Part shown: piece by piece, positions 1-37,843 of the stretch
How positions within the stretch are numbered: position 1 is the first letter of the stretch
Layout: the number at the start of each line of letters is the position of its first letter
NCBI GenBank assembly: GCA_021798575.1
Contig: JAJZGI010000019.1
Coordinates: 1-37,843, forward strand
From: Pseudomonadota bacterium
GTDB lineage: Bacteria > Pseudomonadota > Alphaproteobacteria > Acetobacterales > Acetobacteraceae
Direction: 5' to 3'
DNA: 37,843 nucleotides
Made by a program: the position numbers and the translations under genes
Notes under the pieces: generated by a model
Told to the model about the DNA's origin: nothing
What the model saw: only the letters and a program-made list of their open reading frames with translations
Databases searched by the model: none

Positions 1-65
1 AGCTTGGCACGGTCCTTGGCAGTGACTTTAACTTGAATACCATCGAGCATGCCCCAGAATCGCAT
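1..65 (-). CDS. Partial hypothetical protein running off the left edge
   Basis: An ATG on the minus strand at 65 opens a frame that stays open to the edge and begins MRFWGMLDGIQVKVTAKDRA. Only 21 residues are visible and I recognise no family. There is no convincing Shine-Dalgarno sequence upstream, so this may be an internal methionine of a non-coding stretch. It lies downstream of the glnT stop and beyond the palindrome at 119-168, so it is probably a separate transcription unit. Confidence 0.25.
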   Translation of the reverse strand, partial: MRFWGMLDGIQVKVTAKDRAK

Positions 66-118
66 CTCAGACGCAAAATGGGAATCCTAAATTGGACTCA
101 AATGTATGATTTTATCCA

Positions 119-168
119 CTAGAGCGCATTGAGGTTGATGCGCTTGCGTCAACCTCAATGCGCTCTAG
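119..168. repeat. Perfect 20-bp palindrome (CTAGAG class) overlapping the glnT stop
   Basis: The arms 119-138 and 149-168 are perfect reverse complements of 20 bp around a 10-nt loop. Each end is CTAG followed by AGCGC. The glnT stop codon TAG (167-165) lies inside the terminal CTAG. No T-run follows on the minus strand, so it is a hairpin but not a textbook intrinsic terminator. The outer CTAGAGC/GCTCTAG sequence recurs at 22647-22680 and, on one end only, at 23815-23864. Confidence 0.85.
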
Positions 169-1466
169 CAGTCCAACGTCGCCTGGCGCTCCCACTGGCT
201 CAGATGCGCCGCATATTCGTTCCATTCGGCGTGTTTGAGTTTGGCGTAGGAATCCACGAAGCCCGCGCCGAGTGACGCCCGCAGCGTGGCGGATTTCTCA
301 AACGCCCGCAGCGCATCCAGCAGGTTCAGCGGCAGCCGCTTGGCGCTCTTCACCTTGTGCCCCTCGGTATACATGTTGATATCCAGGCGCGGGCCGGGGT
401 TGGTTTTCTTCCCGATACCATCCAGCCCCGCGGCCAAAATGCCAGCCTGGAGCAGGTAGGGGTTGGTCGCGCCATCCGCGAGGCGCATCTCGAACCGCCC
501 CGGCTCAGGAATACGGATCATATGCGTCCGGTTGTTGCCGGAATAGGTGACCGTATTGGGCGCCCAGGTAGCACCCGAGGTCGTGCGCGGCGCATTGATG
601 CGCTTGTAGGAGTTCACGGTGGGGTTCAGCAGGGCGGCGAGCGCGTCGGCGTGCTGAATGATCCCGCCGATGAAATGATAGCCCAGCGCGGAGACCCCGA
701 GCTCGCCAGCGCCGTCCTCGAACAGATTGGTATCACCCTGCCATAGCGAGACATGGGAATGGCAGCCCGAGCCGGTGAGGCCGAGAAACGGCTTGGGCAT
801 GAAGGTCGCGCGCAGCCCGTGCTTCTCGGCGATCGATTTTGCCATGAACTTGAAGAACACATGGCGGTCGGCGGTGACCAGCGCGTCATCATAGCTCCAG
901 TTCATCTCGAACTGGCCGTTGGCGTCCTCATGGTCGTTCTGGTAGGCCGCCCAGCCCAGCGCCAGCATCGCGTCGCATATTTCCGTGATCACGTCATAGC
1001 GGCGCAGCAGGGCGCTGGCGTCATAGCACGGCTTGGTCGCATTATCCGCCGCATCGGCGATAGCGGTGCCATCGGCATTGGTCAGAAAAAACTCGCACTC
1101 CACGCCGGACTTCATGGCGAACCCGGCGGCCTTGGCCTGCGCCACCACGCGCTGGAGCACATTGCGAGGCCCTTGCTCCACCGGCTTGCCATCCATCCAT
1201 ATGTCGGACGCCAGCCAGCCGACCTCCGGCTTCCAGGGGAGCTGAATGAGCGTCGTAGGGTCGGGGATGGCGAACATGTCCGGGTCCGCCGGCGAGAGAT
1301 CGAGCCAAGTCGCGAACCCCGCGAACCCCGCGCCGTTTTTCTGCATCCCCGCGATAGCGGAGGCCGGAACCAGCTTGGCGCGCTGGCTGCCGAACAGATC
1401 GGTGTACGAGATCAGAAAATATTTTATGCCCTTTTCCTTCGCCTGCGCCGAGAGATCATGCCCCAT
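165..1466 (-). CDS. glnT: Glutamine synthetase, GlnT / gamma-glutamylmethylamide synthetase type
   Basis: This is a 433-aa member of the glutamine synthetase superfamily, which makes an ATP-dependent gamma-glutamyl amide from glutamate plus ammonia or an amine. Metal and substrate motifs are visible in order: VECEFFL, QFEMNW, GSGCHSHVSLW, NSYKRINAP and RIPEPGRFEMRLADGATNPY. The length matches rhizobial GlnT (about 435 aa) and GmaS (about 440 aa), which are homologues. It sits 1 nt after glxD, and glxBCD encode relatives of both rhizobial GlxBCD and N-methylglutamate synthase MgsABC. That supports an amine or ammonia role in glutamate metabolism rather than the main GlnA. Sequence alone does not separate GlnT from GmaS, and no mgdABCD dehydrogenase is present in the window. 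The TAG stop is part of the palindrome at 119-168. Confidence 0.88.
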   Translation of the reverse strand: MGHDLSAQAKEKGIKYFLISYTDLFGSQRAKLVPASAIAGMQKNGAGFAGFATWLDLSPADPDMFAIPDPTTLIQLPWKPEVGWLASDIWMDGKPVEQGPRNVLQRVVAQAKAAGFAMKSGVECEFFLTNADGTAIADAADNATKPCYDASALLRRYDVITEICDAMLALGWAAYQNDHEDANGQFEMNWSYDDALVTADRHVFFKFMAKSIAEKHGLRATFMPKPFLGLTGSGCHSHVSLWQGDTNLFEDGAGELGVSALGYHFIGGIIQHADALAALLNPTVNSYKRINAPRTTSGATWAPNTVTYSGNNRTHMIRIPEPGRFEMRLADGATNPYLLQAGILAAGLDGIGKKTNPGPRLDINMYTEGHKVKSAKRLPLNLLDALRAFEKSATLRASLGAGFVDSYAKLKHAEWNEYAAHLSQWERQATLDC

Positions 1467-1467
1467 T

Positions 1468-2811
1468 TTATTCTCCTTTATTTTTCCCCGGTATCCAGTC
1501 GGTGCCCGCGAGCGGCACCTGCGCCATGGCGGCGGCCTCGATGGTCAGCGCCACGAGGTCCTCGGGTTCCAGATTATGCAGATGGCTCTTGCCGCACGCC
1601 CGCGCGATCGTCTGCGCCTCCAGCGTCAGCACCGAGAGGTAGTTCGCCAGCCGCCGTCCGGCCTTCACCGGGTCCAGCCTGGCCGCCAGTGCTGCGTCCT
1701 GCGTGGTGATCCCCGCCGGGTCGCGGCCCTCGTGCCAATCGTCATAGGCCCCGGCGGTGGTGCCGAGCTTCTGATACTCCTCCTCCCATTCCGGCGCATT
1801 ATCCCCCAGCGCGATCAGCGCCGCGGTGCCGATCGCCACGGCGTCCGCCCCCAGCGCCATCGCCTTCGCCACATCCGCCCCGGTGCGGATCCCGCCCGAG
1901 ACGATGAGCTGAACCTTCCGATGCTGGCCCAGGTCCTGCAACGCCTGCACGGCGGGGCGGATCGCCGAGAGAATCGGCAGCCCGACATGCTCGATGAACA
2001 CCTCCTGCGTGGCGGCGGTGCCGCCCTGCATCCCATCCAGCACCACCACGTCCGCCCCGGCTTTTATGGCCAGTGCGGTATCGTAATAGGGGCGGCTGGC
2101 ACCCACCTTCACATAGATGGGTTTTTCCCAGTTGGTCAGCTCGCGCAGCTCCAGAATCTTGATCTCGAGATCATCCGGCCCGGTCCAGTCCGGATGCCGG
2201 CAGGAGGATCGCTGGTCGATCCCCTCCGGCAGGTTGCGCATGGCGGCCACGCGCGGCGATATCTTCTGCCCCAGCAGCATGCCGCCACCACCGGGCTTGG
2301 CGCCCTGGCCCACCACCACCTCGATCGCATCGGCGCGGCGCAGGTCGCGCAGGTTCATGCCATAGCGCGAGGGCAGAACCTGGTACACGAGCGTCTGGCT
2401 GTGGCCGCGCTCCTCCTCGGTCATCCCGCCATCCCCCGTGGTGGTGGAGGTGCCGACAGCGCTGGCACCCCGGCCCAGCGCTTCCTTGGCATTGCCGGAG
2501 AGCGCGCCGAACGACATCCCCGCGATCGTCACGGGGATCTTGAGCGTGATGGGCTTTTTGGCGAAGCGTGTGCCGAGCACGACCTCGGTGCCGCAGCGCT
2601 CGCGGTAGCCCTCCAGCGGATAGCGCGAGACGGATGCGCCCAGAAACAGCAGATCATCAAAATGCGGCAGCTTTCGCTTGGTCCCGGAACCCCTTATGTC
2701 ATAAATTCCGGTCGCGGCGGCCCGCTGAATCTCGGCGATCGTATGCGGATCGAAAGTCGCGGAGAAGCGCGGCAGCGTGCGCGGGATGCGCGGCCCAGCG
2801 GAATCGGTCAT
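1468..2811 (-). CDS. glxD: FMN-binding glutamate synthase domain protein (GlxD/MgsC-like)
   Basis: A 447-aa protein equivalent to the FMN-binding (beta/alpha)8 synthase domain of the glutamate synthase large subunit. Typical stretches are TIAGMSFGALSGNAKEALG, GQGAKPGGGGMLLGQKIS, the DWTGPDDLEIKILELRE segment and GADAVAIGTAALIALG. I see no clustered Cys motif for the [3Fe-4S] centre of canonical GltB. With GlxB (amidotransferase) and GlxC (GXGXG) it would reconstitute a three-subunit glutamate-synthase-like or N-methylglutamate-synthase-like enzyme. The start is taken at the ATG at 2811 (MTDSAGPRIPRTL), 1 nt after the glxC stop. An in-frame extension to 2868 is possible but would overlap glxC by over 50 nt and has no family-like residues. 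Confidence 0.87.
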   Translation of the reverse strand: MTDSAGPRIPRTLPRFSATFDPHTIAEIQRAAATGIYDIRGSGTKRKLPHFDDLLFLGASVSRYPLEGYRERCGTEVVLGTRFAKKPITLKIPVTIAGMSFGALSGNAKEALGRGASAVGTSTTTGDGGMTEEERGHSQTLVYQVLPSRYGMNLRDLRRADAIEVVVGQGAKPGGGGMLLGQKISPRVAAMRNLPEGIDQRSSCRHPDWTGPDDLEIKILELRELTNWEKPIYVKVGASRPYYDTALAIKAGADVVVLDGMQGGTAATQEVFIEHVGLPILSAIRPAVQALQDLGQHRKVQLIVSGGIRTGADVAKAMALGADAVAIGTAALIALGDNAPEWEEEYQKLGTTAGAYDDWHEGRDPAGITTQDAALAARLDPVKAGRRLANYLSVLTLEAQTIARACGKSHLHNLEPEDLVALTIEAAAMAQVPLAGTDWIPGKNKGE

Positions 2812-2812
2812 C

Positions 2813-3526
2813 TCAATAGGCCCCGGCGTTATCAACGTGGAAGTGGTACAGTCGGCGCGCCGAGCCATAGCGTTTGAACTCCGCCGGCTCGGCCTTCGCG
2901 CCCGATTTCTTCAACAGGTTGCGCAGGATAATACGGTCCTCCTCGGTCATCGCCTTCTCCTCGCAATCGGCGCCCAGGCTCGCCACCTCGCCGCGCACAA
3001 AAATCCGCGCCTCATACAGGCAATCGCCCAGCGCCTCGCCCGCATCCCCCAGAATCACGAAATTGCCAGACTGCGCCATGAAGGCGCTCATATGCCCCAC
3101 CGAGCCCTTCACCACGATATCGATGCCTTTCATGGAGATACCGCACCGGCCCGACGCATTGCCCTCGATGATCAGCAGCCCGCCATGCGCGGTGGCACCC
3201 GCCGCCTGGCTCGCATCCCCCAGCACATGCACGAGGCCGGACATCATGTTCTCCGCCACCCCCGGCCCGGCGTTGCCGGTAATGGTGATGCTGGCGCCGT
3301 CGTTCATGCCCGCGCAATAATACCCCACATGGCCTTCGATGCTCAGGGAAACCGCGGCGGTGATCCCCACCGCCAGCGCGTGCGCGCCGCGCGGGTTCAG
3401 GATACTCCAGGCGCTCTGGCCAAGCCCATCCAACCCCTGGAGCGCCACGTTGAGCTCCCGCAGGGAGGCATTCGCGAGATCAAAAACCACCGGCGTGGAA
3501 TCGGACAGTTTAACCGCCGTGCTCAT
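2813..3526 (-). CDS. glxC: GXGXG-motif protein (GlxC/MgsB-like)
   Basis: A 237-aa protein matching the C-terminal GXGXG beta-helix domain of glutamate synthase. Repeating glycine-rich turns run through the middle: GHVGYYCAGMNDGASITITG, GPGVAENMMSGLVHVLGDAS and VKGSVGHMSAFMAQSGNFVILG. In split synthases this is a structural subunit joining the amidotransferase and FMN parts. The start chosen is ATG 3526 (MSTAVKLSD), whose ATGA overlaps the glxB TGA, the usual arrangement for translational coupling. A start 15 nt upstream is possible. It is followed 1 nt later by glxD. Confidence 0.87.
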   Translation of the reverse strand: MSTAVKLSDSTPVVFDLANASLRELNVALQGLDGLGQSAWSILNPRGAHALAVGITAAVSLSIEGHVGYYCAGMNDGASITITGNAGPGVAENMMSGLVHVLGDASQAAGATAHGGLLIIEGNASGRCGISMKGIDIVVKGSVGHMSAFMAQSGNFVILGDAGEALGDCLYEARIFVRGEVASLGADCEEKAMTEEDRIILRNLLKKSGAKAEPAEFKRYGSARRLYHFHVDNAGAY

Positions 3527-4401
3527 GCCGCGTGCTCCCACAAATACACCTTCGCGGGCTTCGGCTCAAAAAAATGCGCCTTGGCGATGCCGGGCAGGTC
3601 GGCCAGCGCGCGATACTCCGAGCCGAAGGCGACATAATCCTCGGTCTCCGCCATCACCGCGGGCTTGCACGAGACCGGATCGCGCAGCACGCCAAAACCC
3701 GTCTCCGTGCCCACAACAAAGGTGAAGAAACCATCCAGCGTGTCGAGCGCGCTGCCCAGCGCCTCGCTCAAACTGGCCCCCTCGCGCAATTTCCAGGAGA
3801 GAAAACCCGCCGCCACCTCGGTATCGTTCTGCGTCTCGAAAACCATGCGCTGCCGCATCAACCGGCGGCGCACATCATTATGGTTCGAGAGCGAACCATT
3901 ATGCACGAGGCACTGGTCCGGCCCGGTGGAAAACGGGTGCGCCCCATTGGTCGTCACGGCGGACTCGGTGGCCATGCGGGTATGGCCGATCGCGTGCGTG
4001 CCGGACATCTTCTCCAGGCCAAAACGTTTGGAGACGTGCTCGGGCAGTCCAACGCCTTTGAACAGTTCCATCCGTGTGCCGGTGGCGACGATGCCAAGTT
4101 CCGGCCGGCTCGCCACCGCCGCGCGCAGGGCCGCAGCATTGCCCTCGGGGAGGCTGAACACCGCATGGTCGTCATGCACCGTGCAGCCCGCGCCAAGCGC
4201 TGCCGCCAGTTCTGCAAAATCATAATCCGGCGGCCCGCGCAGCGTCATCTTCACATGGCCGGGCACGCCCTTGCCATAGATCGCGAACCCGGCGGAATCC
4301 GGCCCGCGGTCGGTCATCACGGTCAGCATCGCGGAGGTGAGTTGCCCCAGTTCAGCCTCCAGCGCCCGGTTTTTCAGAAACAAGCCGACAATTCCACACA
4401 T
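3523..4401 (-). CDS. glxB: Class II glutamine amidotransferase (GlxB/MgsA-like)
   Basis: A 292-aa N-terminal-nucleophile amidotransferase. It begins MCGIVGLF, so Cys2 is the catalytic nucleophile after removal of Met1. Further family features are DRGPDSAGFAIYG, HTRMATESAVTTNGAHPF and the VHNGSLSNHN segment that forms the glutamine site. It would release ammonia from glutamine for the FMN subunit encoded by glxD. It is the first gene of glxB-glxC-glxD-glnT and has a good sigma70-like promoter about 30 nt upstream (4429-4457), so these four genes probably form their own unit downstream of the permease pair. Confidence 0.88.
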   Translation of the reverse strand: MCGIVGLFLKNRALEAELGQLTSAMLTVMTDRGPDSAGFAIYGKGVPGHVKMTLRGPPDYDFAELAAALGAGCTVHDDHAVFSLPEGNAAALRAAVASRPELGIVATGTRMELFKGVGLPEHVSKRFGLEKMSGTHAIGHTRMATESAVTTNGAHPFSTGPDQCLVHNGSLSNHNDVRRRLMRQRMVFETQNDTEVAAGFLSWKLREGASLSEALGSALDTLDGFFTFVVGTETGFGVLRDPVSCKPAVMAETEDYVAFGSEYRALADLPGIAKAHFFEPKPAKVYLWEHAA

Positions 4402-4428
4402 GGCGCAACCTATTCTCGTGATTTCTGA

Positions 4429-4457
4429 ATGTTAGGAGGAGAATCAGACCAAGTCAA
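4429..4457 (-). promoter_or_regulatory. Candidate sigma70-type promoter of glxBCD-glnT
   Basis: On the minus strand TTGACT (4457-4452) and TAACAT (4434-4429) are separated by exactly 17 bp. The -10 ends 27 nt before the glxB ATG. The surrounding 4402-4507 gap is AT-richer than the flanking genes. No experimental support; both hexamers differ from consensus. Confidence 0.45.
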
Positions 4458-4507
4458 TCAACAAGAATAATCTATTCGTATAAGGAATTTTTCTAGGCAA
4501 CAACCGA

Positions 4508-4936
4508 TCATCCCAGCACGAGATACACCGGCATTCCGGCCTTTTTCTGCACGCGGTACGGCTCCTGGGACCAAACCAGATCGGCGATGAGTCGGTTCTG
4601 CGGCGCATCTGCGCCCATCACGATCGCCGTGCAGCCCAGCCGCAGCGCCTCCGCGTTGATCCTTCTGGTTGGGTTGCGCGCCCCGATGACGCTGCCATGC
4701 GCCGTCCGCCCCAACGCCTTCAATTCATGGATCGCGGCGGCCACCTGGTCGCGCTGCTGCGCCCATTCCCGTTTGGAGGGCAGCAGCCATGGGTTCGGAA
4801 AGCCCAGGGCCACGCCCCAAATCCTGGCGATGGACAGAACATGCACCTCGCCCGAGTCGTCGGTGAGTTCCACTACTTTCAATATCGTAGCCCGGCTGAA
4901 CGGCCGGCCTTCAGACGCCAGCATCAGGTCAGTCAC
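4508..4936 (-). CDS. UspA-like nucleotide-binding protein
   Basis: A 142-aa alpha/beta protein resembling the universal stress protein family. It has an N-terminal MLASEGRPFSRATILKVVEL strand-turn-helix like the usual ATDGS start, and a C-terminal TAIVMGADAP...MPVYLVLG ending like the family GSVS...PVLVV region. The classical G-2x-G-9x-G(S/T) ATP motif is not obvious, so nucleotide binding is uncertain. The first start is GTG 4936, overlapping the permease stop by 8 nt; ATG 4924 is an alternative. Tight coupling to the APC transporter suggests a cytoplasmic partner or regulator of transport, a pairing common for transporter-linked Usp proteins. Confidence 0.7.
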   Translation of the reverse strand: MTDLMLASEGRPFSRATILKVVELTDDSGEVHVLSIARIWGVALGFPNPWLLPSKREWAQQRDQVAAAIHELKALGRTAHGSVIGARNPTRRINAEALRLGCTAIVMGADAPQNRLIADLVWSQEPYRVQKKAGMPVYLVLG

Positions 4937-6467
4937 TACCCAGAACCTGCCCCCCGGTGTCCATCGTGTTCATTCTCGGATTCTCGACATAGGTCCGGTA
5001 CCAGTAGAAAGGCAGATAGGCGAGGAGCACGGCCCACCCCAGGAAATAATATAGTTTTGCGTTCCCGATCACGGAATAATAATATCCGCCGTAGGACCAC
5101 ACAACAAAGTAGAACGCGGCCATCGCGAGCGCCACCCATTTCATGAACTCAGGCAGCCTGAACGGGCGGGCCATATCCTTCTTGTCCTGCCGGAGGATGA
5201 AATAGCCGACGAGAACGGGAATGAAGGAGGCCGTATAGCCCACGTTCGAGAAGGTATAGATCTGCACGGCACCGCCCATCGCCACCACCACGATCGAGGC
5301 AACGACATTGAAGGCCATGGCGTTCGCCGGGACGCCGTGTTTATTCAGTTTCTGGAAAAACATGGGGAACTCGCCGTCGAGCGCCATCTGGTACAGCGCC
5401 CGTCCCGAGCCCATGATGGCGTTGAGCGCCGACAGCGAAAGCGCGATGATCAGCATGCCCGCGATGACCCAGTCCAGCGCGCCGCCGACGCTCGGGAACA
5501 GCTTGCTCGCGAACGAGACAAAGATGGCCTTCGGGTCGGCCAGGTTCGGGTTGGAGAGCGCCTTGGCCCCCAGCACCACCACAAAGGCGATCGGGATCAT
5601 GGTGTAGATGAACACGCCATACCCGCCTTCCAGGTTGAGCGCGATCTTGGCGTCACGCGCCGGGTCGGCGCACTCGCCGATATAGCAGGCCGCGGCCTCC
5701 ATCGCGATCACATTCCAGGTCAGAAGAAACGAGTAGGCCAGATACACCGTAACCCAGTCATAGCCGCTCATGGGCGAGAAAAAGCCGCTGCCGTCAAGAT
5801 GTTTGAAACCCGCAAGCTCATGCAGATGCACGACAGAGGGCGCAAAAATCCATGCCACAGCGATAAAGGTAAGCGGCACCATCGAGAGCACGGCCAGAAT
5901 CTCGGCAAATCCCGCGCCGAACCGGATACCCAGATACGCCGGAATGAAGAAGATCATGATGCCGACGACGGCGATCCCGATGGTCCAATAGGCGATCGGC
6001 GTGCCCAGCGGGTTGATCCCCGCGGTGGTGTTGAGGCCGAACAGCGCGGCCAGGTAGAAGGACGCCAGGATCATGTTCAACGGCGCCACCGGAAACCAGC
6101 CGAGCCAGTACATCCATGCGGTGATCCCGTTGATATGTTTCGCCCCACGCGGAAAACGGTCCTTGAAGGCGGGATAGGCGTAGGATGGCGCGCCGCCGGT
6201 ACGCTCCGGCATCATCGCCGCGAGCTCCGCCAGGAACAGGCACAGCAGCCAGCCGGTGAGCGTGATCACCACGGTGATGGGGATGCAGGAGGCTCCCAGC
6301 GTGGTGACCATGACCGGCGCGATGCCGGTGACCAGAATGGTTCCTGCCAGCCCGATGACGAACGCGCCCTTCCAGCCCGTCTCGCGCTTCAGGCTGGTTG
6401 CGGTGAAGGACATCTCATCGCTCGCGGAATCGGCCAGGCGTTCAACGCCGGGATTTTCAACCGTCAT
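4929..6467 (-). CDS. APC-superfamily amino acid/amine permease
   Basis: A 512-aa integral membrane protein with about 12 hydrophobic segments starting near residue 30 (GAFVIGLAGTILVTGIAPVM). It has the long TM1 break and the GRALYQMALDGEFP motif after TM8 that is typical of APC permeases. It probably imports an amino acid or an amine; the adjacent GlnT-GlxBCD genes point to glutamate, glutamine or a small amine, by inference. The start is ATG 6467 (MTVENPG), preceded by GGGGGA at good spacing; the 15-codon upstream extension (MTRVNLRR...) lacks a ribosome site. The last 8 nt overlap the UspA-like gene. Confidence 0.85.
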   Translation of the reverse strand: MTVENPGVERLADSASDEMSFTATSLKRETGWKGAFVIGLAGTILVTGIAPVMVTTLGASCIPITVVITLTGWLLCLFLAELAAMMPERTGGAPSYAYPAFKDRFPRGAKHINGITAWMYWLGWFPVAPLNMILASFYLAALFGLNTTAGINPLGTPIAYWTIGIAVVGIMIFFIPAYLGIRFGAGFAEILAVLSMVPLTFIAVAWIFAPSVVHLHELAGFKHLDGSGFFSPMSGYDWVTVYLAYSFLLTWNVIAMEAAACYIGECADPARDAKIALNLEGGYGVFIYTMIPIAFVVVLGAKALSNPNLADPKAIFVSFASKLFPSVGGALDWVIAGMLIIALSLSALNAIMGSGRALYQMALDGEFPMFFQKLNKHGVPANAMAFNVVASIVVVAMGGAVQIYTFSNVGYTASFIPVLVGYFILRQDKKDMARPFRLPEFMKWVALAMAAFYFVVWSYGGYYYSVIGNAKLYYFLGWAVLLAYLPFYWYRTYVENPRMNTMDTGGQVLGSD

Positions 6468-6498
6468 TTTGTTTCCCCCGGAGCCCGATCGTCTGAGA

Positions 6499-6550
6499 TT
6501 GACGCGCGTCAAGCGCGCACAACCAAAAACGTGAATCGGCCTCCATTATA
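6499..6550 (-). promoter_or_regulatory. Permease upstream region: perfect -10 and 14-bp palindromic operator candidate
   Basis: A consensus TATAAT lies at 6550-6545 on the minus strand with no good -35 at 16-18 bp. Thirty-odd nt downstream is the perfect palindrome TTGACGCGCGTCAA (6499-6512). A palindrome placed between -10 and start codon suits a repressor site, and a missing -35 suits an activator, so the permease is likely regulated. Which regulator cannot be told. Confidence 0.4.
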
Positions 6551-6644
6551 AAACGATCGTGATGTGGCTTTTTATTTTTTAGGCAGCCGTGATCAAGGCT
6601 GGATAGCGTTCCCAAGATGAATTAAAGTTTCTTGGAACGCAAGC

Positions 6645-6667
6645 AAAAAATGTGGTCGCAACCACAT
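6645..6667 (-). terminator. Rho-independent terminator after the osmC-like gene
   Basis: On the minus strand a TGTGGT-TGCG-ACCACA stem-loop (6666-6651, extendable by one A-T pair) begins 3 nt after the stop codon and is followed by six T (6650-6645). A second hairpin with arms 6606-6616 and 6631-6640 (GCGTTCCcAAG / CTTGGAACGC, one bulge) lies further downstream without a T-run. Confidence 0.75.
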
Positions 6668-6669
6668 CT

Positions 6670-7113
6670 TCAGGGTTTCACCACCACACCGTCGCCGTCC
6701 GTCACGGTCACATGCAGCGGGATACCCCGCGCCACCGACGCCCCGACGGTGCAGAACCGCTCGAACTGGAGGATATTCTCCAGATGCCCGATATCGGCGG
6801 CGGCGGCGGCGAAGCGGATGGCGATATCGATCCCCTGCACGCGCAGATTCTTCTGCTCGTCGCGCCCAATGCTGGCGGTGGCGGTGGTGGTGATCCCCCC
6901 GCTGGTCTCGTGGAATTTGGTCATGGCGAAATGGAAGCTGGAGGACAGGCAGGCACCCACCGCCGCCAGCAATAACTGCTCGGGCGATGGCCCCTTGCCG
7001 CCGCCAGGAGGGGCGGGCAGGTCCGATTCATATTTCGGCAGGCCCGCGCCAAAATCATGCTCGAAATGAAAATTCTCGATCTGCCGCAGAATGACGATAT
7101 TTTCGCTGCTCAT
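6670..7113 (-). CDS. OsmC/YhfA-family protein
   Basis: A 147-aa OsmC-like protein. The region GPSPEQLLLAAVGACLSSSF carries the cysteine of the family's peroxidatic pair, and a second cysteine occurs near the C-terminus in FERFCTVGASVARGIP. OsmC proteins reduce organic hydroperoxides; the YhfA branch is less well defined and its function here is inferred. Start ATG 7113 (MSSENIVIL) follows AGGAAAAACC. It is last in the run phaB-GNAT-osmC and is followed by a strong terminator, so this is the end of the operon. Confidence 0.8.
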   Translation of the reverse strand: MSSENIVILRQIENFHFEHDFGAGLPKYESDLPAPPGGGKGPSPEQLLLAAVGACLSSSFHFAMTKFHETSGGITTTATASIGRDEQKNLRVQGIDIAIRFAAAAADIGHLENILQFERFCTVGASVARGIPLHVTVTDGDGVVVKP

Positions 7114-7130
7114 GGTTTTTCCTATGCAGG

Positions 7131-7622
7131 CTAAAGCGTTCTGAACATCAGCAGCGCGTCGGTCGCGCCATGCTCCGGATGCATGAACGCACCGGGCAGG
7201 CGCGCCAGCGTCGCAAAGCCGAGCTTCTCCCATAGGCGGATCGCCCCGACATTTGTCGCGATGACGAAGTTGAACTGCATGGCGGTATAGCCCCGCGCCC
7301 TGGCGTGGGCCAGTGAATGTTTGGCCATGGCGCTGGCCACGCCGCGCCCGGTCGCGTGCCGCGCCGTCATGTAGCCGCAGTTGGCGACATGCGCGCCGCC
7401 GCCGTGCTGGTTGGCCCGCAGGTAGTAGGTGCCCACCGGCTCGCCATCCAGCACGGCGACAAATGTTTCTCGGTCCGGGCCGGTCCAGTAGGCCAGGGCT
7501 GCCGCCTTGGTCATCTCGCGCGGCAACGCATAGGTCTCCCCCGCGCGGATCACCGGCTCCAAAATCGCCCATATCACGGCATGGTCCGCGGGCCCGGCCA
7601 GACGGATACTGATATCGGTCAA
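7131..7622 (-). CDS. GNAT family N-acetyltransferase
   Basis: A 163-aa single-domain GNAT. The acetyl-CoA loop is seen as ARHATGRGVASAMAKHSLAHA near residues 88-108, and the C-terminal NVGAIRLWEKLGF motif follows at about 129. The substrate is unknown; the PAT/phosphinothricin-like branch is the closest by eye. The start is TTG 7622 (reading MTDISIRLAG), only 3 nt after the phaB TAG, so translation is probably coupled to phaB. The next ATG would remove the first beta strand. Confidence 0.8.
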   Translation of the reverse strand: MTDISIRLAGPADHAVIWAILEPVIRAGETYALPREMTKAAALAYWTGPDRETFVAVLDGEPVGTYYLRANQHGGGAHVANCGYMTARHATGRGVASAMAKHSLAHARARGYTAMQFNFVIATNVGAIRLWEKLGFATLARLPGAFMHPEHGATDALLMFRTL

Positions 7623-7625
7623 CTT

Positions 7626-8348
7626 CTAATACATATGCTGCCCGCCGTTGATCGAGAGCGTGGAGCCGGTGACAAAATCGGCCTCATCGGCGGTCAAAAA
7701 CAGCACGCCGCGCGCGATATCCTCCGCCGCGCCCAGGCGCCCGCGCGGGATCCGCGCGATGATCTTCTCCAGCACATCCGGCGGCACGGCGCGCACCATC
7801 TCGGTGTCCACATAGCCCGGCGCGATGGCGTTGGCGGTGATGGAATAGCGCGCGCCCTCCAGCGCCAGCGCCTTGGTGAAGCCATGGATGCCCGATTTGG
7901 CGGCGGCGTAGTTCACCTGGCCATACTGCCCGGCCTGGCCGTTGATCGAGCCGATATTCACGATCCGGCCGAATTTCAGGCTCTTCATCCCCTCGAAGCA
8001 CGCCTTGGAGAGGTTGAAGCAGGAGCCCAGATTGGTGTCGATGACCGTGTCCCACATGTCGCGCGTCATCTTGGCGATGGTGGTATCGCGCGTGACACCC
8101 GCATTATTCACCAGAATCTCCACCGGCCCATGCCGGGTCGCGATGCTCTCCACAGCCTTGCTGCACTGCGCGAAGTCTCCCACGTCGAAACACATCGCCT
8201 CGATGCCCGTCTCCGCGGTGAAGGCCTCCGCGGCGGCGGCGTTCGCCCCGTAATTGGCGATGACGTGCCGGCCGGCCTTCTGCAGCGCGACGCTGATGGA
8301 GGCGCCGATGCCACGTGTGCCGCCGGTGACCAATGCGATGCGAGCCAT
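7626..8348 (-). CDS. phaB: Acetoacetyl-CoA reductase PhaB
   Basis: A 240-aa short-chain dehydrogenase. It has the N-terminal TGGTRGIG cofactor motif, NNAG near residue 88, and the catalytic Ser-Tyr-Lys in GSINGQAGQYGQVNYAAAKSG. The C-terminus INGGQHMY and the NGQAGQYGQ segment are characteristic of PhaB rather than FabG. PhaB reduces acetoacetyl-CoA to (R)-3-hydroxybutyryl-CoA with NADPH for polyhydroxyalkanoate synthesis. Start ATG 8348 follows GGGGAAG. No phaA or phaC is nearby. GNAT and osmC-like genes follow on the same strand. Confidence 0.9.
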   Translation of the reverse strand: MARIALVTGGTRGIGASISVALQKAGRHVIANYGANAAAAEAFTAETGIEAMCFDVGDFAQCSKAVESIATRHGPVEILVNNAGVTRDTTIAKMTRDMWDTVIDTNLGSCFNLSKACFEGMKSLKFGRIVNIGSINGQAGQYGQVNYAAAKSGIHGFTKALALEGARYSITANAIAPGYVDTEMVRAVPPDVLEKIIARIPRGRLGAAEDIARGVLFLTADEADFVTGSTLSINGGQHMY

Positions 8349-8494
8349 TTCTTCCCCTCGGTTTGTGAGTGTCTGCAACATAGGCGTGGGCGGCCGAGTC
8401 TATCGTTTCAGCGTCAGGCTAAACGATTTTTTAAGCGGCGGAAAGTGTGCAAACATGTTATGAAGTTCAGAATTCCGACAGTTTCCGAACCGCT

Positions 8495-10063
8495 CTATTC
8501 ACCGCCCGGCGACGCCTGGCCCGAGGGCTTGACCAGGAAAAACGTGACAAAGGTCGCCAGCAGCATGAAGCCGCCGAGCAGCCCGAAGGCGTCGCCATAG
8601 GCCATATACTCCGTCTGGCGCTGGATGGTGCGGCCGATGGCGATGATGGCCTCGTGGCGCGCGGCGGCCGCGTCCGCCGGCCCGTGGGACATGAAATACC
8701 CCTCCAGCAGGTGCAGGCGCTGGCGGGTGGCGTTGTTCAGCATGCTCACCTGCGCCGAGAGGATCGCGGAATGAAAACTCTCGCGCACCGTCACGAAGGT
8801 CTGCACCATGGCGATACCGATGGCGCCGCCCAGATTGCGCATCATGTTGAACAAGGATGAGGCGGAGCCGGAATCACCCTCCGGAATCCCGGATGTCGCG
8901 ATCATCGTAATGGGCGGGAACACCATCGCCTGGCCGACCGCGCGGATCAAATCGGGGATGAGCAACTGCGGGCCGCTGTCCAGCGGGCCGAGTGCTACAT
9001 TCATGAAGGAGCTGATCGCGAACAGAAAAAACCCAAGCCCCAGCAGCATCCTCGGGTCGAACCGCTTCATCAGGTAGGGCATGAAGGGAATGATGAACAG
9101 TTGCGGCAGGCCGATCCAGGCCATCACCTCGCCGGACTGGCGCGCATCATAGCCATGCGCGACGGCGAGATACACCGGGATCAGATACACCGCGGCATAG
9201 AGCACGAAACCGAGCAGCGAGGCGTTGAAGCACGCGAGCGCGAAGTTGCGTCGCCTGAACAGCCGCAGGTTCACCAGCGGCGCGGTATTGCCGGGCCGCA
9301 ATTCCTGGATCAGGAAGCAGCCGAGGCTGAATACCGAGAGTATCGTCAGATGCAGGATATAAGGCGAGCCCATCCAGCCGTCCTTGTCGCCGTCCTCCAG
9401 CACGATCTGGAGCGTGGCGAGCCCAACACCCATGGTGAGGATCCCCAGCCAGTCCCCTCGCGCGATTTTTTCCAGTTTCATCGGGGCGGGTTTCAGCCCC
9501 CACCACAAGGCGGGCACCATCACCGCGCCGGGGATGAGGTTGAGGAAGAAGATATAGCGCCAGCCGTAGACATCCGTGATGAACCCGCCGATGGTCGGGC
9601 CGATGGCCGGGGCGAAGGTGGAGGAGAGCGCATAGGCCGCGAAGCCCATCGGCCGCGCGCGCTCAGGCAGCAGCGTGATGAGGCAGACGAGCGCCAGCGG
9701 AATGAGCACCCCGCCGGAAAAACCCTGCAAGGCGCGCAGTAGCACCAGCTCCTGAAAGTTGGCGGCGAGCCCGCAGGCGACAGAAAACCCGAGGAAGGCG
9801 ATGGTGCTGCCGATCAGGTACCGGCGCAGGGAAAACACCTCCGAGAGCCAGCCCGAGAGCGGAATGACCGTGATCTCGCCGATCAGATACGCGGTCGAGA
9901 TCCACCCGCCATTCTCCAGCCCGGTACCGATCCCGCCCTGGATATTCGGCAGCGACGTATTGACCACCTGGATGTTCAATACGGACATGAACGAGCCGAT
10001 GATCGCACCAAAAACCGCGACCTTGTTGCGCAGCGGGATCGTCTCCGCACCCTGGTCGCTCAT
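8495..10063 (-). CDS. emrB: DHA2-family MFS multidrug exporter (EmrB-like)
   Basis: A 522-aa, 14-TM major facilitator. The family signature LNIQVVNTSLPNIQGGIG is in TM1, and the GFSGGVLIPLALV and APAIGPTIGGFITDVYGWRYIFFLN (motif C) stretches are clear. EmrB works with the EmrA periplasmic adaptor and an outer-membrane channel to export hydrophobic drugs or acids. It overlaps emrA by 4 nt (ATGA), so the pair is co-translated. No TolC-type channel gene is adjacent, so a shared one elsewhere is assumed. Substrate unknown. Confidence 0.9.
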   Translation of the reverse strand: MSDQGAETIPLRNKVAVFGAIIGSFMSVLNIQVVNTSLPNIQGGIGTGLENGGWISTAYLIGEITVIPLSGWLSEVFSLRRYLIGSTIAFLGFSVACGLAANFQELVLLRALQGFSGGVLIPLALVCLITLLPERARPMGFAAYALSSTFAPAIGPTIGGFITDVYGWRYIFFLNLIPGAVMVPALWWGLKPAPMKLEKIARGDWLGILTMGVGLATLQIVLEDGDKDGWMGSPYILHLTILSVFSLGCFLIQELRPGNTAPLVNLRLFRRRNFALACFNASLLGFVLYAAVYLIPVYLAVAHGYDARQSGEVMAWIGLPQLFIIPFMPYLMKRFDPRMLLGLGFFLFAISSFMNVALGPLDSGPQLLIPDLIRAVGQAMVFPPITMIATSGIPEGDSGSASSLFNMMRNLGGAIGIAMVQTFVTVRESFHSAILSAQVSMLNNATRQRLHLLEGYFMSHGPADAAAARHEAIIAIGRTIQRQTEYMAYGDAFGLLGGFMLLATFVTFFLVKPSGQASPGGE

Positions 10064-11118
10064 CTGTGATGACGAATGTCGATCGAGGGTTCAACCGACA
10101 TTCCTGGCCGCAATCTGCCAATGAGCGCCGGGGTGAGATGGATATCTATCTTCACCGGCACGCGCTGCACGATCTTGATGAAGTTGCCGGTGGCGTTGTC
10201 GGGCGGCAGCAGGGCGAATTCCTGGCCGGAGGCGGGCGCGATGCTGTCCACCCGGCCGGTCACCTTGAGCCCGGGGTACGCATCCACGATGATCCGCACG
10301 GGCTGGCCGACGCGCAGGTGCGTCAGTTGCGTCTCCTTGTAGTTCGCCAACACATACACCCGCGCCAGCGGCACGATCGCCATGATCTGCGTGCCCGGCT
10401 GTAGGTAATCGCCCACGGCGACGGATTTATCGCCCACAACACCGCTGAATGGCGCCCGGATCGTCGTGTGGCCGAGGTCGAGCGCCGCCTGCCTGCGCTG
10501 CGCCGCCGCCTGCGCCAGGCTGGCCCCGGCCTGTTCGATATCCGCCCGCAGCACGCGCACCTGCAACCGCGCGGCGAGCAGGCTGGCCTCGTCCCCGGCC
10601 ACGCTGGCGCGCGCGGTGGCGAGCGCGGTATCCGCCTGGTCGGCAGTCTGCGCCGGGCTGGCCCCGGAGGCCAACAGCCGGTGGTAGCGCGCCTGGTTCT
10701 GCGCGGCGAACGCGAGCCTCGCCCGGTCGCCCTCCAGCGCGGCCTGGGCGGCGGCGATCTTCGTCTGTTGCAGCGCCAGTTGCGCCCGCGCCACGTCACT
10801 CGCGGCCCGGGCTGACTGCACGTCGGCCACCGCCGCGGCCAGCGTCGCCTTTTCATCGCGCGGATCGATCCGGACGAGCAATGCCCCCGCCTGAACCTGC
10901 TGATTCTCCCGCACCGCGACATACGTCACATACCCGCTGACCTTGGGCGCGATGATGCTGAAATTCGCGGCGAGGTAGGCGTCATCGGTCGAGACCTCAT
11001 ACTGCCCGACCAGCAGATACTGCGCGAGCCAAGCCGCCAGCGCCAGAACGACGACGATCCCGCCAACAATATAGGCCCAGCGCCGGAGACGGTGAGATGG
11101 TTTGGTCACGTCAGACAA
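10060..11118 (-). CDS. emrA: HlyD/EmrA-type membrane fusion protein
   Basis: A 352-aa periplasmic adaptor: one N-terminal TM (YIVGGIVVVLALAAWLAQYL), then a biotinyl-lipoyl half-domain (YEVSTDDAYLAANFSIIAPKVSGYV), a long Ala/Gln-rich alpha-helical hairpin at about 95-210, and the second lipoyl half with TIRAPFSGVVGD. It links EmrB to an outer-membrane channel. The start is TTG 11118, six nt after GGGGGA; TTG 11124 abuts that site and is less likely. It follows nusG by only about 60 bp on the same strand with no visible terminator, so it may be read from the secE-nusG promoter. Confidence 0.87.
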   Translation of the reverse strand: MSDVTKPSHRLRRWAYIVGGIVVVLALAAWLAQYLLVGQYEVSTDDAYLAANFSIIAPKVSGYVTYVAVRENQQVQAGALLVRIDPRDEKATLAAAVADVQSARAASDVARAQLALQQTKIAAAQAALEGDRARLAFAAQNQARYHRLLASGASPAQTADQADTALATARASVAGDEASLLAARLQVRVLRADIEQAGASLAQAAAQRRQAALDLGHTTIRAPFSGVVGDKSVAVGDYLQPGTQIMAIVPLARVYVLANYKETQLTHLRVGQPVRIIVDAYPGLKVTGRVDSIAPASGQEFALLPPDNATGNFIKIVQRVPVKIDIHLTPALIGRLRPGMSVEPSIDIRHHR

Positions 11119-11178
11119 GGCCAATCCCCCGAACGCACCGCGCAGAAATGGGTCGCAGCATAAACAAACGCAAGACGG

Positions 11179-11709
11179 CTAAAGCTTCTCCACCTGGCCG
11201 TAATCGAGATCAACCGGCGTGGAGCGGCCAAAGATCGCAACCGAGACCTTCACCCGGCCCTTCTCCTCGTCCACATCCTCGATCACGCCGTTGAAGCTGG
11301 TAAACGGCCCGTCCGCCACCCGCACCTGCTCGCCGATCTCGAAGATCACCGCCGGCCGCCGGTGCTCGGTGCCCTCCTGCGCCTGTTTCATGATCCGCTC
11401 GGCCTCGGCATCGGTGATCGGCGAGGGCCGCGTCTTGCTGCCCAGGAAGCCGGTGACCTTGGGCACATCCTTCACCAGATGCCACGCCTCATCGGTCATA
11501 TCCATATGGATCAGCACATAACCGGGGAAGAACTTGCGCTCGGTATTCACCTTCTGGGCGCGGCGCACCTCCGTCACCTCCTCGACCGGCACGATGATCT
11601 CGCCGATCGCCTGGGCCAGGCCCTTCAGCTCCGCCTGCTCTTTAATCTGGGTGGCGATTTTTTTCTCGAACCCGGAATACACATGTAACACATACCAGCG
11701 CATGGCCAT
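11179..11709 (-). CDS. nusG: Transcription termination/antitermination factor NusG
   Basis: A 176-aa NusG. The NGN domain runs from RWYVLHVYSGFEKKIA to about residue 110, including the FFPGYVLIHMDM strand. The C-terminal KOW domain (FEIGEQVRVADGPFTSFNGVIEDVD...) follows. It binds RNA polymerase and couples it to Rho or ribosomes. The start at 11709 (MAMRWYVL) has AGGA upstream; 11703 is an alternative. secE is immediately upstream as in most bacteria. Unusually, the gene following it is emrA rather than rplK. Confidence 0.96.
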   Translation of the reverse strand: MAMRWYVLHVYSGFEKKIATQIKEQAELKGLAQAIGEIIVPVEEVTEVRRAQKVNTERKFFPGYVLIHMDMTDEAWHLVKDVPKVTGFLGSKTRPSPITDAEAERIMKQAQEGTEHRRPAVIFEIGEQVRVADGPFTSFNGVIEDVDEEKGRVKVSVAIFGRSTPVDLDYGQVEKL

Positions 11710-11720
11710 GATCTGCTTTC

Positions 11721-11939
11721 CTAACCTCCGACGCTGAAGAGCGCGCGCATGGCAGCGCCGATAATCTGGTCAATCGCCAGGAAGAACCCAGCCGTGACCG
11801 CCACCATGACCAGCACCAGGCCGGTGGTTTGCAAGGTCTCCCGGCGCGTCGGCCAGGTGGTCTTGGTCGCCTCGACGCGCACCTCGCGCATGAATTTCAC
11901 CAGATTGAACGCCAAAGCAAACAAACTCCAAACAGCCAT
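11721..11939 (-). CDS. secE: Preprotein translocase subunit SecE
   Basis: A 72-aa single-TM SecE. The conserved cytoplasmic helix FMREVRVEATKTTWPTRRET precedes the TM (TGLVLVMVAVTAGFFLAIDQII). It clamps SecY in the inner-membrane translocon. The longer start at 11939 (MAVWSLFALAF) is chosen because the AFNLVKFMREV part aligns with the usual SecE N-terminus; a start at 11891 would truncate it. It lies 16 nt after tRNA-Trp and 11 nt before nusG. Confidence 0.93.
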   Translation of the reverse strand: MAVWSLFALAFNLVKFMREVRVEATKTTWPTRRETLQTTGLVLVMVAVTAGFFLAIDQIIGAAMRALFSVGG

Positions 11940-11955
11940 GATGTGCCGGGGTGGA

Positions 11956-12032
11956 TGGCAGGGGCGGAGGGTCTCGAACTCTCAACCTCCGGTTTTGGAG
12001 ACCGGCGCTCTAGCCAATTGAGCTACGCCCCT
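11956..12032 (-). tRNA. tRNA-Trp(CCA)
   Basis: A complete cloverleaf on the minus strand. The acceptor AGGGGCG pairs with CGCCCCT, the discriminator is G, and the 3' CCA is encoded at 11958-11956. The anticodon loop is CTCCAAA in a CCGGT/ACCGG stem, giving CCA for Trp. It lies directly before secE, the usual bacterial arrangement. Confidence 0.97.
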
Positions 12033-12105
12033 AAAATCCGAACCAGCACGAGACCGGCGTTCCACACGCTGGCGTGCCTTGTGTCAAGCCTGGGCTGCTC
12101 CCGGG

Positions 12106-12179
12106 TGGAGCGGGTGACGGGAATCGAACCCGCACAACCAGCTTGGAAGGCTGGGACTCTACCGTTGAGCTACACCCGC
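12106..12179 (-). tRNA. tRNA-Gly(TCC)
   Basis: A 74-nt cloverleaf. The acceptor GCGGGTG pairs with CACCCGC, with discriminator T and encoded CCA (12108-12106). The anticodon arm CCAGC-CTTCCAA-GCTGG gives TCC. It is transcribed with tRNA-Tyr and tRNA-Trp toward secE. Confidence 0.97.
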
Positions 12180-12235
12180 GCCGTGGCGTATCGCGCGCGG
12201 GGTTGGTGGGGCGGCCGCGCGCCAAACACAGAGTA

Positions 12236-12318
12236 TGGAAGGGGTTGGATTCGAACCAACGTAGGCGTACGCCAGCGGATTTACAGTCCGCCCCCTTTAG
12301 CCACTCGGGCACCCTTCC
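12236..12318 (-). tRNA. tRNA-Tyr(GTA)
   Basis: A class II tRNA with a long variable arm. The acceptor GGAAGGG pairs with CCCTTCC, and the anticodon loop ACTGTAAAT gives GTA. After discriminator A the genome reads TAC, so unlike its two neighbours the CCA end is not encoded. It is the first tRNA of the Tyr-Gly-Trp-secE-nusG run. Confidence 0.96.
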
Positions 12319-12386
12319 GTATGGCCTGTCATTTCCCCGATCAAGCTTTGGTTGTCAACGCGCCGCCCGGACGATACTGAGGCATC
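12319..12386. promoter_or_regulatory. Divergent promoter region, tRNA-Tyr operon / rlmB
   Basis: A consensus TTGACA occurs on the minus strand (12358-12353) upstream of tRNA-Tyr, overlapping a plus-strand TTGTCA that is followed after 17 bp by TACTGA before rlmB. Both -10 elements are weak by eye. The 68-bp gap must hold both start sites. Confidence 0.35.
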
Positions 12387-13292
12387 ATGATGCAGCAGCG
12401 CCCGCCAAAATCCAAACCCGGCCACCATGGCGACAAGCCCCAAAACACCGGCGCCCGGCGCTCGGATACGCCAAGGCTGAGCCTGCCCGGCGGCCCACGT
12501 CCCGTCGCATCGCCGGCGCGCGCACCACACCCGCGCGGCCAGCGTCCACCCGCAGTGCCGAGCGGCGCGGTCTGGCTCTACGGCCTCCACGCCGTGGCCG
12601 CGGCGCTGGCCAACCCGGCCCGCCGCCTGCGTCGGCTGGTCATCTCGCAGGATGCACAGGCGGCGCTGGCCACCGAGCGCCCGCTTCCCTGGCCGATACC
12701 GCCGGAAATTGCGGCGCGCGAAAAAATCGACCAGTTGCTCGGCGCCCGGCCCGGCAGCGGCATCGTCCACCAGGGCGTGGCGCTGCTGACCGACCAACTC
12801 ACCGCGCCGCCACTCCTGGATGCCCTCAAACGCCCCGGGCCGGTCCTGGTGCTGGATCAAATCTCGGACCCGCGCAACATCGGCGCGCTCATGCGCACCG
12901 CCCAGGCCTTCGGCGCCTCCATGGTCATCACGCAGGAGCGTAACGCGCCCGAGGAAACCGGCGCGCTGGCCAAGGTCGCGTCGGGTGCGCTGGAGCTGAT
13001 CCCCCTGCTGCGGATCGTGAACATCTCGCGCGCGCTGATCGTGCTGAAATCCGCCGATGTCTGGGTGGTCGGGCTGGACGGTGCTGCGCCAACCCGGCTC
13101 AACGGCGCGGCCTTCGCCGGCCGGCGCGTGGCCCTCGTGCTGGGCTCCGAGGGGGAGGGGATGCGCCGGCTCACCCGCGAGACCTGTGACGAGATCGCAG
13201 CACTGGGAATGCCAGGTGGCATGGAGAGCCTGAACGTCTCCGCCGCGGGCGCCGTCGCGCTATACGAGCTCACCCGGGCACTGCCGGGCTAA
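12387..13292 (+). CDS. rlmB: 23S rRNA 2'-O-ribose methyltransferase (TrmH/RlmB family)
   Basis: A 301-aa SPOUT methyltransferase. After a basic, Pro-rich N-terminal tail of about 60 residues comes the substrate-binding domain (VWLYGLHAVAAALANPARR). The SpoU catalytic domain follows, with the VLDQISDPRNIGALMRTAQAFG motif, VLGSEGEGMRRL and the knot motif MESLNVSAAGAVALYEL. RlmB methylates G2251 of 23S rRNA with SAM. Position next to tRNA-Tyr and the secE-nusG block, on the opposite strand, is common in alphaproteobacteria. It is the last conserved gene before the accessory island. Confidence 0.9.
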   Translation: MMQQRPPKSKPGHHGDKPQNTGARRSDTPRLSLPGGPRPVASPARAPHPRGQRPPAVPSGAVWLYGLHAVAAALANPARRLRRLVISQDAQAALATERPLPWPIPPEIAAREKIDQLLGARPGSGIVHQGVALLTDQLTAPPLLDALKRPGPVLVLDQISDPRNIGALMRTAQAFGASMVITQERNAPEETGALAKVASGALELIPLLRIVNISRALIVLKSADVWVVGLDGAAPTRLNGAAFAGRRVALVLGSEGEGMRRLTRETCDEIAALGMPGGMESLNVSAAGAVALYELTRALPG

Positions 13293-13309
13293 ACTACCGT
13301 CTCCGCGCT

Positions 13310-13380
13310 ACCATCGCGAAGCCATGCTTTCGCAACGAACCGCTATCATTTTCCCCCGGCTCCCCCACGTCGTCATCGCT
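13310..13380 (+). repeat. Decayed fourth copy of the promoter cassette
   Basis: The segment CGCTATCATTTTCCCC (13341-13356) matches the run leading into the -35 of the intact copy at 13476, but the TTGAC and TATAT hexamers are lost (CGGCT and CATCG). Upstream GCGAAGCCATGC resembles the end of the TCATTGCG repeat. It is degenerate, so the assignment is tentative. Confidence 0.35.
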
Positions 13381-13475
13381 TCGTCATGCGCAACCAGCGT
13401 CCCCACGCCGTCATGGCGGAACGAAGTGAAGCCATCCATCATGCTCACCCAACCCTAAACCGTATCATTTTCCCC

Positions 13476-13504
13476 TTGACTTCCCCGCACAATGTCATTA
13501 TATC
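13476..13504 (+). promoter_or_regulatory. Sigma70-like promoter, cassette copy 1 (predicted leaderless)
   Basis: TTGACT (13476-13481), 17-bp spacer, TATATC (13499-13504). The -10 ends only 7 nt before the ATG at 13512, so a normal start site falls on or next to the A of the ATG. The same hexamer spacing and the same -10 to ATG distance recur in copies 2 and 3. Confidence 0.7.
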
Positions 13505-13511
13505 TAACAAT

Positions 13512-13586
13512 ATGTCCGGCGATACCCAATCCACCCGCCTAGCAAAGTCAGATCGATCGGTCAGCATCCATGATTCACACAAATAA
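13512..13586 (+). CDS. Short leader ORF, MSG family (24 aa)
   Basis: It reads MSGDTQSTRLAKSDRSVSIH and ends at TAA 13584-13586. The first ten residues resemble the start of the orphan protein at 16028 (MSGEPINTRLY), so this may be the 5' end of that gene family cut off after the promoter. It is predicted to be translated from a leaderless transcript. It could instead be non-functional sequence carried with the promoter. Confidence 0.4.
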   Translation: MSGDTQSTRLAKSDRSVSIHDSHK

Positions 13587-13632
13587 AATGACGAGCAGGC
13601 TATTCCACATCACGCGCCGGTGCCCCAGATGA
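13570..13632 (+). pseudogene. Truncated MIH-type N-terminus (20 aa)
   Basis: The frame MIHTNKMTSRLFHITRRCPR ends in TGA. It matches the start of the exported protein at 14222 (MIHANQTRSKVHHITR) and then diverges exactly where the hydrophobic signal core should begin. Its TGA overlaps the ATG of the next small gene (ATGA at 13629). It looks like a remnant copied with the cassette, perhaps now serving translational coupling. Confidence 0.45.
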
Positions 13633-13709
13633 TCAGATCGATTCTCAAAATCATAATAATCGGCCTGGCCCTCCTTTTTTGCGCCGTTGCACTATTGAAA
13701 TATATTTGA
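13629..13709 (+). CDS. Small membrane peptide (26 aa)
   Basis: A 26-residue frame with an N-terminal Arg/Lys (MIRSILK) and one hydrophobic helix (IIIIGLALLFCAVALLKYI). It ends TGATG, overlapping the start codon of the next gene by 1 nt. The run of six T at 13675-13680 lies within the helix; one extra T would fuse it in frame to the next protein. It could be a membrane partner, or a broken anchor, of the downstream 116-aa protein. I recognise no family. Confidence 0.45.
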   Translation: MIRSILKIIIIGLALLFCAVALLKYI

Positions 13710-14059
13710 TGGACCAGGACAATACTTCCACCGGATTACGGGAGCTCCAGGCCATAAAAGCGAGAACCACCACGGACAAAGTCAAGCCAGGACCCTATGG
13801 GCTGCTTGAGGTTCGTCAGAAAGACCACCCCACATGGACCGGTGAGTATATTGGCTTGTTCGATAAAACCGCCATCGACATCACATGCGGAGACCCGAAA
13901 ATTCTCCAGCCTGATGGTACGCGGGATAACCTCTGTATCGGTTTTTATCCCTATGAAGACCTGGATATAGAAGAAAGTTTCAGCGTGCCAAACCTGCAAC
14001 ACTGGCAACGTATCGTTCAAAAAACTATCCATTTCCTGGACATTCATGAGGTCAAATAA
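13709..14059 (+). CDS. Hypothetical 116-aa protein, possible immunity-like
   Basis: It begins MDQDNTSTGLRELQAIKAR at an ATG that overlaps the stop of the small membrane peptide (TGATG). The protein is polar and acidic (ITCGDPKILQPDGTRDNLCI, YPYEDLDIEESF) with two cysteines and no signal peptide or membrane segment of its own. I recognise no family. Its AT-rich composition differs from the flanking core genes and it lies between two cassette copies, so it is probably acquired. Position before the exported protein/lysozyme pair suggests a second immunity-type gene, which is inference only. Confidence 0.55.
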   Translation: MDQDNTSTGLRELQAIKARTTTDKVKPGPYGLLEVRQKDHPTWTGEYIGLFDKTAIDITCGDPKILQPDGTRDNLCIGFYPYEDLDIEESFSVPNLQHWQRIVQKTIHFLDIHEVK

Positions 14060-14127
14060 TGCCGCTAGGCAAACCGTCATTCGAACGCGGCGAAGCAACC
14101 TAATCTCAACTAACTCATCATTTCCCC

Positions 14128-14156
14128 TTGACAATGCTATTAAATGTCATTATATA
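14128..14156 (+). promoter_or_regulatory. Consensus-like promoter, cassette copy 2 (predicted leaderless)
   Basis: TTGACA (14128-14133) is the perfect -35. A 17-bp spacer and TATATA (14151-14156) follow, with the ATG of the leader ORF 7 nt after the -10. By consensus match it is the strongest promoter of the three copies and would drive 14164-15891. Confidence 0.72.
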
Positions 14157-14163
14157 TAACAAT

Positions 14164-14208
14164 ATGTCTGGCAATAAGTTATTTGCCAGCGTGATAAAGC
14201 CAGATTGA
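14164..14208 (+). CDS. Leader ORF (14 aa) before the exported protein
   Basis: It reads MSGNKLFASVIKPD and stops with TGA at 14206-14208, 13 nt before the ATG at 14222. The gene at 14222 has no clear Shine-Dalgarno, so terminating ribosomes on this leaderless mini-ORF could re-initiate there. This is a hypothesis from spacing only. Confidence 0.35.
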   Translation: MSGNKLFASVIKPD

Positions 14209-14221
14209 TCGGTCAGCATCC

Positions 14222-14743
14222 ATGATTCACGCAAATCAAACAAGAAGCAAGGTTCACCACATCACGCGCCTGCTCCTCGCCGCACTGGGCATATTATTTT
14301 CGACAACGCATCAAAAATTGTTGGCCGCCACAGATGACGTCGAGTTCAACGAATGTGCTCAAGCACTGGACCAAAACCCAGGTACGCTGACAGCAGATTA
14401 TTGGCGTAAACCCCCTCTGGACGCGAAAGTTGCCCAGCTCGAAGACCCGGATCTTTACGGTGATGTGGTAATCAGATGGATGAGCCACAAAAACCAGAAC
14501 GGATCAACAACATTTGCGATCTTAACGCGCGACCCGGAGCCACAGCCCGAAAGTGATCCCGATGGTTTTGACCTGTTTTATGAAAAAGACGGTCATGTTT
14601 CAGAAAAAACCGGCGTCGGTGCGAATGGCTTTGCCTTTTCCAAGGAGAGCAACAAGGGTGTAAACGGTCTCATGTTCTGTACGCTCGGTAATCTCTCCAG
14701 ATTATGGGTATGGACAGGAAACAACTGGGAGGTTTCAAAATGA
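14222..14743 (+). CDS. Exported hypothetical protein, candidate immunity partner
   Basis: A 173-aa protein with a signal peptide. The basic N-region MIHANQTRSKVHHITR is followed by the hydrophobic core LLLAALGILFSTT and a cleavage region near LLAATDD. The mature part is acidic and has two cysteines (FNECAQAL and LMFCTLGN) that could form a periplasmic disulphide. It ends in a WVWTGNNWEVSK strand. No recognised family. Its stop overlaps the start of the lysozyme-like gene (ATGA), so the two are made together. An exported protein encoded with a peptidoglycan hydrolase is the layout of periplasmic immunity proteins for Tae/Tge-type effectors. A secreted lysozyme inhibitor is the other reading. 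Confidence 0.65.
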   Translation: MIHANQTRSKVHHITRLLLAALGILFSTTHQKLLAATDDVEFNECAQALDQNPGTLTADYWRKPPLDAKVAQLEDPDLYGDVVIRWMSHKNQNGSTTFAILTRDPEPQPESDPDGFDLFYEKDGHVSEKTGVGANGFAFSKESNKGVNGLMFCTLGNLSRLWVWTGNNWEVSK

Positions 14744-15891
14744 GCGGGTCAATCTATTCCAGTTCGCAATTTGCTGCCTATGCGGCAGCCATCCGTCAGC
14801 GCGAGTCTTCGGATGATTATTCTAAAGTAAACAAGAGCAAACACCTCGGCGCCTACCAATTTAGCTCGGAGGGTAGAAATACCGGATTGCAAGCGGCAGG
14901 ATTCCAGGACGCCAATGGAAATTGGACTGCCCTTGCCAAGAGGCTAGGCGTCGACTCCGTCGCAAGTTTTCTCTCAACCCCAACTGCCCAGGATATAGCC
15001 TTCCAGAATTATACAGAGAGGAATTTTTATTATCTACGTAATTTTCAATCTTATATCGGAAAAACAATCGGCGGGATCCATATCACCGAATCCGGCATGC
15101 TCGCGGGCGCGCATTTAGTAGGTCAGGGCTATGTTAAACGATTTTTAATTTCAAATGGAAAAATCATAAAACACGACCAAAACGGCACTCCCATCACCGA
15201 ATATATGATCAAATTCTCACACTTCAATTTCACCTTCCCAGCCAATTCATCTGGCTTCTCACCCGCCATAAACATCCAACCCGTCCTTGCGCCCAAGCAC
15301 CAGATGGCGCCCAGAAAACATCTCGATACCATATTAAAATTTGCCATTGAGGGCAAAACCCCCACCGATCTGCTGCACCACACCAAAGCACAAGCCCAAC
15401 TGGCGTCTAAAAAGCGCGCGCCCACACACATGATGCTCCACAACGTCCCCATAAACCCCCGCTCGTCGTTGTTATCCGTGTTGAATGCCGCCCAAAAACG
15501 CACGCCCGCACACATGATGCTCCACAACATCCCCATAAACCCCCGCTCGCAGTTGCTATCCGTGTTGAATGCCGCCAAAAACCCTGTCTCCGATCACGTG
15601 CATCTCCACACCATCCTCAGCAAATCCCGCCTACAGCATCGCTGTTTCGCGCCAGTCCGCAGCCGCATCGCCAGGAGCGCGCCACCCGCGCGCACCACTC
15701 ACCACGCGCCCGCCCCGCGCCCATCCAACAGTGCGTCATTCACGCCAAAAATCTATCATGACCCGGAGGGCAACCTCCCACCTTCCCTCGCTGAATATTT
15801 TTATCGGCTGTCCCGGCTCCCGCCCAATGGCGGCACCGCGTTCGACCCCTACCTCACCCCGACATGGGCCGGCCTGAAACTGCCAGGGTAG
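14740..15891 (+). CDS. Lysozyme/transglycosylase-like protein, candidate secreted effector
   Basis: A 383-aa protein. Residues about 8-165 resemble phage-type lysozyme/lytic transglycosylase domains: YAAAIRQRESSDDYSKVNK, with Glu22 the likely catalytic acid, LGAYQFSSEGRNTGLQAAGF, and GIHITESGMLAGAHLVG. The rest is basic and low-complexity, with two tandem 28-residue repeats (HMMLHNVPINPRSSLLSVLN and HMMLHNIPINPRSQLLSVLN) and a Pro-rich C-terminus. There is no signal peptide. Start ATG 14740 follows GGGAGG and overlaps the upstream stop. Other phage genes are absent, so an endolysin is unlikely. A toxin delivered to the periplasm of other cells, with the upstream gene as immunity, fits best but is not proven. 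Confidence 0.68.
   Translation: MSGSIYSSSQFAAYAAAIRQRESSDDYSKVNKSKHLGAYQFSSEGRNTGLQAAGFQDANGNWTALAKRLGVDSVASFLSTPTAQDIAFQNYTERNFYYLRNFQSYIGKTIGGIHITESGMLAGAHLVGQGYVKRFLISNGKIIKHDQNGTPITEYMIKFSHFNFTFPANSSGFSPAINIQPVLAPKHQMAPRKHLDTILKFAIEGKTPTDLLHHTKAQAQLASKKRAPTHMMLHNVPINPRSSLLSVLNAAQKRTPAHMMLHNIPINPRSQLLSVLNAAKNPVSDHVHLHTILSKSRLQHRCFAPVRSRIARSAPPARTTHHAPAPRPSNSASFTPKIYHDPEGNLPPSLAEYFYRLSRLPPNGGTAFDPYLTPTWAGLKLPG
15410..15577 (+). repeat. Two tandem 84-bp coding repeats
   Basis: Units 15410-15493 and 15494-15577 are near-identical and in frame (28 codons). The ATG of ATGATGCTCC recurs at 15430 and 15514. A weaker third unit may precede them (HLDTIL...LLHHTK). There are no spacers, so this is not a CRISPR array; it probably arose by slippage or duplication within the effector tail. 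Confidence 0.8.
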
Positions 15892-15926
15892 CCCGCCATC
15901 GCTACCACAAGTTAATCTAACATTTT

Positions 15927-16045
15927 GTCATTGCGAGCGCAGCGAAGCAATCCATCCCCGTCAAACCACCCAAAACCGCCCAAATTCCCCCTTGACTCCC
16001 CCACAAAATGTCACTATAACTAACAGCATGTCCGGTGAGCCAATC
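15927..16045 (+). repeat. Promoter cassette copy 3 with intact dispersed repeat
   Basis: GTCATTGCGAGCGCAGCG (15927-) continuing to GAAGCAATCCATCC is the classic form of the alphaproteobacterial dispersed repeat. It is followed at 65 nt by TTGACT, a 17-bp spacer and TATAAC (15992-16020), then ATGTCCGG at 16028. Here the leader continues into a long open frame, so this copy probably shows the parental arrangement. Confidence 0.8.
15992..16020 (+). promoter_or_regulatory. Promoter of the orphan gene at 16028 (predicted leaderless)
   Basis: TTGACT (15992-15997) and TATAAC (16015-16020) are 17 bp apart, and the ATG is 7 nt beyond the -10. The GTCAC/GTCAT just before the -10 and the TAACA after it are conserved in the other two copies. 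Confidence 0.7.
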
Positions 16046-16642
16046 AACACGCGCCTCTACCACATCGTCATGTACCTCGTGCAGTCGCTGGGCAACGGCG
16101 CCCAGCGGGTCAACATGCCGCACTCGCTGTGCCAACTCCTCACCAACCGTCTGGTCAGCCTCACCCACCGTTTGCGCATCCTCATCGAGCGCGGGCCACT
16201 TCCCACGCGCCCACCCCGCACCACGCCGCGCGCAACGCCCGCAAACCCAAAGCCCAGCACGATCGAATTTCACCCACCCACCAACTTCGCCTGGCTGCTG
16301 CACCTGTTCCCCAACTCCGGCGTCGCGGTCGCCCACTTCCAGCTCAAAACATTGCTGGAAGAGCCCGAGACCCAATCCCTCATCGCCGCCCACCCGACTC
16401 TCGCCCGCAGCATCCGCCCACTCTGCCGCATGGTCGGCCTCAAAACCCCCGCCTGCCTCAAGCTGCCCTCAAGGCCGCGCATAAAACACGCGCCACCCAC
16501 GCCAGCGCCCGAAAAAACCCCACAACCCCCAAAACCACCTCGCCGAATCTGGCACCCGGCCCGACCGCCCAGGCCGATGACCCCGGCCGAGGCACAACTC
16601 GCCGCCCGCCAGTTCTTCAACCCCCGTGATTTTTATCTCTAA
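16028..16642 (+). CDS. Orphan Pro/Arg-rich protein, MSG family
   Basis: A 204-aa basic protein. The N-terminal part (MSGEPINTRLYHIVMYLVQS, then NMPHSLCQLLTNRLVSLTHR) looks helical. A Pro-rich linker follows (about 60-85), then a second helical part (HPPTNFAWLLHLFPNSGVAV ... HPTLARSIRPLCRMVGL) and a Pro-rich tail ending MTPAEAQLAARQFFNPRDFYL. I recognise no named domain and no signal peptide. The plus strand is strongly C-rich over G, as in the tail of the preceding gene. The ATG 16028 is chosen because the promoter -10 lies 7 nt upstream. It may be a lineage-restricted multicopy family whose 5' end has been copied to 13512 and 14164. Confidence 0.6.
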   Translation: MSGEPINTRLYHIVMYLVQSLGNGAQRVNMPHSLCQLLTNRLVSLTHRLRILIERGPLPTRPPRTTPRATPANPKPSTIEFHPPTNFAWLLHLFPNSGVAVAHFQLKTLLEEPETQSLIAAHPTLARSIRPLCRMVGLKTPACLKLPSRPRIKHAPPTPAPEKTPQPPKPPRRIWHPARPPRPMTPAEAQLAARQFFNPRDFYL

Positions 16643-16672
16643 CCGCCGCCCGGCCCATCCACGTCTAGATTG

Positions 16673-17623
16673 TTACGATATCGTATCAATAAAGCGAAGG
16701 TAATCCGCGGTATCCAGAATCTGTTCATCCAGTCCTCTCAGCGCCACACCAGCCCGCGTCGCGTGCAACGCAAAGGCGGCGCCATCGCCCAAATAATCAT
16801 CCGCCACGCCGTCCCGCCACTCCGGGCGCACAATCTCGACCCGCCGGCCCAATAATGCCCCGGCCCGCAGCGCCAGCGCGCCGATCTCGACTCTCTCCCC
16901 CGCGCTGTCAAAAACCTCCGTAACAACATTCTTCAACATAAAACCCAGCGCGATGTTCAGCACATCCGCCACATGCGCATAACCCCGCCACACCGGATGC
17001 GCCGCGCGCAGCACCACCTGTCGGCCCCGGGTGATGTCGCCGATGATACAGGCCAGCGCATAGGAATCGAGCTTGTTGATGAACGGCCCTGCGAGGTTGA
17101 ACACGCGCATACGCACCGCGGGAAAGCCCAGGCTTTGCCCAAGCTCGCCAAAAACCACCTCGTCCGCGTGTTTCAGCGCGCCGTAGGGGTTCTGGCCCGC
17201 ATCCGTTCCCGCATACACCGCGCCGGAGGAGGGATTAAAAACCCCCATCGCGCCGTTGCGTCTCAAAAAATCCTGCACCAACGTAGAGATTTTCCGGTTC
17301 TCACGCATATACTCAGCCAGTTCCATGCGGCTGGCATGCTCGCGGGTCAAAAACGCAAAATGCAGCACCAGCGCATCCGGCAATGCAAGTTGGGTGATCG
17401 CCGTCAGTGGCCGAATGGCAACCAATCGCCCAGAGCGCAGCGCCATCTCGCGCGCCCGCGCGCCAAACGCATGAACAACCCGCGGGAAATCATCGCCCAG
17501 CGTATGATCCAGCATCTCCAGCGCAGCCCGGCCCAGCCACCCGCCGGCCCCGGTCACCACCACCGGCGTTTTTTGTCGCCGCAGCGCGTCGGAAAATTCC
17601 GTCTGAAATTCAAGTATTTTCAT
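16673..17623 (-). CDS. NAD-dependent sugar epimerase/reductase
   Basis: A 316-aa extended SDR. It has the Rossmann motif TGAGGWLG near residue 28 and an SDR-type NPSSGAVYAG strand. The active-site YxxxK is probably in NPYGALKHADE. Binding-site residues continue in MRVFNLAGPFINKLDSYAL. It is last in the rfb-like run and overlaps rfbH by 14 nt. In yersiniose-type pathways an NAD(P)H reductase (YerF) follows the YerE ThDP enzyme, and this gene is the only candidate here. Alternatives are an E3-independent dideoxysugar reductase or a C-epimerase. Start ATG 17623 (MKILEFQTEF). Confidence 0.75.
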   Translation of the reverse strand: MKILEFQTEFSDALRRQKTPVVVTGAGGWLGRAALEMLDHTLGDDFPRVVHAFGARAREMALRSGRLVAIRPLTAITQLALPDALVLHFAFLTREHASRMELAEYMRENRKISTLVQDFLRRNGAMGVFNPSSGAVYAGTDAGQNPYGALKHADEVVFGELGQSLGFPAVRMRVFNLAGPFINKLDSYALACIIGDITRGRQVVLRAAHPVWRGYAHVADVLNIALGFMLKNVVTEVFDSAGERVEIGALALRAGALLGRRVEIVRPEWRDGVADDYLGDGAAFALHATRAGVALRGLDEQILDTADYLRFIDTIS

Positions 17624-18929
17624 GGATAAATTGCGCGAAACAGGCGAGCACATAGTCCAGATGTACCGCCGTCAGGCCAGGATACACACCGATCCAAAAG
17701 GTCGAGCGCATCACGAGGTCGGCATTTTTCGTCTCGCCCGAGACACGAAAGTTCCGCCCCTGCATATAGGGCTGGTGGATAAGATTACCGCCGAACAGAT
17801 ACCGCGTCGCGATCCGCGCGTCATTCAGGTACGCCACGAGCGCGCGGCGGGTAAACGGCGCGCCGGGTCGAACCGTGAGCGGAAAGCCGAACCAGGAGGG
17901 CTCGGAATCAGCCGTCGCCTCCGGCAGAATGAAAAATTCCTCCCATGCTTTCATCCCCGCCTGCAATCTGGCAAAATTCGCCCGCCGGACTTGGATGAAA
18001 TCATCCAGCCGGTCGAGCTGCCGCACGCCGACAGCCGCCTGCATGTCGGTCATCTTCAGATTATAGCCCAGATGGCTATAGATATATTTATGGTCATAGC
18101 CTTCGGGCAACCCGCCCAGCTGCCAGTAGAAGCGCTTCTTGCAGGTATTGTCATTACCCGGCGCGCACCAGCAATCCCGCCCCCAGTCCCGCAACGATTC
18201 CAGAATCCGCTTGAACTGGCTGGATCGGGTGAAAACCGCGCCGCCCTCGCCGGTGGTGATATGGTGCGCCGGGTAGAAACTGAGCGTGGAGATATCCCCG
18301 AACCCGCCGACCGCCCGCCCATCGTAGCGCGCGCCCAGCGCATCGCAACAATCCTCGACCACGCGCAGATGATATTTCTGCGCGATCGACATGATGGCCG
18401 ACAGGTCGAACGGATTGCCCAGCGTATGCGCGAGCACAATGGCGCGAGTACGCGGGCCGACCGCCCGCTCGATCTCGTCCACCGCGATATTATAGGTGGG
18501 CAGCGAGACATCCACAAACACCGGCACCAGCCCGTTCTGCAATATCGGGTTCACGGTGGTGGGGAAACCCGTGGCGCAGGTGATCACCTCATCGCCGGGC
18601 TGCAACGCATCAGCACCCAGCATGTGGCTGGTGAGAGCACTCACCGCGAGAAGGTTCGCGGACGATCCGGAGTTCACGCTGAGCACATAGCGGGTCTCCA
18701 ACACCTGCGCGAGCCTGGCCTCAAACGCATCATTGAACCGCCCGGTGGTGAGCCAGAATTCCAGCGCGCTATCCACCAGGCTCACCATCTCCGGCGCGCC
18801 ATACACCTTGCCGGATACCGGCACGGCGGAGATCCTTTCATCGAAATTTTTGGTCCCATGCGCAAGCCCGGCATAGCGGGCGACCAGCGCCAGGATCTCA
18901 TTGCGTATGACGTCGGCTTCATCATTCAT
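17610..18929 (-). CDS. rfbH: CDP-4-keto-6-deoxy-D-glucose-3-dehydrase (E1)
   Basis: A 439-aa DegT-fold PMP/[2Fe-2S] enzyme that removes the C3 hydroxyl of CDP-6-deoxy-4-keto-glucose. The internal-aldimine Lys of ordinary aminotransferases is replaced by His in SFYPAHHITTGEGG (His222), diagnostic of E1. The iron-sulfur ligands are all present with exact family spacing: Cys195-X57-Cys253-X-Cys255-X7-Cys263. Start ATG 18929 overlaps the rfbG stop by 8 nt; longer upstream reading is a shadow of rfbG. A flavin/[2Fe-2S] reductase (E3, AscD/DdhD) is not in the window, so electrons must come from elsewhere. Confidence 0.95.
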   Translation of the reverse strand: MNDEADVIRNEILALVARYAGLAHGTKNFDERISAVPVSGKVYGAPEMVSLVDSALEFWLTTGRFNDAFEARLAQVLETRYVLSVNSGSSANLLAVSALTSHMLGADALQPGDEVITCATGFPTTVNPILQNGLVPVFVDVSLPTYNIAVDEIERAVGPRTRAIVLAHTLGNPFDLSAIMSIAQKYHLRVVEDCCDALGARYDGRAVGGFGDISTLSFYPAHHITTGEGGAVFTRSSQFKRILESLRDWGRDCWCAPGNDNTCKKRFYWQLGGLPEGYDHKYIYSHLGYNLKMTDMQAAVGVRQLDRLDDFIQVRRANFARLQAGMKAWEEFFILPEATADSEPSWFGFPLTVRPGAPFTRRALVAYLNDARIATRYLFGGNLIHQPYMQGRNFRVSGETKNADLVMRSTFWIGVYPGLTAVHLDYVLACFAQFIHENT

Positions 18930-19992
18930 GTCTGCAATAGGCCTCAATCTGGGCATGGGTGAAATGGCGCATATCTTCTCCGGCATTAAACGCACGGAAC
19001 CACGCGACCGTGGCGCCAAGCGCCCGCTCCAGCGGCCAGCCCGGCTGCCAGCCCAGCTCGCGCGCGGCCCGGCTGGCATCCAGCCGCAGCACCGGCGCCT
19101 CATGCGGAGCGTCGGCTTCAGGCGCCAGCGTATAGGTCGCACCCGCACCCCACAATCCGCAGAGCATCCCAGCCACTTCTTGCACGTTTACCTCGCTCAT
19201 AGCATCGGGGCCGAAGTTCCAGGCCTTGCGCGCGGTCGGCTGGCCCGCCCACAGATGCTCCACCGCCAGCAGATAGCCGCACAGCGGGTCCAGCACATGC
19301 TGCCACGGGCGGATGGCATCGGGGTTGCGGATACGCCAGTCCGTGCCCGCCGCAACACTACGGAAAAAATCCGGCAGCAGACGCTCCGCCGCCCAGTCCC
19401 CGCCGCCGATGACATTGCCGCTGCGCACCGTGGCGACAATCTTTCCAGCCGGCAGGGGGAACGCGGCAGTCACCAGTTCGGCACAGGCCTTGCTGGCGCT
19501 GTACGGGTCCACCCCGCCCAGCCGCGCCGATTCGTCATGCCGCATCGTCGTACTCTCGGCATAGACCTTGTCGCTGGTGATCACGAGCCCGACCCGGGCG
19601 CCAGGTGTCCCCGCAATGGCGCCCAGCACATTGGCGGTGCCCATGATATTGGTTGCAAAATTCTCCAGCGGTCGCGCGTAGGAGGCGCGGACCAGCGGCT
19701 GGGCCGCCAGATGCAGCACGATGTCGGGGCAGAACGCCGCCATCGCCTCACACAGCGCATCGGCATCGCGCACATCACCGTGCCCGTGCCCTGTAACATC
19801 CCCGATCCCGCAGGCAGAGAACAAATTCGGCTCGGTTTCCGGCGCCAGCGCATAGCCCGCGAGCTTTGCGCCCAGCCCATGCAGCCACAGGCTGAGCCAC
19901 CCACCTTTGAAACCGGTGTGGCCGGTGATGAACACGCGCTTGCCGGCCCAGAATGCGGCGCCGGGCAACGAGCGCGGGCTCAATCCTGCCAC
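18922..19992 (-). CDS. rfbG: CDP-glucose 4,6-dehydratase
   Basis: A 356-aa extended SDR with NAD site GHTGFKGGWLSLWLHGLGA near residue 24. TSDKVY and the catalytic YSASK follow, together with substrate residues in SGNVIGGGDWAAERLLPD and RPWQHVLDPL. It converts CDP-D-glucose to CDP-4-keto-6-deoxy-D-glucose, the substrate of RfbH. It overlaps both neighbours (13 nt with rfbF, 8 nt with rfbH), so the three are one translationally coupled block. Confidence 0.95.
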   Translation of the reverse strand: MAGLSPRSLPGAAFWAGKRVFITGHTGFKGGWLSLWLHGLGAKLAGYALAPETEPNLFSACGIGDVTGHGHGDVRDADALCEAMAAFCPDIVLHLAAQPLVRASYARPLENFATNIMGTANVLGAIAGTPGARVGLVITSDKVYAESTTMRHDESARLGGVDPYSASKACAELVTAAFPLPAGKIVATVRSGNVIGGGDWAAERLLPDFFRSVAAGTDWRIRNPDAIRPWQHVLDPLCGYLLAVEHLWAGQPTARKAWNFGPDAMSEVNVQEVAGMLCGLWGAGATYTLAPEADAPHEAPVLRLDASRAARELGWQPGWPLERALGATVAWFRAFNAGEDMRHFTHAQIEAYCRHE

Positions 19993-20783
19993 GTCATCCA
20001 GGGGGCGTTATCGGCCTCGCACATGCCGTCCAGCAGCAGCCGGTCGCGCAGCGTATCCATCGGCTGCCAGAAGCCCGTGTGCCGATACGCCATCAGCTCA
20101 CCCGTGGCGGCCAGCCGCTCCATCGGCTCGCGCTCCCACAATGTCGCATCGCCTTCAATCAGGTCCAGCACCTTCGGTGAGAGGATGAAAAATCCGCCGC
20201 TGATCAGCCCGGCTTCCTCCGCCGGCTTCTCCTCGAACCGGTCGACAAGGTCGCCCCGCAGCTGCAACGCGCCAAAGCGCGCCAGCGGCCGTACGGCGGT
20301 CACCGTCGCCAGCCTGCCGTGCGCCCGATGAAAGGTGAGCGCCGCGCCGATGTCGATATCCGCCACGGCGTCGCCATAGGTCATGCAGAACAGCGCGTCC
20401 CCGCCGAGGTAATCGCGGATACGTTTAAGCCGCCCGCCGGTCTGCGTCTCCAGCCCGGTCTCCACCAGCGTCACCCGCCAGTCCTCCGCCTGGCTGCGGT
20501 GGATACTCACGCCCGAGCGCAGATCCACGGTGATATCGCTGGAGTGCATATTATAGTGAAAAAAATACTCCTTGATGCGCGCACCCTTATAGCCGAGGCA
20601 GATGATGAAATCCTCGATCCCATACTGCGCGTAGATCTTCATGATATGCCAGAGGATGGGCCGCCCGCCGATCTCGACCATCGGCTTGGGCTTGCTGTCG
20701 GTCTCCTCGGAGAGTCGCGAGCCCCGGCCACCGGCGAGGATCACGGCCTTCACGCCGCGCAGGGTGAGCGGGCTATGCGCCAT
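19980..20783 (-). CDS. rfbF: Glucose-1-phosphate cytidylyltransferase
   Basis: A 267-aa nucleotidyltransferase. The signature KAVILAGGRGSRLSEETDSK is followed by PKPMVEIGGRPILWHIMKIY, and CMTYGDAVADID holds the metal-binding Asp. It makes CDP-glucose from CTP and glucose-1-phosphate, the entry step to CDP-dideoxyhexoses. Start ATG 20783 (MAHSPLTLRGVKAVIL) overlaps the ThDP enzyme stop by 11 nt. Confidence 0.95.
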   Translation of the reverse strand: MAHSPLTLRGVKAVILAGGRGSRLSEETDSKPKPMVEIGGRPILWHIMKIYAQYGIEDFIICLGYKGARIKEYFFHYNMHSSDITVDLRSGVSIHRSQAEDWRVTLVETGLETQTGGRLKRIRDYLGGDALFCMTYGDAVADIDIGAALTFHRAHGRLATVTAVRPLARFGALQLRGDLVDRFEEKPAEEAGLISGGFFILSPKVLDLIEGDATLWEREPMERLAATGELMAYRHTGFWQPMDTLRDRLLLDGMCEADNAPWMTWQD

Positions 20784-22581
20784 GGGTAGAGTCCCACATG
20801 TTTCCGGCCAGTTCCTCACGCGGCAAAAACGGCGCCATATCGTGCAGCGGGGAGGAGACCATGCTGCCATCCTCCAGCTTGCGGGAGGAGAGTTTCGGCG
20901 AGAAATTCGCAGTGGGATTCAGCATGATCTCACAAAACTGCGGCCCCGGCGCGGACAGAGCACCCGCGATCATCCCGGGCAGGTCCGCATGCCTCAAAGC
21001 CCGGCCCGGGTTGAATCCAAAAGCCGCCGCAATGGCCTGAAAATTCGGGAAGCTGATGCCGCTCTCCGCATCGCAGCCGAACATATTGTCGGAAAAATAG
21101 GCGCTCTGCGTCTGGCGGATCGAACTGTAGCCCGCATTGTTCAGCAGAAAAATCTTGATGTTCAGTTTTTTCGCGATGATACTCTGCATCTCCTGCAAAT
21201 TCATCATGATGCTGCCGTCGCCTGCCAGGCAGATGATGGTCTCATCCGGTGCTGCGATGGCAGCACCAATGGCGGCGGGCAGGTCATAGCCCATGGAGGC
21301 AGCGCCGGAATTGGAGAACATACGCTGCCCGGCTTGCAGTTTCGCGCCCTGGAAAATCGTCACGCACGCCGTGGCATTCGCCGTCACCACGACATTCGTA
21401 GGTCCCAACGCGCCGAACAATTCTTCAGCAAATTTGTACGGGCTGACACCCAAGCTGTCATCGGCATATTCGGGCAGCAGCACCGGGTAGCGATGCTGGC
21501 GCGCCTTGCACCAGGCGAGGTAGTCAAGCTGCGCCGCGCTGGGCCGATGTCCGACGAGCTCAGCCAGCAGCAGCGGGATAAATTCCCGCAGGTCGGCGTG
21601 CACCGGAATCTGCAAGCGCAATGTCGGCTTGGCGAGCTCGGCGGCGTCCACATCGACCATGATCTTGGTCGCATTCGGGGCGAAATTTTCACCGTTATAG
21701 CTGATCTGCCGGATGTTCAGGCGGCAGCCCAGAACCAGCACGCAATCGGCATTCTGCACCGCGAAATTCCCGGCGCGGTCCCCCACCGTGCCCGGCCGGC
21801 CGACATAATTCGGGTGATCCTCCGCCAGCACGTCATGCGCATTAAAAGCCGTGGCAACGGGGCTGTTCAGCGCCGCCACGAGCCGCATGAAATCCTCGTG
21901 CGCACCGGAGATTCTAACGCCGGTGCCGGGCATGATCACGGGGCGTTCAGCCGCCATGAGCGCGTGTGCAACCCTCCGTGCCATCTGGCGCAGCGCCTCG
22001 CCGGTCAAATAATCCTCAGGCTCGGGCGTGTAGCCTCGCAGGCTCAAAGGGTCGATCCGCGCGGCCTGCACATCCACCGGCACGTCGATCCACACCGGTC
22101 CAGGCCGGCCAGAACGCGCAAGGTGCAGCGCCTTCTCCAGCACGTAGCGCACCTCTTGCGGGTCGCGCAGCAGCATCGCATATTTGGCAATGCCCTGCAC
22201 CATGCTGATGATATCGGCCTCCTGGTCGCCCAGCTGACGCAGGTTGAGCGCCGGGTAGCTCGCGGCCAGCGTCTCGCACTTCACCTGACCGGAGATCACC
22301 ACCATGCCGATGGAGTCCGTATACGCGCCGTGCACGCCATTCAGCGCGTTGATACCGCCGGGGCCGGTCGTCACATTCACAGCGGCCAAACGTCCGCTCA
22401 GGCGGCAATAGGCCTCGGCGGCCATGGCGCAGGCCTGCTCATGGTGCAGGCACACCGGCTGCATGCGTTTGTCTCGCGCCAGCGCGTCATTCAGATGCAT
22501 CGCACCGCCCCCGGTCACCACGAACACGTGGCGCAGCCCGTGTTCGGCGAGCGTGGCGGCGATATAGTCGGCGACGCGCAA
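20773..22581 (-). CDS. Thiamine-diphosphate enzyme, acetolactate synthase-like (YerE-like candidate)
   Basis: A 602-aa three-domain ThDP enzyme. The catalytic Glu48 is in CLHHEQACAMAAEAYCR, the central domain covers about 195-345, and the ThDP/Mg motif runs from GDGS (454-457) to NN (481-482). Dedicated acetolactate synthases sit with ilvN; this one sits between neuB-like and rfbFGH. YerE of Yersinia, which transfers a two-carbon unit from pyruvate to CDP-3,6-dideoxy-4-keto-glucose, has this fold and this context, so branched-sugar synthesis is the favoured reading. Start is TTG 22581 (MRVADYIAATLAEHG, family-typical); no clear Shine-Dalgarno precedes it. Confidence 0.78.
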   Translation of the reverse strand: MRVADYIAATLAEHGLRHVFVVTGGGAMHLNDALARDKRMQPVCLHHEQACAMAAEAYCRLSGRLAAVNVTTGPGGINALNGVHGAYTDSIGMVVISGQVKCETLAASYPALNLRQLGDQEADIISMVQGIAKYAMLLRDPQEVRYVLEKALHLARSGRPGPVWIDVPVDVQAARIDPLSLRGYTPEPEDYLTGEALRQMARRVAHALMAAERPVIMPGTGVRISGAHEDFMRLVAALNSPVATAFNAHDVLAEDHPNYVGRPGTVGDRAGNFAVQNADCVLVLGCRLNIRQISYNGENFAPNATKIMVDVDAAELAKPTLRLQIPVHADLREFIPLLLAELVGHRPSAAQLDYLAWCKARQHRYPVLLPEYADDSLGVSPYKFAEELFGALGPTNVVVTANATACVTIFQGAKLQAGQRMFSNSGAASMGYDLPAAIGAAIAAPDETIICLAGDGSIMMNLQEMQSIIAKKLNIKIFLLNNAGYSSIRQTQSAYFSDNMFGCDAESGISFPNFQAIAAAFGFNPGRALRHADLPGMIAGALSAPGPQFCEIMLNPTANFSPKLSSRKLEDGSMVSSPLHDMAPFLPREELAGNMWDSTHGA

Positions 22582-22593
22582 TGGTTAGATCAA

Positions 22594-22636
22594 TATCGGT
22601 TTGGATCGAATCGGCGGATTCGATCCAAGCCAATAA
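22594..22636. repeat. Hairpin in the leader of the ThDP gene
   Basis: Perfect 12-bp arms (TTGGATCGAATC at 22601-22612 and GATTCGATCCAA at 22617-22628) flank a 4-nt loop, and pairing extends outward to about 19 bp with two mismatches. It lies 13 nt before the TTG start of the ThDP gene. There is no T-run, so it may act on translation or as an RNA-stability element. Confidence 0.6.
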
Positions 22637-22646
22637 AACTAAAACT

Positions 22647-22680
22647 AGAGCATGATTGATGCAAAATAATCATGCTCTAG
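22647..22680 (-). terminator. CTAGAGC palindrome acting as terminator and giving the neuB-like stop
   Basis: Arms CTAGAGCATGATT (22646-22658) and AATCATGCTCTAG (22668-22680) surround a short loop of about 10 nt. On the minus strand it is followed by TTTTAGTTTTATT, so it should terminate transcription. The TAG stop of the neuB-like gene (22679-22677) is part of the first CTAG. Compare 119-168, where the same arrangement ends glnT. Confidence 0.75.
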
Positions 22681-23801
22681 ACGAGGCGCGGCGCGGTGCG
22701 CGTGGCCTCAACGGGGGAGGGGTCTATCCCGCGCTCCGCGATGGTCCGAGCAAGCTGCGAGTCCGCGCCGTAGGGGCTGTCGATATTGTTGAAAGCGATC
22801 GCGGCATCTTTCACGACCGGTTGCAGCAGCACCTCGCCGCGCATCATCTCCCGGCACGATATCTGGCCCTTCTGCAGCGGCACCGCGAGATACACGGACT
22901 CGTCGGTCAGAATATGTCCCGCCGGCAGATCGCGCCTTGCATATACGCCGCGCACCAGGCCATCGAGATAGGTGATCTCCTTCTCCGGCGGAAGCCGCTT
23001 GGCGTTGCCCGGCGCGCCGCACATCTCCTGGGCCTTGGCGAAGGCTTTGAACCAGGCGTCCACCTGCTCGGGCAGGGAGCAATAGGGCGATACCGCGATG
23101 CCGCCCATCTCGATATCGACATGCCGCTCGAACGTGCGCGCCCCCTTGCCGTAGGCGATCAGCGTGGAATCGTGCCAGCTATGGTACTCATGCGTGGAGA
23201 AGCCGATCACGTTTTCCGGGTAGCGCGCTTTCAAAAAATCGATCTGGTTCAGCTCCAGCTCATAATCCTCGGAGGGGTAGATCGAGACGCAATGGTTGAT
23301 TGCCAGCGGGATGTTGCGCTTGGCAAAAAACGCGACGATGTCGTCCAGGTCGCGCAACGAGGACCCGCCGGTGGAGATGATCACCGGCTTCTTCGTCGCC
23401 GCGATCTTCTCGATCAGGAACCAGTCCTTGATATCCGAGCTGGCGATCTTGATGATCTGGATGCCAAGCTCGGTGCATTTCTCAACCGAGGTCTCGTCGA
23501 AGGGTGTCGCCATCGAGATCATGCTGGAGTTGCGCACAGCGGTGACCATCCTCTGGTAGTCTTCCCAGCCGAGCTGGGTATCCAGTGTTTTTTTGATATA
23601 GCGCAGGTCCGTCCGGTGGCGGAAATCCTTGTGGATGAAGCTGTCCACGTCGCGGAACTGGAACTTCATGGCGGCGCGGACATTATTGTAGCGCACCACC
23701 TTGGCGTAGTCGGCGATGATCTTCATCCCGCGCGAGACATCGCCCCAATGGTTGTTCGCCATCTCCAGGACAAATAAATTATCGAATACCGAGGCGCGCA
23801 T
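22677..23801 (-). CDS. NeuB-family (sialic-acid-synthase-like) protein
   Basis: A 374-aa protein with the NeuB (beta/alpha)8 domain (EMANNHWGDVSRGMKIIADY near residue 13, KFQFRDVDSF, IKIASSDIKDW, STGGSSLRDLDDIV, INHCVSIYP, IGFSTHEYHSW) and a C-terminal SAF domain from about 285 (RRDLPAGHILTDESVYLAVP). NeuB enzymes condense phosphoenolpyruvate with a sugar to give nine-carbon ulosonic acids. No CMP-transferase (neuA) or epimerase (neuC) lies in the window, so the product is uncertain. Start ATG 23801 follows GGGAG with a 7-nt spacer. The gene has its own promoter candidate and is flanked on both sides by CTAGAGC-type palindromes. Confidence 0.88.
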   Translation of the reverse strand: MRASVFDNLFVLEMANNHWGDVSRGMKIIADYAKVVRYNNVRAAMKFQFRDVDSFIHKDFRHRTDLRYIKKTLDTQLGWEDYQRMVTAVRNSSMISMATPFDETSVEKCTELGIQIIKIASSDIKDWFLIEKIAATKKPVIISTGGSSLRDLDDIVAFFAKRNIPLAINHCVSIYPSEDYELELNQIDFLKARYPENVIGFSTHEYHSWHDSTLIAYGKGARTFERHVDIEMGGIAVSPYCSLPEQVDAWFKAFAKAQEMCGAPGNAKRLPPEKEITYLDGLVRGVYARRDLPAGHILTDESVYLAVPLQKGQISCREMMRGEVLLQPVVKDAAIAFNNIDSPYGADSQLARTIAERGIDPSPVEATRTAPRLV

Positions 23802-23814
23802 CACCAAGCTCCCG

Positions 23815-23864
23815 CTAGAGCAACATCCGATCAGATAGAATCATCTGATTGGATAAAGTTGCTC
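23815..23864. repeat. Long imperfect palindrome 5' of the neuB-like gene
   Basis: Outer arms GAGCAAC (23818-23824) and GTTGCTC (23858-23864), and inner arms TCCGATCAGAT (23826-23836) and ATCTGATTGGA (23843-23853, one G-T position), surround a 6-nt loop. The left end reads CTAGAGC, as in the other two palindromes. The CTAG end abuts the GGGAG ribosome site of the neuB-like gene. Confidence 0.75.
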
Positions 23865-23896
23865 GCCAAAACAATCATCTGGATAAACTATTGTTA

Positions 23897-23925
23897 ATTT
23901 TAGAGGTTTTTTCCTGGTCATGCAA
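23897..23925 (-). promoter_or_regulatory. Candidate promoter of the neuB-like gene
   Basis: On the minus strand TTGCAT (23925-23920) and TAAAAT (23902-23897) are 17 bp apart in an AT-rich gap of about 130 bp between the GT2 stop and the neuB-like start. The transcript would carry the palindrome at 23815-23864 in its leader. Confidence 0.5.
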
Positions 23926-23930
23926 CTTCC

Positions 23931-24860
23931 CTAAAAACCGATCCTCTCCTTCTCGATCACAAGGGGGCGTTTTTGCACCTGCGTATGGATCGCGCCGACA
24001 TACTCCCCGATGATCCCGAGCGAGACCAGCTGCACGGAGCCCAGAAAAAACAGCCCGATCACCAAAGGCGCGATACCGACATTAAAATGGGACCAGAAGA
24101 TGAGCTTATACAGCAGATAGCCGATGCCCGCGACCAGCGAGACGCTGGCGGAGACAAACCCGAGCCCGGTGACGAGGCGCAGCGGCACCTTGGAGTGGTT
24201 GATGATGCCCAGCATCGCGATATCGTACAGCGCGTAGAAATTATTCTTGGTGATGCCGTGGCTGCGCACCGGCTGGTCGTAGGGGATGGTGCAGATACCA
24301 AGCCCGATCTCCGCGATCATACCTCGGAAGAACGGGTAGGGGTCGTCAAACTCCCGCACCGCCTCCACCACCTTGCGGTCATACAGGCCAAAGCCGGTAA
24401 AATTCTGCACGGTGGTGATGGAGGATAGCCGTTCCACCACCGCGTAATAGGTCCTCCGCAGCAGGAACATCAGCGCGTGCTCGGCCGAGGAGCGTTTGAC
24501 GCACAACACCATTTTGTTGCCCTCGCGCCAGCGTGCCACCAGCTCGGGGATCATCTCCGGCGGGTCCTGCAAGTCGGCGACGATGCTGATCACGGCCTCA
24601 CCCCTGGCCTGGAGCATGGCGTGCATCGGCGAGCGGATATGGCCGAAATTGCGTGCATTCACGATCAGTTTCACCCGCGGCTCGGCCGCCGCAATCTCTC
24701 GGATGATCTCGACCGTGCGGTCGGTGGAGGCGTTGTCGATGAATATGTGCTCGTAGTCGCACCCCGGCACCTGCGCCATTGCCGCCTGCACGCGCGAGTA
24801 CAGCTCAGCGACATTGCCCTCCTCATTGAAACACGGGGTAATGACGCTCAAGAAATTCAT
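23931..24860 (-). CDS. GT2 glycosyltransferase, DPM1/GtrB type
   Basis: A 309-aa enzyme: a cytoplasmic GT-A domain (VITPCFNEEGNVAELYSRV, the HIFIDNASTDRT strand, VADLQDPPEMI with the metal-binding D-x-Q-D) followed by two C-terminal TM helices (LVAGIGYLLYKLIFW and IAPLVIGLFFLGSVQLVSLGIIG). This type transfers a sugar from a nucleotide donor to polyprenyl phosphate, or modifies lipid-linked glycans, at the inner membrane. Start ATG 24860 overlaps the flippase stop (ATGA). It ends with KRPLVIEKERIGF, as is common in the family. Confidence 0.9.
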   Translation of the reverse strand: MNFLSVITPCFNEEGNVAELYSRVQAAMAQVPGCDYEHIFIDNASTDRTVEIIREIAAAEPRVKLIVNARNFGHIRSPMHAMLQARGEAVISIVADLQDPPEMIPELVARWREGNKMVLCVKRSSAEHALMFLLRRTYYAVVERLSSITTVQNFTGFGLYDRKVVEAVREFDDPYPFFRGMIAEIGLGICTIPYDQPVRSHGITKNNFYALYDIAMLGIINHSKVPLRLVTGLGFVSASVSLVAGIGYLLYKLIFWSHFNVGIAPLVIGLFFLGSVQLVSLGIIGEYVGAIHTQVQKRPLVIEKERIGF

Positions 24861-26158
24861 CGCTCGACCTTCATCCTGTTCCTCACCCAGCCGGTGGCCA
24901 GCCACGCATATGCCGGGCACACAAATAAAAGCCAAACCAGTGGCGTCGCGAGCAGAATGCCAGAGGCGCCGAGTCGCCGGGCCAGAAAAAACTTCAGCGC
25001 GAGCGCGGCGGCGGTCGCCAGCGCCTGGATAATGATCTGCGCCCGCAGCGCGCCCACGGCATTGAGCAGCAGCATAGCCACGCGCGGCAGGCTGAGCACC
25101 ACAATCCAGGCGGCCATGGACCAGAACAGCAGCGGGCTGATGCCGAGATTCTGCCGCAGCCACCAGTGCAGGCAGGCGGGGCCAAAGGCGAGAATCGCGG
25201 CTGAACCCGTTAGCGCCAGCAGGCCCACGCCCAGCGTGCCCCGCCATAACGCGCGCCGCACCCAGGCGTGGTCCCGTGCCGCCACGGCCTCCACAAAGGC
25301 GGGCCACAGCGCCTGGGTGGCGACCGCCAGAAACCCGATCGCGGTGAAGCACAGCCGCGTCGCCACCGTCATGCGCGCCGCCGCATCCGGGCTCAGCCAT
25401 TCCAGCGTGAAGATATTGTCGAACACATAGGCGCAGGAGATGACGACCGAGAGCGCCGAGAGCATCAGCCCGGTGCGGGAAACCCGGGCCAGAACCGCCA
25501 GCGAGAGCAGGCCCAGCTTCGGGCGCAGCGCGGGATGGCGGAGCAGCAGATGCATCAAGCTGCCCGCATTGCCGATCAGCAGCGCGCCATACACGCTCGC
25601 CACCATGGCATTGATTCCACCTCCCATCCAGGCCGAGAACAGCAGGCCCGTGAGCATGAGCACGGTTTGCAGCAGATCCCACAACCCGGCCACATGGCCT
25701 TTCTGCAGGCCGAACCAGATGTTGCCGGCGATGCTGAGCGGGATATTCAGCGCCAGGCAGGCGGCGGCAATGATGAATGGTGGCCCTGGCCGCAAGCCAG
25801 GTAATAACAGGGCCAGCGCGCCACAGCCCAGCAACAGCACCGCGGCCAGCGCGGCGCCACCGGCCAGGCTCGCGCTGATATAGGCCAGCACCTCGCCCGC
25901 CTGCGCCCGCGCCTGCGGGATCAGCGTGATGAGCGCGCTGCCCAGTCCTAAGTCAAGCATCCCAACCGCCCAGGCGAGCGAGGTCGCAGCCCCCCACACG
26001 CCGAACCCGGCCGACCCCAGCGTGTGCAGCACCAGCGGCAGCGTTATCAGGCCGATGCTGAGCTGCGCTAGGCGCTGCGCCACGCCAACCCCGCCGCTGA
26101 GCAGAATTTTGCGGTTGCGGGCCGGGGCGCTGGTGGCGTTCGAGGTCATCGCGCGCAT
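24857..26158 (-). CDS. Polysaccharide flippase (Wzx/MATE-like)
   Basis: A 433-aa, 12-14 TM protein of the MOP superfamily. The N-terminal GGVGVAQRLAQLSIGLITLP and the LGSAGFGVWGAATSLAW segment are typical of O-antigen flippases; hydrophobic helices continue to the C-terminus. It would move undecaprenyl-linked glycans across the inner membrane. No Wzy polymerase or ligase is seen here. Start ATG 26158 (MRAMTSNATS) is chosen; 26149 is possible. It is the first gene of the minus-strand polysaccharide block and diverges from the type III PKS operon. Confidence 0.82.
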   Translation of the reverse strand: MRAMTSNATSAPARNRKILLSGGVGVAQRLAQLSIGLITLPLVLHTLGSAGFGVWGAATSLAWAVGMLDLGLGSALITLIPQARAQAGEVLAYISASLAGGAALAAVLLLGCGALALLLPGLRPGPPFIIAAACLALNIPLSIAGNIWFGLQKGHVAGLWDLLQTVLMLTGLLFSAWMGGGINAMVASVYGALLIGNAGSLMHLLLRHPALRPKLGLLSLAVLARVSRTGLMLSALSVVISCAYVFDNIFTLEWLSPDAAARMTVATRLCFTAIGFLAVATQALWPAFVEAVAARDHAWVRRALWRGTLGVGLLALTGSAAILAFGPACLHWWLRQNLGISPLLFWSMAAWIVVLSLPRVAMLLLNAVGALRAQIIIQALATAAALALKFFLARRLGASGILLATPLVWLLFVCPAYAWLATGWVRNRMKVER

Positions 26159-26200
26159 GATGCCGTCGCCGCCGCGCCGCGCCAAGGGTGGGCAACAAAA

Positions 26201-26234
26201 TCGCCCATGGGCGAAGCTTCCGCTTGTGCTTCGC
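26201..26234. promoter_or_regulatory. Interlocked palindromes between flippase and PKS operons
   Basis: TCGCCCATGGGCGA (26201-26214) is a perfect palindrome. Its right half also opens a second inverted repeat, GCGAAGC (26211-26217) with GCTTCGC (26228-26234). Only one of the two structures can form at a time. The 90-bp gap holds both divergent promoters, so this is a good operator candidate; neither -10/-35 pair is clear by eye. Confidence 0.5.
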
Positions 26235-26248
26235 CGCGTAATCCTCAC

Positions 26249-27322
26249 ATGTCATGCATGAGCATCGCCCATATCAACCGCATCAGCACCGCCCATCCGG
26301 CGCACGACGTGCATGAGCCCTTCCTGGAGTTCATGGGCAACGCCATGCCCGAGGGCAGGCCACGCCAGATCTTTCAGCGCATGGCCCGCCGCTCCGGCAT
26401 CGGGCATCGATACTCGGTTCTGCACGAGGACGGCATGGCGGAGGCGGATACGCCGGGCGATGCGTTCTACCGGCGCGGCGCCTTCCCCAGCACAGGTGAG
26501 CGGATGCGGCTCTACGCCCGGCACGCGCCAACGCTTGCGGCGCAGGCAGTGCAGGGGCTTAATTTAGGCGCGGACCTGTCATCCATCACCCACCTGGTGG
26601 TGGCCTCCTGCACCGGCTTTATCGCCCCGGGGCTGGACCAGCTACTGGCCCGCCAGCTTGGGCTGCGGCCGGATCTGCAACGCACATTGGTGGGCTTCAT
26701 GGGCTGTTCGGCGGCGGTGCCCGCCTTGCGCGTCGCCCAGGCCACCGTCCTGGCGGACCCGCAGGCGCGCGTGCTGGTGGTCAATCTGGAACTCTGCACG
26801 TTGCATATGCAGGAAACCGACAATGTCGAGATCGCCCTCTCCTTCATGCTGTTCGGCGATGGGTGCAGCGCGGCACTGGTGAGCGCCGAGGAGCAAGGCA
26901 TCGCCCTGGGGGATTTCCGGGCGGCGCTGATCCCCGACACCGAGGAGCTGATCACCTGGCATATCGGCGACCAGGGATTCGTCATGCATCTCTCCGGCCA
27001 GGTGCCGGGCAGAATCACCCAGGCACTGCGCGATGACCCGGGGTTTATTCTGCGCGGGGAGGGTACGCAGGCGATCGACCTATGGGCCGTGCATGGCGGC
27101 GGCCGCACGGTGCTGGATGCGGTACAGGCCGGCTTCGCTTTGCCGGAGGCAGCGCTCGCACCCTCGCGCGCGGTGCTGGCGGCGCATGGCAATATGTCCT
27201 CGGCCACGGTCATGTTCGTCCTGGCCGGGATGATGGAGCGCGGTCAGCCCGGCCAGCGCGGCCTGGCGATGGCCTTTGGCCCCGGCATGGTGGCCGAGAC
27301 CTTCCGCTTCAGCGTGCAGTAA
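26249..27322 (+). CDS. Type III polyketide synthase
   Basis: A 357-aa chalcone-synthase-superfamily enzyme. The Cys-His-Asn triad is complete: Cys121 in VVASCTGFIAPGLDQ, His282 in DLWAVHGGGRTVLDAV and Asn315 in AAHGNMSSATVMFVLAG. The GFGPG-type loop is MAFGPGMVAETF at the C-terminus. It condenses a starter acyl-CoA with malonyl-CoA. With a methyltransferase and an FAD oxidoreductase in one operon it matches the srsABC phenolic-lipid arrangement, so a long-chain alkylresorcinol or alkylpyrone is likely. ATG 26258 is an alternative start; neither has a strong Shine-Dalgarno. The stop overlaps the next start (TAATG). Confidence 0.92.
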   Translation: MSCMSIAHINRISTAHPAHDVHEPFLEFMGNAMPEGRPRQIFQRMARRSGIGHRYSVLHEDGMAEADTPGDAFYRRGAFPSTGERMRLYARHAPTLAAQAVQGLNLGADLSSITHLVVASCTGFIAPGLDQLLARQLGLRPDLQRTLVGFMGCSAAVPALRVAQATVLADPQARVLVVNLELCTLHMQETDNVEIALSFMLFGDGCSAALVSAEEQGIALGDFRAALIPDTEELITWHIGDQGFVMHLSGQVPGRITQALRDDPGFILRGEGTQAIDLWAVHGGGRTVLDAVQAGFALPEAALAPSRAVLAAHGNMSSATVMFVLAGMMERGQPGQRGLAMAFGPGMVAETFRFSVQ

Positions 27323-28020
27323 TGGATTTCCGCGAGCGCGTGGACTGTCCGGAGGTGATGGACGAGCCCGGGCTGGATACGGCGGTGTATCAGCGCTGCC
27401 TGCACGACCTGGCGGCGGTGAACCGCGTCACATTCACCCATTCAACCACTCTGCGCTGGCTGGCGCGCGCCACGCGTGGCCTGCCCACGGGCGCTGAGTT
27501 CTCGGTGCTGGACGTCGCCTACGGCCAGGGCGATCTGCTGCGCGCCATCGCGCGATTCGCCGCCCGCCAGGGCCTGGTCGCCCGGCTCGCGGGCGTGGAT
27601 CTCAATCCGCGCAGCGCCATGGCCGCTCGCGCCGCCACACCTCCCGGCATCCAAATCGACTATTTCACCGCCGACGTGTTCGACTTCACGCCCGCCGCGC
27701 CGCCGGATTTCATCCTCACCTCGCAGTTCACGCATCACCTCAGCACCGGGCAGATCATCGCGCTGCTGCGCTGGATGGAGCAACAGGCCAGGCGGGGCTG
27801 GTACATCACGGACCTGCACCGGCATAAATTCGCCTATCATGGCTTTCCGCTGCTGGCCCGCCTGTTGCGCTGGCATCCCATCGTGCGGCGTGACGGCGCT
27901 GCATCCATCGCCCGCGCCTTCAAACGGCGCGACTGGCGGGAGATGCTGGACCAGGCCGGGATCACCGCCGATATCCGCTGGCACATACCCTTTCGCTACG
28001 GGATCAGCCGGTTGAAATGA
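27322..28020 (+). CDS. SAM-dependent methyltransferase (SrsB-like context)
   Basis: A 232-aa class I methyltransferase. The SAM motif I is FSVLDVAYGQGDLLRAIARF, slightly unusual with A-Y-G-Q-G for the common G-x-G-x-G. Motif II follows at LAGVDLNPRSAMAARAA and a third strand at PDFILTSQFTHHLS. Proteins of this type occur with type III PKSs and probably methylate the phenolic product, by inference from context. ATG 27322 overlaps the PKS stop by 1 nt and the stop overlaps the next start (ATGA). Confidence 0.83.
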   Translation: MDFRERVDCPEVMDEPGLDTAVYQRCLHDLAAVNRVTFTHSTTLRWLARATRGLPTGAEFSVLDVAYGQGDLLRAIARFAARQGLVARLAGVDLNPRSAMAARAATPPGIQIDYFTADVFDFTPAAPPDFILTSQFTHHLSTGQIIALLRWMEQQARRGWYITDLHRHKFAYHGFPLLARLLRWHPIVRRDGAASIARAFKRRDWREMLDQAGITADIRWHIPFRYGISRLK

Positions 28021-29132
28021 GCGACATCCTCGTCGCCGGTGGCGGCATTGCAGGTGCGGCCGCCGCCACGCTGCTGGCGCAGGCGGGCCGGCAGGTCACG
28101 CTGGTGGAGCGCCAGGCTGAGCCCGTGCACAAAATCTGTGGCGAGTTCATCAGCGGTGAGGCGCGCACCTATCTGGCGGCGCTGGGGCTAAACCTCGCGG
28201 CGTTGGGCGGCCAGCCCATCACGCACGTCCGGCTCGTGCGCGGCAATCGGGCCATCGCCGCCCGGCTCCCGTTCGAGGGGCTGAGCCTGACGCGCCGACG
28301 CCTCGATGAGGCGCTGCTCAACTACGCCGCCGCCGCCGGTGTGGTGGTGCGCCGCGGCCAGGCCATCCGCAGCATCCGCTTCGCCCCCGGAGTCACGGTG
28401 GAGCTCGACCGGGCGGAAGCCCTGCACCCAAAAATTCTTTTGCTCGCCACCGGCAAGCATGAGGTGCGGGGGGTCGCGCGCCAGGCCGAACCCGGGGCTC
28501 TGGTCGGATTCAAGAATTATTTTCACCTCGCATCTGCGCAGCGCGCAGCGTTGGCTGGCCATGTCGAGCTCATCGTGTTTTCCGGTGGCTATGCCGGGCT
28601 GCAACTGGTGGAGGATGGCACGGCAAACTGCTCGTTGCTGGTGGATCAGCCGACATTCGCCGGCATTGGTGGCCGGTGGGATGATCTGCTGGCCTATCTA
28701 TGCGCCGTCAGCCCGCATCTGGGCAAGCGGTTCGCGGGCGCGCGGACAGAGCTTGCGGCGCCGCTCAGCATCGCCCGCGTACCCTACGGTTTTGTGCATC
28801 ACTCCAGGCGCGATGACCCGCCCTGCATGTACCGCCTGGGGGATCAGGCGGCGGTCATTCCCTCCTTCACCGGGGATGGCATGGCGATCGCTTTGCACAG
28901 CGCCACGCTGGCGGCGCGCTGCGTGCAGGCGGGGGAGGATGCGGCGTCGTATCATCAACTTCTGGCCCATGGACTTGCCGGCCAGGTGCGGCGTGCCGTC
29001 ATCCTGCACCGCCTGCTCAGCGCGCCGCGCATGGGCGTTGGCGTCTTTGCGCTGGCGGGAGTCTTTCCCGCCGTTCTGGCCATCGCCGCGCGGTGCACCC
29101 GCGTGCCGGAGCCCGCGCGGGTGCTTTCATAG
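28017..29132 (+). CDS. FAD-dependent oxidoreductase/monooxygenase
   Basis: A 371-aa PHBH/geranylgeranyl-reductase-like flavoprotein. The ADP-binding motif is VAGGGIAGAAAATLLAQAGR near residue 6, followed by LVERQAEPVHKICGEFISGE (family C-G-E-x-I/F motif) and the second FAD motif RLGDQAAVIPSFTGDGMAIA near 275. In the srsABC-type operon the flavoprotein hydroxylates the alkylresorcinol toward a quinone. It ends at 29132, where the stop overlaps the opposite-strand small gene. Confidence 0.85.
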   Translation: MSDILVAGGGIAGAAAATLLAQAGRQVTLVERQAEPVHKICGEFISGEARTYLAALGLNLAALGGQPITHVRLVRGNRAIAARLPFEGLSLTRRRLDEALLNYAAAAGVVVRRGQAIRSIRFAPGVTVELDRAEALHPKILLLATGKHEVRGVARQAEPGALVGFKNYFHLASAQRAALAGHVELIVFSGGYAGLQLVEDGTANCSLLVDQPTFAGIGGRWDDLLAYLCAVSPHLGKRFAGARTELAAPLSIARVPYGFVHHSRRDDPPCMYRLGDQAAVIPSFTGDGMAIALHSATLAARCVQAGEDAASYHQLLAHGLAGQVRRAVILHRLLSAPRMGVGVFALAGVFPAVLAIAARCTRVPEPARVLS

Positions 29133-29294
29133 AATCAACAGCACCAGAATCACGATAATCGCCAGCCCAAGCCCGCCACCGTAATAAACACCGCCACTGC
29201 CCATGAACAGCCCGCCATGCAGGCCAAAGCCGCCGCCGAGCAGGACGAGAATAAGAAGAATGATCAGGATCAGCCGAATTGCGTTTCGCTCCAA
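29127..29294 (-). CDS. DUF3309-like small membrane protein
   Basis: A 55-aa frame with two hydrophobic helices (LILIILLILVLLGGG and LGLAIIVILVLLIL) joined by a Gly-rich loop (HGGLFMGSGGVYYGGG), the pattern of DUF3309 proteins that are usually annotated with no function. No ATG is available: TTG 29294 begins the frame, but GGAG lies better placed for an ATT codon a few residues on (NAIRLILI). Its stop overlaps the end of the convergent FAD gene. It is too short for common gene-length cut-offs. Confidence 0.55.
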   Translation of the reverse strand: MERNAIRLILIILLILVLLGGGFGLHGGLFMGSGGVYYGGGLGLAIIVILVLLIL

Positions 29295-29365
29295 TTATTT
29301 CGGTGCGTTATAGTTGGGCTGGCAAACGGCGGATTACCCGTTTGTGGTCGATCTTTAATGCAATG

Positions 29366-30229
29366 CTAACGCCCGATCACGACGGTGCAGGTCATACCCG
29401 CGACGAGCTGTGTGCCCACGGGCAGCGCATCCAGCGCAATACGCACCGGAATGCGCTGCGCTAGCCGAACCCAGGTGAAGGTGGGGTTGACCGCGGCCAG
29501 CAGGGTCGGGTTGGCGACGCGCTGCGCATCCACGATGGCCGCGGCGATACCGGAAACATGGCCATGCAGCACCGGGCCGCCCTGGAGCAGCTGCACCCGT
29601 GCTGCATCGCCGATGGCGATATGGCGTAGCTTCGTCTCCTCGAAATACCCGTCGACATAAAACGAATCCGCATCGACAATCGCGATAACCGGGCTTCCCG
29701 CGCGAACATAGTCTCCAGGCTGCATCGCGAAGTTCGTGATCAGCCCGTTCACGGTGGCGCGCACCGTGCTGCGGGTCAGGTTCAGCTGCGCGACAGCCAC
29801 ATCGGCCCGCGCCAGCGCATCCTGCGCCTGCGCCTGCATCGCAGCACTATTGGTCTGCTCGCGGGACAGCGCGGAGGCCGCATTGGCCGACAGCGCCGCA
29901 TAGCGCCGGGCCGTGCTCTGCGCGTCCGCCATGGCGGCATCGGCGCGCATCAGTCGGGCCCGCGCCTGGGCGAGTGCGAGCTGGAAGCGGATCGGATCGA
30001 TCTGAAACAGCGCCTCGCCCACATGCACCGCCTGGTTATCCCGCACGAAAACCTGCACTACCGGGCCGGAGACGTCGGCGGCCAGCTCCACAGTGTCGGC
30101 CCGCACGGTGCCATCGCGTGTCCAGGGTGCCAGCATGTAATAGGCCCAGAGCTGCCAGGCGATAACGGCGGCGATGGAAACCAGCAGTAGGGTCACCAGA
30201 AAACGCAGCGTGAAGGGTACGGCTTTCAT
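29366..30229 (-). CDS. Membrane fusion protein of AaeA type
   Basis: A 287-aa HlyD-family adaptor. One N-terminal TM (FLVTLLLVSIAAVIAWQLWAYY) is followed by the lipoyl half YYMLAPWTRDGTVRADTVEL, an Ala-rich hairpin at about 95-160, and the second half (TRSTVRATVNGLITNFAMQP). It pairs with FUSC and DUF1656 proteins as in the E. coli aaeXAB aromatic-acid efflux system. Start ATG 30229 (MKAVPFTLRF), 11 nt after the DUF1656 stop, with GGAAAA upstream. Confidence 0.88.
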   Translation of the reverse strand: MKAVPFTLRFLVTLLLVSIAAVIAWQLWAYYMLAPWTRDGTVRADTVELAADVSGPVVQVFVRDNQAVHVGEALFQIDPIRFQLALAQARARLMRADAAMADAQSTARRYAALSANAASALSREQTNSAAMQAQAQDALARADVAVAQLNLTRSTVRATVNGLITNFAMQPGDYVRAGSPVIAIVDADSFYVDGYFEETKLRHIAIGDAARVQLLQGGPVLHGHVSGIAAAIVDAQRVANPTLLAAVNPTFTWVRLAQRIPVRIALDALPVGTQLVAGMTCTVVIGR

Positions 30230-30240
30230 AAATTTTCCGT

Positions 30241-30447
30241 TCAGAAGATGCGTGTCATGAGGTCGCTCACGAGGCCGGTCAGAATCACGAGCAAGGCGAG
30301 GTCGAATAATGGTCGGTGCCAGACAAAACGGTAGAACCCGAGCCGGGCCAGCCCTATCCGCAGCCCGGCTGAGAGCAACAACGCGAGCATAACCCACGCC
30401 AGCAACGGCGGCAGCAGCACACCATAAACATTTATCTCGCCGATCAT
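30241..30447 (-). CDS. DUF1656 (AaeX-like) small membrane protein
   Basis: A 68-aa protein with two TM helices. MIGEINVYGVLLPPLLAWVM is the typical DUF1656 start, and LFDLALLVILTGLVSDLM is the second helix. It is always found between a FUSC permease and a membrane fusion protein; the role is unknown, probably an accessory inner-membrane subunit. It overlaps the FUSC stop (ATGA). Confidence 0.9.
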   Translation of the reverse strand: MIGEINVYGVLLPPLLAWVMLALLLSAGLRIGLARLGFYRFVWHRPLFDLALLVILTGLVSDLMTRIF

Positions 30448-32444
30448 CTCGCGTTCCAGGCGGCGACATCGGGCGGGGCAGATCCGGCAAACAGCACGCT
30501 GCGAATCCCAGAGAGCATCATCAAAGGCTGCTGGTATTTTTCGGCATCCCCGGCGATGGCGCGCAGCGCGGCGTCGATCGCCTCGCGTACGGCGGCGGGT
30601 GCGGGCAGCAGTGGGTTACCGCGATAATGCGCGGCGATACCCGCCAGCGCGGAGTCTGCGGGATGCTGGGCGGCAAACGGCAGCGAGGCATAGACTCGTT
30701 GCAGGCCGATCACGTTGAGCCCCACGCGCAAATCCTGCAACACGTCCGCCGCGGCGATATCCGCGCCGGGCGAGACAGCCGCCAGGCGTGGCATCAGCAG
30801 CCCCAGCCGGTCGAGCATCAGCCCGGTCAGCAGCGCCCGGTCCTGCGGCCCGTTCAGGCTGGCCGCCGCCGCGATATCCCGCCAGCCCGCGTGCAGGAGC
30901 CGCCGCGCGCTCCAGGCCGCCCCAACCGAGCGGATCAGTCGTGTCACCACCAGCGCCACGGCGATACCAACGACCAGCGCCAGCGCGTTGTTGAGATAGA
31001 TTACGAAATCCGCATGATAGCCATTGCCCAGCGCCAGATTGGTCGTGCCAAATGCGCCCAGAACCATCCCGGTCCTGAAGGTCGCCGGGCGCGAGACGAG
31101 AACACCGATGACGAGCCCGGCGGGCAGTAGCACTAGCGCCAGCTCGGCAAAGGTCTCCACCCTTGGCAGCACGAGAAAAATATAGAACCCGGCGCCGAGC
31201 ACCGCGATCACCGAGTTGCGCATCATGAGGGCGATCGCTGGCGCGGGGTCGTCCTGCGCGGCAAAGAACGAACAGGCGATCGAGACCATGACAGCCGCAC
31301 CCGCACCCGCCGCCCATGCGGTGCCGATCCAGAACGCGCATACCAGCAAAATCGCCATCGCTGCCGCAACGCCAGAGAGCGCCGCCAGCCTATGGTCGCG
31401 AATCTCCGCCGCCACCGCGACATATTCGGCTTCCATCAGCGGGCCGCTTGGCGCCGGGGTGCCATCCACCACGTGCAGGCGGATGGCCCGTGCATGGCGC
31501 ATGATACTCACGAGCTCCTCCAGCCGCACCAGCAGGCTGGCCCGCAGCACGCCACCCCAGTCATCGCCGCGCTCCCGCATGGTGCGGATGCGTCGCAGCA
31601 GGGGCTCGGCGTCCTCCGGTCCGCCTGTGCGCACCCAGTGCGAGGTCGCGTCCAGCAGCCCCTGCAACGGCGGCGTCATGGCCGCCTCACGCTCTAATTG
31701 CGCGACCCGGTGGCCGATCGAGCTGATCACCGGCATCATGCTGAGCACATACACGCGCAGCCGCGTGATATGCCCGACGGCGGACTGCAAGGGCGAGATG
31801 TCGAAGCCGAGCTGCGAGGTCAGCATCGCGATGTCATGGGCTTCCATCGCCAGGCGGCGGCGCGCGGCAAAGGTCTCGGCATCCTCTGCCTGCCCGGCCA
31901 GCGCGGCGGCGGCCCAGTCGATGCCCGGGCGCACCCAGCTGGCGATACGCCGGGCCAGCACCGGACCCAGCGGGCGGGGGAACACCACCGTGCCGACCAA
32001 TGTCGTGCAGATGATACCGAGCGAGATCTCCTCCATCCTGGTCAGCGAGGTCTGGAAGATAACCCCCGGCTCCGCGATTCCGGGAAAGCCGATGATCCCG
32101 GCGGTATAACCCGCCAGCATGAACATATAGGCGCGCGGCGAGCGGTCCAGCAGCGAGAGATACAGGCACAGCCCGACCCAGCCGGCCATCGCCAGGCTGA
32201 GCAGTGCGGGCGCGCTCACCAGGTTCGGGATCATCAACACCGCGGCAGTGCCGCCCGCCAGCGTGCCAAACAGCCGGTACAGTGCCTTGGAGCGCAGCGC
32301 TCCGCTCAGCGGCTGCGCGACGATATAGGCCGTGGCCATCGACCAGTACGGGTTGGCCAGCCCGAGCCAGAGCGCGATATACAGCGCCGCCATCGCCCCC
32401 ACGAAGGTCTTCAGCGCAAAAAACAGTTCGTCGGCCTTGGGCAT
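30444..32444 (-). CDS. FUSC-family efflux protein (AaeB-like)
   Basis: A 666-aa inner-membrane protein with two blocks of about five TM helices (residues 10-165 and about 345-520) separated by soluble helical regions, the aromatic acid exporter/FUSC layout. Conserved start LFFALKTFVGAMAALYIALWLGLANPYWSM. First gene of the fusC-DUF1656-mfp operon. Substrates of relatives include p-hydroxybenzoate and fusaric acid; here unknown. The ribosome site upstream is weak. Confidence 0.9.
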   Translation of the reverse strand: MPKADELFFALKTFVGAMAALYIALWLGLANPYWSMATAYIVAQPLSGALRSKALYRLFGTLAGGTAAVLMIPNLVSAPALLSLAMAGWVGLCLYLSLLDRSPRAYMFMLAGYTAGIIGFPGIAEPGVIFQTSLTRMEEISLGIICTTLVGTVVFPRPLGPVLARRIASWVRPGIDWAAAALAGQAEDAETFAARRRLAMEAHDIAMLTSQLGFDISPLQSAVGHITRLRVYVLSMMPVISSIGHRVAQLEREAAMTPPLQGLLDATSHWVRTGGPEDAEPLLRRIRTMRERGDDWGGVLRASLLVRLEELVSIMRHARAIRLHVVDGTPAPSGPLMEAEYVAVAAEIRDHRLAALSGVAAAMAILLVCAFWIGTAWAAGAGAAVMVSIACSFFAAQDDPAPAIALMMRNSVIAVLGAGFYIFLVLPRVETFAELALVLLPAGLVIGVLVSRPATFRTGMVLGAFGTTNLALGNGYHADFVIYLNNALALVVGIAVALVVTRLIRSVGAAWSARRLLHAGWRDIAAAASLNGPQDRALLTGLMLDRLGLLMPRLAAVSPGADIAAADVLQDLRVGLNVIGLQRVYASLPFAAQHPADSALAGIAAHYRGNPLLPAPAAVREAIDAALRAIAGDAEKYQQPLMMLSGIRSVLFAGSAPPDVAAWNAR

Positions 32445-32524
32445 CGTGCGGAATCAACAATAAAAACCGGCATCGCGATAGCGGATAATGCGCATTCCCG
32501 TATTGCGCTCGCCCAACGAAGCTC

Positions 32525-32770
32525 CGAATTGACCCCGTCGAGGTTGAACAGCGGATTGTGGCGCTCTTGGATGAGGCCAGCATCAAGCTCGCACCAATGG
32601 ACGCCAAAACCGCCAGCCTGGCGGTGAAAGCCTTCGCCGATTACGGGAAGGGCAGGGGGCATCCAGCCCAGCTCACCCCGGCGGACTGCCTCTCCTACGC
32701 CTGCGCCAAGGCGCGAAACATCCCGCTCCTCTACAAAGGCAAGGATTTTTCACACGCCGATTCAGGTTGA
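32525..32770 (+). pseudogene. vapC-like toxin gene, 5'-truncated
   Basis: The frame reads VEQRIVALLDEASIKLAPMD, then AFADYGKGRGHPAQLTPADC and SYACAKARNIPLLYKGKDF, ending SHADSG. That is the C-terminal half of a PIN-domain VapC ribonuclease: the third acidic residue lies in the LTPADC segment and the C-terminal LLYKGKDFSHAD is family-typical. The N-terminal DxSA strand is missing and no vapB antitoxin is present, so it is a remnant. A GTG at 32558 could still start a 70-aa fragment. It occupies most of the gap 32445-32838, where I see no other gene. Confidence 0.7.
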
Positions 32771-32838
32771 GCCCCGGCCTGTAACTGGCGGCGGAATCAT
32801 GCGAATAGCAGCGCAGGTTCAGTTAAGGAATTCAACAA

Positions 32839-34518
32839 ATGCCCGCCTATCAATATGTCTATGTCATGAAGGACCTCACCAAGGCCTATCCGGGTGGGCG
32901 CGAGGTCTTCAAAGGCATCACCCTCTCGTTCCTGCCCGGGGTTAAAATCGGCGTGCTCGGCGTCAATGGCGCGGGCAAATCCACATTGCTGAAAATCATC
33001 GCGGGCATCGAGAAGGAGTACGGTGGCGAGGCCTGGGCGGCGGAGGGGGCGCGCGTCGGCTATCTCGCGCAGGAGCCGCAGCTGGACGCCACCAAAACCG
33101 TCGGCGAGAACGTCGCCGAGGCGTTTGCCGCCCTGCGCGCCACGATCGATCGCTTCAACGAGATTTCCAACGAATTCGCCGAGCCGATGGATGACGCGAA
33201 GATGGAATCATTGCTCGCCGAGCAGGCCAAGCTGCAAGAGATCATCGACGCGCAGGACGGCTGGGACCTCGACCGGCGGATCGAGATCGCGCTGGATGCC
33301 CTGCGCTGCCCGCCGCCGGATGCCAAGGTCGGCCCGCTCTCCGGCGGCGAGCGTCGGCGCGTCGCGCTGTGCCGGCTGCTGCTGGAAAAGCCGGACCTCC
33401 TGCTGCTGGACGAGCCGACCAACCATCTGGACGCCGAATCCGTCGCCTGGCTCGAGCGCACGCTGCAGAACTACAGCGGCACCGTCATCCTCGTCACCCA
33501 CGACCGGTATTTTTTGGATAATGTGACCAACTGGATCCTGGAGATCGAGCGCGGGCGCGGCATCCCCTATGAGGGCAACTACTCCGCCTGGCTGGAGCAG
33601 AAGCGCAAGCGGCTGGCGCAAGAGGAAAAAGAAGAATCCTCGCGCCAGCGCGCCCTGGCGGAGGAGCAGGAATGGATCGCCTCCAGCCCCAAGGCGCGCC
33701 AGACCAAATCGCGCGCTCGCATTCAGCGCTATGAGGAGATGCTGGCGAAGTCCCAGGAGCTGGGCGGCGGCGTGGCGGAGATCGTCATTCCCTCAGGGCC
33801 GCGCCTGGGCGGCACGGTGATCGAGGCGATCGACCTGCAAAAGGGCTTCGGGGATCGTGAGTTGATCGGCGGGCTGAACTTCAAGCTGCCGCCGGGCGGC
33901 ATCGTCGGCGTCATCGGCCCCAATGGCGCGGGCAAAACCACGCTGTTCAAGATGATCACCGGGCTGGACAAGCCCGATGGGGGGAGCCTGAAGATCGGCG
34001 AGACGGTGAAGCTCGGCTATGTCGATCAGTCCCGGGATTCGCTGGACGCGGAGAAAAACGTCTGGGAGGAGATCTCCGGTGGCACGGATGTCATCCATCT
34101 GGGCAAGCGCACGGTCGCCTCGCGCGCCTATGTCGGCGCCTTCAACTTCAAAGGCTCGGACCAGCAGAAAAAGGTCGGCATCCTCTCGGGCGGTGAGCGT
34201 AACCGCGTGCATCTGGCGAAGATGCTGAAGACCGAGGCGAATGTCATCCTGCTCGATGAGCCGACGAACGACCTGGACGTGGACACACTGCGCGCGCTGG
34301 AGGATGCGCTGATGGAATTCCCCGGCTGCGCCGTCATCATCTCGCACGACCGCTGGTTCCTGGACCGGCTGGCCACGCATATCCTGGCGTTCGAGGGGGA
34401 TTCGCACGTCGAATGGTTCGAGGGCAATTTCCAGGCCTATGAGGAGGACAAGCGCCGCCGCCTGGGCCAGGAGGCCGCCGAGCCGCACCGGATCAAATAT
34501 CGGCCGCTCACCCGGTAG
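32839..34518 (+). CDS. ettA: ABC-F protein EttA (energy-dependent translational throttle A)
   Basis: A 559-aa twin-ATPase ABC-F protein without TM helices. Domain 1: Walker [10 protein letters not shown] near residue 42, signature LSGGERRR, Walker [13 protein letters not shown]. The charged P-site tRNA-interaction linker covers about 240-320 ([20 protein letters not shown]). Domain 2: [29 protein letters not shown]. The beginning [20 protein letters not shown] and the end [10 protein letters not shown] are typical of EttA. It binds the ribosomal E site and gates the first elongation step. Confidence 0.95.
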
Positions 34519-34529
34519 TCCGTGCGGGC

Positions 34530-35057
34530 ATGAGCGTCACATCCGCCTGGTCCGTGCAGACGGCGCGGTTGCGCATGGCGCCGGTGGGCTACAGGGACCT
34601 GCGCGACCTGGCGGCGCTGAAGGCCAATCCGCTCGCTTTTGCCCAGATGCTGGGCGGCGTGCGCGGCGCGCAGCAAACCGCCGAGGAGTTGGCGCAGGAC
34701 ATCCAGAACTGGGGCGCTTACGGCTATGGCATGTGGAGCGTGCGGGCGCTGCGCGGCCGGTTTCTGGGCCTCACGGGGCTGATGCACCGGCCCGATGGCC
34801 GTGGCGTCGGGCTGCGCTTTGCCTTCTGGCCGGAGGCGCGCGGCATCGGCTTGGCGCGTGAGGCTGCCTCCGCCGCGCTGCATTACGCCCACGCCACCGC
34901 CGGGCTGGCGCGCGTGGTGGCCGTGGCGGCGGAGCAGAATTATGCCTCCCGGATGGTGCTGGGCTCCATCGGCATGGTGGAGGTGGAGCGCTTCACCCGC
35001 GACGGCGTTTTAAGGCTCGTCTATCAATCCGTATGGGAGGCCAACCCGCCGCCGTGA
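34530..35057 (+). CDS. GNAT acetyltransferase (RimJ/RimL-like)
   Basis: A 175-aa GNAT_acetyltransf_3-type protein. N-terminal TARLRMAPVGYRDLRDLAAL is typical of RimJ-like enzymes, the acetyl-CoA loop lies in FWPEARGIGLAREAASAAL near 105-125, and NYASRMVLGSIGMVEVERF forms the C-terminal conserved strand. The substrate is unknown. It starts 12 nt after ettA on the same strand, so it is probably co-transcribed with it. Confidence 0.82.
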   Translation: MSVTSAWSVQTARLRMAPVGYRDLRDLAALKANPLAFAQMLGGVRGAQQTAEELAQDIQNWGAYGYGMWSVRALRGRFLGLTGLMHRPDGRGVGLRFAFWPEARGIGLAREAASAALHYAHATAGLARVVAVAAEQNYASRMVLGSIGMVEVERFTRDGVLRLVYQSVWEANPPP

Positions 35058-35144
35058 CGGATGCGCAAAATTCTGCTATGGGGGTGGCTTGGTAATGGGA
35101 TGCCGCCTGTGGCGCCCCGTGTTTGTGAATGCAGCGGAGTGATG

Positions 35145-35948
35145 ATGAGCGCCAAGACCAAGCCCGTGGCCGCTAAAAAACCAACAGAACCAGCGACGAA
35201 TAAGGCCCAAAAATTACCCCCCGCTAAGCCTGCGGCAGCCAAAAAACCCGTGGCGGCAAAACCGGCTCCCAAACCCGCTGCCAAACCCGCTGCCCTGGCC
35301 GCCACGCCAAAGCCGGCGGTTGAAAAGCCCATCCCGGTAGTCGCAAAGGCTGAACAATCGGCGCCCCCACCCAAGCCCGCTGCACCAGCACCCATCTCCC
35401 ATTCAGGCGTCATCGCGGGGCCGATCCGCCCGCAGACACCGCCGCGCGCCATGGCCAAGGCGGAGAATTTCGCGGAGGGGGATTTCGTGGTCTACCCGAC
35501 CCACGGCGTTGGCAAGGTCGAGCGAATCGCGACCGAGGAGATCGCCGGGCATACGCTGGAGCTCATCCATATCACTTTCGACGAGAACCGCATGACCCTG
35601 CGTGTGCCCACCAACAAGGCACGCACGGCGGGCCTGCGCAAGCTCGCCTCGCGCAAACAGTTCGACGATGTTTTGAGCGTGTTGAAGGGCCGGGCACGAA
35701 TAAAACGCACCATGTGGTCGCGCCGCGCGCAGGAGTATGAGGCAAAGATCAATTCAGGGGACCCGGCCGCCATCGCCGAGGTGGTGCGCGACCTGCATCG
35801 CAACTCCGGCCAGCCGGACCAGAGCTTCTCAGAGCGCCAAATCTATGAATCCGCGCTCGAGCGCCTCGCCGCTGAATACGGCGCGCTGGAGCAGCTCAAC
35901 AAGGCCGCGGCGATCGAAAAACTCCTGGCGCATCTGAAGTCGGATTGA
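35145..35948 (+). CDS. carD: CarD-family transcription regulator with long Lys/Ala/Pro tail
   Basis: A 267-aa protein. Residues about 1-100 are low-complexity Lys/Ala/Pro, like histone H1 tails (KPVAAKKPTEPATNKAQKLP). The RNA-polymerase-interaction domain follows (FAEGDFVVYPTHGVGKVERI) and then the helical DNA-binding domain (SRRAQEYEAKINSGDPAAIA ... YESALERLAAEYGALEQLNK). CarD stabilises open complexes at rRNA and other promoters. ATG 35145 is chosen because GGAG lies 5 nt upstream; ATG 35142 directly precedes it. The usual CarD is about 165-170 aa, so the tail adds about 100 residues. Confidence 0.92.
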   Translation: MSAKTKPVAAKKPTEPATNKAQKLPPAKPAAAKKPVAAKPAPKPAAKPAALAATPKPAVEKPIPVVAKAEQSAPPPKPAAPAPISHSGVIAGPIRPQTPPRAMAKAENFAEGDFVVYPTHGVGKVERIATEEIAGHTLELIHITFDENRMTLRVPTNKARTAGLRKLASRKQFDDVLSVLKGRARIKRTMWSRRAQEYEAKINSGDPAAIAEVVRDLHRNSGQPDQSFSERQIYESALERLAAEYGALEQLNKAAAIEKLLAHLKSD

Positions 35949-35955
35949 GACCAAA

Positions 35956-35981
35956 CAGGCCCGGACCATCGCCCGGGCCTG
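35956..35981. terminator. Bidirectional hairpin between carD and a convergent gene
   Basis: Arms CAGGCCCGG (35956-35964) and CCGGGCCTG (35973-35981) form a 9-bp GC stem with an 8-nt loop 8 nt after the carD stop, with a short TTT on the plus side and AAA on the other. It can serve both convergent genes. Confidence 0.65.
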
Positions 35982-35993
35982 CCTGTTTCGTGA

Positions 35994-36185
35994 TTACATG
36001 GATTTTCCGCCAGAGCCCGCCTGGGTGGTCATCTTATGCGCGGACTGGGAGAGGCCATGCGCCTTCTCGGAGCTGGTCGTCGCCGCCTTGTGGTCGGATT
36101 TGTGGTGATGATCGGCGGCTTCCTTATGCGCCGCGGCGGCGTGTTCGTGGGATTTTGCAGCTTCGCTGTGCGTGGACTGTGACAT
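35994..36185 (-). CDS. His/Ala/Lys/Ser-rich small protein
   Basis: A 63-aa hydrophilic, helix-prone protein (MSQSTHSEAAKSHEHAAAAH, then KEAADHHHKSDHKAATTSSE) with about one quarter His plus Lys, no hydrophobic segment and no family I can name. Such composition is seen in small stress-linked or metal-binding proteins, but function is unknown. Start ATG 36185 follows AGGAG. It converges on carD across the hairpin at 35956-35981. Confidence 0.7.
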   Translation of the reverse strand: MSQSTHSEAAKSHEHAAAAHKEAADHHHKSDHKAATTSSEKAHGLSQSAHKMTTQAGSGGKSM

Positions 36186-36320
36186 GATGTTCTCCTGATT
36201 TATGCTGAGTTTTTTAAAAACGAACGAGACGGCGCTTGGCACCATCCGCAGGCCATATTTCGCATCGGCAAGTGCGCATACAACCGGTACGGAAATTAAG
36301 GATGGCTAAATTCCAGCCCA

Positions 36321-36357
36321 TAAAAAAGCGCGTGACGGTTGCCCATCACGCGCTTTG
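36321..36357 (-). terminator. Rho-independent terminator of the OmpA-family gene
   Basis: On the minus strand AAAGCGCGTGA (36357-36347) and TCACGCGCTTT (36336-36326) form a perfect 11-bp stem with a 10-nt loop. It is followed by TTTTTTAT (36328-36321, partly in the stem). It lies 21 nt after the gene's stop. Confidence 0.88.
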
Positions 36358-36378
36358 TCAGACCGAGGCCTCTCTTGT

Positions 36379-37578
36379 TTAATTCAGCACGATCTCGACG
36401 CGCCGGTTCTGCGGCTCGCGCACGCCCGGGCCGGTTGGCACCAGCAGATGCGTCTCGCCATAGGCATGGATGGATATCTCCGACGATGAAACGCCATCGG
36501 CGACCAGTTGGGCCGCCACGCTCTGCGCCCGGCGCAGCGAGAGACCTTGGTTATAGGTGGCTGTGCCGGAGGTATCGGTATAGCCCGAGACATCCAGCGT
36601 GGTGACGGTGGTGCTGTGCGATGCGGTGGCGGCCTCGGCGATCACCTGCGTGGCCCGTGGCGTCAGGTTGGATGCGTTCCAGTCGAAGAACACGAGGTAG
36701 GTCTGCGCTGGCATCGGCGCGGGTGCGGCCATGGGTGCCGCGGCGGCCATAACCGGTGCCGGGGCCATCGGCGGCGGATTGAAAATCTGGTAGCGCAACC
36801 CGACCATGAAGGTCTGGATCGACTCCTGGGCCAAGGTCGCCCGGCTCGCCGTGGGTCGGGGGATAAAGCGATTCGTCGGCGCCGGGCTCTCCAGCGCATA
36901 GCGGCGCGTGGCGGTGAGCTGCATGAACCGATATTCAGCCGTGACCGCCAGCCCCGGCACGCTCGGCACGGGGTAGGAGAGCCCCGCTATAACGTCATAG
37001 GCAAAGCTCCCCCGGGTCCCGCCGACCTTGGTGCCCGGAAAAAAACCAGGGGCGGTGATGTCCGAGTTCACCTTCACCCACTGGTAGCCGGCGCCAGCGC
37101 CGATATAGGGCGAGACGATATAGGCCACGGGCAGGTCATAGATCAGGTTCGCCATCGGCCCGTATGTGTATTGCCCACCGGTAATGCTCAGGCTGCCGCT
37201 GCCCGTGTTAGGGTTTCTGAAAGGAGCAATAACCGAATAATTAAAGTCGGCCCGGTGCGCGGTGTCGCGCAGATAGTCGAAATCCAGCTCGGCCCTGAAC
37301 CCATTGCCAAATCCATAACCCGCGCTGGCAATGAAACCATAGGACGGGCGGAATTGTTCCTTCGCGGAAACTGAATTGGTCGTCGTGCGGGAAAATGGAT
37401 TCCGGAAAGGCACGATTATCCCAAATGGGGTGGACTGAGAACTGCTGGAATTCACCGGATTCAGGACGCTCAGCCCGCCCTCGGCTGAAACATAGGGGCC
37501 GCTCACCGGTTGCGCCTGCGCCGCCGCACCTATCAGAACAGCGCCGACCACGGCACCCAGGCAAAAATCTAGTCTCAC
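36379..37578 (-). CDS. OmpA-family outer-membrane porin
   Basis: A 399-aa protein: signal peptide (RLDFCLGAVVGAVLIGAAAQAQ), an N-terminal beta-barrel of about 230 residues with alternating aromatic strands, a Pro/Ala-rich linker (PPPMAPAPVMAAAAPMAAP), and a C-terminal OmpA/MotB peptidoglycan-binding domain with TDTSG...RRAQSV and a final NRRVEIVLN. The barrel anchors in the outer membrane; the C-domain binds diaminopimelate. The start is GTG 37578, six nt after AAGGAG, which gives an intact signal peptide; a TTG at 37593 has no such site. Confidence 0.9.
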   Translation of the reverse strand: MRLDFCLGAVVGAVLIGAAAQAQPVSGPYVSAEGGLSVLNPVNSSSSQSTPFGIIVPFRNPFSRTTTNSVSAKEQFRPSYGFIASAGYGFGNGFRAELDFDYLRDTAHRADFNYSVIAPFRNPNTGSGSLSITGGQYTYGPMANLIYDLPVAYIVSPYIGAGAGYQWVKVNSDITAPGFFPGTKVGGTRGSFAYDVIAGLSYPVPSVPGLAVTAEYRFMQLTATRRYALESPAPTNRFIPRPTASRATLAQESIQTFMVGLRYQIFNPPPMAPAPVMAAAAPMAAPAPMPAQTYLVFFDWNASNLTPRATQVIAEAATASHSTTVTTLDVSGYTDTSGTATYNQGLSLRRAQSVAAQLVADGVSSSEISIHAYGETHLLVPTGPGVREPQNRRVEIVLN

Positions 37579-37612
37579 GGCGGTCTCCTTCAATTATGGC
37601 TAAGATATTAAC

Positions 37613-37641
37613 CTATTAGCCACATATCTGTCGCTTAGCAA
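37613..37641 (-). promoter_or_regulatory. Candidate promoter of the OmpA-family gene
   Basis: On the minus strand TTGCTA (37641-37636) and TAATAG (37618-37613) are 17 bp apart, 35 nt before the GTG. The region up to the IS end at 37721 is AT-rich, so other promoters may exist. Confidence 0.4.
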
Positions 37642-37720
37642 TAAAGTGCCTGGGAAACATCCTGATTTTACATAATTTTATAAACCAGCACGACAAAACC
37701 ATTGTTCTGCTCGATGCTAA

Positions 37721-37843
37721 GGAACCTCTGCATAACATTATGATTCCCTGTTCGTTTTGAATTTTGTACACTACTCCTGCATGGGCAGGGGGCAGCATTG
37801 AAGCAGACGACATTTTCGACGGCTGGGTTTGATCGCTACGCGA
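37721..37843 (+). mobile_element. IS5-family-like insertion sequence, left end only
   Basis: The element appears to begin at GGAACCTCTGCATAAC (37721), directly after CTAA (37717-37720), the YTAR-type target duplicated by IS5-group elements. About 75 nt inside, an open frame with the transposase start begins. The right end lies outside the window, so the terminal repeat and duplication cannot be confirmed. The insertion lies about 80 bp upstream of the OmpA-gene promoter. Confidence 0.55.
37798..37843 (+). CDS. IS5-type transposase, N-terminal fragment
   Basis: TTG at 37798, after an AGGGGG ribosome site, opens KQTTFSTAGFDRYA (with Met1), and continues off the edge. Many IS5-group transposases begin with M-K-Q-T-T-F-x-x-A-x-F, so only the first 15 residues support this call. 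Confidence 0.55.
   Translation, partial: MKQTTFSTAGFDRYA

Follow-up and report, generated by a model that had tools for sequence, protein, structure and literature searches.

Front ends of a dispersed orphan-gene unit with CGTC-tagged REPs in an Acidocella-like genome

Promoter cassettes and genes within the window

The window, that is, the whole 37,843-nt stretch of DNA analysed here, carries three promoter cassettes, of which the first two precede effector- and immunity-like genes and the third precedes a complete orphan gene that faces a convergent neighbour. The features of this region are as follows.

13310..13371, + strand: degraded unit 5' end with a REP right arm, a spacer, and a broken -35, recognised by eye against other units
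13409..13438, + strand: CGTC-tagged REP of cassette 1, found by the REP pattern and missed by the arm-pairing script
13476..13511, + strand: cassette 1 promoter (-35 13476-13481, -10 13499-13504), pattern match
13512..13586, + strand: 24-aa frame from the predicted leaderless ATG, beginning MSGDTQSTRL like the orphan protein; similarity beyond ATGTCYGG weak
13629..14059, + strand: putative immunity-like gene remnant, a 26-aa hydrophobic peptide and then a 116-aa frame from 13709
14075..14102, + strand: degenerate CGTC REP of cassette 2, seen by eye and rejected by the arm-pairing script
14128..14163, + strand: cassette 2 promoter, pattern match
14164..14208, + strand: 14-aa mini-frame from the predicted leaderless ATG, stopping 13 nt before the next ATG
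14222..14743, + strand: 173-aa frame with hydrophobic N terminus, putatively immunity-like from its place
14740..15891, + strand: candidate peptidoglycan-hydrolase-like effector with a lysozyme-like N-terminal part
15926..15954, + strand: TGTC-tagged REP of unit 3, found by REP pattern and arm-pairing script
15992..16027, + strand: complete unit's promoter (-35 15992-15997, -10 16015-16020), pattern match
16028..16642, + strand: orphan gene, 204 aa, a complete family member by family comparison
16673..16686, no strand: unit-end palindrome (TTACGATATCGTAT, 1 mismatch), 30 nt past the orphan stop
16673..17653, - strand: convergent neighbour, an epimerase-like frame (named by eye)

The pattern TTGACN-N17-TATAWM-N7-ATGTCYGG has exactly three matches in the window (13476, 14128, and 15992) and none in 100 shuffles, and loosening it (one mismatch, without TCYGG) still finds only these three places. 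The equally spaced -35, -10, and ATG elements described in an earlier note on this DNA are thus real, and their ATGs lie where it had put them, at 13512, 14164, and 16028. Its statement that copies 1 and 2 are alike over about 200 bp was generous, because they share 78% identity in one ungapped block of 128 nt (13491-13618 and 14143-14270), beyond which the similarity is gapped; cassettes 1 and 3 share 75% over 104 nt. A decayed copy near 13310-13370, also claimed, can be followed by eye in the CTTTCGCAACGAACCGC...TTTTCCCC common to other units, but BLAST returns only a 19-nt match (E 2.8).

The remnant at 13629..14059 has a relative at C6:794-1504 that is a single open frame of 237 aa. The 173-aa frame overlaps the next start (ATGA) and has a similar frame in C76 (by eye), and family searches gave no match for its product. 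The effector candidate, which was queried one residue early (14737-15888) in some searches, has a C-terminal part in common with C82:9952-10359 and C70:185-586, and a PDB search with the candidate found none. In addition, the convergent gene takes its stop codon from the palindrome at 16673..16686.

Anatomy and placement of the unit

The window cassettes are the front ends of a unit dispersed through one Acidocella-like genome, in which a CGTC-tagged REP hairpin, a promoter, an orphan gene, about 30 nt, and the palindrome TTACGATATCGTAA follow one another. The orphan gene has about 200 codons, and its protein, with a pI above 11 (computed as 11.1 to 11.8 across 21 family proteins), belongs to no known family. 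A profile search of this genome gave 45 matches, namely 21 complete copies (counting C2, whose match begins at codon 2) and 12 each of N-ends and C-ends; all 24 partial matches abut contig ends, and the genome therefore holds about 33 copies. All 21 complete copies are open frames and are under purifying selection (median dN/dS 0.42, range 0.15 to 0.73 over 210 pairs). Their median dS is 0.63, and 30 of the 210 pairs contain an unusually long identical run, a sign of gene conversion. Three contig-end pairs share identical coding sequence, an identity for which assembly overlap at the very ends of contigs partly accounts; past the stop their 3' spacers and palindromes diverge, strongly in two pairs and slightly in C14/C95, and nothing therefore points to recent movement.

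The flanks of the units are unrelated, and homology ends at fixed points. At the 3' side, the 21 palindrome sites with at most one mismatch in this genome all lie, by coordinates, at family 3' ends, and with 0 to 3 mismatches the palindrome begins 28 to 31 nt past the stop at every one of the 25 3' ends that could be read. No terminal inverted repeat was found: of the ends examined, the 5' one is a REP and the 3' one an unlike palindrome. A Pfam scan of the 21 members (E up to 5) returned no more than three families, all unrelated (best E 0.042), the best PDB match had an E of 0.32, family searches gave no transposase or recombinase match, and none of the 21 members has an HUH motif. A known transposon and a known mobile or defence gene gained no support from the searches, nor did a structured RNA, for which the sole Rfam match (E 0.92) falls well short of the cut-off.

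The promoter, as TTGAC-N18-TANNAYTAACNNNATG with at most one mismatch, occurs at 31 places genome-wide, whereas the reversed pattern occurs at none; family N-ends account for 29 of these places, and the other two are C82:8241 and 13476. The -10 box ends 7 nt before the ATG, a distance that suggests a transcript starting on or next to the AUG, i.e., a leaderless one. Spacing is not invariant family-wide: C83 has 16 nt between the boxes instead of 17, C1 and C25a fail the pattern, and C40 has ATA where other units have ATG. Seven of about 40 promoter copies precede nonfamily genes in effector/immunity-like arrays, and at C82:8241 the ATG itself opens an unrelated 270-aa frame. The proposal that the 5' end of the orphan family captures accessory genes as a ready-made promoter is therefore partly right, many family copies existing and seven promoters standing before other genes, but most promoter copies precede the orphan gene itself. 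Past ATGTCYGG, the coding sequence of the seven cassettes resembles that of the orphan gene weakly (shuffle P values of 0.02 to 0.63), so that what they surely have in common is the promoter with the first codons, joined in several cassettes by the REP.

Both neighbours of a unit are convergent for 13 of 16 copies by hand reading and for 10 of 15 by script alone, whereas among the 160 gaps of a sample of 390,715 bp, 29 are convergent. Hand orientation replaced that of the script at C12, C40, C20a, and C70, where longer frames were preferred, and also at C95, where the change went against the interpretation given here; the script's "up" values for C2, C57a, C65, C89, and C43 were dropped as short-flank artefacts. 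The one gene pair that can be compared as occupied and empty is icd/tolC, where stop-to-stop distance is 876 bp with the unit in this genome and 84 bp (G017) or 57 bp (G035) without it. By eye, G017 and G035 have an apparent ordinary terminator after icd where this genome has the unit. The icd/tolC pair of G010 also looks adjacent. For the C25a, C48, C68, and C1 pairs, no flank pair was found adjacent in relatives.

REP linkage and homologues in other genomes

Di Nocera, De Gregorio and Rocco (2013, PMC3733652) define CGTC REPs by an unpaired CGTC (or TGTC, CCTC) tag, an 8- to 9-bp stem opening with AT, a 4- to 5-nt loop, and a CCA tail, give them no dedicated transposase, and find them missing from Acetobacteraceae. 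The arm-pairing script, which prefers paired candidates, places a REP at 28 of 39 promoter copies. Their unpaired tags are CGTC in 19, TGTC in 4, and other in 5; the stem begins with AT in most; and the variable stem pair is T-A in 11, C-G in 8, G-C in 7, and unpaired in 2, i.e., Watson-Crick in 26 of 28 with a script that favours pairing. The tail is CCA in 26 of 28 (CTA in C14, GCA in C6), the search pattern having asked for a similar tail, and many unit REPs have an inner hairpin longer than a 4- to 5-nt loop. The REPs are scattered, most of them in gaps between unidirectional or convergent genes.

With the search patterns applied, CGTC REPs prove rare outside units and cassettes. Of 27 REP right-arm matches, 22 adjoin orphan units or cassettes, a few true REPs lie elsewhere (C47, C75), and the strict pattern has no match in 390,715 bp of unit-free DNA of this genome; a reversed-sequence control over the sample and window gave 2 rows against 4 forward, all 4 inside the window. 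No REP could be recognised at units C1, C57, and C86. The 31 named relatives' loci gave a single match with both REP arms, and it adjoins the sole homologue there.

The earlier note had made its reading depend on copies in related genomes; these are nearly absent at genus level, with a profile match in 1 of 37 other genomes, and one further MAG has a homologue. This distant homologue (L168) is preceded by TTGCCC-18-TATAAC-7-GTG, thus keeping the -10-to-start distance of the units with a box spacer of 18 nt, and it has a CGTC REP dimer 94 to 149 nt upstream and a convergent neighbour gene; the unit-end palindrome was not found there. The homologue in G024 has the palindrome and a different promoter, lies before a hisG start (by eye), and yielded no CGTC REP. 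An ancestral locus at hisG was rejected, as 0 of 23 hisG loci have the palindrome with fewer than 3 mismatches (25 matches, L222 and L223 left out; L211 and L214 covered for only 236 to 257 nt upstream). The PF01634 match of G024 itself is on a different contig, and the homologue's contig may therefore come from another organism in the bin. A loose match to an orphan-like frame in L199 was dropped for its wrong-looking frame, and one in G011 (34%, E 8e-4, with a stop), absent from the profile results, was taken as chance. A class-wide search, scoring 8 candidates per genome, found 1 of 385 genomes, this one; viral contigs, phages, and plasmids gave no relative. The orphan profile confirmed none in a genome-contig collection; such negatives are weak, since the L168 homologue comes from that very collection.

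Origin of the unit and relation to known systems

These observations of anatomy, copy number, open frames, the occupied and empty icd/tolC sites, and REP linkage in this genome and one other MAG are probably best explained by a dispersed single-gene unit, composed of a CGTC REP, a promoter predicted to start transcription on or next to the AUG, a basic orphan protein, and a 3' palindrome, that spread and was then kept. Bringing its own expression signals, such a unit would work at any landing site, and an ancient spread in the lineage, mostly into convergent gaps, would have disrupted no promoter. The copies would since have been retained as working genes, partly homogenised by gene conversion. 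The REP and palindrome would have served as the DNA ends for moving the unit, the basic protein would most likely bind the DNA structure of one or the other, and recombination at the common 5' end may have placed the promoter before effector/immunity-like genes. Against this explanation count the units without a REP, the few true REPs away from units, the G024 homologue with its different promoter and no CGTC REP, the L168 homologue with its 18-nt spacer and no palindrome found, the single gene pair comparable as occupied and empty, the absence of any pointer to recent movement, and the lack of a terminal inverted repeat and of a recombinase or HUH match.

An ordinary lineage-specific family, spread by duplication and ectopic recombination with REPs as independent settlers of the same convergent gaps, is rather unlikely but accounts for several findings: the long identical runs in 30 of 210 pairs (gene conversion), the median dS of 0.63, coding sequences identical without identical 3' ends, and three units and the G024 homologue lacking a REP. 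REPs are also described, in PMC3733652, as favouring gaps by gene 3' ends. It fits poorly with unrelated flanks and homology that ends at fixed points, with the absence of the strict REP pattern from the 390,715 bp of unit-free DNA, and with the only both-arm match of the relatives' loci lying beside their only homologue. A unit whose main value lies in terminating transcription from both sides or in insulating the convergent genes, with a secondary protein, would suit the convergent placement, the apparent terminator at the unit's place in G017 and G035, and the stop codon supplied by the window palindrome; it is very unlikely given a protein under purifying selection, with 21 complete frames open, and a palindrome region with a folding energy of about -8 kcal/mol and U-runs on neither strand. 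Also very unlikely is a promoter segment that is itself mobile and picks up any gene, with the orphan family merely its commonest cargo. The seven copies before nonfamily genes, including the direct 270-aa frame start, would suit it, but all seven are confined to four contigs with arrays of related genes and may therefore derive from one or two captures, and only two of 31 pattern matches are not orphan N-ends.

The dispersed unit also bears on the CGTC REPs themselves. As these are without a dedicated transposase in print, and the later papers searched name no partner gene, the orphan gene is a testable candidate partner, although its protein showed no transposase motif. That it is indeed the missing one, in a mobile unit of REP, leaderless gene, and 3' palindrome whose basic protein, as a new kind of mobility or end-binding protein, spreads or maintains CGTC REPs, we regard as a long shot; CGTC REPs are widespread in bacteria, and the family gives the partner question a concrete protein to test.

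Compared with the CGTC REPs described in PMC3733652, those found here share the unpaired CGTC/TGTC tag, the CCA tail, intergenic positions near gene 3' ends, some head-to-head dimers, and, in most, a stem opening with AT. They differ in belonging to an Acidocella-like genome, in lying for the most part next to a single orphan gene, and, for many, in inner hairpins longer than 4- to 5-nt loops. A gene beside REPs recalls the REPtrons of REP-associated tyrosine transposases (RAYTs) outlined in that paper; unlike RAYTs, the orphan protein lacks the HUH motif in all 21 members and matches no family, and its gene is present in about 33 copies in one genome. Unlike an insertion sequence, the unit has no transposase match and its ends differ. 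Mobile promoters are reportedly the subject of "Promoter propagation in prokaryotes" by Matus-Garcia et al. (2012). As in mobile promoters described in PMC8049555, promoter DNA is repeated before nonhomologous genes at the seven cassettes, whereas the unit's promoter is normally accompanied by the orphan gene and a 3' palindrome. Starts at or within a few nucleotides of the start codon are widespread in Alphaproteobacteria according to two studies, with 119 of 2,675 TSS-gene pairs leaderless in Zymomonas (PMC7566282) and 7% of mRNAs in Methylorubrum (PMC9320726); the unit would join them by its promoter spacing, and a promoter that carries both start point and start codon could express any fused gene without a ribosome-binding site.

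The promoter repeat and its orphan gene family

The three putative leaderless-promoter cassettes described in the earlier note, with ATGs at 13512, 14164 and 16028, were recovered at those places: the window has exactly three matches to the pattern TTGACN-N17-TATAWM-N7-ATGTCYGG, and 100 shuffles have none. A related promoter pattern was found at 31 places genome-wide (2.37 Mb, 95 contigs), with 0 in the backwards control. The search that the note proposed is positive within this genome: a query with the 211-bp segment 13410-13620 gave 42 matches including itself, 32 of them at E < 1e-3.

Window copy 3 (16028-16642) is a member of an orphan gene family with 45 profile matches in the genome (21 complete, 12 N-terminal pieces, and 12 C-terminal pieces). 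All 24 partial pieces abut contig ends when checked against them, and the resulting 33 N-ends and 33 C-ends give about 33 copies; the assembly breaks at these units are probably caused by the repeats themselves. The 21 complete proteins have 196-204 aa, a pI of 11.1-11.8, and 13.5-18% proline. Pfam searches with all 21 returned nothing beyond three unrelated weak matches (best E 0.042), NCBIfam, PHROGs, and PADLOC gave no match to the window copy, and PDB gave no significant match. None of the 21 complete frames has internal stops, and copy C40 (copies are named after their contigs) starts with ATA; one in-frame TGA is common to the C-terminal pieces C58 and C93.

The median dN/dS of the family is 0.42 (range 0.15-0.73, 210 pairs). 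Overlong identical runs were detected in 30 of the 210 pairs against shuffled codons at p 0.01, where about 2 are expected, a count that uneven conservation along the gene could inflate; C60 and C48, for instance, share 218 identical nt at an overall identity of 90%. Some copies are identical in coding sequence, yet their 3' ends differ, so the movement of the units looks old and the present state of the family looks like gene conversion.

Architecture and placement of the unit

The orphan gene lies within a dispersed unit, in which a hairpin bearing the marks of CGTC-tagged REPs precedes the promoter and a palindrome follows the gene. Of 39 promoter copies (7 cassettes plus 32 units; the truncated C2 is excluded), a script assigned a REP to 28, with its end 50-89 nt upstream of the ATG; in at least window cassette 1, C15, and C7, the script missed a REP visible by eye, and neither script nor eye found one in units C1, C57, and C86. 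The hairpin interior varies among copies, and one stem pair is T-A, C-G, or G-C, with pairing kept. The palindrome, TTACGATATCGTAA, lies 28-31 nt past the orphan stop with 0-3 mismatches in 25/25 readable copies; at ≤1 mismatch it has 21 sites genome-wide, whose coordinates all coincide with family 3' ends. Past the palindrome, the copies have unrelated flanks. The 3' side of C80 (locus L133) also holds a REP past the palindrome, apparently a dimer.

With the patterns applied, few CGTC REPs turned up away from units and cassettes. A right-arm pattern, derived from unit REPs and therefore biased to them, marked 27 places in the genome, 22 of which by our own reading lie just 5' of units or cassettes; the others comprise three true REPs (C47, C75, and the one past the C80 palindrome) and two places inside long open frames (C21, C69). 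The unit-free DNA sampled from the genome (390,715 bp) yielded only one loose match, lacking the CCA tail (L237), and a stricter pattern gave none; with the window included, the strict pattern yielded 4 rows, all in the window, versus 2 in reversed sequence.

Judged by hand, 13 of the 16 units readable on both sides have convergent neighbors on both (exceptions C95, C11, and C36), and 10 of 15 by script alone; with a similar script, the background is 29 convergent gaps of 160 (gaps ≥30 bp in 390,715 bp sampled from the genome). Between icd and tolC, the stops are 876 bp apart with a unit inside, and in two relatives (G017 and G035) they are 84 and 57 bp apart, with an apparent ordinary terminator in the gap; this is the sole occupied/empty comparison, and the gaps have diverged, so the exact junction is unreadable. 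In relatives G012 and G023 (L175 and L188), another repeat (GAGCGAACCTCAAACGATC...) occupies the gap after icd, which thus attracts repeats.

Cassettes with other cargo

Since the –10 box ends 7 nt upstream of the ATG, the usual sigma70 spacing would place the transcription start on or beside the AUG. Such a promoter, fused tightly to the start codon, would need no ribosome-binding site and work anywhere; this would account for the scattering of the unit as well as for the reuse of its 5' part. Leaderless mRNAs are documented in alphaproteobacteria (PMC7566282 and PMC9320726).

The note's proposal that the promoter captures other genes was upheld in part: seven copies on four contigs (window 13476 and 14128, two each in C82 and C76, one in C6) precede nonfamily genes, but only at effector/immunity-like loci, and coding similarity to the orphan gene past ATGTCYGG is weak. 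The cargo genes, mostly interrelated, look immunity-like on the basis only of place and hydrophobic N termini; they matched no family in our searches. The next gene is effector-like in the window and C82 and a 234-aa frame of no named kind in C6, and the C76 array runs into the contig end. One immunity-like gene is unbroken only in C6, with stops in C76 and C82 and its first part absent in the window. In C82, a 270-aa frame is opened directly by the predicted-leaderless ATG.

In its N-terminal part, the window effector candidate (14740-15891) resembles lysozymes (PHROG tail lysozyme, E 9e-9) and matches plasmid genes, several of which carry a peptidoglycan hydrolase annotation; its C-terminal part is common to the window, C82, and C70, with an orphan unit directly 3' in all three. 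It forms an effector/immunity-like pair with 14222-14743, start and stop overlapping, and its C-terminal part contains an 84-nt tandem duplication (15410-15577).

Outside homologues and relation to known REP systems

We take the genus to be Acidocella from relatives of the neighboring rlmB, whose best matches are in many cases labelled Acidocella, although the most similar sequence (87%) is labelled Rhodovastum atsumiense. The orphan profile matched 1 of 37 other genus genomes, G024, where a homologue (37% identity over residues 30-193) is placed upstream of a hisG start, with the unit palindrome 28 nt past its stop; its promoter differs, and the locus lacks a CGTC REP. In G024, hisG sequence lies on two contigs of one bin (L061 and L205), one of them with the homologue and palindrome; the bin is possibly mixed. 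A HisG search of our genome, given as 96% complete, returned no match, and the gene may be located in an assembly gap. In most hisG loci read by eye among genus relatives (L199-L221), a conserved TA-rich box (like GGTAAT) stands shortly 5' of the ATG, which suggests a leaderless hisG in the genus.

A second homologue, met by chance at L168 (MAS3.bin7, JAJZNE010000178.1; presumably Acetobacteraceae), has 220 aa and is 40% identical across an aligned piece of about 70 residues. Its front reads TTGCCC, 18 nt, TATAAC, 7 nt, GTG; a head-to-head CGTC REP dimer lies 94-149 nt upstream, the downstream gene is convergent, and no unit-type palindrome was seen behind it. This dimer is the only both-arm REP match in 31 relatives' loci (234,725 bp), and a further 174,225 bp of genus loci gave none.

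The orphan protein as a RAYT is ruled out, as it has no RAYT motif and no family match. In PMC3733652 (2013), CGTC REPs are reported missing from Acetobacteraceae and without a dedicated transposase; the later literature, as searched, names no partner gene for them, and for CGTC, PMC6006769 and PMC12306157 do no more than cite PMC3733652. We infer that the dispersed units were moved by REP and palindrome, and a bold reading would make the orphan protein the CGTC REP partner. The unit hairpins are like the CGTC REPs described in PMC3733652 in tag, tail, and placement, and the most fitting name for the orphan unit is a REP-linked dispersed gene unit, a variant among REP-associated genes.
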